A stretch of 64,000 bases of DNA, taken from assembly GCA_002786065.1 (NCBI GenBank), contig NHNY01000008.1, forward strand, positions 248,001 to 312,000. Direction: 5' to 3'. Under the pieces are notes generated by a model. The model was not told where the DNA came from. It was given only the letters and a program-made list of their open reading frames with translations, and ran no database searches. Positions 1 to 64,000 of this stretch are shown piece by piece. This DNA comes from Microcyclospora pomicola. Its lineage: Eukaryota; Ascomycota; Dothideomycetes; Capnodiales. Position 1 is the stretch's first letter, and each line of letters begins with the position of its first letter. The position numbers and the translations under genes were made by a program.

Positions 1-815
1 ATCGAAGCATCAAATCCACAATCCTCAATGGTTATAACGATTTGCGCGGCCGTAAGCTTTGCAGGGTCGTGTACAAGCACCGCTCTTTCTGCGAGCAGAC
101 TTATGTTAAATTGCATCAGACCTGCTACGTCCTTGAATCCACCTTCTACAGCGGACGTGCAAGCTCCGCATGTCATCCCTTGTATCGCGACTGTGGTGGT
201 CAGGAACTTATTCGAGGCACTCTTCCTATTGCTGGCCTTTGTCTTGGTCGGCGCTGGGTCTGCCGCCTTTGTTTCCAGCACTTCGGCATCAAATCCGGTA
301 TCCTCAATCGTCTCGGCCAATTTCTCGGGACTTATCAGGCCGGTATCGTGCTCAATGACAGCTCTTTCCGACAATAACGATATGCTGAAGCTCTTGATCC
401 CAGCCACATCCTTGAAAGCGCCCTCTACCGCGGATGTGCATGCACCACAAGTCATGCCTCCAACATGCAGTGTTGTCGTTGATATGCCACTGTCCAGAAT
501 AAGAAGACCATTGTCATCTCCGTCCTCCTCTTCGTTCACATCGAAGATCGCGGTACCCGGCGCATCCGAGTGTAAGACTGTCGCATCAAATCCGCGATCC
601 TCAATCATGTCCTGGATCTGTCTGGCGCTGATCTTCTCCGCATCGTGCACTATCACCGCGCGATCCATGACCAGGCTGACTGAAACGCTCCCCACTCCGT
701 CCACATCGTGAAAGGCTGCTTCCACGGATGACGTGCAGGAGCCGCATGTCATCCCTTCAACCTTGAGAGTCGTGGTAGTCATATGGGCGCCCAGCGCGCT
801 CGCAGCGGAATCCAT
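1..815 (-). CDS. ccc2: Cu(+)-transporting P1B-type ATPase, N-terminal part (runs off the window)
   Basis: Reading the minus strand from an ATG at 815 gives an open frame to base 1 with three successive heavy-metal-associated (HMA) domains. Their copper-binding loops read GMTCGSC, GMTCGAC and GMTCGAC, and each domain ends in an IEDxGFDA-type strand. The linker between domains 1 and 2 is acidic and the linker between 2 and 3 is basic. In this family the HMA domains receive Cu(I) from an Atx1-type chaperone and pass it to the membrane pump, which loads secretory cuproenzymes in the late Golgi. The membrane and ATP-binding parts lie outside the window, so CCC2/ATP7 identity rests on the HMA array alone. 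A stand-alone chaperone is unlikely with three domains in tandem. Confidence 0.9.
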   Translation of the reverse strand, partial: MDSAASALGAHMTTTTLKVEGMTCGSCTSSVEAAFHDVDGVGSVSVSLVMDRAVIVHDAEKISARQIQDMIEDRGFDATVLHSDAPGTAIFDVNEEEDGDDNGLLILDSGISTTTLHVGGMTCGACTSAVEGAFKDVAGIKSFSISLLSERAVIEHDTGLISPEKLAETIEDTGFDAEVLETKAADPAPTKTKASNRKSASNKFLTTTVAIQGMTCGACTSAVEGGFKDVAGLMQFNISLLAERAVLVHDPAKLTAAQIVITIEDCGFDAS

Positions 816-1504
816 GATGTGCTCGACTGCAGCTCACAGCTCAAGGTCCAGTGTATTAGATGTCTATTGGTATGCTAGAGGTCGGCGATGCCGTTGCAGT
901 GTAGATCCATAAAGAATGTCTGTGGCCGTACCCGATGTTGCACACCCTCACAATCAGGTCGTCAGTCGTACATGGCGTTTTCCTTGTCCAAGCAATAATC
1001 GTGAGACGTCCAGAAACACAGGTCGTGTGGTTGTGTTGGTGAAACGGAAGTTTGGGAGATTATTAGAACGGGGTATTTCTGGCTAAGGGTCGAAGGTGAC
1101 GGGACGAACGCGTGGTTCGGTACGTGTAAGCCCAGCCGCACTCTCGGATCAGGAAGAATGATGCCGGTGTTCCATTAATAATACAAGCTAGACCCTTTCG
1201 CTGTCTATCACATGCATGCATGTATGGAACGCCATCTCATCTCACTTCCCGATATACCAGATACATATGAGAGATGTTGTAATCGAGAAGGTATGATGAG
1301 TCCCCTCATGTGCCAAAATACCCAGATACGTATGCCATGTGCTGTCGGGAATCATTTTTGGGCCATGGCGCTAGCTTCCGTTAACTTCATCAACGGGTGT
1401 TTGTAAAGAATTCCCCGATTATCTCGAAGAGTAAGTTGAGCATATTGATTCCGGGATTCTCACTCTACGGTCAGATCATGGCATCAGAGCACAAGCCATA
1501 CTGT
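816..1504. other. Gene-free interval, promoter side of the Cu-ATPase
   Basis: No open frame here has recognisable homology or splice structure. The interval holds the upstream region of the minus-strand ATPase gene and the downstream side of the TBP-like sequence. I see no repeat or element. Confidence 0.6.
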
Positions 1505-2196
1505 TTAGAGAATCCTCTCAACGTCCAGCGCCTCATTCGCGTCAAGCAGCACGATCTTACCTTTTGCGGACATTAGGATTGTGACCTTCAGCGATTGAGG
1601 GAGATTACCAAGCCCGGGCATATTTCTGGCTCATAATGCGTGTAGCTGCACATTCGCAATGCGATCCCTTCCAGGCATACTGGAAACATGAAGTTGGCAT
1701 TTGCAACGATGTTTTGCACCACGAAGTCAGATATGTCTGGTGTTGAGTCTAGTTTTATGATTATGCGTGCAAGCTTGCCCTGTACAAGCCGGGCATTATC
1801 GATGCTTCGTGCTCTCACGATACGAGCCTTATCAGAGGTGAGGAGCAGATTGGTGGCCTTGGACCCGCAGATACCTACCACGGCGGCAGGGAAGCGTCTG
1901 GGACGGTAGGCGATGTTGCGCGCGTGCTGCGCGAGACAATGCAGCTCGACTCTGCAACCAAGGTTGACGCCGCAGACAATTTTGGCAATTTTAGGGTCTG
2001 AACCCGTGAACGGAAGATCAAGGTTGAACCAGGTCAGGCCTTCATCATTGTTCAGGTGCTCGCAGACCGTCCGAATGTCCGGCATTGTCGCTCCTGCTTT
2101 TCGAACGTAAACACCCGTCTGCTGGGCATGGTTGTGGTCCCGTGAAAGTTGCTGTCGAGACATAATGCAGCTGCCCAGCAAAGCAATGGCAAACAT
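1505..2196 (-). pseudogene. Diverged TATA-binding-protein-like gene, probably decayed
   Basis: The minus-strand frame from 2196 to 1588 aligns by eye with both repeats of the TBP core: VNLGC, HARN, a Y-x-P-R-RF segment, the LARIIIKL helix, QNIV and a YEPEICPGLV segment. The frame stops at 1588, but the missing end of repeat 2 (KVTILMSAKGKIVLL) continues in another frame to a stop at 1505, so one frameshift splits the gene. Three of the four phenylalanines that TBP inserts into the TATA minor groove are replaced (Leu119, Cys193, and Ser in the shifted part); only Phe102 is kept. The start is uncertain: ATG at 2196, or at 2085 for a shorter product. I read it as a decayed or neofunctionalised second TBP copy, since the bona fide TBP must be conserved elsewhere. 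Confidence 0.75.
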
Positions 2197-2828
2197 TCAA
2201 CATTCCACGGTGCAACTACAGATACTTCTATGCCTTACCATGATGCATGAACACTAGCACAAGTCCTTTCTCGGGCACGTATGAGACCCTCTCGAGGATG
2301 AACTCATGCTTCGCTAGACGTGAATAGATCTAGAACTCGCAGCAGACATGCCAGAGACTTCAACTTCATTCAGGCATCGTATAGTAAAGATTCGGAGCTG
2401 GGACCTTGCGTACGTGTCCGAACAGGATCTGAGGTCCGCGTGGCTCTGGGTCCAGTATAATCATGAGGATTGACACCCTTGTGGCTGGTGGCGTTCCTTG
2501 GTGCTTTCTTGCTGATGTTTCTCAAGGCCAAGCTCATGAGCCCACAGCGCTGTTTTGGGGTCAAGCATAGTACAGCAGTATGGCAGCACGATTGTCTCGC
2601 CTGTCTCATGTTGTCGTGAGCTGGAGGAGAAATGGCACCGTGGTACAAGTGAAGTCAGCCGCATCATGACATGGTCCAAGCTTTCACCTATGCTTGGAAT
2701 TCAGATTCCCGGCTATTGCTTCGACGAACATATTCAGGTAGATCCATCAGCTCAACGGACACATACAATCGTCCTCGATCGCAAGACCCTCATCGCACAC
2801 TCTAGCATAAACCTCGACATCACCGACA
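2197..2828. other. Intergenic interval upstream of TIM10
   Basis: No supported gene. It contains the divergent upstream regions of the TBP-like sequence and of TIM10. The small open frames on both strands overlap one another and show no family signature. Confidence 0.5.
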
Positions 2829-3230
2829 ATGTCTTTCCTCTTCGGCGGCGGCTCGCGCCCCCAACCCTCTTCAGCGGAGAAGATCGCAGCAGCCGAAGCA
2901 GAGATCGAGATGGTCTCCAACATGTTCAACCAGTTGCGTCTCACTCCCCCTTACATGAGCTTGCCTTCCATCAAGCTATCCTGCCATACACATCCGCGTA
3001 GAACCTTCCGCGCTAACGTACATTGTCAACCCTGCAGATTAGTCGACACATGCACGCGCAAGTGCATCCCCAACCAGTACCGCGAGGCGGATCTCAACAA
3101 GGGCGAGAGCGTGTGCTTAGACCGCTGTGTGAGCAAGTTCTTCGAGGTCAACGTCAAGGTGTCGGAGAAGATGCAGGGGGAGGCGGCGCAGAGACAGGGT
3201 GGGGGTGGAGGTGGCATGTTCGGATCGTGA
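2829..3230 (+). CDS. TIM10: Tim10, small translocase of the mitochondrial intermembrane space
   Basis: The two exons are 2829-2932 and 3038-3230, giving 98 aa. The protein carries the twin CX3C signature (C40-TRK-C44 and C61-LDR-C65) that forms two disulphides, with amphipathic helices on either side and a Gly-rich tail ending GGMFGS. Tim10 pairs with Tim9 as a hexameric chaperone that escorts hydrophobic carrier precursors across the intermembrane space. The intron (2933-3037, GTTGCG to GCAG, branch GCTAAC near 3012) is 105 bases and stop-free, so unspliced RNA would still be open but would insert 35 residues just before the first Cys pair. The spliced join [12 protein letters not shown] matches the family and supports splicing. 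Confidence 0.95.
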
Positions 3231-3666
3231 GTGAGAGAAGAATGAGAGCAGACTGAGACGGTTGGTCGGTGGATTGGTGGGGGGAAGAGAGGAGACGTCG
3301 AGATGGATGCGCTTAGGAGGTGAGATGGGCAGGGATGCTGAGATGCATACCGGCCATACTTCACGTGCCTAAGGGGTAACATGGCGATGGGCCGCCATGT
3401 CCTTCCAGCTCAAGCATGTTCATGTAGGCTTGTGGATGCACGCTGCGAGGGCAGAGGGCTGCATTGAATCTTCACATCTTGTCGTTATAAGGAGATGGGG
3501 ACTGCAGTGTGTACAAGTATATCATCATTTCAACGAATATGTTGCGCGGCAGACTACGGTTCAATTCGAAAATGGCTTGTATCTGAGCTCGAGTGCCTTA
3601 CTCCTTATGCATTCCAGTCATAACGCTAATATCCCAAGTAAACTCCAGGCCCATGCTAACTAGCGT
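3231..3666. other. Convergent 3' interval between TIM10 and noxB
   Basis: The two genes point at each other here. The sequence contains only short unsupported frames and presumably both 3' untranslated regions. Confidence 0.5.
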
Positions 3667-5394
3667 TCAAAAATGCTCCTTCCAGAATTTGAACTGGACG
3701 TCTCGCACCGTAGCTTCTCTGCAAGCCTTCCGGATATCTCGCGCGGCCATATTGGGTCCACAGAAGTAGACGCCGACGCTCGTCTTGTTGCGTCCACTCT
3801 TCAAGCCCGGCATGTAACCCTCATTCCGGATACCGTCCCGCATTCCTACCAACAGTTTCTGGAAGTCTGGACGGCCAAAGTTCGTCCGCGAGCTCAGTTC
3901 CGTCAGGGGATCTTTGTCGGTGCCGACGGAGTTCAAGACAATGTTTTGGGCAGTGTCGGCATCCATGCGTTGTGTGAGGTAGGTGTGAATACGCAGGAAT
4001 TCGTGGTTAGAACCTGGGCCGGTCATGGATAAGGACTGTTCCTCTAGCGAGCTGAGCAATGCCTGGAACCACTCGAAGCTGCTCGTGTCTTTGCACACCC
4101 AGATGAACTCCACACGGCGTAATCGCTTGGGAGGATTTGGGCTGAGCCGCATATGCCAGATGTTCTTCAAAATGGCGGCCCATGGCGTCACGCCGATACC
4201 GGTTCCTACCAGAACAGCTACATCGTTCTCAAACACGTCCTCGGCTGGGGCACCGTACGGACCATCAATACGGATCCGCGGCATCTCTTGGCCGTTCTGT
4301 AGCGCAACTTCGTACATGCCCATGGGATCCAGTTCCTCGTAGAGCTTTTGTTGCTCACGACCAGCGCCCAAAGCAGAGGCCAGCGAGCGAGTAAAATCGC
4401 CTACCTGACGGACATGGACGGAGATGTAAGGGTCAAACGGGCAAGAAGTGATCGTGAATGGATGCCACTGGTGCTGGGACACCGAGGGGAGGTTGAGGAA
4501 CAGCCACTGTCCAGCTTTGTAGTGCATGGAGGGCTTGCGGAATTGGATTTCGACCGCATCTGCAGAACACGTGTTAGTCTAGTTTCCGTTATTCATCTGA
4601 TTCCGTGAACTACCATATGGATGTCGAACGACTTTGACAATCTCCGTTGATCGTCTTGATCGTATCTCACGATACAGTCGTTCCGCCAGATAAATGGCTC
4701 CACCAACCAGTTCCCATCGCCAACCTTCATAGCCGATGCAACTATTCCAGAACAACTTCCCAGCAAATGGCGAGTACGGCTTTACTGTGTCTCTGACAAA
4801 GCATCCTGTCGCATGCGTGTACATTGCGAGCAAGAACGGTATGAACAGGTGATGCGTATACCAGAAAGTCTCGTAGCTTTGTTGGCGGATCTTCGCGTGG
4901 GCCGTGGTGTATATCAGCAGCATACACAGCAGCATGATATGACCTGTGATCCCGCCAGCCTGGGTATAGTGGATCTGTACCGCTGCCTCCTTCCGGACCT
5001 GGCTTCGTTCGACGTTGAAGAAGTTGACATAATGGGCGCAGGTATGCACAGTGGTCCACAGGAGCAAGCTATATGCCACCTGACGATGAAACCATTGACT
5101 CTCGTCTAGGGGAAGCCACCGTATCTTAGGTCGGACCACGCGGAGAATGTTGCGGCACATTGGCAATAGAATGAGCAGAACGTCAACGCTGAGCACAAGA
5201 CCGGCGCCTCGCGAGAGCCATACAGAAAATGTGAGGCTGTTCAGAGCAGCGAGCCGAGAGTCGGAAGCTTGCTTGTACCAGCCGTAGGCGAAGAGGAAAA
5301 TATGAAAGCCATGGAAAAGTCCATAGAATAGCAGTTTGCGCCAGGCGAGTTGCGCGGCTACCCAAGAGCGCTGCGGCGGTCGATTGACAGCCAT
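3667..5394 (-). CDS. noxB: NADPH oxidase B (gp91phox homologue)
   Basis: Exon 1 is 5394-4614 and exon 2 is 4559-3667. The intron is 54 bases (GTAGTT to CTGCAG, branch GACTAAC). The product is about 557 aa. The N-terminal half is a ferric-reductase-like six-helix domain with the haem-ligand histidines in HRQVAYS, VHTCAHYVNFFN, WYTHHLF and YTHATGCF. The C-terminal half has the FAD motif HPFTITS, the nucleotide motif GTGIGVTPW, CGPN and the terminal FKFWKEHF. It moves electrons from cytosolic NADPH to O2 and makes superoxide, which in fungi controls polarised growth and infection structures. The insert after YTHATGCFVRD (PYSPFAGKLFW, then IGYEGWRWE) fits NoxB rather than NoxA. The ATG at 5394 is the first true ATG in frame; a further 5' exon is possible. 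Confidence 0.93.
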
Positions 5395-6867
5395 TCTCAC
5401 GCTGTGTCGAGGATTGATGAATGTTTGCGATTGTCTCAAGTAGCAGCTGATTGCATGGTGCGCTCCTGTCTACGAGAGTCGTGGCATGTTGGCCTCGGTC
5501 AAGGCGTCGCCAAGAGAAAGAGCCTGAGATCTCGCTCAATTATGGTGAGAAGGAGTGCAAGACTGGTTCTTCTCGATGGTACTCGATCTCGGCGAGCAGA
5601 TGCGGCAGTGCTTCAGTGATCTCAGGAAGCAGGTCGACGTGTTGCAGCGGCAATAGTGGTATGCAGTAGGAATGAGATCAGATCGTAAGGATAAGATTAG
5701 AAACATGAAATAAGACAGACTACCAACAAAGTCACGAGTATCGCATGGCCCCAACTCACTTGAGATCTCGACTGCACGGCAAGGCACCCGGGCTTCCCGA
5801 GCAGCGGCAGACGATACAATAGAACCCTATCCCGGCGGCAACGAGCATTGCATTTGGTACGGGCAAGCACTCGAGCAGGCGGGTTTGCGACACAACTTGC
5901 CAAGCGTCCACCCAGATGTGTTGCTGAGCTCACGAACGTGCAGCTGATGCAGGGTTCGGGCGGAGCGATCCATCGCTGTGCCGTCGGCGGTCCACTGGCG
6001 TGATGACCCCACTCATGCAGCAAGCACACTCACTTAACCGCCCGCGCTAGTAGACTTGGCGTTGGGTCAGCGTATCATTGGCCGTCTGTCCTATGTCCGA
6101 CGATTGCTGGAAAAGCGACCGCCAATGCACTACAGTATTTGCGCCCGCCGGTGGATGCTCGCCATCTGACACTAGATGATGTCTCGCTGCTCGCTTCCAT
6201 ACGTCTTATCTAGCTGTGGTCAACATTTGGAATGTCCGTCTCGCTTACGACGTGGACAAGCAGGCTCATCTGGGTGGTCAAATGCTTGGGCGCACGAACC
6301 GGCGTTCTGTAGCATGCTGCATGCAGTCAGACCGACAAGCACAAACAAGGGCACGATCAACTAGGGATCCCAGTTAGGGAAGTGGTCCGATGCATGTGCC
6401 GGGCATAATCCCCGCACCGCCCTCGAAACGTCGAGCACGTCCTGTATGCGGCCTCATTCGTTGCTCTCCAGGCGCTTACGGCTCTCCATGCAGCCAAAGC
6501 AAGCCAACATGCCGTGCACGCCGTGGAATGTAGACGGGCACAGGGAGAGCATGATCGTCCCGTCATCCTCGATCTTCTACACTCGGCATCGGGGCTTAAG
6601 ATCACGTTGCGCTGCATCCCCAAGTCTCCAGCTGTCTGGCTCACCCGTCCTCTTCCATACTCTATTCTCCTCCCAGAATAGCCATCTCTCATAGCTACAT
6701 ATCGATTCTCAGCCACGTGGGTTTTCGCTCTTCAGTCTCGTGCTGCTCTCAGAGTATTTCCTCGACAACATCGATACCGACCATGAATTGTCGTGCACGG
6801 TAGCATATGACGCCGCTGCCTTTGCTAAACTAATCCAATCCCAAGACCAGAGCGACCTGAAAGGGCT
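5395..6867. other. Long divergent intergenic interval
   Basis: This is upstream of noxB on the minus strand and of the membrane-protein gene on the plus strand. I found no coding signature, repeat or RNA gene in it. Confidence 0.5.
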
Positions 6868-7443
6868 ATGGGGAAACTGATCAAGAATCACTGGGCGCGC
6901 CTCATTGTCCTTACGGCGGCAACATGTAAGCCTTTCTCGTCTTCATGAATAGACAAGACAAGTGCGCACAGGACTGACAAGATCCGCGACCATAGACCAA
7001 GTCGCAGCCTCTCTGGAAGGCTTCTTCTGGCCCAAATTCTTCTTCGATTTCCTCACCAAGAACTTCGACGATGCCGTCAAGCCGTTCCCGACCCTTCAGA
7101 TCATCAACCTCGTCGTGGCGCTCATAAGTCTGGCCTACGAATGGCCGCTCCGATTTGTTGCCGGCACGTCAATACATCGAAGCATGGTTGTACGATTGCT
7201 ATGGCTGCCTTTGGCATCGCTGGTGTCGGTGTTGCTTTACCAAGGCACGAATCCCGCCCTGTACTATTTCATAGCGATCGTGGTGTATTTCTGGGCGTAT
7301 AGCGAAGGAGAGGTGCGTCGCTTTTCCATGGACCCCGCCTGGTGGAATATGTGCTAATCTGCTATGTCAAGGTCATCTGTGCGATACCATGGACACTCCC
7401 GAAGCGAACCGACCGACGAATACACCGACCAGAAAAGGTTTGA
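6868..7443 (+). CDS. Conserved small fungal membrane protein (DUF7727-like)
   Basis: The three exons are 6868-6925, 6996-7312 and 7372-7443, giving 148 aa. The introns are 70 and 59 bases with GT-AG ends; the second has a TGCTAAT branch. The protein starts MGKLIKNHWARLIVLTAATYQ, then GFFWPKFFFDFLTKNFD, and has about four hydrophobic segments, including LVVALISLAYEWPL and ALYYFIAIVVYFWAYSEGE. It ends PWTLPKRTDRR. I recognise the overall pattern as a widely conserved filamentous-fungal family of unknown function. Only membrane insertion is supported by the sequence. The family name is from memory. Confidence 0.85.
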
Positions 7444-8388
7444 CTATACTCGCACCCTCGCGATCTTTTTTGACGATTACAATTCTACGCTTTCACGATG
7501 ATATCCACGAGGTCTGGCATGACCACAAGCAAGGAGCTCGGCGCAAGGCGATGGCAAACATCTTGGGGTTGTTGATTTGGGGGCACTTGGCTGTATGATC
7601 AGTGGTGGGATTCTGTGGCTATATCTAGGAGAGACTCGATCACCAAACCAGACGAGTACTAGAACTCCGAGCACAATGACACTCTCGACATACACTGAAG
7701 CTCCATACCTTACGGCATAGACGTCCATCTTGTGTGTCTCAGTGCGCATGTGTCATCATCATCAACACCACCGAGGTGTACCCAACACAGCATCTTCAGG
7801 TCTGCGGACTGCTTGCAGCAGCGCGACTCCCTTCACCCGTGCAGAACCGCGCAGGAGGGCAGGTGTTCTCAGTCTGAAGTCACGGTGTGTTGAGCAAAGT
7901 GATCCGTAATTGCAGGTGATCGACATGGATACCAGTGGGAGGTATTGGGCAATCTGGCGCTGGCTACGATGAGGATTGGACGAAGTCATATCGCCCTAAG
8001 GTATCTGGGTTTGAGACCGACGAACTATACGTCAGGTCACAGGCGCTTCTTGAGCTATGGTCGACGCCACGACTACCCGAACGAGGAGCGTCATGACTCT
8101 CTCTCTCATCCTCTGAAATGCGGTATTCGCAATCCTGGCGGATTCAGTGATGTTGGTAGTATTGGTAAGAGAGTTCCCGGAAGCAAAGTCCGAGAATCCT
8201 TAGGGAAGTCCAGAGCCGGCTTACCAATTGGGTGTTTCTACGTCATCGGAGATGAAGCCAAAGCGGTCTCATTCCACCTGTACCTTACTAATTATTTATA
8301 ATATGCTTTGCAGCTCGATGCCAAATGCATATATCCCTCCTTCCCACAAACATATACCTTTCACGAATTAACGGTGTCCAAAGACAAC
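7444..8388. other. Intergenic interval upstream of the reductase gene
   Basis: No supported gene. The frame of the downstream gene extends back to 8308 without an ATG consistent with the family start, so this stretch is treated as 5' region. Confidence 0.5.
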
Positions 8389-9393
8389 ATGTCGACAAAG
8401 ATTGAAAAGGGTTCTTTGGTGCTGGTCACCGGCGCCAACGGCTTCATTGGATCGCATTGTGTCGATCAACTACTTGCCGCTGGCTACAATGTTCGTGGTA
8501 CCTCGCGATCTGCCGACAAGGTGAAATGGCTCTCCGAATATGCCGAGAAGAAGTATGGAAAAGGTCGCTTTGAGGCTGCATCAGTTCCGGACATGATCAA
8601 GGACGGTGCATTCGACGAAGCCGTGAAGGGCGTTGCCGGTGTCTTGCACGTTGCTTCGATCATGACTTTCAGCGACAAGGTAGATGAGGTCGTCCCGCCG
8701 ACAGTGAAGGGTGTGCTCGAAGCTTTCAAATCGGCGTTGAAAGAGCCGAGCATTAAATCGTTCGTGTACACTTCATCTTCCGCAGCTGCCTTGTTCCCGG
8801 AACCGAACAAGAAGATCATCGTCACCACCGACTCGTGGGACGATTACGCCGTGGATGAGGCGAACAACAATCCAAAGGTTGACGCTTATACTGTCTACTC
8901 GGCCAGCAAGACCGAAGGCGAAAGAGCACTTTGGAAGGCGGTGAAGAGTGACAAACCAAACTTTCTAGTCACTGCTGTCCTTCCCAATGCCAACTTCGGA
9001 CCAATCCTCCAGCCTGGCGCTGAATTGAGTTCCAGCACAGGTTCCTGGGTGCCCCAGATGCTCAAAGGCGATCGATCAATCCTTGGGTTTCCCCCACAAT
9101 GGTTCGTCAATGTCGCGGATACCGCTCGTCTCCACGTCATCGGCCTCACCGACCCTGAGGCCAATGGAAAGCGACTGTTTGCATTTGCGGAACCATATAC
9201 CTTCCAGAGAATGGCCGATATCCTGAAAAAGCAGAACCCCAACTTGTCCATCATGGAAGACATTCCAGATAATGGTGAGGACTTGAGCGAGGTCCCCAAC
9301 CAGGAGGCTGAAGCTTTCTTGAAGAAGTGGTACCAGAAGGGCTTCACCAACCTTGAAGACAGCGTGAAGGAGAACTCGAAAGGCCTGGTGTAA
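8389..9393 (+). CDS. Extended-SDR NADPH-dependent reductase (Gre2/dihydroflavonol-reductase type)
   Basis: Single exon, 334 aa. The ATG at 8389 was chosen because it puts the Rossmann motif TGANGFIGSH at residues 14-23, normal for the family. The active-site Ser strand is VYTSSS (126-131) and the catalytic pair is YSASK (Tyr170, Lys174). The substrate region holds LPNANFGP, which resembles Gre2-like methylglyoxal/aldehyde reductases and dihydroflavonol-4-reductases. It should reduce an aldehyde or ketone with NADPH in the cytosol. The exact substrate cannot be read from the sequence. No biosynthetic cluster partner is adjacent. Confidence 0.9.
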   Translation: MSTKIEKGSLVLVTGANGFIGSHCVDQLLAAGYNVRGTSRSADKVKWLSEYAEKKYGKGRFEAASVPDMIKDGAFDEAVKGVAGVLHVASIMTFSDKVDEVVPPTVKGVLEAFKSALKEPSIKSFVYTSSSAAALFPEPNKKIIVTTDSWDDYAVDEANNNPKVDAYTVYSASKTEGERALWKAVKSDKPNFLVTAVLPNANFGPILQPGAELSSSTGSWVPQMLKGDRSILGFPPQWFVNVADTARLHVIGLTDPEANGKRLFAFAEPYTFQRMADILKKQNPNLSIMEDIPDNGEDLSEVPNQEAEAFLKKWYQKGFTNLEDSVKENSKGLV

Positions 9394-9865
9394 AGTGCAT
9401 CGTAAATGCGGGCGCATGAGGCTATGAGGTTATGATGGAAACATTTCGGATACAATAGGATACTTGAGCCATAATAGATTGGCTCGTTGTTATGAGAAGC
9501 GCCTTGTCCACGCTCACATGGTTTCACTGGCGATCATCCATACACGTGGACGTGAGACTGTTAACTTCTCTTCTGCATTGAATTACCACATTGACCTTTA
9601 GGAATTAATGATGAGTAGAGAACATCACTGTGGTTCATTTCCTATCTCACATGGGCGATAAGTCCTCACTGCGTGTATGTCCCATCATTCGAGTGAAACA
9701 TACCTTACAACAACTTAGCGGATTCGAGCTGTGGGCTTCAGCTCAGAAGCCATCGCCGACCACTTCCTAGATGAAGGCTGGAGCTCCGCCGAAATCCCTG
9801 TCATATTCTGAACCAGGCTGTGTCGTGCACGTTGCTTTCGTGAGGCTGTTAGTATAAGCAGCTCC
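9394..9865. other. Intergenic interval
   Basis: Between the reductase stop and the dsRBD-like gene start. Nothing recognisable. Confidence 0.5.
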
Positions 9866-11200
9866 ATGGACCAGCTTCTCAGATCGCTGGTGGTGCCCGA
9901 CCGAAACGGCGAATTGATTTCAGCACACGACTATATACGTAAACCATATACTGCTGCTGATGATACATCATCGACATCATCGAATGTGATGAGCCAACAC
10001 GACGTACAGACGGCAGTCGCACCAGCTTCTGCCGTGCCATTTGATCCCAGAAGACAAACAAACACATGCGGATACGACCTCGGCGACGAAGCTCCAGCCT
10101 TGCAATCCATCGAGGACTGGGAAAAAGAGCATCCATACGATGGCCCAAAGCCCCACGTCGCGCCTCTCTCTGCAAAGTCCAGCAATCCTCTGATCGTAGT
10201 GCGTTTCCACGAGCTATGTACGAAGGTCGGATTGCGGCCGACGTTTGATCTGGTGGAAACCTCGCTGTCGCGGTTCAGTGGGAAGGTGGTGTTTGGCGAC
10301 CATGTCGTCGAGTTGACGGGCCCCTTCGCGTCGAAGAAGGAAGCCAAGGAGCAGGTGTGCAACGCGGCCTTGCCGCTTTTGGAGGAGATAGAGAAGGCGA
10401 GCGATTCGAAGAAGAGGAAGAATGCTGAGATCGTGCAGGCAGGCCCCCCGCGCAAGTTCAGTAAGGATGAACTGGGCGCGGAGGACTGGGTGAGCATTCT
10501 GATGCGTGAGTATGCCTGCTCGACAATCGTTTGTCATCGGAGTAGCTGGCCTTGGTATGTTCGAGGTTGTCATGCTTACTGACATGGCACAGAATATACT
10601 CAGAAGCAGAAGATACCTTTTCCCGAGTACGAGGAGCACCAGACGGAGAACACGCCCTTCTACTTTTCATGCGCAGTCCGTTTCGAGGGTTGCCCTACAG
10701 AGCCCCTTGGTGCATTTGACGACTTCTACCCCAACAAGAAGGATGCCAAGAAAGCAGCCGCTCTGCAGGCCGTCCTCTGGCTCCGTAGTCAAGGTAGCCT
10801 GGATGGACCTTCACAAGTTGTGCCCATCAAGCGGCAGAAAACGGAAGACGCTCCCACGTCGGCTGGAGCATCGCAGCCTGGCTCAGTCGCCAACTCACAG
10901 AGCGCGTCAAGCGTTGCATCAGACGTCACAAGAGAAATTTCCTTACCACAGCAAGTCAACGAGATGGCCGCCTCGCTCGGCTTAATTCAACCGCAATACG
11001 AAGTGCAGACGGTTGACGCCAGCCTGGATTCGCTGATCAACATGACGGTCAAGTTCCACGAGCGCGACATTGCGTTAGACCCTAGACTGGCACGCAAGAT
11101 TGAGATCAGGAACGTGTACGGGAAGAAGAAGGCGAAGGAAGCTTGCGGTCGAGACGTGCTACGTTTGCTGGACGAGATCAAGCGAAGTAGGATGGCGTGA
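9866..11200 (+). CDS. Protein with three dsRNA-binding-domain-like segments
   Basis: The two exons are 9866-10505 and 10593-11200, giving 415 aa. The 87-base intron runs GTGAGT to CACAG with a CTTACTGAC branch. Three segments follow the dsRBD pattern, in which a family N-helix and three strands lead into a K-K-x-A-K-x-x-A helix. The first is around residues 105-175 (HELCTKVGLRPTFDLVE to SKKEAKEQVCNAAL). The second begins after the intron (EYTQKQKIPFPEYEE to NKKDAKKAAALQAVLWL). The third is at the C-terminus (VNEMAASLGLIQPQYEV to YGKKKAKEACGRDVLRLL). There is no RNase III or deaminase domain, so a stand-alone RNA-binding role is likely. The RNA target is unknown. Confidence 0.75.
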
Positions 11201-11437
11201 GGCGACGTTGTGGCTTACAAGGGGAAACAAAATATTGAGGTACGATCATCGTTGCCTAAGAAGGCTCACGAGTAATGCTGAGATTCATGTAATAATGACA
11301 TTAAAAGTGAATGTGTCACCGCCGCGTCCATCATCAAAACTACTTCTCGTAAAGTATCTTCGGTTTTTGCTGTCCAGATAATGTTCTAGCCAGGATAAGG
11401 GCATGGTCTTCAGGCGGCCATGATCACATACAACTGA

Positions 11438-12241
11438 TCAGGGTTGGATGACGAACTTGTACCTTACGTTCGCCTGCAATTCCACCGTTGGCGTTTCGGT
11501 ATCCCCCTCCGCGAACTGGCCGCGTCGGCCAATATACAGACCCTCATCATCCCCGTACATGTTCTCGTATATAGATATCTCGCTGATATCGGCGAGGCGG
11601 AAGTTTGCGTTGGGCATAATAGCCTCGACGTAGTCGTTGCCGACCTGAGACGCCTCACGCACAATCTGGTGTCGGAGGTCTCGCAGTGCAGCTGCTTTGA
11701 CAGATGGCGCAAGCTTGAAATTCACCCAGTCTATATTGATGGTGGTCGAGTTGGCATACGCAGCTGCGAACGAGCGGTAGGGCGCCGGGTCATTGAAGAT
11801 GACAATCGCGTTGCTTCGACCGGAATAGTAGGTGGCAGAGGTGGATAAGTCTCCTTCCTCGAGATCCAGGTCCTCGTCACTGTAGCGCCTGTCCTGTTTG
11901 TAGATATCGAATGTGCTGATGGAGTACGACAGGACTTCGCTCGGGAAGGTATCAAGATAGGTGCGGAGCTTCGCCTGCTCGAGGTCGCCCAGAGTCTTGG
12001 CCTCTTCACGCGAGGATGCACGGATGGCAATTCCCACATTGACTCGGGAAACGCTGGCCTCTCGAGTTACAGTCGACTCGGCCACTACGCTGAAGGAAAA
12101 GTCAGGCGCGAATTGGTCGACATCGCTGAGCAACGCCTGTTCGTTGCTGTAAGATGATGCTTGGGCTGCAGGGACAGCTAGCAGAGGCAAGATGGAGACG
12201 AGTAGTCGGGCAAGACTTGAAGCCGAGTAGTGAGCGAACAT
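11438..12241 (-). CDS. Secreted SIMPL-domain (DUF541-like) protein
   Basis: Single exon, 267 aa. The ATG at 12241 begins a clear signal peptide (MFAHYSASSLARLLVSILPL, then LAVPAAQASS); the frame is open further upstream but without a family start. The mature part resembles the SIMPL fold: a first strand ESTVTREASVSRVNVGIAIR, a helix SREEAKTLGDLEQAKLRTYL, the variable YSISTFDIY strand and the late helix ALRDLRHQIVREASQVGNDY. Bacterial SIMPL proteins are exported; function in fungi is not established. Family assignment is from pattern, not search. It is the last gene before the transposon, about 0.7 kb from its left end. Confidence 0.65.
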   Translation of the reverse strand: MFAHYSASSLARLLVSILPLLAVPAAQASSYSNEQALLSDVDQFAPDFSFSVVAESTVTREASVSRVNVGIAIRASSREEAKTLGDLEQAKLRTYLDTFPSEVLSYSISTFDIYKQDRRYSDEDLDLEEGDLSTSATYYSGRSNAIVIFNDPAPYRSFAAAYANSTTINIDWVNFKLAPSVKAAALRDLRHQIVREASQVGNDYVEAIMPNANFRLADISEISIYENMYGDDEGLYIGRRGQFAEGDTETPTVELQANVRYKFVIQP

Positions 12242-12933
12242 CTTTCGTATCTGAACTTTGTAGGATTGGATGTAAGAACGAGGAACGCAAAGGAGCAGGT
12301 GAACTTTACATAGATGTGGTCCATTGCATCTATTCCAACCCGCGTGGCAAAGCGGTGTCCTCCTCGGGCGCACTAAATCGAATGGTGTATAGGAAGGTGA
12401 ATCCTTCCGCGGCCCAGAAGTCATAATACCTCGTGTTACGATGTAAGCGCCCGAGGAGACGGCATCGAACATCTGCTGATAATAGGTATGCAACGGCGCA
12501 TATCGTCAACCTTCACGCACCCACGGCCGAAGTCTGATGGATCGCTGTAAGAAGCGCAAGGCGCTGGCTACCTTGAACTGCTGCCGTTCAATAGCACAAG
12601 GTAAACTGCTCGTCGGACAAGAAGCTGGTGCCTCGATTCCGATCATCGGCCATAGTAGTGAATGCCAAGGGGGCCAAGGTACTGCATAGTCATTTTTGCT
12701 TTGCGGTGTCAGAAACCGACTGGATTCCATTGAAGCAACAGGCTACGTTTTTGCTTTTGTACCAAGTAACTACTTTGGAAACGAACGTCGCCATTGGAGC
12801 CTACCTTGGCCGCTCTTATCGCTGCTACTTTTCTCGACCAGGGCGTCTTATAGTCATGCAAGTGAAAGCTTTCGTTCCACCGAGGAAATCGGTGAACCAG
12901 ACCGGCATTGGTTGTGTCCCTGGCGAAGGATGT
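12242..12933. other. Intergenic interval left of the transposon
   Basis: Upstream region of the SIMPL-like gene. Overlapping short frames on both strands have no family signature. The target site AGACAG follows directly. Confidence 0.5.
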
Positions 12934-12939
12934 AGACAG
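12934..12939 (+). repeat. Target-site duplication, left copy (AGACAG)
   Basis: Six bases identical to those right after the other end of the element (25213-25218), as expected for a staggered cut at insertion. Confidence 0.85.
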
Positions 12940-13009
12940 TACGGTGGGACATAACGAACTTTGGGTCACATCAGTTTTGAGTTCGCTACTTCCCGCTCGC
13001 GCCTCGCTT
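12940..13009 (+). repeat. Left terminal inverted repeat
   Basis: Seventy bases that match the reverse complement of 25143-25212 at 61 positions, starting TACGGTGGG. The longest shared block includes TTTGGGTCACAT. Beyond the repeat, both ends also share CATATGTACA about 105 bases in. Confidence 0.9.
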
Positions 13010-13346
13010 ACAATAATCATTTCGCAGTTCTGTAATAATAATCCATATGTACATTAGTAACCAAAGGCGGTGAAGGCCCAGAATAGTCCATTGGCAGCTT
13101 TCCCATCCATTTGTGTTTCTGTAGCTCTGTGACACAACCATCTTCAAACTATCAAAACATCGCTATCTTGAGTGGCATCATCATTGAGAACACGGTATGT
13201 ACAGTCTGTTAATGATGTCAATCCTTAAAGAGCATCGCCGCCCACCGAACCGACGCCCGCACCAAATTGTCATATGAAGGTTATCCTATCTCGAGTCTTT
13301 GGGGAGTCTCCCTTGTACCGATTGAACTGCTGCAAAAGATACGACA

Positions 13347-14849
13347 TGTACAATGGCACATAAGAAGAGAGGCTACGTGATTGCGAGGTCTAGGGAATAT
13401 AGATCAAAATTGATCTATATCCTAGCAGCAACTTGGCAAGAGCTTCAGGAAGGATACCAATGGCACTGAATGCAGAGAAGGCAAAGATTGGGACTGCACA
13501 ATCGCTGCAGGGAACCCCAAATAGCATAAGATTCGCTGGATTCTACATCCCCAGGTAAAAGCACTTGCCAACCTAGAAGCATTTCAGTGTGCTCCCTAAA
13601 TCTTGGCTTACGATGCTCGAGGTGAGGACAAGCGCTTATATAACGCGTACAAAAATGCGCTCTACCTAGGGCTAATAGAAAACCCCTAGAATAAGAGTCT
13701 ACAGGTCGATGCAGTTGGCAGCCCAGCAGAGATTCAGTAGCGCCCCCGAGTTTCCAATTCTAAGGGATAGCCGCAGTGCTAGCAAATATACGGCGTGTAC
13801 AATTCTGCTCCGAAGCTGCGGCTGCGTAGAAGCTCCTTGAAAGCAATTTCGACAGTCGATACAGTCGCCAGCCCAGCCGAGATTCAGCAACTCCCCTGAG
13901 TTTCCGGTTCTCGAGGGTAGCTACCAAACGAGCAGATATACGGTCTGCACAATCCAGCGGTCTAGCTCTGGCTGCGCAGAAGCTCCTTGAAGGCGAAATC
14001 CGACAGTCCACACAGTCGCCAGCCCAGCTGAGATTCAGTAGCTCCCCCGAGTTTCCACTTCTAGAGAACAATCGCAGGCCTAGCAGATATACGGTCTGCA
14101 CAATCCAGCGGCCTAGCTATGGTTGCGCAGAAGCTCCTTGAAGGCAGAATCCGACAGTCGACACAGTCGCTAGCCCAGCTAAGATCCAGTAGCTCCCCCG
14201 AGTTTTCAGTTCTAGGGGATAGCCACAAGGCGAGCAGATATACGGTCTGCACAATGCAGCAGTCTAGCTCCGGCTGCGTAGATGCTCCTTGAAAGCAGAA
14301 ACCGACAGTCGATACAGTGGCCAGCCCAGACGTGATTCGGCAGTGCCCCTGAGCTGCTGCTGGCTTGATCTAGTTGCGAGGCCAGCAATTGTACTATGCG
14401 CATCGTCCACAGCGCAAGACGCAGCAGCTACAAAGCCCTGTGATCTCAAGACATCAGGTTGCGCTACTTTCAAACCTAGCTGCAATTTAGCATTTCGCCT
14501 GGGTCGCTCCTTCAAGGTTCAAATCAGCAGGCCAGGAAATATACGGCGTGCACAATCATTGAGACATGAGATAGCTACGGAAACATTCGAGGATCAAACC
14601 TTTCTAGTACTACTAAGTTTCCAGCCTTGTAGCAATTCAGCATGTCTCCCAAAGAACATTTTGCGGCACAAATCGTGCGGCGTGCAAATATACCGCCTGT
14701 ACAAATCTTGCGCAGCGCTTTGAATTGATATCAATGGCATTTGACTGATTCATACTTGCTTTATAGACCTATCTTTTGCATCTCATTTGCTTAAGTATCT
14801 AACATCAACTTCCTCCACAGCATAGCTTCATTCGCCATACTTTCGGCAT
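13347..14849 (+). repeat. Satellite array 1, unit about 150 bp
   Basis: The units between about 13690 and 14340 are clearly alike. Each carries CAGCCCAGC-GAGATTCAG, then a CCCC-GAGTTTCC segment, then GATATACGG-CTGCACAATC and AGAAGCTCCTTGAA. Flanking units are degenerate but keep the TGYACAA mark at a spacing of 148-152. I see no credible gene. The unit length equals the short mode of the element-wide grid. Confidence 0.85.
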
Positions 14850-15194
14850 GTACATTTCTCACTTATTGACAGCCCCAGGCTAGTAAGCAATTACTTATTA
14901 TGCATTGGTTCAGTTCACTTGCTAACTATTGTCCACTGTAGTCATCTTCAGTTTATTGTCTTAGCTGATGTGGTCACTTGCGTTCTGCACATAAAACACC
15001 TGTGATTGTTCACGCTTAAACTCCGCGCTTCTCTTTCTTTCTTCGACATTCCTTTCGACAACATCTTCTCCTCAACCTTCTCTCCACCTCACAAACACTA
15101 TCTGCTCTAACTTTGCTTAGCCATCCTACTGCGAGCTAGCCCCAATCCTCCTAACGAATCCACGTGTACAAAACACCAGCAAGCAGCACTCAGC

Positions 15195-15936
15195 ATGGCG
15201 GTCCTCGACCTCAAGGCGCTCATTAGAAAGAAGAAGGTCAGAAATGAGTACCGGCCACATCTTCACATCAACGGAAACAGGGTATGTCTTTATTCACTCC
15301 GGCTGATAAATTCAGGCTGACATTGTACAGCTACAAGAGCTTGGAGTTACGCTGAATGAGGATCAGATTTGGCTGTTGGCGCAGAACGAAGGACAACCAT
15401 TTGAAATTCGTCAGGACTGTCAGGATACTTTCGCGAGCCTCGACTGCAGCCGTTTGAACTACCAAGATGCATTGATCGTCCAGAGTCGGTATGTACAACT
15501 CTTTCGCAATGTTCTGAATACAGCTAACCTTTGTTATTATAGTGGAACCTAGGAGGAGGACTTCTGTCATTGCTGTGAACCATTGTTTAAAGGCTCGGTA
15601 GATGACAAGGCTGTTCAGCGCAAACGCAAAGGCCCATTCAGAGTATGTTCAACGATTCTACATGTACAATGGCGCGCTGACAGTGTGTAGACTTGCAAGG
15701 TCTTCGAAGGCAATCTTGACAATGCATGTGGAAATTGTATTTGGGTTGGTGACAAGCCATCGTGTGAGCATTCCAACACCTACAAGGCTGCGGAGGAAAA
15801 GAAAAAGCGTGAACAAGAGAAGTTAGACAAGGTGGCGAAAGACAGAGCGGCGCGGTATGAAGCCAGGAAAGGAAACTTGGAGGAGGGTTTGTCCAACTCT
15901 AGCGGCAAGCGCAGGGAAACTGGAGGAGGCTCTTAG
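15195..15936 (+). pseudogene. Small Cys-rich DUF3716-like gene, copy A
   Basis: Four exons can be laid out by comparison with copy C: 15195-15281, 15331-15488, 15543-15642 and 15691-15936. The introns end in ATTGTACAG and begin GTATGTACAA, both formed from the grid word. The product would carry CHCCE, then GPFR-TCKVFEGNLDNACGNC, the paired-Cys pattern that I recognise as resembling DUF3716, followed by a Lys/Glu-rich coiled tail. An in-frame TAG (15550-15552) lies three codons after intron 2, so this copy would make only the N-terminal part. Function unknown. Confidence 0.65.
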
Positions 15937-16771
15937 GTGCTCAAACAGAGATGTGGGCTTTACAGACGGTTTGTGCATTTGCATTCTAGGTTGAAGACAG
16001 TGGATGACCTTGACGAGCAGGTCAAATCGGGGAGTTGCTTTTTCAGTTGGCCTCTGGACTTTAAAAGTAATATGTTATGATCTCAGCTGTCTCCCTTACT
16101 TCTCGCCGTTTGTTTCCGAATGTACAAAATGTATTATAGCCCCTAGCTATCAGGACCGTAAGATGGAAAGCACTTGTATTAAGGTCTTGCTACTCTACAA
16201 TCGAGGCTAGGTGTATTTTGTCTAGCATCATCAAAGCCTCGACCTAGGTCTTTGGAATGTTTGGCTGGAATTACGAGCTGCACAACGCTAGCTAACCTGC
16301 AAAACGACTATTATAGTGGAATATCTCAACACACTTGGTGGAGTGCTTGATATACCTCGATCACATCTGAGCTTCAATGTTGGGACTCGATAGCAATCCT
16401 AACCCTCTCCAGCGCCACAGAATCACCACGTACAATACAATCGCGCTTAGCTGAAGCCATAGCAATGCTTTTCAATCATTTTGAGGTCGTCGTCACTCAC
16501 TCAGCAAGATCATGCTCACTTCAGCATCAGGATCACATGCACCTCACTTGCACAAGTTCAACGTAAGCCATTGTCTTTAGCAGGCAACAGTTTGCACATG
16601 CACAATTCTTTGTTCATCCGCTAACACACTAAAACCGTCCTCGTCCCTCCGTTCTTCAGTTCACTCAAACTTAGACCTGACAACATTTGGTCTACCTCTT
16701 TCACACACCTTACATCTTCTAACACCTTGCAACCCTCGGTTTCCACCAGTACAACGTCTTCACAAAGCGCT

Positions 16772-17552
16772 ATGCCTGCAGACGCTTCTAAACTCGTCGC
16801 TATGATTCGAAACCAGCAAGGTGAAGAGGAATATGTGCTTGTTGTAGATGAAACGCGTGTACGTTCAAGAGCCGATCGTTTCCATACCCACATAGCAGAG
16901 CGCTGACATTGTACAGCTGAACAATGTAGGGCTCAATCGCAGTCGCAGTCAGCAAGAAGTTCTAAAAAAGCGAGCTCAGCCTGTCGCTCTTCGGAACCCA
17001 GCCAACTTCCGCAAGGACACAATACAGAATCGGGCAAGTCATGTCGATGCATTGCTCATCTAGAGTCGGTATGTACAATCTCTTTTAACTGCGGAGCCGG
17101 GAGAACATAGCTGACTGAAACAGTGGAAAGGTTGCAAAGTCAGGAGAAAATCAGATGAACTGCAAGAGATGTGGAGAAGAAAGAGGGCTCTTTGAGGTAG
17201 ATGCATTCTGCTTTCTAACTGTACAATGATTGCTAACCTTAGAAAGGAGTGCAAAACCAGAGATGGGACCTCAAAACATGCCTGTGGAAACTGTACCTTT
17301 AACAATCAAGCCACACAATGCGAGTTTCTTAACAGCCGCCCTCTGGATCAAAGTGACCCTGTCGCTGGAGGTTCTGTCTGTACAACTCGTTCTGGTCGTG
17401 AATCCAAGCCTTCAAAGCTAGCTGAAGGTGTTGTTCGGGATCCTGGAGCAAAGGAGATTCAAGCAATTCGAAGTGGTAATAACAGCAGGGCTTTGTCTCA
17501 GAGGGAGTTGCAAGAGGAAGAGGATGAGCAGCAGAGGAACACCCAGTTTTAG
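16772..17552 (+). pseudogene. Small Cys-rich DUF3716-like gene, copy B
   Basis: The exons are 16772-16858, 16917-17068, 17124-17196 and 17247-17552. Exon 1 has 29 codons, the same as copy A. The Cys motif is NCKRCGEERGLFE-ECKTRDGTSKHACGNCTF, followed by a longer tail (CTTRSGRESKPSKLAEGVVRD) shared with copy D. An in-frame TAG at 17061-17063 sits where copies A and C have CAG or CAA. The fourth exon needs an acceptor ending AAAG. It pairs with copy D, as A does with C. Confidence 0.6.
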
Positions 17553-17675
17553 TGAACATGCTGCAGCTCTAAGTTATGGGTTTGATTAAGGGGTTTGGTT
17601 TCTTGAGGGAGTTTGGTGTTTTGGAGCTTCAGGTTCAATAAGGCTTCTATAAAGATCCTAAATCATATTTCGAGA

Positions 17676-18755
17676 TGTACAATGTTGAAGCAAGTCTTTG
17701 AATGACATTTCAAACTGTCTGCTACAGGGTATCTACTGACATATATATATGGTCTTCTATCAAAAGGGGTGAGCTTAGCTGAAATTGAGCAGCTCCCCTG
17801 AGTTTTTAGGACCAGAAGACAGCCACAAAACGAGCTAATATACGGTCTGTACAATCGCGTTCCCAAGCTTTGACTGCGCAGAAGCTCTGTGAACAAAGAA
17901 CGGAAGGTCGATACAGCCGCCAGCCTAGCTGAGATTCAGCGGCCCCCCGAGTTTCCGATTCTCGAGGGTAACTACCAAACGAGCAGATATACGGTCTGCA
18001 CAATCTAGCGGTCTAGCTATGGCTGCGCAAAAGCTCCTTGAAAGCAATTCCGACAGTCGATACAGTCGCCAGCCCAGCCGAGATTCAGCAACTCCCCTGA
18101 GTTTCCGGTTTCAGAGAACAATCGCAGGCCCAGCAGATATACAGTCTGCACAATCCATCTGTCCAGCTGGGGCCGCGCAAGAATCCTCTGAAGCAGAATC
18201 TATGGGTTATTGGATTCGGCATCCTAGCCAAGATTCAGCAAGTTCCCTGTCTTTCCAATTCCAGGAGATGATCGCAAGGCCAGCAAATATACGGACTGCA
18301 CAATCTGGCGCTTTTGCTTGAGTCATACTAAAACCCTGCAAAAGACGGCCAGTGGGTTACAGCAGTTAGTAGTCTAGAAGCAATCTAGTATTCTTCCCAG
18401 ATCACATCTTGCTAGATCTAAGCCAAGGGCCAGCAATTATACTGCATGCACGATTGCTGGTCTGGTAGCAAGCAGGTCTAAAGTCTCTCAATCCAAAACT
18501 ACCAGCCTGACATAATCACCGACCCATCTTCATTTCAGCACTCTCCCTGGCTAGTTTATCACGAGTCCAAATCGTGCAGTAATAAATTTTACCGCCTGTA
18601 CAATGTTTGTTCGGCGTCAGCGCAAATCGATCATGTTCAGTTCCCCAACTTTCACATCACATGAGTATACAGCCCAACAACATTTCTTGATATAGCTAAG
18701 TCACCTAATGCTGTCTTCGCTCGTAGCATCCTTTCATTCGGATGGCTTTCCAGAT
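17676..18755 (+). repeat. Satellite array 2, unit about 150 bp
   Basis: The units match those of array 1 (GAGATTCAGC, CCCCTGAGTTTCC, GATATACGG-CTGCACAATC), best conserved between about 17760 and 18340. Mark spacing is 149, 150, 150, 150 and 151 across the core. It opens the second gene module. Confidence 0.85.
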
Positions 18756-19092
18756 GTACAATGTGTGCCTCGATGACTGCCTTCTATCTACGTCAGACAA
18801 CTTAGTTCTCATCTCGGCGGTTCACTCGCCACCCTCCTCGTTCACTTCTACTTCAATGCGACTGTTCACGAGCCTTGTGACACACGCTCGTCACCTGCAG
18901 TGCGCATATGACAAAGATCGCGTTGTTCAGGCAGCAATCAAGGCTATTTGATCTATTCCTTTGTCATTTACTACATCAACACCTCTCCCCCAATATCTTC
19001 TCCACCTTCTAACAACAATCATCTCCAAGCTTCCTCGATCTTCCCACTCCACAACAGCTCCCCAACCCTCACGAAATCCACCTGTACAAAAG

Positions 19093-19709
19093 ATGGCGCC
19101 TACTTTCCAGGAAGACGATTCCCTTGACTATGGTCTTGACCATCTGTTCAAGAAGGCTGAAGATAATTTTGGTGTAAATGTACTGGATCTGAGGAAGGAT
19201 GAGGTACGTTCTTTTACAGAGCTCAGCAGGCAAAGCTAACATTGTACAGATCCAAAATCTTGGAGTTCGCCTCAACGATGAGCAGAAAGCAGCGTTGCTC
19301 GCGAACAAAGGGAAATTCGTCCGCTGCCATTCCAGCAATGTCCCAACTATGAAGCCTGGCTCCAAGAACTTCGTCAACGCATTGATCGCGCAATCACGGT
19401 ATGTACAATTTACTCCACTAGTAATGCGCAGGACTAACTCGCTTCAGTGGCGAGAAAATGATATCAGAGGTCTGCACCTGTTGTGAGGAGAAGGCAGTGA
19501 CTTTCAGCTGGCATGATAGGCAGACTCGCTTAACTCATGGCCCATTCGAGGTAAGACTAAAGAATCCTGCTGTACAATCATTGCTGACAAGAATGTAGCA
19601 CTGTCACGCTATCGAAGGCTTTGCGGATGGTGCCTGTGGAAACTGTCTCTGGACTGATGACGGGTTTTTGTGCAGCCGGTCTGGCTATCAGAAGACTCTG
19701 CAAGGATAA
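19093..19709 (+). CDS. Small Cys-rich DUF3716-like protein, copy C (intact)
   Basis: The four exons are 19093-19203, 19250-19398, 19448-19550 and 19599-19709, giving 157 aa with all joins in frame. The N-terminal half holds GVRLNDEQKAALLANKGKFV, shared with copy A. The C-terminal half holds CTCCEEKAV, then GPFEHCHAIEGFADGACGNC, a probable zinc-binding Cys/His cluster of the DUF3716 kind. Intron 1 ends ATTGTACAG, intron 2 starts GTATGTACAA and intron 3 contains TGTACAAT, each on the grid. It is the only one of the four copies without an internal stop. A DNA- or chromatin-binding role for the element is my inference. Confidence 0.7.
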
Positions 19710-20680
19710 AGAGGAAGCTGTACAAAGCGGTTCCGACGTGCTGCAGAGAGAGAACATGGGACAACTGCAGTCCAGCTTAAAGACAATGGAGTAGGACATA
19801 GAGGCTTTCAGGTCCTCCTAAAAAGTTTGGAGTAGGGTGTTTGGAGTTTGGGTTGGAAAGCTGCCGACAGCTACGAGAGCATATTGTGCATGCTTCTTTT
19901 GCTAAGATGCAGCCCTGTTCCTTTCAAACCAGGCATCTCTGGGAAACGGACCTTTTGCTTGGGCTTTGTGCTTCCAGTGGTATAATCAAAATGTTTATGT
20001 GGGTTTTGAGAGTGTTCTAAATTGTCTTTCCAAATGTACAAAGTGCATTGTATGTGATCTCAGCCGAAGTGGATCATTAAGTTGGCGAGCAATTGAGACT
20101 TTCTGGAGGACAGACACGGTATATTCGAGAGCTTTTCAAACGCCTTAACATTGGTGGCGAGCATGCACAGAAAGAAAACGAACTTGTACACTGTTAAAAG
20201 AGCTACGAACGATGCTTTGGTTGGCAGGAGCTTTTGAGACCAATTGACAGCAGATGGAGTTGATATCTTACTCAGACCATTCTCCATAGTCACTTACAGA
20301 AAACATGACCATCTCAAACCACTGCGCGCTTCAAGGTTTTAAAATGTACAAATCAGCGCAATTCAGAATCGCCGCGTAAATAAATAGCTTCTGCTGATCG
20401 TCAATCGTCGTATTTCACTTCACAGCTTCACTTCCTTTGTTCTAGCTAGGCTGCACATGTCAGGTGAAGAACATTCCATTGCCAGCTACCGCCATTAGTT
20501 TGCATATGCACAAAGAGCTGTTCACTGCTGACGAGACACACAACTGTCTATTTTCTTCTGACTGCTAATCTTCCTTACTTGCTACACGAAAGCTTCTACT
20601 ACCAAACTTCTACATCTCTTACTTCTACCAACTATCGAGAGTTGGACATTTCCACCAGTACAAACAACGCACAAGCCACG

Positions 20681-21453
20681 ATGCCGTTCACGCCTTAATC
20701 CCTACTCGATGTGCCGGAACTGACTGGAGAAGATGAGCTTGTTCTTGCTGTGACGAAGAAAAGGGTGAGTGGCGTTCTAGGGCTTTTCTGCTATATATCC
20801 TATGTCTGATAAATTGTACAGCTGGAAGATGCGGGATTCAATCTGAATAGCCGCCAGGAAGAGATGTTCAAAGGCCTAGACTATCTTGTCTTTCTTCGAC
20901 ACCCAGAAGATTTCGATCTAGACACTATTCGCAATCGTGCCAGCCATATCGACGCACTGATCATCTAGAGTCGGTATGTACAAAGTTTTCCGCATCTCAG
21001 CAACTCAGAGGCTAACCGAAAGCCACAGGGGAAAGATCGCGAAGCATGACAAAGTGGCAGTGGAGTGCTTAAGATGTGACGATGGAAAAGGACATTTCAA
21101 GGTTTGTAAACCACCGTTTTCGAGCTGTACAATAAAAGCTAACCGCTGATCAGCAATGCGCCACTGTAGCCGGGAAGACAAACACAGCTTGTGGAAACTG
21201 CACCTTCAATAACCAAGCCTCGCTATGTGTTTTTCCAAACCACAGCCTGCTAGACAACAGCGACTCTTTAGCAGAAGCAAGCAGCTGTACAACTCGTTCC
21301 GGGCGAACTGTCAAGCCTCGCCAGCTTGCGGATGGGGTGGTTCGGGATCTAGGAGCGAAGGAGATCCAGAGTCTTCAGCGTGGCAGGAGTTCAAGAGAGG
21401 CGGCCAAGGAGATCAGCAACATCTCTAATGACAGCCGTGACAATCTTTTCTAA
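20681..21453 (+). pseudogene. Small Cys-rich DUF3716-like gene, copy D
   Basis: The exons are 20681-20764, 20822-20973, 21029-21101 and 21154-21453. It matches copy B closely: ASHIDALII, then ECLRCDDGKGHFK-QCATVAGKTNTACGNC, then CTTRSGRTVKPRQLADGVVRD. Two stops lie in frame. One is near the start codon (TAA at codon 6); the other is a TAG at 20966-20968, the same codon as in copy B. The sixth-codon stop makes a full product impossible from this ATG. Confidence 0.6.
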
Positions 21454-21753
21454 AGGTACAATCAGGTGCAATTAGGAAAGAGGCATGGAACATACATTAT
21501 GGAGTGATACAATGGAGGTAGAGAAGGAAAGTACGAGTGTTTTATTGGTGTAGGTTTGGTCAGTAACTTCGAGATAAGAGCTGTACAATAAGGTTTCAGC
21601 CTCAAAACAGATCTTGAGCTGCTAGCTTCCATCTTTGATTCAGATGCAAAACCACAACATTACTACTGGACTTTGTCTAATCAGTTGAGAAGTCCATCAA
21701 TTCGCTACTTCATTTCACTGTTCGTCTATTGTACATCTTAAAACAATACAGCA

Positions 21754-23499
21754 ATGGCTCCAAATACGCTGATTGACCCGACGTTCCATGTGGAGCTTTG
21801 CGACCGATTCCAAAATCAAGGCGCTACATATAAAGCACTTCAAACCTGGCTTTTCCAATGCGGTATAACAGCTTCCACGTGTACAATCAAACGCACCATC
21901 GCAAACCTTGGAGCGCAGAAGAACAAATCGAATCCAGACACGCCATTTCTCCGAGTACTTATTAGTACCTTGTTCTATGTGGATAACCAGTCGGACAACG
22001 AAATAGTGGAGAGCCTTCAATCCCAAGCCAATATTGTAGTCAAACCGTGGAGGATTGTACAGATCAGAAAGGCTATGGGCTTGGTAAGAAGACTACAAGC
22101 AGACCAAATAGCAGAAAAATCAGAGATGATGAAGGACATCATCCGTAAAGAGCTTGATAAAGGGGAGGTTACACTTTATGGCCGTACATTCATGATTGCG
22201 TATTTGAAGCGTCATGCTAGCCTGCACATCTCAAGGCATGCTCTAGTTACAAAATCAAAATCTACACATACTAATGATCTTGATTAGGCATACATTGGAT
22301 CGCCTTTTGCGCGACCTTGACCCAAACGGCGTGTACAATAGACGTAATGTTGTAGACAACCGTCGGGGCAGATATATAACCTCTGGTCCAAACGCTGTAT
22401 GGTCTATCGACGCGCATTGTAAGCTTGAAGAGTTCGGCATCCAGATCTATGCTGCAATCGATGCCTACTCAAGAAAGGTAATATGGACATATTGCGGAAT
22501 TTCGAGCCGTACATCAGTGTCTGTACTAGCACAGTTCGTCAATGTGCTTGATACACTTCGGGTAGCACCAAAAGTTGTACGGTCAGACAAGGGAAAGGAG
22601 GTACTGCTAATGGCAGATGCTCAGTTTACAAACGCTAAATCGATGCGTACAAACGACATAGCGTTTCGCGATTGCTATGTCTTTGGCACTAGCACATCCA
22701 ATCAGCGTGTTGAATCGTGGTGGAATCAATTAAGTGGAAGATCGCTACAGGTCTGGCGTGTAAGTAAAGTCTGATTTGAGCTGCAGCCCTAGCAAGATCT
22801 GACATGTACAATTGATGTTATAGATACTGTTCCGGAGATATGCTACAGAAGGCTTGTACAACAAGAATCTCGCTGCTGACCGTATCGCACTACTCTACAT
22901 CTATATGCCAGTACTTCGTGGTATTGTGAAGCGGTTCACAACGATGTGGAATGTACATCCGATCCGGAAGCAAACTAACCGGCCTTGGGTCAAGGCTGGG
23001 AAGCCAGAAACCCTATATGCTGACACTACTGTTGTGGATTGTGGGTGTCCGGTTGACGCAACTCTGGTAGCTAATTTGCGCTGCGCGTGCGAGGGTTTCG
23101 GTATGTACAAAACATGAACTAGCGGTTATAGACAGACTAAATTTCTGACATGGTAGGCAAATCTTAGATATGGACGAATACCTTCCAGATACAACTATGA
23201 GCTTTTGTGAAAGTTTGCTGCAGCAACAGGGTATTTTGTATCAGCCAGCCGATGCGATGGCTTTTGTACAGTCGGTATCAATGCGCAAACACGAGCAAGG
23301 GTTTCGTGTTCTTCAAGAAGCGCTTACAGAGTACGTGCTGCACAATCCTACAACACCCTTGTTGGAGACCAGAGCTCCATACGGAGGATTAATGTGGGGC
23401 ACGGTATCAGAGCCCGTAATGGCGGTGTACAACGAGATTGTGCGAGCCCCGCACAGTGCTCAAGCTTTTGAAATGCTACCTGATCGATTCGATATATAG
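21754..23499 (+). CDS. Transposase with integrase-type DDE core
   Basis: The four exons are 21754-22235, 22288-22759, 22824-23100 and 23168-23499, giving 520 aa. The N-terminal half looks like a helical DNA-binding region: a helix-turn-helix-like TYKALQTWLFQCGITAS-TIKRTI, then a second around DNEIVESLQSQANIVVKPWRIVQIRKAMGL. The catalytic core follows with GPNAVWSIDAH (Asp 1), KVVRSDKGKE (Asp 2) and GTSTSNQRVESWW (Glu), then HPIRKQ. Intron 1 is a GC-AG intron (GCATGC to GATTAG, branch TACTAATGA). Intron 3 starts GTATGTACAA on a grid mark; its acceptor must be CTTAG at 23167, because the nearer TAG gives a stop. All three catalytic residues are present, so it may be active. Confidence 0.85.
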
Positions 23500-23603
23500 T
23501 TGGGTAAAGATCTTGATTTCTCATTTCCAAAGGTCAATTGCACAATAGTCAAGCACAGTCTCACTTCAAACACTTTGTACACGCCGAAAACAACTTTTTC
23601 ATC

Positions 23604-24989
23604 ATGAAATTCTGGTGTCCAAGCCTCGCCTGCAAGGTAAATCCTGAGATCGACGACCACAGCACTCATTTCTTCATGATAGACCAATGTCCAGCTTGCG
23701 GACTTCGCAATCCGATTCCGCCATCAAATCGGCGTGTACAAAACTCGAAACACACAGCGCTCTCAAGAACAATGTCTCATGCTAAGGCAAACGTGATTGA
23801 TCTTGTGGACGATGACGAAGACACACCAGAGGCCGCACCAGCCCAGCAGGTCTACCAAGGCGGATTAGCAAACTTGCTCCAAAACAGATCAGCTGTACAA
23901 TCTAGTTACGATATGATCGCTCATCGTGACCGTGCCAATACAGTTAAAAAAACGATTTTGGATGCTGGCGCTGCACCAGTGTCTCAGCAAACCCAAAGAC
24001 CAGCTTTCGAGCCTTCAGCAACGATGTCAAAGCTAAATCTAACTGTATATTGCTTCATTGGACGCTACAATGTAGATTCTGAAGACGTGGATGGTCGCAG
24101 GACTTACAACTGGTTCAGACATGGTATGGTTGCGTAGAACCCTACCCTCATTTTCTGATTTATCTCGTCACTAAATGCCACTGTACAATCTTAGACACAG
24201 CCGAAATGGGCAGCATCAAAGACTTCAAGTCACACAATTGGGGACATTTTCTCGAAACAATATCCGAGGAATTCGATCTCTATTCCTTCGTACACCACAA
24301 AGACAACAGTCGAATCTTCGCAAGCCTCATGTACAATCCAGCAGGGAGACAGCCAGATCCGATAAGAGTTCAAGAAAGGGTATTCAGAGATACTACTCTC
24401 TCGGAGCTTCTGCAGCATGACTTCAAGACTGACAGAAAGAAGAACTACAACATTTGGATATTCTGTGAGCGTCCTGAGCCTGGAAACGCACTGCACAATG
24501 AACTAGAAGTTGAATACAAGGAGAAACCAAAGCCTGTGACTACCAAAGCCTCGAAAAAGGACCAGAATTCAAAGCCAAAGGCGAAGCCTAAGAAGAAGTC
24601 TGCACCCAGCCAAACAGTCAAGCAAGAAGATAATGTACGTGTACAATCGATGATTGAATGAGACTGCTTGTGATTGATTCATATGTCACAGAACACAGCT
24701 GTGAAAGCTGAGCCAAGCCAAGAGCTTGCACTGGGTTTGACTGAGAGCCCTACAGCCAATCTTCCAGATGTTGGTCTATTCGTCAAACAAGTATTTGAGC
24801 TGTACAACTCTCTCTCCGTCGCATCATGTACTGACTATCATCTAGAACACCCTACCGAATAGATTATACAAACGCTCAATGTCAGACTTGACTATCTCAC
24901 CACCGCGCGAAAATGATGATTTTGGCTTCGATATGGACGCTTATCTTGCCCCTGCTGATTGTACACGTGGTAAAAAGAGTCGTCGGTGA
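23604..24989 (+). CDS. Second transposon protein: Cys pairs, SUMO-interaction-like motif, Lys-rich tail
   Basis: The four probable exons are 23604-24123, 24195-24634, 24692-24801 and 24863-24989, giving about 398 aa, all in phase. It begins with Cys/His pairs (WCPSLAC, HFF, CPAC). Next comes VIDLVDDDED, a textbook hydrophobic-plus-acidic SUMO-interaction-like motif. A globular middle follows (NWGHFLETISEEFDLYSF, RIFASLMYNPAGRQPD). The tail is very basic (KPKAKPKKKS), and the last exon ends GKKSRR. Intron 3 starts at a grid mark (CT|GTACAA); if it is not used, the protein stops at 24862. I do not recognise a family. An accessory DNA- or chromatin-binding transposition protein is the most natural guess. 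Confidence 0.65.
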
Positions 24990-25142
24990 TTTTGGCGGGT
25001 CAGTGCTTGCAATGACTCTGAAGTGCAAATCTTCGTTCTGTATGCGAAGGGCAAAGACTGGGAACACGTCACGTGTGGCAGAATGATAGCAGTGTTTTGT
25101 ACATATGCTTACGTATCACGAAGGGGGTGGTTGAAATATGAC

Positions 25143-25212
25143 AAGCGAGACGCCAGCGGGAAGTAGTGAACCCAAAACCGATGTGACCCAAAATCTGTTA
25201 TGACCCACCGTA
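25143..25212 (-). repeat. Right terminal inverted repeat
   Basis: Reverse complement of the left repeat with 61 of 70 identities. It ends CCCACCGTA at 25212. The last grid mark ends 109 bases inside this end, mirroring 108 at the left. Confidence 0.9.
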
Positions 25213-25218
25213 AGACAG
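25213..25218 (+). repeat. Target-site duplication, right copy (AGACAG)
   Basis: Identical to 12934-12939. A 6-bp duplication fits an integrase-type transposase. Confidence 0.85.
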
Positions 25219-25574
25219 CCTGCGGAGCGTCCGGAACGACGACAACAGAATGAGTCACGAGTACGGCCCGGCCAGCTCGATGTACTGATGCATAAGGTAC
25301 CGCCACCACGGCATGGTACCGGTATAACAGCAACATCCTAGCAGCTCTAGCTACACCTTCTCGAGCTACAGCACATGCATCATGCGGCCATGGCTAATGT
25401 ACTCTCAAGTATTTGCGCCACGGTCTGGCAGGGGGTTTGGCTCGCCCGCTCATTTCGCATTCCTGCGACCTGAACTGCAGCCCGTATCAAGGATGCAGCA
25501 TCAGTGACCGTTCATTGCGTAGTAGTATTCTGCTTCTTCGCTTGATGCACGGCATGCCGGGAAGGAAAGACACC
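25219..25574. other. Interval between transposon and hydroxylase gene
   Basis: Probable promoter of the AsaB/CmcJ-like gene, with the transposon inserted about 360 bases before its start. Nothing else recognised. Confidence 0.5.
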
Positions 25575-26645
25575 ATGAGCCTAACCACCTCAATGTATTT
25601 TCTGCTACGCAGCGAAAAGTACGACCACGAGAAACCATACTCATTGCGTTTTGTCCCGCCAGAAGGATTCCCAAGATCCAATATAGACCTCGAAAAGCAC
25701 GAAGACATCTCGATAGAAGACCTGAGACCTAGAGTTGATACGCTTTCATTTGAGGCTGATGGGTTCCAGATCATGCCGCTCGAGTCTGCCATGCAGTATG
25801 ATGACTTCGACGACGAAACAAAGATCAAGGAAGTGTACCTGCGAGAAGTCGCAAACAGTCTGAAAAGCACCCTTGGTGCCGCTCATGTCCATATCTTTGA
25901 ACATACGGTGCTCGCCCTTCTTTTCCTAAGCACATCTTATAAAGTACTGATGAGTGACAGGTCCGTAAGCGACATGAGATCTTTCCCGTATCGACCGGGA
26001 AGCCATATAAGTACAACCAGCCTACCTCGATGGCCCATATCGGTAAGACCATGCGCAGTCTTCGAGCATGAGCTCTTCCTACTGCAAAGCTTATACAGCT
26101 TCCCCAGATACCACCGTGAATTGGGCTCGCAACATGGTTATCAAGTTGAACGACGAAAAGGCAGACGAGATTCTGCAGCACCGGATTCAATGCGTTAAGT
26201 GCGCACGTTCGTATCTGTCGCATCATATGCGCAGCTGATCATTACGCAGTGTTTGGAAACCGATCAAAGGCCCTGTCAAGGATTGGCCTCTGGCTATGTG
26301 TGATCCGAGAACCGTCGTCGCCGACAGCGACCTTCAGGCAGCAGACCTTGTATATCACGATTACGTGGTGGAGAATCGACAGATGTACCATACACAGGCA
26401 CAAAAATGGTACTATCTGAGTGACCAGCTGCCTCATGAGGCGTGGATTTTCAGGCAATCAGACTCGAATCCCGGCTCAGGTGTCGGTATGAAATCCTACC
26501 CCCCTTATCTTCGGCATGAGAGTGCTAATATCAAAGCCCAGGAGTTCCACATTCTTCTTTCCCCAATCCACTGGCTAACGAGGATGACCCACCCCGGGAA
26601 AGTATCGAAGTGCGTGCATTGGTATACTATGGCGGCGACTTCTGA
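25575..26645 (+). CDS. AsaB/CmcJ-like hydroxylase-desaturase family protein
   Basis: The five exons are 25575-25907, 25961-26042, 26108-26198, 26250-26479 and 26542-26645, giving 279 aa, normal for the family. Recognisable blocks are MYFLLRSEKY, KPYSLRFVPPEGFPRSN, DGFQIMPLESA, the core HVHIFEHT-VRKRHEIFPVSTG, QPTSMAHIDTT, VWKPIKGPVKDWPLAMCD, KWYYLSDQLPHEAWIF and the end ESIEVRALVYYGGDF. The family includes fungal secondary-metabolism enzymes such as AsaB and is named after the cephamycin protein CmcJ; members hydroxylate or desaturate small molecules. All introns are GT-AG and 51-65 bases. The start is ATG 25575; two in-frame ATGs just upstream are alternatives. No other biosynthetic gene is adjacent, so the substrate is open. 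Confidence 0.85.
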
Positions 26646-28781
26646 TCCACATAACCTCAATCGAGGGTGAAGTGGAACACGAAAGGAAGGCACAATGAGA
26701 AAGAAACAGCGTTCGCGCGAATGCTACACTGGAGTGACCTAGACGCAGTTTGGTACGGTACTTATTGGCCATTATCGCGACGGTCTGAATTATTGCTTTG
26801 GGAGAATTCTACTTCTTCGTGCTTGGGCCGTGATGAATATGAACGGCAGGCAAAAGTAGCAAGCGTCATGAGCCTTGAAACTACAAGCTTTTGGAACTTT
26901 CCTGCTCCAAAGTCCACTCCCCGTGGGGAAAGAAGTTGCCGGCATTACCGTCGAAGACCATTTCCTCGCCCTTCTTGAATCCGAAGCCGCTCAATTTATC
27001 ACTCTTCTCTGCTGGAGCTGGCCACACAGCCTTCCAGGGCTGGCTCTTCTTCGAGAAGGTCTCGAATGTGACTTGAGACGGCATTTTCGGGTGAGGTTCT
27101 ACGGGTAGTATCAGCCAGTGTCGATGGATCGTCTACGAATAACACTTCATACCTTTTAGACTGTGATACAAGAACGAATGTATGAAGCTTTGGAGCCTGA
27201 CTTGTTTGGAGGCTTAAGGAGATTGAAGTTTAGAGCTTGCAGATGAGGAGCCGGGATCGAGTTCTTGTCCAAGGAAACATACGCTACTTATGATACGATG
27301 ATACATACTGCCCGCTGGCCACGAATTCGACTGTATTCGGCTGCTCAAGTGACTTGATCTGACAAATCAGGTGGCTCTGCTGCTCTGAACCTTATGGGCG
27401 TGCAGTAAGTCGAACAGCCAGTCGCCGTGTCACATGCCTGTACATGTGAGTACCTTCAGCCCGCCATGGCCTGGACAGACCGCCTCACAGCGATCGAGAC
27501 TAGCATGGGTAGCAGGAAGCGCATTGCCTGCGGTGGATCATGACCAACAAAGTCCTGGTTAGGGGCTCTGCATGATCCCTAGAGGTGTAATCAATCCGCT
27601 CGCTCTTCGATCCTAACTCGCAAGCGAGGTGGTCCATCTCTACCAAGGTGGCATCCATGAAGAAGATTATGGTAGAGCGGCACAAGCCAACTCAAAGACA
27701 GATCACGCTCACTCCATCATCTACAATGACTTTATCAGTAGATCGCTAATTTGCAAGAGCATCGCCATGCGGACGTGTTCGGATGATCTTGCCAAGGGAG
27801 GCGTCGAGTATCCCGCGTCGGCCGTGGGTATAGACTGGCCCTTTCTGCACCACAAGACTGAAGGAGCATCGACTGCCAGGCTACGACCACAGCCCGCTGG
27901 CGTAATGGTACTTATTCGTGGCCGAGCTGGCCACTACCATCGAGTTGACAATCAGGGGAGGCTCAGCTTCCAGATTTATGTTGATGGCCTCAGAACGGCC
28001 GCACAAGAGGTCGTCGTACTCTGTGCCTTCGCAGCGAACTTCATCGTTGTCCTGGTCGAGAGCATGTCCATAGATAACGTACGCAGGGTTCAAGATGCAC
28101 TGCTGGCACAGCACGAGCACTGGGCGTCGAGACTAAGGCACGATAGAGCTACCCTGTCAAATTCATGTCAGCCTATAGAACTACGCACTGTAGTCCACAT
28201 CACGCTAGAGCTATTCACTTATTAGTGTAGAGTAATGTAGCAGCCACGTTGAACGCCCCCGAATGCACATCCGTCAGCTCACAGCCTCGCAATGCCGTAC
28301 CAGGTATGTGATCACTGCAATCGTAGTGGATGATGACGGGCGTACTGCAGTATGATGTGACGCGATGAGAGTGCTTGGCGGCGAGGCAGAAGTCGAGTAT
28401 GCTCTCTTCGAGGCCGCGCTTCACTCCTGTTGTACATGGTCGTCCGCAGCTTATAATTGCCTTATAATCACGACGATTATGATTCGAGAACTTGGGCGTG
28501 GTCTCACTGTTCAAACGAGCTCTGTTTGTATGTTCCGTGTAATGCGTCCCCATGGCGGAAGTTTGGCTCGATGTGATTCGAGACGTCAAAGTGACGGACA
28601 CCCAGAGCGAACCATAGTCAGTCTTCATCACCAACCGTCATGGCGGAGTCTGACAAGCTACAGTGTATTCATCTTGCAAACCTGTAGTCCAGCAGATACA
28701 CATAAACGGCTGTGTGTTCACTCGAAGCCATGGCTGATCTCACTAACGGAGCGCTTATCAAATCAAGTTGATGGTTACGGA
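26646..28781. other. Long interval with no supported gene
   Basis: Several frames of 60-200 codons exist on both strands (for example 27629-28225 plus) but none has an ATG start, splice pattern or family signature I can defend. The last few hundred bases should contain the first exon or exons of the NLR-like gene, which I could not resolve. Confidence 0.45.
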
Positions 28782-31700
28782 GTCGTTAGTATCTATCACT
28801 GTCATCCTCAGGCAGCCTTTACCACCTGGGACGATGTTCTCGCTCAAGGTCCAACCATTCTGGCGAAGTTTGAAGAGTTTCGTCGCACGAAACAGGTAGC
28901 ACTCCATATTATGAGAAGATTGATACTCACTGACGTGCGTGCAGATCACTCGCAATCCTTTCATCTTGATTTGCCATGGCCTTGGCACGGTCGCCATAAA
29001 GCAAGCTCTGGTCTATGCCAAAAGAGAGAACAGCCACCACGATGCCCTGTTCGAGGCTTTGCAAGGATTGATACTCCTGAGCATTCCACAGGTCTTTGAG
29101 AAGGTACAGCAAGATGGCCACGCGTCTCTTGGACACCTGATCTTCAGTAACAAACAGCGAAGAGATAGTCACAGCAAAGACGATTTGCGAGCTCTGAAAC
29201 AACTTTACTCTCTGTTCCAGGACCTGGCATTAGATATTCCGATCCTGTCAAACCTCGGAACAAAGGTTGCCTCAAATCGTGATCTCGGACTGTTCAAGGT
29301 GCACAAGGTTCAGCAATGCTTCGCCGTGGATGGCTACCTGGAAGAGACTGATTGTGATAGCCTCCGGGTCAAGATTGTAGTGGATTCCGGTCGCTGTGCC
29401 ATGGATAATGCCAGTCATTGCAGCTCGCAGCTGGCAGGGTTTGTGAAAAGATGCTTGAATCCATCTGATGCAACCACGACCTCAAAGGCACCCTCTGTTG
29501 ACACGCAAGCACCGCAAAACGTTGTCGATCTTGGTATTGATGTTTCAAGCCATTCGATGCAGCGAGAGATCTCTCGAAACGACGACGGGGACAATTCCCA
29601 GTCGCTGATTCCTGATCCCGCTGTCTCACAATCCTCGATCATGCCCGAGACTACTCCAGTCAGACCAGAGCACGACAGTCACGACTTAGATGCCCCAAAG
29701 CTCAATCTTCCGTACCACTATATGGACCCGGAGGTTCTGCTGGACGACTTTTTCCAGCGTGAAGACGTCTTTGGGCAGATAGACAATGCGTTTTCCTCGG
29801 GTGCAGCTTCTGATCCATCGGGTGCCACGATCGACTACGTAGCGCTTCATGGTATCGGCGGCATCGGTAAGAGTTCCATCGCCGCCCAGTATTCGGAGAC
29901 TCGCAAGGCCGAATTCGACACGACGTTGTGGGTACGTGCGGACTCTGAGGGCAAGATCATCACAGCTTTCAATCGCATCGCCGTAAAACTCGGGCTGGTT
30001 GATTCGAATCAAATCGAAGATCTCCTGCTCAGGAGAACGATCGTGCTAGATTGGCTGGAAGATCCCAGTCGTGTTGTCCGCAAGTCCAGATCCGGACAAC
30101 ACCAGCGTGCACGTTGGCTCCTGGTATTCGATAACGTGGAAAGCATGGATGTCTTGAAGAAGTACTGCCCCAAGAAGGGGGGAGGGTCCGTCATCGTCAC
30201 AAGCCGTAACCCTCTGATAGCGTGGACCAAGCTTCGAAGTATGAACACGCTTGGAATAGAGATCAATGCCTTCTCGCAAAAAGCTGCTTGCGAATTTCTG
30301 CGAATGATCGCTCCTGAAGCAGAGACCTCCAAGCACCCAACAGCTGTTGAAGAACTAGCGGTAGCCTTGGGCGCTATGCCCTTGGCTCTCAGACAGATGG
30401 GTGAAAACGTTCGCACACGGCACATGACATTCGCTCAATTACTGGAAATCTATAAAGACGAGGCCGAACGCATCAATTTGCACCGCAAATATGTTTCGGC
30501 CAACTCCAGTTATGAGCACAACCTTTTCACTGTATTCAAGCTTGAGACGCTCCCAGACTTTGCTCTGATGGCGTTGAATATCATCTCTTTATTGGATCCA
30601 GATCACATCAAGGATGAGCTTCTCATGGTCGATAGCCCTGTTTCAGGTACCGCGACTTACCCGAGCAACAAACACGATTATTATGATGCTCGTGCCGCAC
30701 TCAGAGCGTCCTCACTTATCAAGATACACAAGGATGCAGACGAGATCAGCATCCACCAGGCAGTCCAAGACACCGTACGTGCTCACATGGGCAGGGAACA
30801 GTTAGTAGAAGCATTCGCAATAGCTTCGAAGCTGTTGTTGAACTCATGGCCAATGAAGGGCAGGATGTGGCATTTTGCAGTCAACCACTGGGAGGCTTGT
30901 GCGACCATCATGCCGCATATTGTGCGTCTGCATGATCTTTTTGTACCGAAAGACCGTGGCCAGATGTGGCCTAAACCAACCAAGCAGCTCGCTGAGGTGC
31001 TTGCGTTCGCAGGATGGCATCTTCACGAGCGGGGTGATCCTCATCAGGCAAAGGTGCTACTCGATACTGCTGAGAAAATGTGCTCAGAGTACCTCGAAGA
31101 TGAGCAAGATCTGCTGTGCGAAGTCTGGAACAATCAAGGCTGTGTTGCAACTGTAACAAATGACCCTGAAGGATGTTTGTATTACAGCAAAAAATACCTG
31201 GAGGTCAAAAAGGCCGCTGCAGCTGCAGACAACGATGATCTGGCTATAGCGTTCAATCAGATGGGGATCGCATTACTCATGACCAAAGACAATATTGACA
31301 AAGCCAAACAGAACTTCGAATTGGCGAAAGCGTACTCCGAAATGCACAAGAAACGCTCTACGACGTCAGCGACAACTACCATGTTGGCTACGACAAATTT
31401 GGGCCTGGCATACTGGCTGCAAGAAGATTTCGGGGAGGCAGAGAAGATTCTCATGAATGCATATCGTCTCTACCAAGACAACACTAAACAGCTGCTCCCT
31501 GGAGAGAAGGAAAGTTTTGCGTGAGTACTCGTACACCAGCGTGCAGATCGAGACGTGGACTGACTGTGCCCAGCCCAGGGCGTCTTATGCACGCCATCGG
31601 CAACGTCAAGGTCAGTATGGGACTCGATGGTGATATTGGCCTGCTACAAGAAGGGCATGACTGGCATCGCCGTGCCCACGAGCATTATTTGAACAACATA

Positions 31701-32100
31701 GGCGATGGTCACCATAGGACGGCCGATGTCCTTTGCCGTTTGGCGGATCATCACATGCGTTTCAAGCGGTACCCAGCTGCAAGGTTAGCATTACGAAATC
31801 TCCCATTATCATCCAAGAGGCCTCCCGTCCAGGCTAACATGTTTGAGCAGTGATTGCCTTGACCACGCATTGAGGATCTACGACCTAAGGCGAGACTTCT
31901 ATCTACCAGAAACCATGCGGGCGTTGAGTCTCAAAAGTCAACTTCTTGAGCAGACAGGCAAGCATGACGATTCGGTTCAACTGCGAAAAGAGGCGATTGG
32001 AATGCTGGAGAATTTTTGTATCGCGAAAGGTCGAGAGTTACCGAAACGAGATATCACCCAAAACGATTTTGACGAGAATCTCACATTTTGGTCAAGATGA
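28782..32100 (+). CDS. NLR-like protein: alpha/beta-hydrolase-like domain, NB-ARC, TPR (5' end unresolved)
   Basis: The visible exons are ?-28895, 28945-31520, 31574-31783 and 31851-32100, about 1,060 aa without the missing N-terminus. The first part resembles the alpha/beta-hydrolase domain of fungal NLRs (FILICHGLGTVAIKQAL), but the nucleophile motif G-H-S-L-G-G reads C-H-G-L-G-T, so the catalytic serine is absent. The NB-ARC domain has the P-loop GIGGIGKSS (bases 29851-29877), Walker B WLLVFDNVES, GGSVIVTSRN and GAMPLALRQMG. The C-terminal half is TPR-like, with repeated helix pairs such as WNNQGCVATVTNDPEGCLYYSKKYLE and AIAFNQMGIALLM. Such proteins act in fungal self/non-self recognition and regulated cell death. 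The intron donors and acceptors are ordinary. Confidence 0.85.
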
Positions 32101-32136
32101 CCTACGACAATAATAGCCAGAGCTTCGACCTAACCT

Positions 32137-33713
32137 TTACACTCGACGTCCCAATAATCTCTGTGTCAAACTCCTCGCACTTTGCCAATACAGGGTGAAG
32201 AACGCCAATACCAGAACTGGGGCGGTGACTGCTGCCCAGATCCAAAGGCTCAAAGTGCCTTGCCCGAACTCACGAAAGTTCATGCCGAAGATCGAGCTGA
32301 TGTATGACAACGGCACATAGACAATGGCAACCCAAGTACCCAATGCCGTGAGTCGACCCAGGGATCGATTGTGGAGGAATGACCCATGCGAGACCTGCAG
32401 ATTCGCGTTGCTCAGTGCGAGATCCACGCCGCGCTCTACCCTCTTGATCAGCACACTCATGCGCTTATGGAGATCCTCGAATTTCTCAGCAAGCTCTTGG
32501 GCTGCATCATGTCCCGCCTTCCTCTGGCCATCGTCGGACGGCTCTGGCCAATTCACATCTTTCGGGTTTCGAAGCACTTGAAGCGAGCCATCGATGCGGA
32601 GGATGTGTTGCTCGAGCAGCGTGATACTATGTTCGAAGTCTGCAGCACTGAGGGTATGGTCCTCCACGCTTGTTGTAAGTCTGTTGACTTGACTTCTCGT
32701 CAGCTCGGACATCATGTTCAGGAACTGGTGTTCTGCGGAGGCGACAAAATCGAACAGCTCGTGGGCAGCATAGAATGCGTCTTGACGTGCCAAGGTCACG
32801 TTCAGCAGCCTTCCGTAGTGGTCGGGCAGCAAGCTCAGGGTGTACGGTGTACGTTTGACGCCAGAGATTTTTTGCTGGTCCTCCCAAAACGCAGCACGAT
32901 GCCGCTCTAGCTGTATGATTGGCGTGAATACTACTTCCGACTGTTCGTAGCCTAACAACTGTTTGATGAGTGGACGGAGATCCTCTTCCGGCGGCCCTAC
33001 ATCGAACCACGCGAGGACTGCCATAAGTCAGCGTGATTCAACGAGCTGTGGTAATACTGTTCCGACTGACCTGCCCAGCGATCCCCATCTTCCAACAGGG
33101 ACAGCGTGATCTCCTGTTCGATCGAAAAACAGTTGGTGTCGTGTACGGAAAGCCGACGGATCACCGCTCCACCAGCTTGGCCTCGTGATAAAGCGAAACG
33201 TTCAGCTTCACGCAATCTGTCGGAACTTTCAGTCCTCAACTTCTGTAAATCTGCCGCGGAAAGTGCGCCTTTCGCTGGTTCGATGTGTCCAACGATGGGA
33301 ATTTTTAATCTGATAACCCTCGACCTCGTCGACCAAGGACACGGAAATACATATGTGTTGATCAACGGATTTGGAAAGAAGTCCAAATGCTCCGAAAGGA
33401 AAGCAGGGCTGATATCGAGATCGCCTCCAAGCAAAGCCAGCCACTCTGGTGTCGGTCGTCCGGTCAAGAATATCAGACTGGCAGACTCTGGAAACCGTTC
33501 GCTCTCTGGTACGCTTTCGTACGCCGAGACCGCGCGGTATTGTCGTACATCGGAAAACACGTGAGAGTCGAGGTTGTAGACCCGAATGAATGGCCATGAT
33601 TGGTTGATCCGAGTGGAGTAGGATCGCGAGTTGAACGCTCGATCCAGGTATCCAGAGATCATCCGCAAGTGTTCTCCCGAATACAGTGGGTCGTGGTCGT
33701 TGCTGTTGGCCAT
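32137..33713 (-). CDS. CorA-like (2-TM-GxN) metal-ion transporter-type protein
   Basis: The two exons are 33713-33071 and 33017-32137, giving 507 aa; the 53-base intron runs GTCAGT to GGCAG. The long cytosolic part ends in coiled helices (SITLLEQHILRIDGSLQVL, ELAEKFEDLHKRMSVLIKRVE). Two C-terminal membrane segments follow (LGTWVAIVYVPLSYISSIF and LWIWAAVTAPVLVLAFFTLYW), with the signature GMN right after the first. In CorA this loop selects Mg2+. Filamentous fungi have many CorA-like proteins of unknown substrate. It converges on the NLR-like gene with only 36 bases between stops. Confidence 0.88.
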
Positions 33714-34644
33714 ACTGGCTACGCGCCTAACATATCTTCGAGCACGATCTGCCAGGAGGTGTTAAACGATCCCAAGCACCACCAGGCCGACAACAGGTAC
33801 TTCTCATCTGGGGGTCCATGGCTGAATCTCGCGACCAGAATCTCGAGATCTCGCTGGCCTTATCGTTGATGTAGAGTTGGTTATTTTAGGGATAGACAGG
33901 AACAGATAATACTAGAGCAGAGAGAGTATCACCGGACCTCAAGTGTAGTCGGGGAGATTATCAGCGAGCTTTTCGAGGGCTTGACTGGAGCCTGGACAGG
34001 CCGACCAGACTGCGCAAGTCTGTGCTTGCGGGTGTCGCAATTGACGAGGAACTGTATTGTGGTGGGGCATGTCAGACCCCGGTAAATGCGCGAGGCTGAA
34101 GCTATGCAGTGACCTGCGGCTTCTTGTAGCTATACGCATGTACACCAAGTCCATGTGCGTCGTACTAGGTAGGGGTATCGACCGGGGTGGCTATGCCAAA
34201 ACTTCGCTCACCTCGTTGTCTCCAGCGTAACGAATGCAAAAAACGAGTCGGCAGGACGTGGCGTCTCTCGCCCGTTTACATTTCAGCCATGCACAGAATC
34301 TCTGGAGTGTGTTGTTGTAGTAGTCGCCTTAGGCCAGGTCTACACCCTCGGCGTTAGTGGTAGTTCTATTGGTAGCGACCGGATCAGCCCCGAGGTGGCG
34401 CATAGGACTAACGCGTGAGGCTTCGTTCTCAATGAGCTCTACCACGGGATCGGGAGTAAGATACACCCTTGCTACGGCGCAGCACCCGTATCTTTGACCG
34501 GCCATGTTGCGTCATGCCGTACAAGCAACTCAGAGAGCCCATGTCAAGCTCCGAGTAGATAACAGTATAATCGGTGCTCCAGTCTAGTTCGCTTCAGCTT
34601 CACTACGAGATCTACGCTCCCTTGGTCCATGGACCCTTACGAGT
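33714..34644. other. Divergent intergenic interval
   Basis: Separates the CorA-like gene (minus) from the MFS gene (plus). No open frame with family support. Confidence 0.5.
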
Positions 34645-36274
34645 ATGCCAATTGATCGTGACCCTGTTGGGAAAGTCGGCAGCACATCCAAGTTATCGCC
34701 GCGAGATGAGGCGACGTCGGGCATAGCCTTGGGCCCGACTCTGCTAGATTGGGCAGATGATCGAAACTCACTCAATCCCCGGAACTGGAGTTCATGCTGG
34801 AAATGGACTACCATCGCAATAGTGAGCTACATCGAGCTGCTCACGTTCGTATAAACGACTACATAGTTTTAGCCGAGACTAACGTGCTGCAGGCATTTGA
34901 CTTCCCTGATGTATGCTCCTGGTATCACCGCCATGCAAAGAGATCTTCACGTCAGCAACAACTCACTTGCCACATTCTCCATGACAATCTATGTTCTAGG
35001 TTTCAGTGTTGGACCTCTGATATGTTCTCCGCTGTCGGAAATATATGGCCGAATCACGGTCTATCGATGCAGCACATTCTTGTTCTTCATATTCTGCGTT
35101 GCCTGCGCTTTAGCGACAAGCATCGAAATGCTAATCACGTTTCGCTTTTTTGCAGGCTGCTTTGGTGCATCACCCGTTGCCATCGGAGGCGCGATTGTGG
35201 CGGACCTGTTTCCCACGGAGCGGCGCGGGAGAGCCATGGCTGTGTACCAGATGGGCAATATTCTGGGTATCACGCTGGGCCCTCCCTTGGGTGGGATTAT
35301 CATCCAGAGAAAGGACTGGCGATGGGCGTTCTGGATAGCGTCTATTTTGGTACGTCTTTCCGATCCTTTTTCACCTTTTAGTCACTCACCAGATGAAAGG
35401 CTGGATTTGCAGTGTTATGTACCGTCGTAGTGCTGCGTGAAACCTATGCGCCCGTTATCAGGCAGCGACAGGAGGCTCGAAAGACGCCGGAACAAAACGA
35501 ATTGGCTGTCCCGCAGGAACCAGAGACTCAAAAGCGGCAGACCCCCACGGTCCTTCTACAAGCGTTGCAAAGACCTCTAAAGTTGTTCGCCTTGACGCCG
35601 GTAGTCTGCTGTGTTGGCCTTTTGACCATGCTTCAATTCGGCCTCCAGAACCTGCTTTTCGCATCCCTAGGCCGCATTTTCCAGGAGCAGTATGGCTTCA
35701 GCGTCGCCACATCTGGTCTCACCTTTCTCGGGCTCACCATCGGTTGCGTACTAGCGGCTTTCGTGATTGGGAGGTTGAGTGATCCATTGTCGGCATCGCT
35801 TGCTAAGCGTCGCGGAGAAGGAATCCAGCCAGAGTTTCGGCTACCACCAATGATCGTTGGAATGCCTGTCTTAGCTGGTGGTTTGATATGGTATGGTTGG
35901 ACTGTTGCGAGGCACGTCGCATGGCCGGCACCAGTGATCAGTCTATGTTTAGTGGGTATCGGATTCATGTCAATCCAGGTACGTATTGGACAAGTAAACA
36001 CGTGACGGTATGCTGATCCTTGTAGCTGTCCGCGCAGATGTACCTGGTCGATTCGTTTACTGAAGTAGCAGCATCTGTACTTGCTGCAAACACAGTTGCA
36101 CGCTCAATTGGCGGCGCTCTCGTTCCTCTGGCAGGTCCCGCTCTATACAAGAACCTCGGTCTAGGCTGGGGTAATACTGTGCTCGGTCTGATAAGCTTGG
36201 CTTTGAGTTCTGCTGCCATTGGCCTTTTCCGTTATGGCAAGGCGCTCAGGAAAAGATATCCACCGCAATTGTAG
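34645..36274 (+). CDS. MFS drug:H+ antiporter (DHA1-type multidrug transporter)
   Basis: The four exons are 34645-34844, 34893-35349, 35400-35978 and 36026-36274, giving 494 aa. After a soluble N-terminus with LDWADDRNSLNPRNWS, the 12-helix MFS fold begins: SYIELLT-HLTSLMYAPG, the loop motif SEIYGR, ADLFPTERRGRAMAVYQMG, GPPLGGIIIQRKDWRWAFW, the central loop after VVVLRETYAPVIRQRQ, then six more helices ending GLFRYGKALRKRYP. It should export small toxic compounds or metabolites across the plasma membrane. Intron 2 has a nearby decoy acceptor (GCAG at 35412) that would break the frame. The acceptor ending GAAAG at 35399 restores the usual AGF-VVVLRETY junction. Confidence 0.9.
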
Positions 36275-37326
36275 TAGAACCAGTGTGTCCAGACCTTTCC
36301 AATCACACGCTTTTCGAAGGAAGCTAGTGCTCAACGTGCTCTGTTGCATCTTGAACTGAAAAGCAGTGCCAATCCTTGCACCAATGACCCTGCGAGCCTT
36401 TCAGCCAGATCGCACGAAAAACAATCTCAAAGTCCTCGGATCTGCTCCATGCTTGGTTTCAGCCATGCCGTGGTGGCTTGCGACCGATTGCTCCAGCCAT
36501 CAGGAAACATATCCTCAGTGAAGACTATTGTTGCCGAAGACGTAAGCAGTAGGTGCCTAGATGCCGATGTGAAAGTCGCTTGATTGATTCCACCCGATAG
36601 CTCACGGTTCGAAGAGCCGTCAAATCCGTACAATCTTTCCACGACGCCAGGATTTCGCGAGCCCGCGAGCTTCGAAGTCGAACTGCAGGTCAGTAATACG
36701 ACCTCGAGCGCCAGAGCTCGTTCTCATGTGTGCAAAGCCCTGCCATAGAAGTCTAGCTGGCGACAAATCAAGTTCATCGCGACATTCGAGAGTCCGGAGT
36801 GCTCAATTATCCTCTTGAGGTCTGGTGCTGCGTTGGAATGAAATTCGATCTTTGATTACATCGTGAACAGGCCTTTTTGCTGAGGAGCCTAACGTAGACC
36901 CAGTTGCAGCCGAAGTGGTCGCCGCGTGATACACCTTAGCACAACCAGATCGAGTTGACAGTCACGGACACTCTCGAGTGTCCAAAAGCCACAGATATCC
37001 TTGCAGTGGGTCTTGACACAAGACTTGCTGTGATTTTGAGCCGAGTCATGGGTGGACCTGACCATCGCTCGTGCGTTCGGCTCCGAAGTACGCCACATCC
37101 CACGCACCTCATGATAAATTAATCATGTACCGTAAGCAGGTCCATACTTCGCGTTCATATCGGCGACGTGACTGGCCAACAATCATGCATTTCCGCTCTT
37201 GGTTCTATTGCGACGTAGGAGCTCACCGATACAGCTTGGAGGAAAAGCTTGCACAGCTCGAGATGAGAGTGATGCCAGTGGCGGAGCAAGTGATTGCAAT
37301 CAGACTTGAGAGAAATGGCATTACAG
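36275..37326. other. Convergent 3' interval
   Basis: Lies between two stops facing each other. Short overlapping frames only. Confidence 0.5.
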
Positions 37327-39356
37327 TCAGCTTGCGATGCAAGTCAAAGGAATGAGATACCACGGGGCAACATACCTGACCATCCAAATCTGCTGTGCGT
37401 ATGCAAACAACCTGATCGATTCCATGAAAACCGCAAGGGCGCACCCAAACACAACTGGAGGTGGAATCAGCTCAAGTCGCCATGGACAAGCCAAACAGGA
37501 ACAAATTCATGACACCCACATAGATTGATAAGCCATATGAGAGCCACCAAAAATTTAGAACCATACATGAACTCGATTTGCGGTTCCAGTGTCGTCAACT
37601 CTGCTTTCTGAGACGGTGATTGCAGTTCGAGGTCTTTCAGCACATCCGACATATATTTTGGGGGCTTGCTAAGAGCAGCACCGGGCTCGAGATCCGTCAA
37701 GGTGGTCGATCGCGAAGCAGATGCTGGAGTTGCGCTTGACTTGTCCTTGTCTAGGCCGAGATTTGACCTGATCTTCAACAAGACTGGTTTGGCGAAGGAC
37801 GCAGACAACTTCTGCTGCTGACTGGCGTTGTGCGATGCTACGAGGAGCGTTAATTCGCTTCTCGATGGGATAAAATTGAGAGCAATGATACTGACCATAA
37901 AAATGCTCGAAGAGAGCCACGCCAGGCTGTAACAAGAAAAGCATAGGCAAGATCTGACCAAAACCCCAGGTAGATTCTGCAGCAGACACTTCAACAGGCG
38001 CAAGGGCACGTGTTTCGAATATCTGGACTGAGCCCCAAACTAGGCCGATCGTGAGCATCCAAAGAGAGGCAACAAACGAATCGAAAAATTCAAAGAACGC
38101 GATGGTAGGCACGTAGATAATCATGATTACTGCGAGATATCAGCGAGCTTCATCTTTCTTCACCGGGACAACGCTGCCACGAACCTCTGTACTTCAAGCG
38201 TGGTCCAAGTGGCCGGCCTGCGCTGGTATTCTTTCCCTTCAACGCACGGATGGCCGCACGCTCCAGTAGCCATTCAGGACCAGAGCGAAGCCACTTCTTG
38301 AGATGTAGTCTGCTCGAGTCAAACAGCTGGCCCATTTTCCAGATATAAGAGAAGATGAGGATAACGAAAGCCCATGGCGCGTCCAGGTTCGGCGAACCGT
38401 TGGCGGCCCAGAGACATTTTGTTGGAATTCCGAGGCCGCCGCCCTGCTGCCAGGAGTCTTCGCTGAAAGTATATGGGTAGTTATCTAGCGCCCAGACCCA
38501 GGCATTGGTTCGCGTAGGTACCAGAGCACAAACTAGGAGGACCATCAAGATGGCCATTCCAGTGACTCGCCATCGGCGGAGCGTTTTGTTGGCCTTCAAC
38601 CATTCTCGCAGCAACGTCAAAGTGGTAAGATGCACATTAGAGCTCATCCATGCGAGGTAAGTGATGATCTGCCAATGGTATGCTGACAGATTCGATCCGA
38701 TATTGCAGTATCCTGCTAGGAGAATTCCAATGCCAGTGATAATCTGCTGGTCGCTGAAGATTATGGCGGCTTTTTCCAAGGCCCCGTGCCACTGACTATC
38801 AACATGGCGGGCGTTGGCCTTCATGATCCGTAAGTCAACAGGTCGCAACAGGGTAGGAGGAAGAAGACCCCAAAAGTATGCGAAGACGCTCCAACATTGG
38901 ACTAAATAGGCAGAGATGACGAAAGCTAGAATCACCTGCACCGTGACGAATTATGCGTGTCAGGTCTCAGCCAACAACGTTCATGATTCAGGACTTACCC
39001 CTAAGCCGGAGACGTCCTGGATAAAATCGCAAATTAGTGCTGTGCCAACATGCCTCGAGAACGACAAGGACACCACTCACGGGATTCGGTTGTAACGGTA
39101 GTCCCAGTCGCATCATGTTTTGGCACGTAGGCTCAACATTCTCCGTGTGTGTGACCAGCACCCGGACCTCGACTAAAGATCCGTAGTCCTCGGTAGAGCT
39201 ATTGTAGTAATAATAGTCGTCGACATAGGTACTCGTACTCGTCATAGCGTGCGTGGCGCCATAAGGAGCTGCGACAACGTCGTGCGTGTTGGTGATTGTA
39301 GTAGTGATCGTGGAGAGAGTCGTAAACGACGTCGAAGACGATGTCACAAATGCCAT
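37327..39356 (-). CDS. Conserved fungal polytopic membrane protein of unknown function
   Basis: The six probable exons are 39356-39081, 39016-38999 (18 bases), 38935-38185, 38129-37892, 37821-37520 and 37454-37327, giving 570 aa, all in phase. The N-terminus is a Ser/Thr/Tyr-rich outside-type segment. Helices then follow: VILAFVISAYLVQCWSVFAY, ITGIGILLAGYCN, SAYHWQIITYLAWMSSNVHL, MAILMVLLVCALVP, APWAFVILIFSYIW, FVASLWMLTIGLVWG. A polar segment comes next, and the last helices read FLVALIWLINL and FGCALAVFMESIRLF. The SAYHWQ-YLAW-S-HLTTLT block is typical of a large Pezizomycotina family without known function. The fourth intron is the least certain, because a better-looking donor (GTCAGT) gives the wrong phase. 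Confidence 0.75.
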
Positions 39357-39677
39357 AGTAACTCTGTCAACAGTAAGGTCGTCATACAGCCATTCTTAAT
39401 CACACCTTTCAACCTCACACAGGCATTGAGGCGAGGTGAAGACGAATGTGTCGTGACTTTCACCCGGGAGGAATAGAGGAGATGACGCGGGCGTGAACCC
39501 GTGGCTCTGAAGTGATCGACACGCCACTAACGGAGAATGGCCCGGCTTTCCCCTTGCAGGATCCGAAATAGAAATGCCAACGATATATCATTTCACACCA
39601 GACTTTTTAAAGAACGTTGCCGCACAAATAAAGATGCTCAAACTTTTGTTTGGCCATTTGGTACAAAGAGCTACGTA
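39357..39677. other. Interval between lipin stop and membrane-protein start
   Basis: Both flanking genes read leftward, so this holds the lipin 3' end and the promoter of the membrane-protein gene. No gene seen. Confidence 0.5.
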
Positions 39678-42209
39678 TCAAGGCGACAGGTTCGCACTCC
39701 GAAAGGAATCGCCCTTCTGGGGTCGCTGTCTCGGCGTCGAATCAGGCTTTCGCTCTTGCGCCGGATTGCTTGCAAGCTCAGCTGATTCTGCGGTGTCGTC
39801 TACGCTACCTTCTTCAATATCATCGTCATCGTCGTCTTCTTCTTCCATGGCGGAGTCTTCCTCAACCTCATCTTCATCCTCCGCATATCCATCATCGTCC
39901 TCGTCGTCGGCCAGCGAAGATCTCGCCATATCTTCCTCAAGCCCGCCGAGAACTGATCCACTGACGCTGGGCTGCAGGCTGAGACTAAGCCGAGGGTCGG
40001 TGAGGTAACTCTCCGTCATGTCGTCTCCGGCTTCGTCTTCACTAAGGACGCTCTCCCGAGCTACGCTCATTGACGTTCCAGAACGCTTCATGGTGCTGCT
40101 GACCATCTCATCCTCCGAACCACTGTCTGTGAAATCTGCGACATCGAATGGTTGATCTCGCCAGTAGTTGAAATCGGTGAACTCCTCTCCACCACCTGCC
40201 ACCAATAAGCCCACAGGTGGGAAATAGTGGTCCACAATCTCACGCATACTACCATATGCGGTCTTGTATGTGTTGAGCGAAAGCAGATCGAGTGACACTT
40301 CCGAGTTGCTGTTGATGGTGAAAATTCGTGTAGACGGGATGTTTACAGATCGATAGCTCAAAGCATCAGTGAGACGATTACCGAAACCAGCGTAGAAGGG
40401 ACTGCCACCTTTTCCATGGCCAGCAGCAAAACCATCCGCTGTGGGCTCAATGTGCACGTGTAGACCCGCCTCCACAGACTCGTGAGTGTTATTGGACCCA
40501 CCATGGCCCGCGAATAGAGACATAATGTCGCGCAAGCAAGCCATTTTGAACAACTCAGGCTTTCGAAGGTAGATCTCACGTCGCAAGGCTGCGATGGTCC
40601 GGTCTGGACTCAGGATCACAGGGCCTTTGGGCAAGCGGTAGCCTTCTTGCACAACACTGTTGAGGTATGCACGCGAGTTGTCCGCCAGACCGACACTTCG
40701 GCTTGTCAGATATAGGAAATTGTAGCCATTGGCCGAGATCTCAGTGTACAATTTAGCCACACCTTGATGCGTCCAGTCGCGTCCGATGGAGTTCATCACA
40801 TGGCCCATAACATCGGACTTCGTGATCGTGCCGTCGATATCCGAGATCACTATGGGCACGTCGTGTCTCCAATACCACAAAGTTGCATTACATGTGGCAC
40901 GATTGACAGTAAACGCCATCTGATTGGCGCCTGAGTTGAGATTCATAGTTTTAAGCTGGTCGGAGGTGAGGCGTAGTGTCTTGGCATAATTCTTGTTAGG
41001 ATCTCCGGCGGTGACTGGTTGCATTGGGGAGCTCGGTTGAGATGTCAGACCCATAGCACTATCTGAGTCCCGACGGAGATGTGAACCAGCATAGTCGACA
41101 TTCGAATCACTCCTGGCATCGTCACTGTGGTATCCAGGATCCGAGAGCATATCCGAGGAAGCGTACGAGCTAGGGTCCCCAAAGCCTCGCATACCATGTG
41201 AGCTTTTCTTCGCAGCAGCAGCTCTCGCCTCCTCACTGCTGTATATCCAGATGTTACCCTTTTCGTCGGCACCAATGAGAGCGCCAATGTCGTACGGGCC
41301 ATCAATCTCTTCTGAAAGCAGTTGTCGCGCGATCACTTCCGCGTGCAGTGCATCACTATCGCTGCTCTTGAAGCCCGTCATGTCCAGCATCAAATCGCCT
41401 GATTCTGTGACCTGATTGCTAATGTTTGATGTCCAAAGCTTCTTTGACAAGTTCACTGCTCGTGCTTTTGCCTCCTCATTGCTGGCAGACTGGGGACTAC
41501 TTGGTCGTTCGGTACCTTCACGCGGGGAAACATTAGCTGGGAATGGTTCGATTTTCCCTGGAGTACCGTCCAGGGCCATCTTGACAGCAGGAAGGGCACT
41601 ATCCGTGGTACTTCGATCGAGCCTAGGAAGTTCCTCCTCGGCCTTCACTGGCTGATCTGCGCGGGACCGTGGCATAACTGGCTCAGGCGGATAAAGTGCA
41701 GGAGAAAGCTGCCCGATATCGCTGTGGGCTCTGCTCGTATCTTCACGGGATAGCAGTATACCAGACGTGCTCTTGCTGTGCTCTCGCCGTTTCATACCCA
41801 TAGGAGGACTGGGCATGCCGGATTCCAACTCAAATGGGTTCGGCTCCTGTAGAGAAGGCGTATTGGGTGCACTTGGTCTGATCTGTGGGCTAGTCACAGG
41901 CGAGACCAGGGGACTCGTCTGTAATGCCTCGGGCACTTCATCTCTTGTCTCAAACACGAAGAATGCCTCCCCTCCCTCGCCCAACTTCATGGGAAAGTCT
42001 TGTTTGTTGCCATTGACACGGAACTCCACCTTCTTCTCGTACGGGCGAAGCAAGCTGAATTTGCCGAAGCGGATGTGGAAGGGCGAGCAAGCTAGGGAGC
42101 CATCCTCCTGCTCGACGACCACGACATCGATCGCGCCGGAGAGGGTTGCAGGGTTGATGCTGTTCCAAGTGCTCGACACGGTACCGGTGAGGGAGCGCAC
42201 GTACTGCAT
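39678..42209 (-). CDS. PAH1: Lipin-type phosphatidate phosphatase
   Basis: Single exon, 843 aa. The N-lipin domain is at residues 1 to about 105 (MQYVRSLTGTVSSTWNSINP, then GAIDVVVV and SPFHIRFGKFSLL). A long Ser/Pro-rich linker follows. The HAD-type catalytic domain has DIDGT at residues 457-461 (Asp457 and Asp459), then KSDVMGH, YNFLYLTSRS and GNRLTDALSYRSV. The tail is strongly acidic (EEEDDDDDDIEE), which in the yeast protein helps recruitment to the Nem1-Spo7 phosphatase. It dephosphorylates phosphatidic acid to diacylglycerol at the ER and nuclear membrane, balancing storage lipid against membrane growth. The reverse strand of the acidic tail produces a spurious poly-Ser frame. Confidence 0.95.
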   Translation of the reverse strand: MQYVRSLTGTVSSTWNSINPATLSGAIDVVVVEQEDGSLACSPFHIRFGKFSLLRPYEKKVEFRVNGNKQDFPMKLGEGGEAFFVFETRDEVPEALQTSPLVSPVTSPQIRPSAPNTPSLQEPNPFELESGMPSPPMGMKRREHSKSTSGILLSREDTSRAHSDIGQLSPALYPPEPVMPRSRADQPVKAEEELPRLDRSTTDSALPAVKMALDGTPGKIEPFPANVSPREGTERPSSPQSASNEEAKARAVNLSKKLWTSNISNQVTESGDLMLDMTGFKSSDSDALHAEVIARQLLSEEIDGPYDIGALIGADEKGNIWIYSSEEARAAAAKKSSHGMRGFGDPSSYASSDMLSDPGYHSDDARSDSNVDYAGSHLRRDSDSAMGLTSQPSSPMQPVTAGDPNKNYAKTLRLTSDQLKTMNLNSGANQMAFTVNRATCNATLWYWRHDVPIVISDIDGTITKSDVMGHVMNSIGRDWTHQGVAKLYTEISANGYNFLYLTSRSVGLADNSRAYLNSVVQEGYRLPKGPVILSPDRTIAALRREIYLRKPELFKMACLRDIMSLFAGHGGSNNTHESVEAGLHVHIEPTADGFAAGHGKGGSPFYAGFGNRLTDALSYRSVNIPSTRIFTINSNSEVSLDLLSLNTYKTAYGSMREIVDHYFPPVGLLVAGGGEEFTDFNYWRDQPFDVADFTDSGSEDEMVSSTMKRSGTSMSVARESVLSEDEAGDDMTESYLTDPRLSLSLQPSVSGSVLGGLEEDMARSSLADDEDDDGYAEDEDEVEEDSAMEEEDDDDDDIEEGSVDDTAESAELASNPAQERKPDSTPRQRPQKGDSFRSANLSP

Positions 42210-43084
42210 GGCGCTGCGCGAGGCAGCCGAACTGGGAACGATCCAGTCCAGCTCTTAAGGATGAACGATTGCTTGGTGTATTGTGGTTGTGCAATGCTTG
42301 CACGGTCGTGCCGGAGGTACAGAGCACCAGATGCTGGTAGATGATAGGATAGCACCAGGAGAAGTGAGTAAGAATGCTAATGCAGAAGTTCGGTCTGATG
42401 GTAGCAATAAGACCAAGACAGGGCACTTATGGTTTGCCGAACAGGTCCGAGCAGGTTGGTCGGAGTTGAAGCGAGGGACTGGAAGGAAGCGCTGGGTAGA
42501 TTCGAGGCACTGGTGCTCTCAGTGAGTCGTCCGCCTGAATTTGAATGTGAAGATATGATGTGTGTTTGTGTTCATGGTTGTGTTCATGCTTAGCAGGAGT
42601 GAGACAAACACATGGTTTGTAGTCTGGGTCGATTGCTCGGTCGTCAGCAAGTGAACTGGACGGAACGAAGCGCGGCGGACGTCATTCTTAGCTTAAGCAT
42701 CACATGCACCGGAATGCTGGGAGGTCTTTGCCGTAAGGTCAGTTTGCATTACTCTCGCGAACCGATGTTCGGATCAGATGATATAACGTTGAGCAGATTG
42801 TATTGATCACAATCATCACCTTCTTGAATGAAGGTATCAGCCAAAGATTGATGTGCCGGACACTGCAAGAAGTGAGGTTCCGGGCTCCCATTGTCCAGAC
42901 GATACTACCGACGCTAGATGAAGTTCGGTACAGTATTCTTCTGCCTCTTCGCTGAGCTGCATTATTTCCCGTAGTCCACCCCTCCAACATACCCATCTTA
43001 CGACTGTTTCTATTCTTCTCCCACTTCTTCCGAGCTCCTCTCCACATCCATGAAACAACCAGGTGCATCAACAGGGTTTCTTTC
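42210..43084. other. Divergent promoter interval
   Basis: Lies between the starts of PAH1 (minus) and the fibronectin-III protein (plus). No coding signature. Confidence 0.5.
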
Positions 43085-46000
43085 ATGCCTTCGCTGATCA
43101 CACATGTCCTCACCGCCGCCTCTCTAGCTGCCTATGTCCGCCGCTGCTGCTTGGCGGAGGCAGTCGACTTCAGTTCTCTATCTTCGACCACATCTCCCAT
43201 ATTCATCGCGCCGCTTCACCCTTTGGCAGTGCCGTTGGTCTTCTGGCTCAAGCTAATTTGTGTGTGTCTGGCGCTTTTCTGGTCAGTCATTGTGCGCGCA
43301 CAGAATACCTCAGGCAATTGCTTACCATAGACCAGGCTGGTTTACCGCGCACTACAGGTCATCCACAAGCCACTTGACGAACTCGCCGCGCTCCTCGGAT
43401 TCGATGTGCCTCTTACACCCGATATCAACCTCGCGAGCATAAAAGCAGATGGAGCGATTGTGCACTGGTTCGTGCCGGACAAGCAAAGACAGCGAACTTC
43501 GCTCAAATTCGAGATTTACCTCAATGGCTCTGTGCTGGACACGGTCCCGGTCACATATAATGCCGTGACAATCAGTGGCCTCCAGCCGAGTACCTACTAT
43601 GTAGTGCGCATTGCCTTGGTCAACAGCCATGATTTCGGGTCAAGAAGTGAACCTATTCGATTCAAGACAAGGCCTGCTTCCACAGCGGATTTCTTCGCAG
43701 CTGCTGCCGAGCATCATGAGAATGACCATGATGGCTCTACCGAAACCCTACCGTATGTGCATCAATACCGCGGCCTCAAGGATGTGACACCAGCCAGCGT
43801 TGATGCGGCGCCGATAGTCAGAGAGGGGACCCTGATCCGGAAACGTAGCATGATCGCGCGTCGTGCGTCAAATGCGCTTGTAAACCTGGAGAGCAAGCCT
43901 GAGCAATGGGCTGACAGTACCACTCCGTTGGATGGCCATGAGACTCTTCAAGAATTGACTGCGAAGCTGGATCTGATCCGTAGGGAGACGGAGGATGTTG
44001 AGCGGCAGGCAAAGGACGAAGAGGAAGACGAGGTCAGGGAGAAGGAGAAGATGATCGAAGAGCGAGATAGGCTGAAAGCTGAGACGGCGGAAAAGGAGAA
44101 GGCAAGCCGTGAACTGAAGCGTTCCATTAACATGTTGGAGCGCCAGAACACTGCTGCGCAGGGTGATCGCACTAAGCATGAGCGTTTACTGCTGCAGAAG
44201 AAGCAGGAGCGCCAAAGACTTGTTGATGATATGGTCAAATGGGAACGCGAGATTGTCGAGATGAGCGACGACGTGAAGCGCATAGCGCAGGCAAAAGAGG
44301 ACTACTTGGAACAGGTTGAAGAGGAGAAAAAGGCAATGCGCAACAAGCTCACCGAGGAAGCTGCCGCCATTCGCACTCTGGACGACAGCATACGGGAAAT
44401 GAATGCCGACTACAAGAAGATTGAGCGAGCCATGAAGAACAACTCACCCGCTGGTGGGAACGAGCCAGAGCCCAGTCTTGTTCAGCAACTACAGCAGGAT
44501 GCTGAGGAAGAACGCCAATGGATTGCGCATCGTGCGACATTGCAAGCGCAATATGCCATGTCATTCCAGGCCCTGGAGTCTGCGAAACGATTCTACGCCG
44601 ACCAACAACGATATCTGGAGTCGCTCCGAGCCGAGCGGCGCAGGACTGAGGAGGTCGCCCAGACACAGATAGGCTCATCACCTCCAACGCAAGAGCGATT
44701 GGCCAGGAAAGGGGACAGTCCTCTGAGTCGAACAGCGCAAAGCGAACACGGTAGCGCGGGCAGCTCGCACGTCGCGAGTCACGCAAACACGCAGTCGCCC
44801 TTGAATCATTCTCCTTTCGCCGCTTCTCTACAGGGCCTGTCACAAGGCTATCCGACGGCACCCTCACCATTTATCAACCTCCAGAACGGCATGACCTTAC
44901 ATGCAGGTACTATATCTGACGAAGATCGCGAACGGCTGACTGGAGGCGCACCCATGAGTCCAAGCGCAGGCGCTGAGCTGTTACCAACTAACTTGTTCAG
45001 TGATGAGGGGGAGCATAGAAGCGTCACGAATACAGTGCAGCCACTTCCAGGCTTAGGTTCTTTACCAGGTCTACCAAGCCTGCCTGGCCCACAGACCTTC
45101 CACAACGGCAACGACCACCAAATCCCGGGCCCAGCATCGCCGGGCTCGGTCAGCAGTAGGTCACCAAGCGTATTTGCAAGTCCGCGCGAGAACAGCCACA
45201 CCGGGATAGGGTCACCAGAATACTTTGTGGATGCCGATCGACAGTCTATCCGGTCAAATCGCTCGAACCGGGCTGCCAGCGGCTCGGGCGGACTCGCAGC
45301 GAGTCGATTTAGCAGCATGTTCGGCATCAAGCCACGGGTCAAACCCATCACGTCAGAGGACGGACCTGCGTTGGGTAAGGCACACAGCCATTCGATGCCA
45401 AGGGCCGACCAGGGGCTGGCAGGCATCGATGCAGCATCGCGGAAGAGAAATAGCAGTATCTCCGGATCCGCCATCACTCTTGATGGTGCATCAGACCCCT
45501 CGACCGAAATGCCTGCAACATCTCGAAGACGGTTCGGGCTTTTTGGGCGCGAAAAGAGCGACGGGTGGCCAACAAACTTTACATCATTCACGCGTCGTCC
45601 CGCGTCGCCGAGGCCAGGATCGACTCACTCTACTGAACTGCCACGGCCTTCCTTTGACAGTAGTCGTTGGGGCGTGGGTGTAGGAGATCCCTGGCCGACT
45701 TCAGATATGAATGGACCAGCACGTAATAGTCCTTTGGGGTTCGGTCCAGCTTGGAACACGCCATCTCTACAGCCGGCACGTCTATACGGTTCTCGAGTTG
45801 CATCACGCCGACCTTCCGCTCAATATGGTCCAGCTCTTGCTGAGCACATCATGGAAGCTGACGACCCTGACGTTCTTTATCCAGACCAGGGAACACAATT
45901 GGCTCCCATCGGCACCAAACCATCGCCAGGATTTCAAAAAACAGATTCTGAACTGGATGACGCGCAGCCCACACTCAACCCTAATGCCAAGAGCTTCAAG

Positions 46001-46669
46001 AGTCTCTTCTCGGGTACGAGCCGGAAAGACAAAAGCAAAAGCTCTACCGAGAAGAACTCGTTGTCCAATGCTTCTGCCAGCAACACTCCGAATCTCAGGC
46101 AGCTCGACGACGATGACGCCTCTCCCACCAACAGCCGCAAATCCCGCGACACGCGCGACAATCACAGCTTGGCCACGACTGAATCTTCCATCGCCGAGTC
46201 CGGCCGCAATTCCACCGATCTCGTTCTGACTCCCTCCTACGCAACCTCGACAGACGCGCCTTCGCCGTTAATTGGTAGTCTCGGCTCCACGGGTAAGGAG
46301 TCGCTGATGGCCAAAATTACTCGCAAGTCATCCTCGAGCAAATTCTCCTTGCCCACCTTCAAGCGGGAGAAGAGCCGCCTGCTGGTGGATCAAGGCCAAC
46401 CCACCTCCGCCGGTGCTTCACCGTCGACCCCTACCGGACCCCATGAAGATGATGAAGATCGGCTGAGCGCGAGCCTGAGCAGCCTTCATGACGGTGTTTC
46501 AAGAGACCAGCCACGAGAGAGGGACAACAGGTCGAGCACCAGGAGCTGGAGCAGCGTGCTCAAGCTTGGTAAGAAGAGAGCTGGCGGTGAGACGCCTAGT
46601 GTAAGTGGAATGAGTGCTGCGAGTGGACCGGACGAAGGGGAGGAGCTGGATGATGGTGGAGAATATTGA
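43085..46669 (+). CDS. Membrane-anchored fibronectin-III / coiled-coil protein
   Basis: Exon 1 is 43085-43285 and exon 2 is 43358-46669, giving about 1,170 aa. Exon 1 encodes hydrophobic segments (AVPLVFWLKLICVCLALFW). After the join come KPLDELAALLGFDVPLTP and a fibronectin type III fold (ADGAIVHWFVPD, FEIYLNGSVLDTV, SGLQPSTYYVVRIALVNSHD). A long charged coiled coil follows, about residues 270-400, rich in Glu/Lys. Then come several hundred low-complexity Ser/Pro-rich residues. The frame is open upstream of the coil only from a GTG, which is why a first exon is needed. Homologues of this layout are common in Pezizomycotina; their function is not known to me. Confidence 0.8.
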
Positions 46670-47693
46670 AGCGGCGGACATGTAGCTGAGTTGGATACCC
46701 TTGACTGATCATCTATTTCATCATCACGAACAGTCGCCAGTATCGTTTCTTCAATCACAAGCGGTGTATAGAGATCTGCAAAAACGCATGTGCAAGTGAT
46801 TCGTCCATCGAGGCCGAGGTGATACGCAGGGAAGAGCCGTTGCGCGGGTAGGATGCAGGTCAATGCACACAAATCCCAGCAGGGTGATGAATGTGTCGAC
46901 CCCTGCTCCTGCACGAGCGCTGTCAGCCGTCTCACGAGCGTGATAGACGCGTGAATGCTGCAGCACAACCTACAGTAGAAGTAGCACGTATATGTACGCA
47001 CTAGGTCCATAGATACCGTAAGTATCGACCACGAACCCGACATTCAGGTCCCCAACCGACACGCTCGAGACGGCACGTCCGGCATCTCCCTCCCAAGCGC
47101 GTCGGGCCCGTCGGGACTGAGCTACCGCCGGCGCTGGGCCGTTGCCGAAACCCTCGCGCGTCCCAGAATACTGCCTGTTCGGGGATAAATCTCCCGTGCT
47201 GCTTATCGTCGCCCAGCTCGACGCACCGTCCACCAGCCAATTGCTCGTACAGGCGCTGGGCGGCGCATGATAGGCGGACACTGTGCAGTGCGTGCAGGAT
47301 GCGGTGGGCGAACTACTTTCTCGTCGGGACGTTGGGGGATGGGCGCGAGGCGCGAGGCGCGTTGGGCGCAAGCTTTGCTGTTGCGGCGTGGTGTGATCGT
47401 GCTGGCTGCATGGTTGTGTGTGGTGCATGCCGTTGCGCAGCTGCTCGTGCATGATAAGAACCAGGACCTGGAGCCGGGGGAGGCACAGCTTGTTGCTGTC
47501 GCTCCCTTTCTGCTTGGTTTCTTGCTGGACAATATATATATACAGTATTCTCTGGTATCTTGGAAGTGGGCACGCGTGTGAACCTGGATCTACGTTCTGG
47601 ACTTGGTCGGCTCATCAGCTAGGATAGCACACGAACCTCCGGATCTTCTACAGAGCCACGAGGGCGGCGAGAGCCCCTTCTCGGATTAAAATC
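46670..47693. other. Interval upstream of the permease gene
   Basis: No supported gene. Opposing short frames near 46.9-47.6 kb overlap each other and are compositional. Confidence 0.5.
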
Positions 47694-49542
47694 ATGGACG
47701 AGAAACCAGCCAACAGCTCAAGTCCGGACGTCTTCGAAGCTGACCGCCGACACAGCGAGGCGGAAGGCGAGACTCTCGAGGCCGTTCTGGGCTACAAGCC
47801 TGAGCTCCAGCGCAACCGGTCACTATGGACGCTGCTCTTCCAGTCTCTCGCCATCGCGGCCATTCCGTACGGCGAGGGGTCGCCGCTGATGTCGGCCATC
47901 ATCGGCGGTGGCCAGCTGTCCATCTTCCTGGGCTGGATCGTGGTGTTGATTTTGGACGAATGCGTTGCGCTCTCGCTAGGTGAGCTGGCGAGTCGGTATC
48001 CGACGTCTGGTGGACCGAGTTACTGGGCATATCAGGTCGCGCCAAAGTGGAAGACGGCGTTGGCGTACATCACCGGCTGGATCTTCATGATTGGAAACTG
48101 GACGATTACGCTGTCGGGTACGTGGGGTTGGGAGCAGCTCGCCCGGAATGTTTCTGCTGGCATCGTGTACTGATCAAACTGCTAGTGAACTTCGGATTCG
48201 CCTCCCTCATCAGCGCAACGGTCTCGATGTACCATCCGGACTTCACGATGAATGCCTGGCAACTCCTTCTGGTGTTCTACGCCATCTGTATCGGAACCTT
48301 CCTGATCTGCGCATTCTTCAACAAATGGCTTCCCATGATCGACACGATCTGTGCCGCCTGGACCGCTATCTCCATCCTCGTGATCCTCATCGCGCTGTCG
48401 GTGAAAGCTGACGTCGGAAGACACAGCGCAGCGTATACGCTTGGTAATTACGACGAAAGCCTGTCGGGCTGGGGCGGATTCACCTTCTTCATCGGACTTC
48501 TCCCAGCGGCCTACACGTTTTCCGCCATCGGGATGATCTCATCTATGGCGGAGGAGTGCGCCGACCCGGCGATCAAGGTTCCCAAAGCCATCAGCCTGTG
48601 CGTTCCTGTCGGTGGTATCGCCGGCCTGTTCTTCATCATCCCGATCTGCGCCACTCTGCCACCGCTTGCGGACATATACGCGAATGCTCCCGGTGGACAA
48701 GTAGGTTCGCACACAACTACTTCGATCGATGCATCATGCTAACCAGCAATCGACTGCAGGCACTCCCATACATCTTCCACGTCGTCATGGGCTCTCCGGG
48801 CGGCGGGCTCGGGCTGATCTTCCTCGTCCTCGGCATCACGCTGTTCTGCTCCATCAGCATCACCGTCGCCGCATCGCGATGTACCTGGGCCATGGCCCGC
48901 GACAATGCCATGCCGGTACGACCATCCATCTCCCCCCATATCCCTCTTGACACTAATCTCACCACCCTCAGGGCGCCGCCCTCTTCTCCAAAGTCGACAC
49001 CCGCCTCGGCGTCCCCGTCTACTCCCTGATCCTCGTGACCATCATCCAAATGCTGCTGGGCCTGATCAACCTGGGCAGCACCTCGGCCTTCACGGCCTTC
49101 GTGTCGGTCGGCGTGCAGGCGCTCGCGCTCGCCTACGGCATCCCCATCGGCATCAGCCTGCTGTGCGGGCGCGCCGAAGTCCTGCGCGCGCGCTGGAACC
49201 TCGGCGCGCTCGCCGGCGCGGCCGTCAACGTGCTCGCCCTCGCGTGGATCGCCTTCGAGCTCGTGCTCTTCTCCATGCCCACGCTGCTGCCCACCACCGC
49301 CGTCGCCATGAACTACTCCAGCGTCGTGCTGGTCGGCTTCGGCCTTATTGCGGCCGTGTGGTATGTGCTGCACTCGCGCAAATGTAAGTCTCTCTCCTTG
49401 CTGGGGAGTTCTCTCCTCATTTCATCACCCCTCCAACAATCCCACCTCCCAGTGAATACTCCGTGTCGAAGAACCAAGCAACTAACGACTCGTCTGCGTG
49501 ACATTAGCATATCACGGCCCCCCGGCCTCCGAAGGCCTCTAA
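47694..49542 (+). CDS. APC-superfamily amino-acid/GABA/choline permease
   Basis: The five exons are 47694-48117, 48186-48700, 48760-48915, 48972-49383 and 49508-49542, giving 513 aa. After a soluble acidic N-terminus comes YKPELQRNRSLWTLLFQSLAIAAIP, the start typical of the Uga4/Hnm1-type permeases. About 12 helices follow, with SLGELASRYPTSGGPSYWAY, AAYTFSAIGMISSMAEECADPAIKVPKAI and TVAASRCTWAMARDNAMP. The tail ends SYHGPPASEGL. It should import GABA, choline or another amino compound with protons at the plasma membrane. The substrate cannot be settled from sequence alone. The last intron (124 bases) precedes a 35-base terminal exon. Confidence 0.88.
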
Positions 49543-50883
49543 CCCATCCTCGTGTGTTCCTCCTTTTGCCCTTCACCAATAATGAGATCGTACACATCTA
49601 CCTTAGTTTCAATGACACCACAAAGCCCATAGACCTGCGCAACCCCTCTTCTCATGTCACAAGATGTCCTATCAGACTTGACATTCGTAATGTCAGAGAA
49701 CCAACAACTTCCATTCAATCCATACCTTATATTTCGCCGTCCTCGCCTCATATGTAGATGCTAAGTAAGACTTAGATATCTCGTGCCTGCACGCGATACC
49801 ACAAGCGGCGCAGGCAAGGTAGGTAAATTGGTAGGTAGCTAACGTATTCTTCTTCTTCCAAAATCCCCTCTCCAAACATCACGGTCCACTCTGTGGGTAG
49901 AGCAAGGTGGAAACTGCAATAAGAGATTCGTTACGGCCCAATTTATCACTCTACAGGGTAAGGTATACGTCCATGAGCAATCTTCAGTTCGATGCATAGG
50001 TGTTGATAGCGTAGACATGATCATTTTCATCCTCTCAATTCCATTTCCACTTTCATCACCTTCGACCGCCCGATTCAATTTACCAGAGCGCAAGAGATCG
50101 ATTCACGTTGAGGATGTATGTGGCACGCAACAAGGAAGTAGAAGTGGAAGAGGAAAAAGAAGAAGACGAAGCAGCAGCTTAAAAAATAATTCAACCTCCC
50201 CTCGAAACGTCTCGCACAGGTCAAGTGTACCGCATACGGTATCTCTACTTCGTAGCGCAGACGATCGCAGCGAATGGCTACTTACGGCTGCAGTTCCAGC
50301 TTTAGCTCTAGCTAAGGTAAGGTAAGGTACTGTATACTTGCGCAACCACCCTCCTCTGTGCAGATCGCTGGAGGATTCATCCTTCATCTTCCTTCTTTGT
50401 CTTCATCGCGCGGTAGGTAGGTACCTATCATGACGTGACATGATGAGTTGTCCTCTCCCTTCTCCCTCCACCCCTCCACATGAGCGGGATCCGCGTCAAT
50501 GGCACACACTGCATTGCATTGCACTTCATTTACGTGCACATGCACATGCACGCTCCTGACCCATGGAGATGACGCCTGCGCCTGCATGCCGCTCGCGAAC
50601 GCCTGCGCAATGGACACCGTTCGAATGTGAAATGACAAGATTCGGCGTGATAATAATGGAAAGCGCTCGTCGCTATGCATACTGAACGCCCAAAGGTAGA
50701 GGAAGAGGAGGAGGGCGGACAGGTCGGTTGCTTGATCGAGGGTTTTCGGTAGCCTATGGCATAGGGCGTTGTTCATTGTGGGGATTTGAGTCGTAATATT
50801 GGAAGCGACGCTCCACGGGAACAGCGTGAAGGTGTTCGCCTGTAGGCGCTCCAGAAAGTCCAGCACGCGCTGGCTGGTCATAC
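49543..50883. other. Convergent 3' interval with GGTA-rich tracts
   Basis: Lies between two stops facing each other. It contains short tandem GGTA/AGGT tracts (near 49817, 50310 and 50415) and a purine-rich run at about 50127-50180. No gene seen. Confidence 0.5.
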
Positions 50884-53800
50884 TCAACTGCTGTTAGCTC
50901 GGATAAGCGCCTCCTAATCATCCTCGTTAGCACTCAATTTGACAAATGGAAACCAAGCTCTCAAGGTAGTCTTACCCTCAGCATCGGATCATCCTGCTCC
51001 GCCGTCAATATCGCCGGAGACTCCAACCCTGCCGGGCCACCTTCAGTATACCCTCTCGCGATCAGCTCTGGCCGCGCCGGCGCAGAAAGCCTACCGGGCT
51101 CCTCGGGCAGATCAGCATTCTCCACACGGAAGCTACGGTTGTCGTTCTTGCGTTCCAGCAATGCACCACCGAGCGTGGCACATTTCAGGATCGTCTGGAT
51201 CAATTGGGCGGGCTTGAGGGGTTTCGATAGATACTCGTCCATCTGCGCCTGGATGCATTTCTCGCGGTCGCCGAGCATGGCATGCGCCGTCAAAGCGATG
51301 ATGGGCGAGCGCGCGAGATCGTGCGCCTGCTCGTACTCGCGGATCTTGCCGGTGGCTTCGAAGCCACCCATCACGGGCATCTGGACGTCCATGAGCACGA
51401 CGTCGAAGCGTTTGCGCTTGATGTTCTCGAAGGCCTCGAGCCCGTTGTTGGCGACTGTCACCTTGTGGTTATGCTTCGTCAGGATCTTGACGGCCAATTT
51501 CTGGTTCACGGCGTTGTCTTCGGCCAAGAGGATGTCAAATGTCCGAGAATGATCGGCGGAGATGGGAGCTGCCCGTCCCTCAAGAGCGGGAATGAGTGCA
51601 TTGCCCAGGTCGATGGGCAAGCATGGCGTGGTCATGTAGCTCGCGATGCCGTTCTCGAGAGCTGTCTTGAAGTTGACTGAGATGGTGGGCGCCAGCATGA
51701 CGATCGGGACATATTTGAACCTCTCCAGACTGCGCATCTTTTGGGCGACCTCTGTTTGATCGACAATAACGCAGTCATATACTTCCGCAGTACCGATCTC
51801 CGAGGGCGGTGTCTTGCCAGCAGACACCACACAGGGTACCAAATCCAACGTTTGTATGCATTCCGCGATCTCGTCAGGACGACTAGTGTGCCCATGATCC
51901 ACAAACAGAACTTTATGCTTTCGATACTGCTGCAGCTGTGGCATGATCCTTGCGACATCCGGGTTGCCAACACGAGAGTGGCAGGTGAAGAAGAACGTGC
52001 TGCCAGAGCCGTATGTCGATTCCACCCACATTTTTCCGCGCATGAGCGTGACCAGCCGTCTCGAGATCGAAAGGCCCAAGCCAGTCCCGCCAAATTTACG
52101 AGTCGTCGAGCCGTCGGCCTGTTGGAAGGTATCGAAGATGAGATCAAGCTTGTTGTGGTGAATGCCAATGCCTGTATCGGAGACGGCAAACTTCACAACC
52201 ACTTCACCGCTCTCGCAAGGTGTAGTCTTGTCCGCCAGGATTCTCACTCTCACCTCACCATCTTCTGTAAACTTGATCGCGTTTCCTGCCAAATTCAGAA
52301 TGATCTGTCTCAACCGGAACGAGTCTCCAACAATGTAATCCGGCACCGAGCTGTCCACATCGTACACCAGACTGATGTTCTTTTCGTTCGCTCTGACAGC
52401 AAGCGACTTGAGGCTGTTAAACACAAGACTTCTCAGTGAGAACGGCTCCTCTTCCAGGATCATGCGGTTGGCCTCGATCTTGGAAATGTCCAGAATATCG
52501 TCGATGATTGTTAGTAGGCTGTTCGCGAGGGAAAACACAATATTCAACATGTCTCTCTGGTTCTGTTCGAGCTCGGTGTCCAAAGTAAGCTGAGTCATGC
52601 CAATGATTCCATTCATCGGTGTGCGGATCTCGTGAGACATATTCGCCAGGAACTCGGATTTGGTCTTGTTGGCCAGTTCGGCGGCTTCTCTTGCCTTGTT
52701 GTTTCGCTGGATACTCTCTCGCAAGCTAGACACCATCTTGTTGATCTTGTTCTTCAGTTCGTTCATCTCGCCGGAAGCTTCGACGGTGATCATCTTTGAA
52801 AAATTACCAGCCATGGCCGCGTTGGAAATGTCGCCAAAAGCCCTGACCTGACTTGTCAAGTTCTGAGCCTAAAGTGGTGTAAGCAACGTTCCACCGAACC
52901 CGAATCTTCATTCACTTACCATGATGTTGACATCGGTCGTAATCTCCTTCCACCGTCCTGTGATGCCATCAACTTCAGCTTGGCCACCCATCTTGCCATC
53001 GACTCCGACATCCCTGGCTACACGCTTCACTGCCAGAGACCACGCGTCGAGACGAGTCACCATGTCGTTGACGGTATCTTTCAGCGTCTGGATCTCTCCT
53101 TGTGCGTGGACTTTGATGCGTTGAGTCATGTCGCCGCGAGCAATGGCTTGCGTAACGTCGGATATGCTCCGCACCTGGTTTGTGAGGTTGCCAGCCATAG
53201 TATTCACATTGTCTGTGAGGTCCTTCCATTTGCCTTCGACATTCTTGACTTGGGCCTGTCCGCCTAAAGTGCCCTCGGTGCCGACCTCGCGGGCCACTTT
53301 CGAGACTTCGAATGCAAAAGTGCTCAAGCGATCCACCATGTCGTTGATGGTGTTCTTCAGCAACAGTATCTCGCCCTTTACCTCGGCTTCGACCTTCCTG
53401 CTCAAATCGCCCTTGGCGACGGCTGTTGTGACTTCTGCGATCTCACGGACCTGCAAAACAATGAGCTATTGGTAGTACTCTGTTGGTGGGGCGATACATA
53501 CCTGTGTCGTCAAATTCATTGCCATGCCTAAAACGCGCATAATGTTAGCAAAATTTCGTTCTCACGCTGTCGATACGAGAAACTGTATGCATACCGTTGA
53601 CGTTCTCTGTGAGATCTTTCCACGTGCCTTCCACGCCGTGCACAGTCGCTTGTCCGCCTAATCGTCCTTCTGTGCCCACCTCGCGTGCAATCTTCGTGAC
53701 CTCATGTGCGAATTGTCTCAGCTGGTCCACCATATCGTTGATCGTGCTCTTGAGCTCAAGGATCTCGCCCTTACAGTGTGCCTTGACTTTCTGTGTCAAA

Positions 53801-55083
53801 TCTCCTTTTGCGACTGCTGTTGTGACTTCGGCAATGTCGCGCACTTGTGTCGTCAGGTTGTTGGCCTGTCCCGTCTGTTAGCCACAAATTCCTGCACCTG
53901 TGAGAATCTAGCATATACTGACCATCGCATTCACGTTGACGGTAAGGTCGTTCCACATTCCTTGCACACCTTCAATTTGCGCCTGGCCTCCCAGGACACC
54001 CTCCGTACCGACATCACGAGACACCCGAGTGACCTCGGTCGCAAATGTTCGCAGTTGATCCACCATCGTGTTGATGGTCTGCTGTAGTTGCAGGATCTCG
54101 CCTTTCGCAGGTCTCTGAATCTTGCGACTAAGATCACCCTGCGCCACTGCAGTCGTCACAACGGCGATTTCTCTTACTTGATCGGTCAAATTCTGTGCCA
54201 TCACATTTACGTTCTTCGTGAGCTCCGCCCAGATACCGTCCACCCCAGGAACCATAGCCTGCCCGCCGAGTTGACCTTCAGTGCCCACCTCCTTCGCAAG
54301 ATGTGTCACTTGGCTGGCAAAGATTTGCAATTGATCCACCATCTTGTTGATCGTGTGTTTGAAACGTGCGATTTCGGGGTCCTTTTCCGTCATATGGATC
54401 AGGACTTTCTTACTCAGGTCGCCCTCAGCTACAGCTGTGATGATGGTCCCGATTTCGCGAAGTACTTTCTGGTACGTGGCATTAATCTGCGCATTCTTCT
54501 CAATTTCTCGCTTCAGCTGTTCTATTGATGAGGAGTTGCCAAGTGTATCCAGCGCCTGCTTCGTAGCGGTCTGTTGGTGTGCCAGTTGTGACTTGATGCC
54601 GTCGATGAAGTCTTTCTGGCTCCTAATTTCTGCAGCTTGTTGATCGATGTGTTGCCGCAGGAACACAAACTGCTCCTCCGTAAGCTGCCGAGCCTCAGGC
54701 TCTCGTTCATTCTTAGCGAGAATGCTGTTGACCCGGGAGGTCATCTGTTGCCGCGGCGGATTGCCTCCAGAAACCAGGCGTTGTGGGCGCGGTGAGACAG
54801 GCGCCTCGCCAAAGGCCGACGACGCCGGCTCACTCGGAGTGACTGGGAGTACGCCTGCATTACTGGCAGCCGCAGTCTCAAGAACTTGTATCCGCGCCGC
54901 CAAACTGCTCAGCTCGCGCTCCAGCGTACGCTTCTCTACTGTATCCTCCCCCGGTAGTGTGATCTGACTGCTCTTCGCGCCATGAGTGCTGGCAGCCGCC
55001 GGAAAGTAGTGGTCTTGTGGACGAGATTTGGCGAAGGAGGAGAGAATGCTAGCGACCGCAGCGGACGTCTCCTCGTATGGCAT
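50884..55083 (-). CDS. nik1: Group III hybrid histidine kinase (Nik1/Os-1)
   Basis: The six exons are 55083-53923, 53865-53595, 53527-53502 (26 bases), 53450-52920, 52868-50976 and 50913-50884, giving 1,303 aa, the usual size. The N-terminal half is a ladder of HAMP repeats with the recurring phrase GTEGxLGGQA, VREIAxVTTAVAxGDL and NDMVDxL. The kinase core has the H-box [14 protein letters not shown] (His742), NAIKF, DTGIGI and GGTGLGLSI. The receiver has DILLAEDN and [11 protein letters not shown] (Asp1157). It is a cytosolic osmosensor feeding the Ypd1-Ssk1-HOG pathway and is the target of dicarboximide and phenylpyrrole fungicides. The last ten codons are read after a GTAAGA to GATTAG intron with branch GTGCTAAC; without it the tail would be VRLP. 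Confidence 0.96.
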
Positions 55084-57214
55084 AGCTGTAAGGACCGTCG
55101 TGAGGTGCTCCGGGCTATGGTGGGTGGTCGCCTAGTTCGGTCACGTCTCCATATCGTGCGTTTTTCACCAAGATGGCCGCGCTCGTATACGCTAGAGGCT
55201 GAATTTACGCGACTGAACCGCGGACTCTTGTTGTCGCAAAGTGATTGCTCATGCGGCGAGAGAGCCAGGTTGCAGCTGTAAGGAAGTCGTGGTGTGGCGA
55301 TGGGACGAAAGAGATTGTAGGTATGGTAGGCGCTCAGGTCGATATAGAGATGGTCGTAATATGGCGGATTGGGTAGTTAGGGTGGAGGACAGCAGGGGTG
55401 CTGAAGAGGTAGGCGAGCAGGGTCCACTTTTAGCTCCGGTGCTTGCGACCGAAGTGACGCGAGATTCTACTGGGCTTCTGCGGGTTGAAGTCCAATCGCA
55501 AGGAAGAGAGAAAGTTCTCAAAGTGAGTGGAGAGAATGGGAGACGAGAACAGCGATCATGTCAAGCAGGTTGATGCTGTTGCGAACAGCAGTCTGGAGAA
55601 GAAGCAGTTCATGAGCAGCCAGGCTCACACATGCAGCAGGAGAGCAGTGACGGAGGTGGTCGTGGCCTGAGAGACCCTGGCGCCGCTTAGCGCGGGCTGC
55701 TTATGATCCTTAACTTAGTCGAGCTGCGACTATTATCGTCCCGACCAAGACAATGCCACCATCCGACCTCCAGTCCCTGCAAAGACGAACATTTCGAACC
55801 TATGTAAGGATGTGCATTCGGCAGTTCAACGACGGTAACCGCCTGCATGCTGTGTCCTCGGCCTGCATAGGCGATCCTCAGCATAAACAGCCTGCCACGT
55901 CAAGCAACCCACAGCACGAAAAGGATGCATCTTTGCACAGCCCAAGTCCCTCAAAGCCGTCTCCTGCCAGGACCCTTTGTTGTTTCAAAGTGCTCAGAAG
56001 TGCAAAGATCGGCCCGGTGATCTCTGAGACAGTGGTACTGGTGGTGGACGGCCTCCATCACCTACACATTATCTCGCCCATCATTGCCTCCTTCGTGCCT
56101 AGGCTTTGGGCTATCAGGAAAGGTCGGCGCCATCCAGCGTGAGCTGTCACTTGAGATTTCCAACGCATCCGCGCTTACGAAGCTATACTGCCGAGAGTAC
56201 GGTAACGACCCAAATCCATCACTGGAACAGAAAACCCTGCATCTACCATAACTACTGGTCTTGGTATTGGATGCCCGTCTCATAAGACGACGGCCTTAGA
56301 TACCGGCGTGTGGCTACATACCGTAGATTTCATGTCCAAGGGTCTCTATCCACACGTGGCGCAACCTTATACGGCACATAGTTCCAGTGACAAGGCTTGG
56401 TATCAGTTCCGGCTTCGTATTCCTGTCGGGCTGCCGAGCGTTCACCGTCTGCGAACGAGATGCAGGGTATTTCGTACAGTGTCTTGAGAGGATGTCAGCG
56501 TGCAATGACACTACCTTACGGACTGGACCTTTAAAGTCTTTCACGGGATGGACATGAAGTTCTACAACCGATGTAGCTTGTGACGACCTAGGAACTCTCT
56601 CTGACCTCGTTCACTTTACAACGCATGCACGTAGGCTAAACGCGCGGCATTGTATAATGCGGCAATTATCTTGATAGACATGCTGCACATCGCCTCGAGT
56701 AGACATCGAGATACTGATGCATGCTGGGACCAGTATCGTTGAACTGAACCACGTACAAACTCTCGAGCTGAACCCTAGTGGCCTCGAAACTAGGTATCCT
56801 CTCGCATTTGCAGGATGCTTTATTTTGAGGTGAAGGACCATTCATAGTCTACACACGCTTCCCTACAGACGACCTCAGACTGCCTCATAACAATTTGCGC
56901 ATGGCATTCTTCACCGCTGTACACGACATTCATCTACATCAGGTACCTTCTTCTACTCCGAACGAGGATTTTGATATCCGAAGCAGTGCTTCCATCATCG
57001 CTCGGGGAACATTCTCCCGGCCCAGCTCACCCCACCAGCAGCCCACTCCACATCTTCCATCCTCAAATCGGCCACATGCCAATACGTCCAGCGGAACAAT
57101 TGTTCTACCTACAAGATCTCGCCGTGCTGAAAATGAGACGAGCTTCTATCCACACACGAACCCGTGCTGGGTCTCTCGACCTTTCCCTTTACGTCCCCTA
57201 AGCCAGCGCCCATC
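55084..57214. other. Long divergent intergenic interval
   Basis: Upstream of nik1 (minus) and of the rhamnose-dehydrogenase-like gene (plus). Its largest plus-strand frame (55753-56142, 129 codons) has no family signature. Long leaders are usual for group III kinase genes, but I cannot place elements. Confidence 0.5.
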
Positions 57215-58063
57215 ATGGCCCTGCTCTCCGGCAAAGTCGCCACCGTCACTGGCGCCGCAACAGGCATTGGCCGCGCCATTGCGATGAACTACCTCCGTCA
57301 CGGCGCGCGTGTGGCCATCAACCATTACCCGGACGCACAGTCCCAAAAGCAGTTCGGCGAGATGGTAGATGAGGCTGGTCCAGGCGCGGCGGACTTGCTG
57401 ATCGCTGTACCGGGAGACATCTCGCAGCCGGAGACCGGACAAGAGCTCATCAAGCGAACGGTGGAGAAGTTTGGAAGACTGGACGTCTTCGTCTCGAATG
57501 CGGGTATATGCGAGTTCGCGGACTTCTTGACGTACATATCAGACTCCCAATGCACATACTGTGAAAACCCCAGGCTGACACACCTCTGCGATGCCTTTAG
57601 CATGACACCTGATCTCGTGAACCGCACGATCTCCACAAACCTCAACGGAGCATTCTTCGCAGTCCAGGCCGCGGCACAGCAGATGGCACGGCAGACACCG
57701 TCCGGGGGCAGCATCATTGGCATTTCGTCCATCTCCGCACTGGTAGGCGGGGCCGGGCAAACGCATTACACGCCAACCAAGGCGGGCGTGCTGTCGTTGA
57801 TGCAGAGCACCGCATGTGCGCTGGGCAAATACGGCATCAGATGTAATGCGCTGCTGCCCGGGACCATCCGCACGCAGCTGAACGATGAGGATATGGCAGA
57901 TGAGGCAAAGAGAAAGTATATGGAGGGCCGGATACCGCTAGGCCGCCTGGGGAGAACACAGGACCTAGCAGGTCCAGCGGTGTTTCTGGCAAGCGACATG
58001 AGTGAATATGTCACAGGGGCGCAGTTGTTGGTGGACGGAGGCTTGTTTGTAAACCTACAGTAG
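57215..58063 (+). CDS. LRA1: Short-chain dehydrogenase, L-rhamnose-1-dehydrogenase-like
   Basis: The two exons are 57215-57531 and 57601-58063, giving 259 aa. The cofactor motif is TGAATGIGRA, then SNAGICEFADFL, the active-site Ser in GISSISALVGG, and the YTPTKAG pair. The end is SEYVTGAQLLVDGG. The block ICEFADFLTMTPDLVNRTISTNLNGAF, read in shorter pieces, resembles fungal L-rhamnose dehydrogenases that open the non-phosphorylated rhamnose pathway. The 69-base intron is a multiple of three and stop-free. Unspliced RNA would insert 23 residues after residue 105, and the spliced junction is the family-like one. No other rhamnose-pathway gene is in the window. Confidence 0.8.
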   Translation: MALLSGKVATVTGAATGIGRAIAMNYLRHGARVAINHYPDAQSQKQFGEMVDEAGPGAADLLIAVPGDISQPETGQELIKRTVEKFGRLDVFVSNAGICEFADFLTYISDSQCTYCENPRLTHLCDAFSMTPDLVNRTISTNLNGAFFAVQAAAQQMARQTPSGGSIIGISSISALVGGAGQTHYTPTKAGVLSLMQSTACALGKYGIRCNALLPGTIRTQLNDEDMADEAKRKYMEGRIPLGRLGRTQDLAGPAVFLASDMSEYVTGAQLLVDGGLFVNLQ

Positions 58064-58083
58064 ATGGTGCCTCTTTCCAGACC

Positions 58084-60135
58084 TCAACCGAAGCCACGAA
58101 AATCACCTTCGTCGTCCGTACCGCTCTCGGCTTCTGCTTCCTGCTTCCGTCTTTGGCTACCAAGAATAGCGCCTTTTCGCTTGTTCTCGGTCTGGCGTTG
58201 AAACCCTGGTTTCGTGCTTATCTTGGCGCGGCGTGCTGCCTTGGGGTTCGCCTCCTTTCCACGAGCGGTCCTTGATTCGATGCCTCGCTTCTTCAGCTTC
58301 TGCTTGTCTTGCTTGCTTAGCTTGGGCAGAGCATCGAGCAACCATGGCTGCAGGCCGTCGGTATTATCATCACCCTTTTGCTGCTGCGCCATGGCAACCA
58401 CGTTTGCCACGTGCTTGAGGTAAGGTATATCTTCCTGGCTATACAGAGTGACAGCTACGCCGCCTTTGCGACCAGCGCGGCCCGTGCGTCCTACGCGATG
58501 CACATATGCGGCGCTCGAGGTTGGTATATCGTAGTTAACCACGCCATTGATGCCTCGGAAGTCCACGCCTCGTGACAGAAGGTCGGTGGTGATCAGGATC
58601 CAGACTTCACCCTTCCTGAATCGTGTCATGACGCCATCGCGAGCTGCATCGGACAGGTCAGAGTGCAGCACAGCGATCCGGCTTATACCGCCAGCCTCCA
58701 CAGGGATATCGTACATGAGTTCCGAGTGGAGCGCAACCGCACGTTCGATGGTTTGAGTGAAGACCAAGAATGGCGGGCGCAGAGAAGGACCGGCTTCCGC
58801 GGAGCTTGTATTCGGATGCAAGATCTGGCGTAGCCCCATCAACTTGCCCTGTTCCGTGGCGGCATATACCAGTTTATGCTCAACATTTGGCACAGCAGAG
58901 TCTTTCAGTCCCACAACCAACCGAATCAGTGGCGTGTCATTCTTAATGTCGAGTCGTGCTCGCCGAACCTCGATCGTCGAACGCGCAAGATCTTCGATAT
59001 TGCTTCCCATCGTGGCAGACCACAAAGAGACACGAAGGTTTTTGCTCGAGATTGCATTCCAGACACCAAGAGTCTGTTCTCGGAAAAGCGGATCAAGCAG
59101 CACATCAGCCTCGTCCAACACAAGATGTTGAATTGACGTGTACAAAGTGGATTGCGAGCCATCAGACTCGCCCAAGATGGAATGCAAGACCCCAGGGGTC
59201 GACACAAGAATGTCTGCTTTCACGGACAAATCGTGGTCACCAGCATCTCGTGATGTAGAGCCCAATAGCTGCATACCTTTCCGTACTTGCACCACTTTGA
59301 TACCCGTCTTTTGCGCTAGCTTTCTTCCCTCGTTGACTATTTGTGCGACCAGCTCTTTCGTTGGAGCTAAGATGACTGCAGCATTTTGGCTGTGTGTGCT
59401 CGATTTCTTGTTCCTGAAACGTCGGATATGTTCAATCAACGGGACAATGAATGCTAAGGTCTTCCCGCTGCCTGTTGGTGCAACAGTAAGAAGATCGATA
59501 GCTTCCGCTTCGGGAGGTGTTCCAGGTAGAAACGTGGAAGGCCGGTCCAACAAAAGAGGCAATGCACCAATTTGAACCTCTGTAGGAACGCTATAGCCTT
59601 GTTCCCGTAGATTCTCGGCCAATTGATTGGAGATCATATGCTTTTGCTGTAGTTCTCCGAACAGCCGTATCGGTTGTGGGTATATCGACTGCTTGACAGA
59701 TTTCGCATCGGGTATGGTTTCTTGACGTTTCCGCTTAGTGGGCTTTTCTAGCTGCGTCGAGTTCAGCCATGAGATTTTAAGCTTATGCTGTCTCAGTACT
59801 GCTTTGCGTTCTTCTGGTGAATCTTCTGCATGTGTGACGATCTGGCCTGCCCCAGCACTGACTGGCGCGGTCTCTACAGACTCTTCCTTCGATGTCGATT
59901 GGGCCCTTATAGGCTCCTTGGATCGGATTTCGTCAAAGAAATCCACCTCATCGTCATCTTGTCGCGCGTTGTCAGCACGACGTTTTCGCTTTTTCGAATT
60001 GGCTGCTGGTTCATCGTCCAACGGGTAAAGTTGTGCGTCGGTCAATTGTCCATCCGAGGGCGTGATAGTCTTCGGGACACCAAAGGATCGATTAGGTCGG
60101 CGTGTCGACCGGGACAACAGTCGTAGAGCGTCCAT
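58084..60135 (-). CDS. ROK1: DEAD-box RNA helicase Rok1
   Basis: Single exon, 683 aa. The ATG at 60135 was chosen (MDALRLLSRSTRRPNRSFG) because the Rok1 N-terminus has this form; an upstream in-frame ATG at 60183 is less likely. Motifs in order are a Q-motif region (YSVPTEVQIGALPLLL), motif I APTGSGKT, motif II LDEADVLLD, motif III SAT, motif V TTDLLSRGVDF and motif VI HRVGRTGRAGR. The tail is Lys/Arg-rich. Rok1 is an essential nucleolar ATPase for early 18S rRNA processing in the small-subunit processome. Its start lies 213 bases from that of ATP20, which is transcribed away from it. Confidence 0.92.
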   Translation of the reverse strand: MDALRLLSRSTRRPNRSFGVPKTITPSDGQLTDAQLYPLDDEPAANSKKRKRRADNARQDDDEVDFFDEIRSKEPIRAQSTSKEESVETAPVSAGAGQIVTHAEDSPEERKAVLRQHKLKISWLNSTQLEKPTKRKRQETIPDAKSVKQSIYPQPIRLFGELQQKHMISNQLAENLREQGYSVPTEVQIGALPLLLDRPSTFLPGTPPEAEAIDLLTVAPTGSGKTLAFIVPLIEHIRRFRNKKSSTHSQNAAVILAPTKELVAQIVNEGRKLAQKTGIKVVQVRKGMQLLGSTSRDAGDHDLSVKADILVSTPGVLHSILGESDGSQSTLYTSIQHLVLDEADVLLDPLFREQTLGVWNAISSKNLRVSLWSATMGSNIEDLARSTIEVRRARLDIKNDTPLIRLVVGLKDSAVPNVEHKLVYAATEQGKLMGLRQILHPNTSSAEAGPSLRPPFLVFTQTIERAVALHSELMYDIPVEAGGISRIAVLHSDLSDAARDGVMTRFRKGEVWILITTDLLSRGVDFRGINGVVNYDIPTSSAAYVHRVGRTGRAGRKGGVAVTLYSQEDIPYLKHVANVVAMAQQQKGDDNTDGLQPWLLDALPKLSKQDKQKLKKRGIESRTARGKEANPKAARRAKISTKPGFQRQTENKRKGAILGSQRRKQEAEAESGTDDEGDFRGFG

Positions 60136-60348
60136 TGTCGCATTTGTTTCCACACGGACATTTGAGCCAGAGTTTCTGGACATACATGAGTTGACGACAT
60201 GGGCGGAATTGCGGCGCACGCCCGAGGACACATGCAGGACAGCTAGTCTCGGCAGTAGCCGCTCGGAAAATCAAGGAGCTCAACAACAGCCATTGTTAGG
60301 ACGAAGGCAAGAGTATATCACCTCGACAATCACCATTGATACGCCATC
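60136..60348. promoter_or_regulatory. Shared divergent promoter of ROK1 and ATP20
   Basis: Only 213 bases separate the two divergent start codons, so both promoters must lie here. I did not recognise a specific operator. Confidence 0.55.
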
Positions 60349-61115
60349 ATGTCTGCGGCACTCCTCCCAAGACTAGCATTGCGCCAATCGCGGGTGCTGG
60401 TCCAGCGTCGCGCTGCATCCACCACCTCCGAAGTAGCCGGCAAAGCAAAGGACACGGCCTCATCTGTCGCCAGCAAAGCATCAGAGACCGCCGGTCAGGC
60501 ACAGCAAGGCTTGTCGAGAGTCTCGAGCTCCGCCGGAAATGCTGCCAGCAGCGCTGCCGCATCCGCAGGTCGCGCATTGTCAGGCATTGGCGGCACAACC
60601 GGACAGGTGATCACCTTTGTGCAAGGTGTGTCTCCGTTGTTGTGAGATGATGGGATGGCACCGGACTGACAATGTGCTCGCAGGCTTGATTCCTCCCACT
60701 GTCTACTACGCGCGTGTGGTGGGTGAGCTTGGCAAGATCGTGGCCCAAGGACGTGGCATGTCTCCACCGTGAGTTTCCTCCATTGGAGTATCAAGGCGTT
60801 CGCCCACACTAGCTGTAACTGACAACAACCAGAACTGTGCAACAAATCCAATCATATGCCACGCCTCTCCAAAATGCGCTGAAGAACCCGTCCTCGCTCA
60901 TGTCCAGCGTCCAATCGACCGCCAGCTCCACAGCCCAGACCGTTGCTCAAAACCCCGAATCGTTCCTGACCCGATTAAGGAACTTGGACCATGCCACCCT
61001 CGCGACTGTTGGTGTGATCGCGGCGGAGACTCTTGGTTTCTTCTCTGTCGGAACTATGATTGGGAGGATGAAGATTGTAGGGTACAGGAGTGACGCGTCG
61101 CACGCATCTCACTAG
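60349..61115 (+). CDS. ATP20: Mitochondrial F1Fo-ATP synthase subunit g
   Basis: The three exons are 60349-60625, 60684-60768 and 60833-61115, giving 214 aa. It has an Arg-rich mitochondrial presequence (MSAALLPRLALRQSRVLVQR) and an Ala/Ser-rich linker. The family core follows: IPPTVYYARVVGELGKIVAQGRGMSPP, read in pieces, then a C-terminal membrane helix ATVGVIAAETLGFFSVGTMIGR followed by MKIVGYR. The GxxxG-like glycines in that helix drive ATP synthase dimerisation in the inner membrane, which shapes cristae. All three joins are in phase. Confidence 0.92.
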
Positions 61116-64000
61116 ACGTCCTATTGCCAAGAAGGACAGGCTCAGGCTGTCATTAAGTGGACAAGTAAGATAACAAAGGAAACGTAATGGAGCGGCTAGG
61201 TCTGTCAACTATAAAGAGCTGGGGAAGAACAAGCTGCTCCGAAAGCTCTGTTCCGTTACCCGCATGTATATTGTGCATTTTACCAGTCCACGGTATTAGA
61301 ACTTTCCTTTGTTCCAGTCCTGCGTTGGCGGTGTGGTAGGATGTATGGAGTGCTTTGATCCGGTCAGAATTGCCTGATCTCTTCAGTGGTGCCTTGCAGC
61401 ACACGTGCGTCGAGCAGCTGGTCGATCCTTATATTTCAACGTCACTTCCTGGAATGGCCGCCATACCTACACACAAGCTTCAGAGTATGCAAACATTTCC
61501 GACCAACCAGCAATGGGCGATGCTTGCGTGAGTATCGTCAGGCCTCCTTCGAGAGATCCCATATCAAGAGGATGTGCCTTGTGGTCTTGTCTTCACTGAC
61601 CTGCCAGTGCTTGCTTGGACTCACCTGAACCGTTGTAGTATTCCAACATTAATGCAACACAGCTCCGACCACTATGAACAGCATTTCGTCCTCCAACGTC
61701 ATGCCAGGTCAGTCGTCTTCGAAATCATCGAGGCTAACATAGTGTTACCAGCTACTGTACCATACATAAGCGAGCTCGACTAACATGCATCGTCGTGCCC
61801 TTACACCAAACAATACCAAGGTCCAGACTTGCAGCAGAACCTGCATACATCTTATCCAATTCCAACGTAGTGTTGCCAGGGTGTGTCGTCATAGCTGCAA
61901 CAGGAATCGCAATGTGGGCAAGCAAGTGTGTGCGCAACGATGAGTATCAAAGAGCCGCAACGAAACGTTCCTGTCTCCGACATACATCCTAGTTGAATGG
62001 ACTTTAGGAATACGCATCACCAAAGCGTTGAGTCCAATATACCGGCATCGTGGCTCGTGAGGCAAAGTCTATCATTGATGATCACGTCTGATGCTACGAG
62101 ATCTGAGCTCGAAAATCTCGACATCGCCTCCAGAAATCTCCTCGGGCGGAGTCCATCGTCACCATGCATCAGCTCATTCTTCCAAACATGCCTTTTTGGC
62201 GATTAGCCCAGTTCGCTTGAGAGCTGTTGTGGCTGTCCCTGAGATAGCTACAACCACAACCACGTCACAGCTGGGCCAACTTCCCTCACTGCAACGTTGC
62301 GTGGACTGTGGTTTCTGTATAGAGACATTAGTGCCCCACAGTGGGTGTAGTCACAACCACTTATGGCATCGTCATGCCTGAGACCGCCCCACACACCATG
62401 CTATGCCTGTCTGCCTGCCAGCCAGAAGGCTTTGGTCATGTACAGGGTAAAAGGCCTACACGACAGTACTGTAGGGCTTTGTACGCCCATACAGTACTAC
62501 GCAGCCGTGGGCGATGAGCCATCCGAGGAGTGGTAGATTTCTCAAAAGGGTCCAGACTTATCTATATGGTGCCAAAGCCGCGGGCTCGATGCAGCACTGC
62601 TTGTCGAAGATCTGCACCACCACTACCTTTGACAGCAGTAACAACAAACGATGTTCGACGTTCACTTAGAGTGCGAGGTCATCCGGTGCACCGCAGCCGC
62701 GGAATGGCTTCCCCTGACGCTGTGAGTGTTACAAGCTGTAACACAAGAGCATATCTCCAATCAATCTCCGCCAGTGCACGCGACTTGACCTCGGCGCTCC
62801 GCCATGATGAAACTATCGGATGTGATGTGCGCTGCGTAGGTGCAGCTTGCAAGGTCGATGTTAGTGCGCCTCTCAATCTAAGCGAAAGCGCATCGCATGT
62901 TCGACATGATGAGGTGCAGTGGGACGGGGATGAGACTCCCACCCGTCTGGCCTCTGCATCAAGCAAATCAGGAAAGACCTAGGCTGGTAACCCCAGGTTC
63001 TGAAACCTGTAAGCTCGATGATCGAGACAACCTTTCAGCTGATTGTCAGTGATGCACCGGTCACGCCCGGTGACCGAACGGGGACATTGTGGCGAGAACG
63101 AACGAGGGCGCGTGATGACATCAAGATTCTCTCAGGCAATAGGCTCGGATAACAGCAGCAGAGCAGCAAGGTTACGAGGTTCAGAGGAGATTCTGAGGAT
63201 AGCGATGCGCTCGATGGTGACCGGAAGTGCCAGTGGCCGGCAGAAGACGGGCTCAACAATTCACGTCGCTACACAGCTTGTGCATATGCACGTCTTTTTC
63301 GCAGTGGAGCAAGCTTAAGCGTGCACGCTGCAAAGTGGCTCCGAGAGTGGATGCTGATGCGCACGACTGGACGGGCATCCAGAGGTCCAGGGTCAGGATG
63401 TATGCATGTCGCAATTCTGTTCGTGGCGCTGCCTGGATGACACTGGCTGACTCGTGGCCTCGCCGACGATGCCCTCGACAAGATGCGCTTAGCCTAGATC
63501 GTGGATCCAATACGACCGGACAAGGTCGAGCATGTGCACCGCACTGTATTGCGGGCGCGGCCATGTGGTACGTACCGGAGGCAAGTGTGGATGGCACGAC
63601 TGCAGCTCTCTGGTCTGCGCACCATTTCTGGCCACCTCTTCGCTCCAAGCGCACGCTAAGGTCAGTCGTCATTAGCCGTTGGCACGAGCGAACCACTCCA
63701 CCGTGCATTCCCGCCTCGCTCTGTCTGGATGAGACTCCACCCGAGGACTTTGAAGACTCGTGCTGCAGCAGCGCAGACTTTTCACTCGGAGCTCTCGCTG
63801 GCCCAGACGATGGCCACGACGGCCAGCATCGGGCGTCCGAGGTCTGAAGGACCACAGAACGAATGGTGCCATCGCGTTGCACGGTGTCTCCCATCGCCCG
63901 CCATGATTTCTGTTGCCGCCGGTCGTCGACCCATGACATGTCGCTCCAGCCTGGGTCTCAGATGAGCAACGGGCACTAGCGAAGAGAGGCGCTGGACCCT
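61116..64000. other. Gene-free right end of the window
   Basis: About 2.9 kb in which every frame lacks a family signature and a convincing splice pattern. The longest, near 63.2-63.9 kb, exist on both strands at once and look compositional. No repeat or RNA gene recognised. Confidence 0.5.

Follow-up and report, generated by a model that had tools for sequence, protein, structure and literature searches.

The element and its genes

The window, a stretch of 64,000 nucleotides of the Microcyclospora pomicola genome, holds a DNA transposon whose features are listed in Table 1. IS3EU or GingerRoot transposons of fungi are described, in parts of PMC12730594 and PMC10045372, as having a 6-bp target site duplication, TAYGG..CCRTA ends, terminal inverted repeats longer than 30 bp, and an integrase-like DDE transposase accompanied by accessory genes, and the present element shares all of these. 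Its termini, TACGGTGGG..CCCACCGTA, show the pattern TACGG..CCGTA and belong to 70-nt inverted repeats, and a 6-bp duplication flanks each of the three complete copies found (TACACG and CTGCGG in the two others). The transposase matches rva_4 (E 2.9e-17) and rve (E 6.6e-7) in a Pfam scan, and its D-D-E residues align with those of 14 relatives. Judged by these sequence features, the 12,273-bp element fits fungal IS3EU. The passages of the two papers that describe the family mention no motif lattice, whereas the present element has one. It also differs in that no TET/JBP or alpha-kinase domain was found among the 10 of 37 element ORFs scanned, four paralogous DUF3716-like units being carried instead.

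Table 1 Features of the element, in window coordinates
Feature	Position	Strand	Remarks
IS3EU-type DNA transposon, whole	12940..25212	+	12,273 bp; 6-bp target duplication AGACAG on both sides
Left terminal inverted repeat	12940..13009	+	70 nt; complementarity to the right repeat 87%
Lattice of 79 marks	13048..25103	.	TGTACA core within a site of about WTTCSRNNTGTACAAT; most intervals 148-152, 158-162 or 168-172 bp
151-bp satellite, 4.1 copies	13705..14329	+	bears TGCACAAT variants of the mark, in lattice register
Unit A gene, DUF3716-like Cys-rich protein	15196..15936	+	DUF3716 at E 0.0031, short of the Pfam cut-off; start and introns assigned by eye
Unit B, DUF3716-like paralogue	16772..17552	+	start read by eye; DUF3716 E 0.00039, 20.7 bits against a cut-off of 22
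Second satellite stretch, 150 bp	17907..18180	+	shares lattice register
Unit C, paralogue of unit A	19093..19710	+	DNA 49% identical; start and end assigned by eye
Unit D, DUF3716-like paralogue of unit B	20682..21453	+	56% DNA identity; DUF3716 E 0.00045, below cut-off
Transposase, several exons	21754..23499	+	integrase core of rva_4/rve type bearing D-D-E; start and boundaries assigned by eye
Second protein	23605..24661	+	Cys pair and acidic VIDLVDDDED stretch; start and exon structure predicted
Right terminal inverted repeat	25143..25212	-	70-nt partner of the left repeat

Unit B appears to have an in-frame stop, and unit D, as read by eye, appears broken. The Pfam scan took in 10 of the 37 element ORFs of 80 aa or more; it gave no match for unit C, of which a single ORF was scanned, and no family above the cut-off for the second protein. 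A sequence search of the PDB returned non-significant matches only (best ATRX, E 0.067), and structure models of two candidate proteins (mean pLDDT 52.5 and 42.6) lacked the quality that a fold search requires.

A lattice of TGTACA marks

The hexamer TGTACA occurs 51 times in the element and 12 times in the other 51,727 bp of the window, and the flank density predicts about 2.9 occurrences in the element. The strong excess over about 3 expected, reported in an earlier note on this DNA, is upheld, its count of 50 being one short. A lattice path was traced by dynamic programming with the sole demand that steps measure 135-182 bp. It recovers 79 marks, the number given in the note, of which 49 are exact, 26 have one mismatch, three have two and one has three; two exact copies, at 22056 and 22855, lie off the path. 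The path score of 892 compares with 526 +/- 14 (maximum 550) in 20 first-order Markov resamples and with 480-524 in four flank windows, in agreement with the remark that no comparable series exists outside. Of the 50 next-neighbour intervals of exact marks, 33 fall within 130-185 bp, whereas 20,000 uniform placements gave 6.1 on average and never more than 18. An autocorrelation-type check near 150-160 bp, set beforehand, gave a strong peak, the periodogram reaching its maximum at 155.0 bp (power 24.3; null maximum 12.5 in 500 draws). The first mark lies 108 bp inside the left element end and the last 109 bp inside the right end; the note had the span of the marks right, and the element itself reaches slightly further, from 12940 to 25212.

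Each mark consists of the core TGTACA inside an oriented site of about 16 bp, approximately WTTCSRNNTGTACAAT, with an extension upstream of the core at -8..-3. The earlier description, TGTACA followed by A or AT, thus captured the core and missed both the length and the orientation of the site. Orientation, assigned by score, is forward for 39 of the 51 exact marks and reverse for 12, and CGG stands at -5..-3 in 18 of the 79 marks, compared with 0.6 expected from element frequency (worked out by hand). With the satellites left aside, every other 4-mer lying farther than about 10 bp from a mark recurs at a constant offset in at most 6 of 70. A search with a triplet pattern gave 44 forward matches, all in element copies, and 44 reverse matches likewise because the pattern is nearly palindromic; the reversed-pattern control gave three forward and three reverse. 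The oriented pair pattern had 27 forward and 10 reverse matches (control 5 and 7), and four of its sites (five rows), which lie beyond the known copies on contigs C3, C12, C34 and C45, look like chance.

Marks exist across the whole element and, as had been claimed, run without regard to content, traversing reading frames, splice sites, introns, intergenic DNA, satellites, presumed promoters and both terminal regions. In unit A, the mark at 15324 is the 3' splice site (TGTACAG) and the mark at 15492 the 5' splice site (GTATGTACA). Exact marks are found inside the transposase ORFs at 21880, 22332, 22952, 23265 and 23426, and inside the second-protein ORFs at 23735, 23894, 24182, 24330 and 24640; with the predicted exon boundaries, these 10 marks occupy all three codon offsets. 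Head-to-tail repetition of a whole unit, a feature of nucleosome-length satellites, is confined to the tandem repeats at 13705-14329 and 17907-18180.

Spacing of the marks

Among 33 intervals between exact marks, 12 measure 148-152 bp, 15 measure 158-162 bp and four measure 168-172 bp, with single intervals of 138 and 176 bp and none of 153-157 or 163-167 bp; the class means are 149.4, 159.9 and 170.0 bp. With such discrete classes and empty ranges between them, the spacing is quantised by about one helical turn, and no draw out of 20,000 from a smoothed null reached the quantisation of the 22 non-redundant intervals (R=0.66). Steps of a helical turn around 150, 160 and 170 bp hold over coding, intronic and intergenic DNA, and mark orientation gives no account of the 150 and 160 classes. 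The single mean spacing of about 154 bp given in the earlier note accords with the periodogram, but the spacing is in fact stepped.

According to passages in PMC5807854, the commonest dyad-to-dyad distances in yeast in vivo are 151, 161 and 171 bp, and a nucleosome repeat of 154 bp is quoted there for Aspergillus nidulans; that linkers in yeast are quantised has been measured statistically (parts of PMC2522279 and PMC5807854). The class means found here lie near the yeast distances, being 1.0-1.6 bp shorter, with the difference that the yeast values are measured nucleosome distances and ours are distances between copies of a sequence motif. The nucleosome scale proposed earlier gains partial support from these values for yeast and A. 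nidulans, while occupancy itself is something that we infer. The near-nucleosomal spacing suggests that the element tags each of its nucleosomes. Placement of each mark in a linker, one of the versions offered in the note, fits poorly: at 150-bp steps the linker would measure about 3 bp, and the site takes up about 16 bp. Another of its versions, in which a protein coating the element lands on the marks, may hold and would be compatible with nucleosomes.

Conservation in paralogues and copies

The marks are retained in diverged copies at orthologous places, a check that had been proposed at the outset. Between units A and C (49% identical), 6 of 6 marks are kept versus 7 of 91 control words of the same composition, and between units B and D (56% identical) 4 of 6 versus 3 of 49. 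Copy C28, which is 73% identical, keeps 29 of 51 marks (control words 12 of 98), C17a 13 of 31 (4 of 63) and C40 9 of 20 (2 of 35). At A/T positions, C28 is changed at 6 of 196 in exact marks and at 1191 of 6143 elsewhere. These alignments show the marks to be under selection at the DNA level, also inside unique coding DNA.

Changes of interval between copies include some large ones that are near-helical or of about one unit (+31, -11, -12, +151 and -153), among them a length change of one 151-bp unit in copy C17b, and net changes that are multiples of neither (+5, +6, +8, -4, -141 and +500). A lineage-specific stretch of 500 bp in C28 contains one 375-bp gap without marks.

WW dinucleotides and RIP

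Under a 14-bp mask, the phasing of WW dinucleotides around exact marks, near 10 bp, is modest; it is not significant past 55 bp and is missing on the left side of the marks in the single-copy set. An earlier WW test had masked only +/-8 bp and took in part of the mark's own extension; the signal under the 14-bp mask is weaker than in that test and partly one-sided. Across the element, WW periodicity does not rise over the flank range.

RIP-like CpA mutation was found in five of six other element copies, all five of them mark-bearing, so the marks confer no immunity from RIP. Over the six copies, 64 of 364 CpA sites within marks are mutated versus about 102 expected from TACA sites outside marks (by hand). 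Copy C7 has no such deficit, and in five of the six copies RIP-type mutation is flat with distance from the marks (bins at 0.89-1.16 of expectation), except in the sparse last bin of 58 sites (0.58). For these two reasons RIP was dropped as a footprint of mark protection, and no protection is claimed.

Possible function and alternatives

From these results we infer a binder and a nucleosome register. It is quite possible, if short of probable, that over its whole length the IS3EU element forms a lattice in which each nucleosome receives one specific protein-binding site. Mark spacing would then equal the distance from dyad to dyad where nucleosomes are tightly packed, with one mark on every nucleosome, always in the same rotational setting. 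The marks would be read by a DNA-binding protein that the element itself encodes, and all element chromatin would thereby be labelled as self; the amplified DUF3716-like Cys-rich proteins are the first candidates, with the transposase N-terminal domain or the second protein as alternatives. The purpose would probably be chromatin self-marking or anti-silencing. Most likely, host silencing would be countered or channelled, comparable to the action of VANC proteins for VANDAL transposons, or the long element may behave as one cooperative unit for transcription or transposition. A little more tentatively, the element may be a self-address system: written in its DNA would be the nucleosome register (helically quantised at 150/160/170 bp) together with a site that faces outward on every nucleosome and serves the element's own protein, so that its chromatin would be labelled one nucleosome after another, whatever genes lie beneath.

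A less likely explanation, though one with some weight, is that an element-encoded protein wraps, loops or bridges the DNA with its own repeat of 14-16 helical turns, for instance in a filament or in compaction for synapsis, and that nucleosomes are not involved. The extended site, the helical quantisation and the selection need only a protein that has to approach the DNA from one side, the element shows no rise in bulk nucleosomal periodicity, and the lattice is symmetric at its two ends (108 and 109 bp). Such a protein gives no account of the agreement of the classes with nucleosome repeats to 1.0-1.6 bp, and its sites across genes would have to remain occupied or yield to transcription.

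It is improbable that the marks are nucleosome-positioning signals without a dedicated binder, their TG-TA-CA core being held at a fixed rotational setting. TG, TA and CA steps are flexible, and the interval classes near nucleosome repeats as well as the WW phase close to the marks would be expected; but the near-invariant 6-bp core with its oriented extension to about 16 bp, including CGG in 18 of 79, to our knowledge exceeds known positioning preferences, and the WW signal loses significance past 55 bp.

We give a slim chance to the marks being recognition words of a DNA-modifying enzyme, such as one for adenine methylation in ..ACAAT, with one tag per nucleosome. Their short, nearly invariant core, spread regardless of content, would suit such an enzyme; enzyme sites are usually shorter than the mark with its -8..-3 extension, and a Pfam scan of 10 of the 37 element ORFs found no methyltransferase domain.

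Slimmer still is the chance that the lattice is the remnant of a tandem repeat of about 150 bp that built the element, with TGTACA as its slowest-decaying part. Two true satellites of 150-151 bp stand in register and C17b differs by one 151-bp unit, as such an origin would predict, but outside the satellites no other 4-mer away from the marks recurs at a constant offset in more than 6 of 70, selection keeps the marks in unique coding DNA and across paralogues, and quantised steps of 150, 160 and 170 bp are unexpected from one repeat unit, so that this origin is largely refuted.

That the marks work in RNA, for example as PUF-type sites (UGUACAAU), is scarcely credible: their UGUA-NNAU resembles PUF sites and 39 of 51 share one orientation, yet 12 are reversed, marks lie in presumed promoters, introns and both terminal regions, and helical quantisation has no evident meaning for RNA, on which grounds the idea was rejected. 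Chance or an artefact of the reader has practically no probability left, refuted as it is by mark density, lattice score, quantisation, conservation in copies and paralogues, and the periodogram.

Comparison with known systems

If read as one protein site per nucleosome, the lattice resembles the CENP-B boxes of alpha satellite, whose long arrays have one protein site in each unit of nucleosome scale; the repeat there comprises the entire unit, whereas here only the site of about 16 bp recurs, within otherwise unique genic DNA. CACTA/EnSpm, hAT and similar DNA transposons also carry many copies of a short motif, but their subterminal transposase-binding repeats are clustered near the termini, and the marks here cover the full length of the element.

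VANDAL transposons have a Mutator-like transposase and the present element one of IS3EU type. As described in parts of PMC5735166 and PMC10398659, VANDAL transposons of Arabidopsis contain a short motif, specific to each family, in many copies that mostly share one orientation and partly lie in tandem repeats; the motif is bound by the element-encoded anti-silencing protein VANC and differs among related families. The present element likewise holds a family-specific array of a short motif, mostly in one orientation and partly in tandem repeats. VANC motifs, in the passages concerned of the same papers, occupy mainly non-coding DNA and dense tandem repeats; in contrast, the marks here cross reading frames and unique DNA, keeping nucleosome-repeat distances that change by helical steps, and 10 exact marks fall in the ORFs of two proteins with predicted exon boundaries.

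If the register is nucleosomal, the element would be a natural, selected record, in unique coding DNA, of required nucleosome positions and a testable case of sequence-encoded nucleosome spacing and linker quantisation. It would also extend sequence-specific self-marking of transposons from plants to fungi, and indicate that genes can be overlaid with such marks over their full length and at their splice sites. Leaving nucleosomes aside, an array of sites 12 kb long in a mobile element, under selection and helically phased, is a new type of sequence organisation, to judge from the open-access papers searched.

Related elements

The element of a cousin transposase (48% identical) has its own dispersed word, CACTCG, present 38 times in 4.7 kb versus four times in the 5.3 kb outside, as would follow from a pairing of protein and motif particular to each family. 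Related families thus carry different motifs (TGTACAAT here and CACTCGC in the cousin), as in the VANDAL families treated in parts of the papers cited above. The word CACTCG is not arranged in a nucleosome lattice, and a second cousin, L056, has only a motif mostly near the element ends. The cousin Cys-rich proteins gave no DUF3716 match in Pfam even at E <= 1, and neither the cousin Cys-rich protein nor the cousin second protein, used as queries in protein searches, had a match at E <= 0.001. Proteins of IS3EU relatives occur in other fungi, namely Letharia, Tuber, Peziza, Kalaharituber and Oleoguttula. Viral contigs yielded a single weak match (25%), which was not used. Eight more distant transposase loci (L041-L048), represented by stretches of about 2.6-3.5 kb only, contain 0-1 TGTACA each and carry 4-11 stop codons within the matched part.

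The transposon and its copies

The genome carrying the window comprises 23.4 Mb in 58 contigs, and the window genes, namely lipin Ned1, a histidine kinase and an NB-ARC protein, are of fungal type. The element encodes a transposase with an rva_4/rve match, and the species-named relatives of this enzyme (6 among 36 matches) belong to Letharia, Tuber (two), Peziza, Kalaharituber and Oleoguttula, which together point to an ascomycete. Two further complete copies show target duplications TACACG and CTGCGG. The termini, duplication and transposase fit the description of fungal IS3EU in PMC12730594, and on these sequence features the element would be a previously undescribed member of that group.

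Coordinates of the transposon, of features in and near it, and of two cousin elements in the same genome
Feature	Location	Remarks
Transposon	window 12940-25212	70-nt inverted repeats; ends TACGG..CCGTA; 6-bp duplication AGACAG
Units A-D	window 14700-21700	four paralogous gene units, in pairs A/C and B/D
Marks merged with splice sites	window 15324, 15492, 16910, 17072, 19243, 19402, 20815, 20977, 23104	read by eye
NB-ARC/DUF7779 protein (NLR-like)	window 28939-31524	3.7 kb away from transposon
Cousin IS3EU-like element	L057 (contig C1) 2540-7270	57-nt perfect TIR; apparent 5-bp TSD (by eye); Clr5 match, transposase N-terminus
Second cousin element	L056 (contig C11) 5034-9695	Clr5 match; Cys-rich gene on opposite strand

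A lattice of TGTACA marks

Among 6-mers in the element, TGTACA shows the strongest over-representation, with 51 exact occurrences against 12 in the remaining 51,727 bp of the window. When steps of 135-182 bp were the sole requirement, the path through the element took in 79 marks and scored 892, whereas 20 Markov resamples reached 526 ± 14 and four flank windows 480-524; this bears out the earlier note's claim that the series is special to the element. The first mark lies 108 bp inside one element end and the last 109 bp inside the other. The oriented site is approximately WTTCSRNNTGTACAAT, in a logo biased towards these letters, which are included in the score that assigns orientation. Extension of the site beyond the core is independently evident from the unoriented logo, from CGG at positions -5 to -3 in 18/79 marks (0.6 expected by hand calculation) and from low substitution at positions -8 to -6 in copy C28.

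Conservation of marks and intervals

Six other copies or fragments, named by contig, were compared; the searches that detected them set a lower bound on their number. Marks had been expected to persist at orthologous places, and they are indeed retained intact more often than control words that share their letter composition and contain CA and TG. For intervals, the marks had to be exact in the window copy and kept, with at most one mismatch, in the other copy.

Retention of marks and intervals in other copies
Copy	TGTACA intact	Control words intact	Intervals unchanged
C28	29/51	12/98	25/42
C17a	13/31	4/63	10/23
C40	9/20	2/35	13/16
C17b	44/51	58/97	41/47
C7	23/30	25/49	25/27
C56	7/7	7/15	3/6

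Exact spacing is thus conserved among copies, strongly but not perfectly. A number of large changes come close to whole helical turns or to a single unit (+31 and -153 in both C28 and C17a, -12 and +151 in C17b, -11 in C7). Others fit neither pattern (+5, +8, -4, -141 and +500 in C28 and C17a, +6 in C17b and C7), nor do many further changes of 1-3 bp. The C28 stretch with the extra 500 bp contains an exact mark at 148 bp and, 149 bp ahead of the following kept mark, one with a single mismatch; a gap of 375 bp separates the two.

The paralogous units give a similar picture, all words of the same letters serving as control: A and C, with 49% of letters identical, keep 6/6 marks (control 7/91), B and D 4/6 (3/49), and A and B 4/5 (6/40). 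The ten exact marks within the reading frames of the transposase and second protein, of which 24182 is possibly intronic, take all three codon offsets, and the constraint therefore acts on DNA. In paralogous introns, marks are merged with splice sites, as GTATGTACA at the 5' and TGTACAG at the 3' end (read by eye).

Spacing classes and a proposed nucleosome register

Among exact marks, 33/50 neighbour intervals fall within 130-185 bp, in classes of 138 (1), 148-152 (12, mean 149.4), 158-162 (15, mean 159.9), 168-172 (4, mean 170.0) and 176 bp (1), about one DNA turn apart. With satellites and units C and D removed, 22 intervals are left in the same classes, one lying in a gap, and their coherence was never equalled by a smoothed null in 20,000 draws. 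The commonest dyad-to-dyad distances in budding yeast are 151, 161 and 171 bp (PMC5807854), from which the element's classes differ in being shorter by 1.6, 1.1 and 1.0 bp; the same source quotes a nucleosome repeat of 154 bp for Aspergillus nidulans. From these matching numbers we infer that mark spacing follows nucleosome register. Placement in linkers, one of the positions proposed earlier, is unlikely for the 150-bp class, because a nucleosome core takes up 147 bp and only 3 bp are left over.

WW dinucleotide phase was assessed in many tests around exact marks outside satellites with a 14-bp mask, against jittered marks and random places. WW is phased near 10 bp to the right of marks (14-55 bp; 0/150 under both nulls) and to the left (0.013 for jittered marks, 0/150 for random places). 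With the analysis restricted to single-copy marks, the phase persists on the right (jitter p 0.02, random 0/150) and is absent on the left (0.37 and 0.24). Weak marks taken alone show no phase, the signal beyond 55 bp is not significant and WW periodicity over the whole element is inside the flank range, so that support for the nucleosome reading is at most mild. With WW peaking some 10, 20 and 30 bp away from the centre of the mark, the core would probably have its major groove turned outward on a nucleosome.

Proposed function and cousin elements

Most likely, a putative dimeric protein encoded by the element reads the palindromic core, one per nucleosome; this would tag the chromatin of the element as self, probably as a defence against silencing. 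Three of units A-D have DUF3716 matches under the curated cut-off, and two of the four appear broken by in-frame stops (read by eye). A search of the open-access literature found no such arrangement, and as far as we can tell the lattice is without known counterpart; if any dispersed motif array counts as VANC-like, it would be a variant of the arrays in Arabidopsis VANDAL transposons.

The transposases of the two cousins are 48% and 45% identical to that of the element. Neither cousin has the lattice, since TGTACA occurs once in the C1 element and is absent from the C11 element. The C1 cousin has its own element-wide word, CACTCGC(A), irregular and on both strands; CACTCG occurs 38 times within its 4.7 kb against 4 in the other 5.3 kb, and some copies form tight pairs on one strand, 10-12 or 21-23 bp apart. 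The C11 cousin contains TGACAAT 10 times, 7/10 near the two ends. Their Cys-rich genes are 44% identical to each other and, in weak alignments, 19-28% to the DUF3716-like frames of the element; a Pfam scan of these genes gave no DUF3716 match. In VANC/VANDAL, every family has a protein matched to a word specific to that family (PMC5735166). Our comparison suggests that the IS3EU-like families here may do likewise, and that only the TGTACA family may have shifted to a nucleosome-scale lattice.

RIP and the state of the copies

C-to-T change is strongest at CpA, as in RIP, in 5/6 other copies, the exception being C56, where CpG (0.287) changed as much as CpA (0.268). The window copy has little or no sign of RIP, with TpA/ApT of 0.81 and (CpA+TpG)/(ApC+GpT) of 1.32 (flanks 0.59-0.60 and 1.28-1.29), compared with 1.23-1.70 and 0.62-1.07 in the six others; being nearly clean, it appears to be recent. 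Because marked copies are RIP-like, marking gives no protection from RIP. The fragments on C56 (locus L028) and C7 (L020) are situated roughly 2.8 kb away from contig ends and may be subtelomeric or adjacent to assembly breaks.
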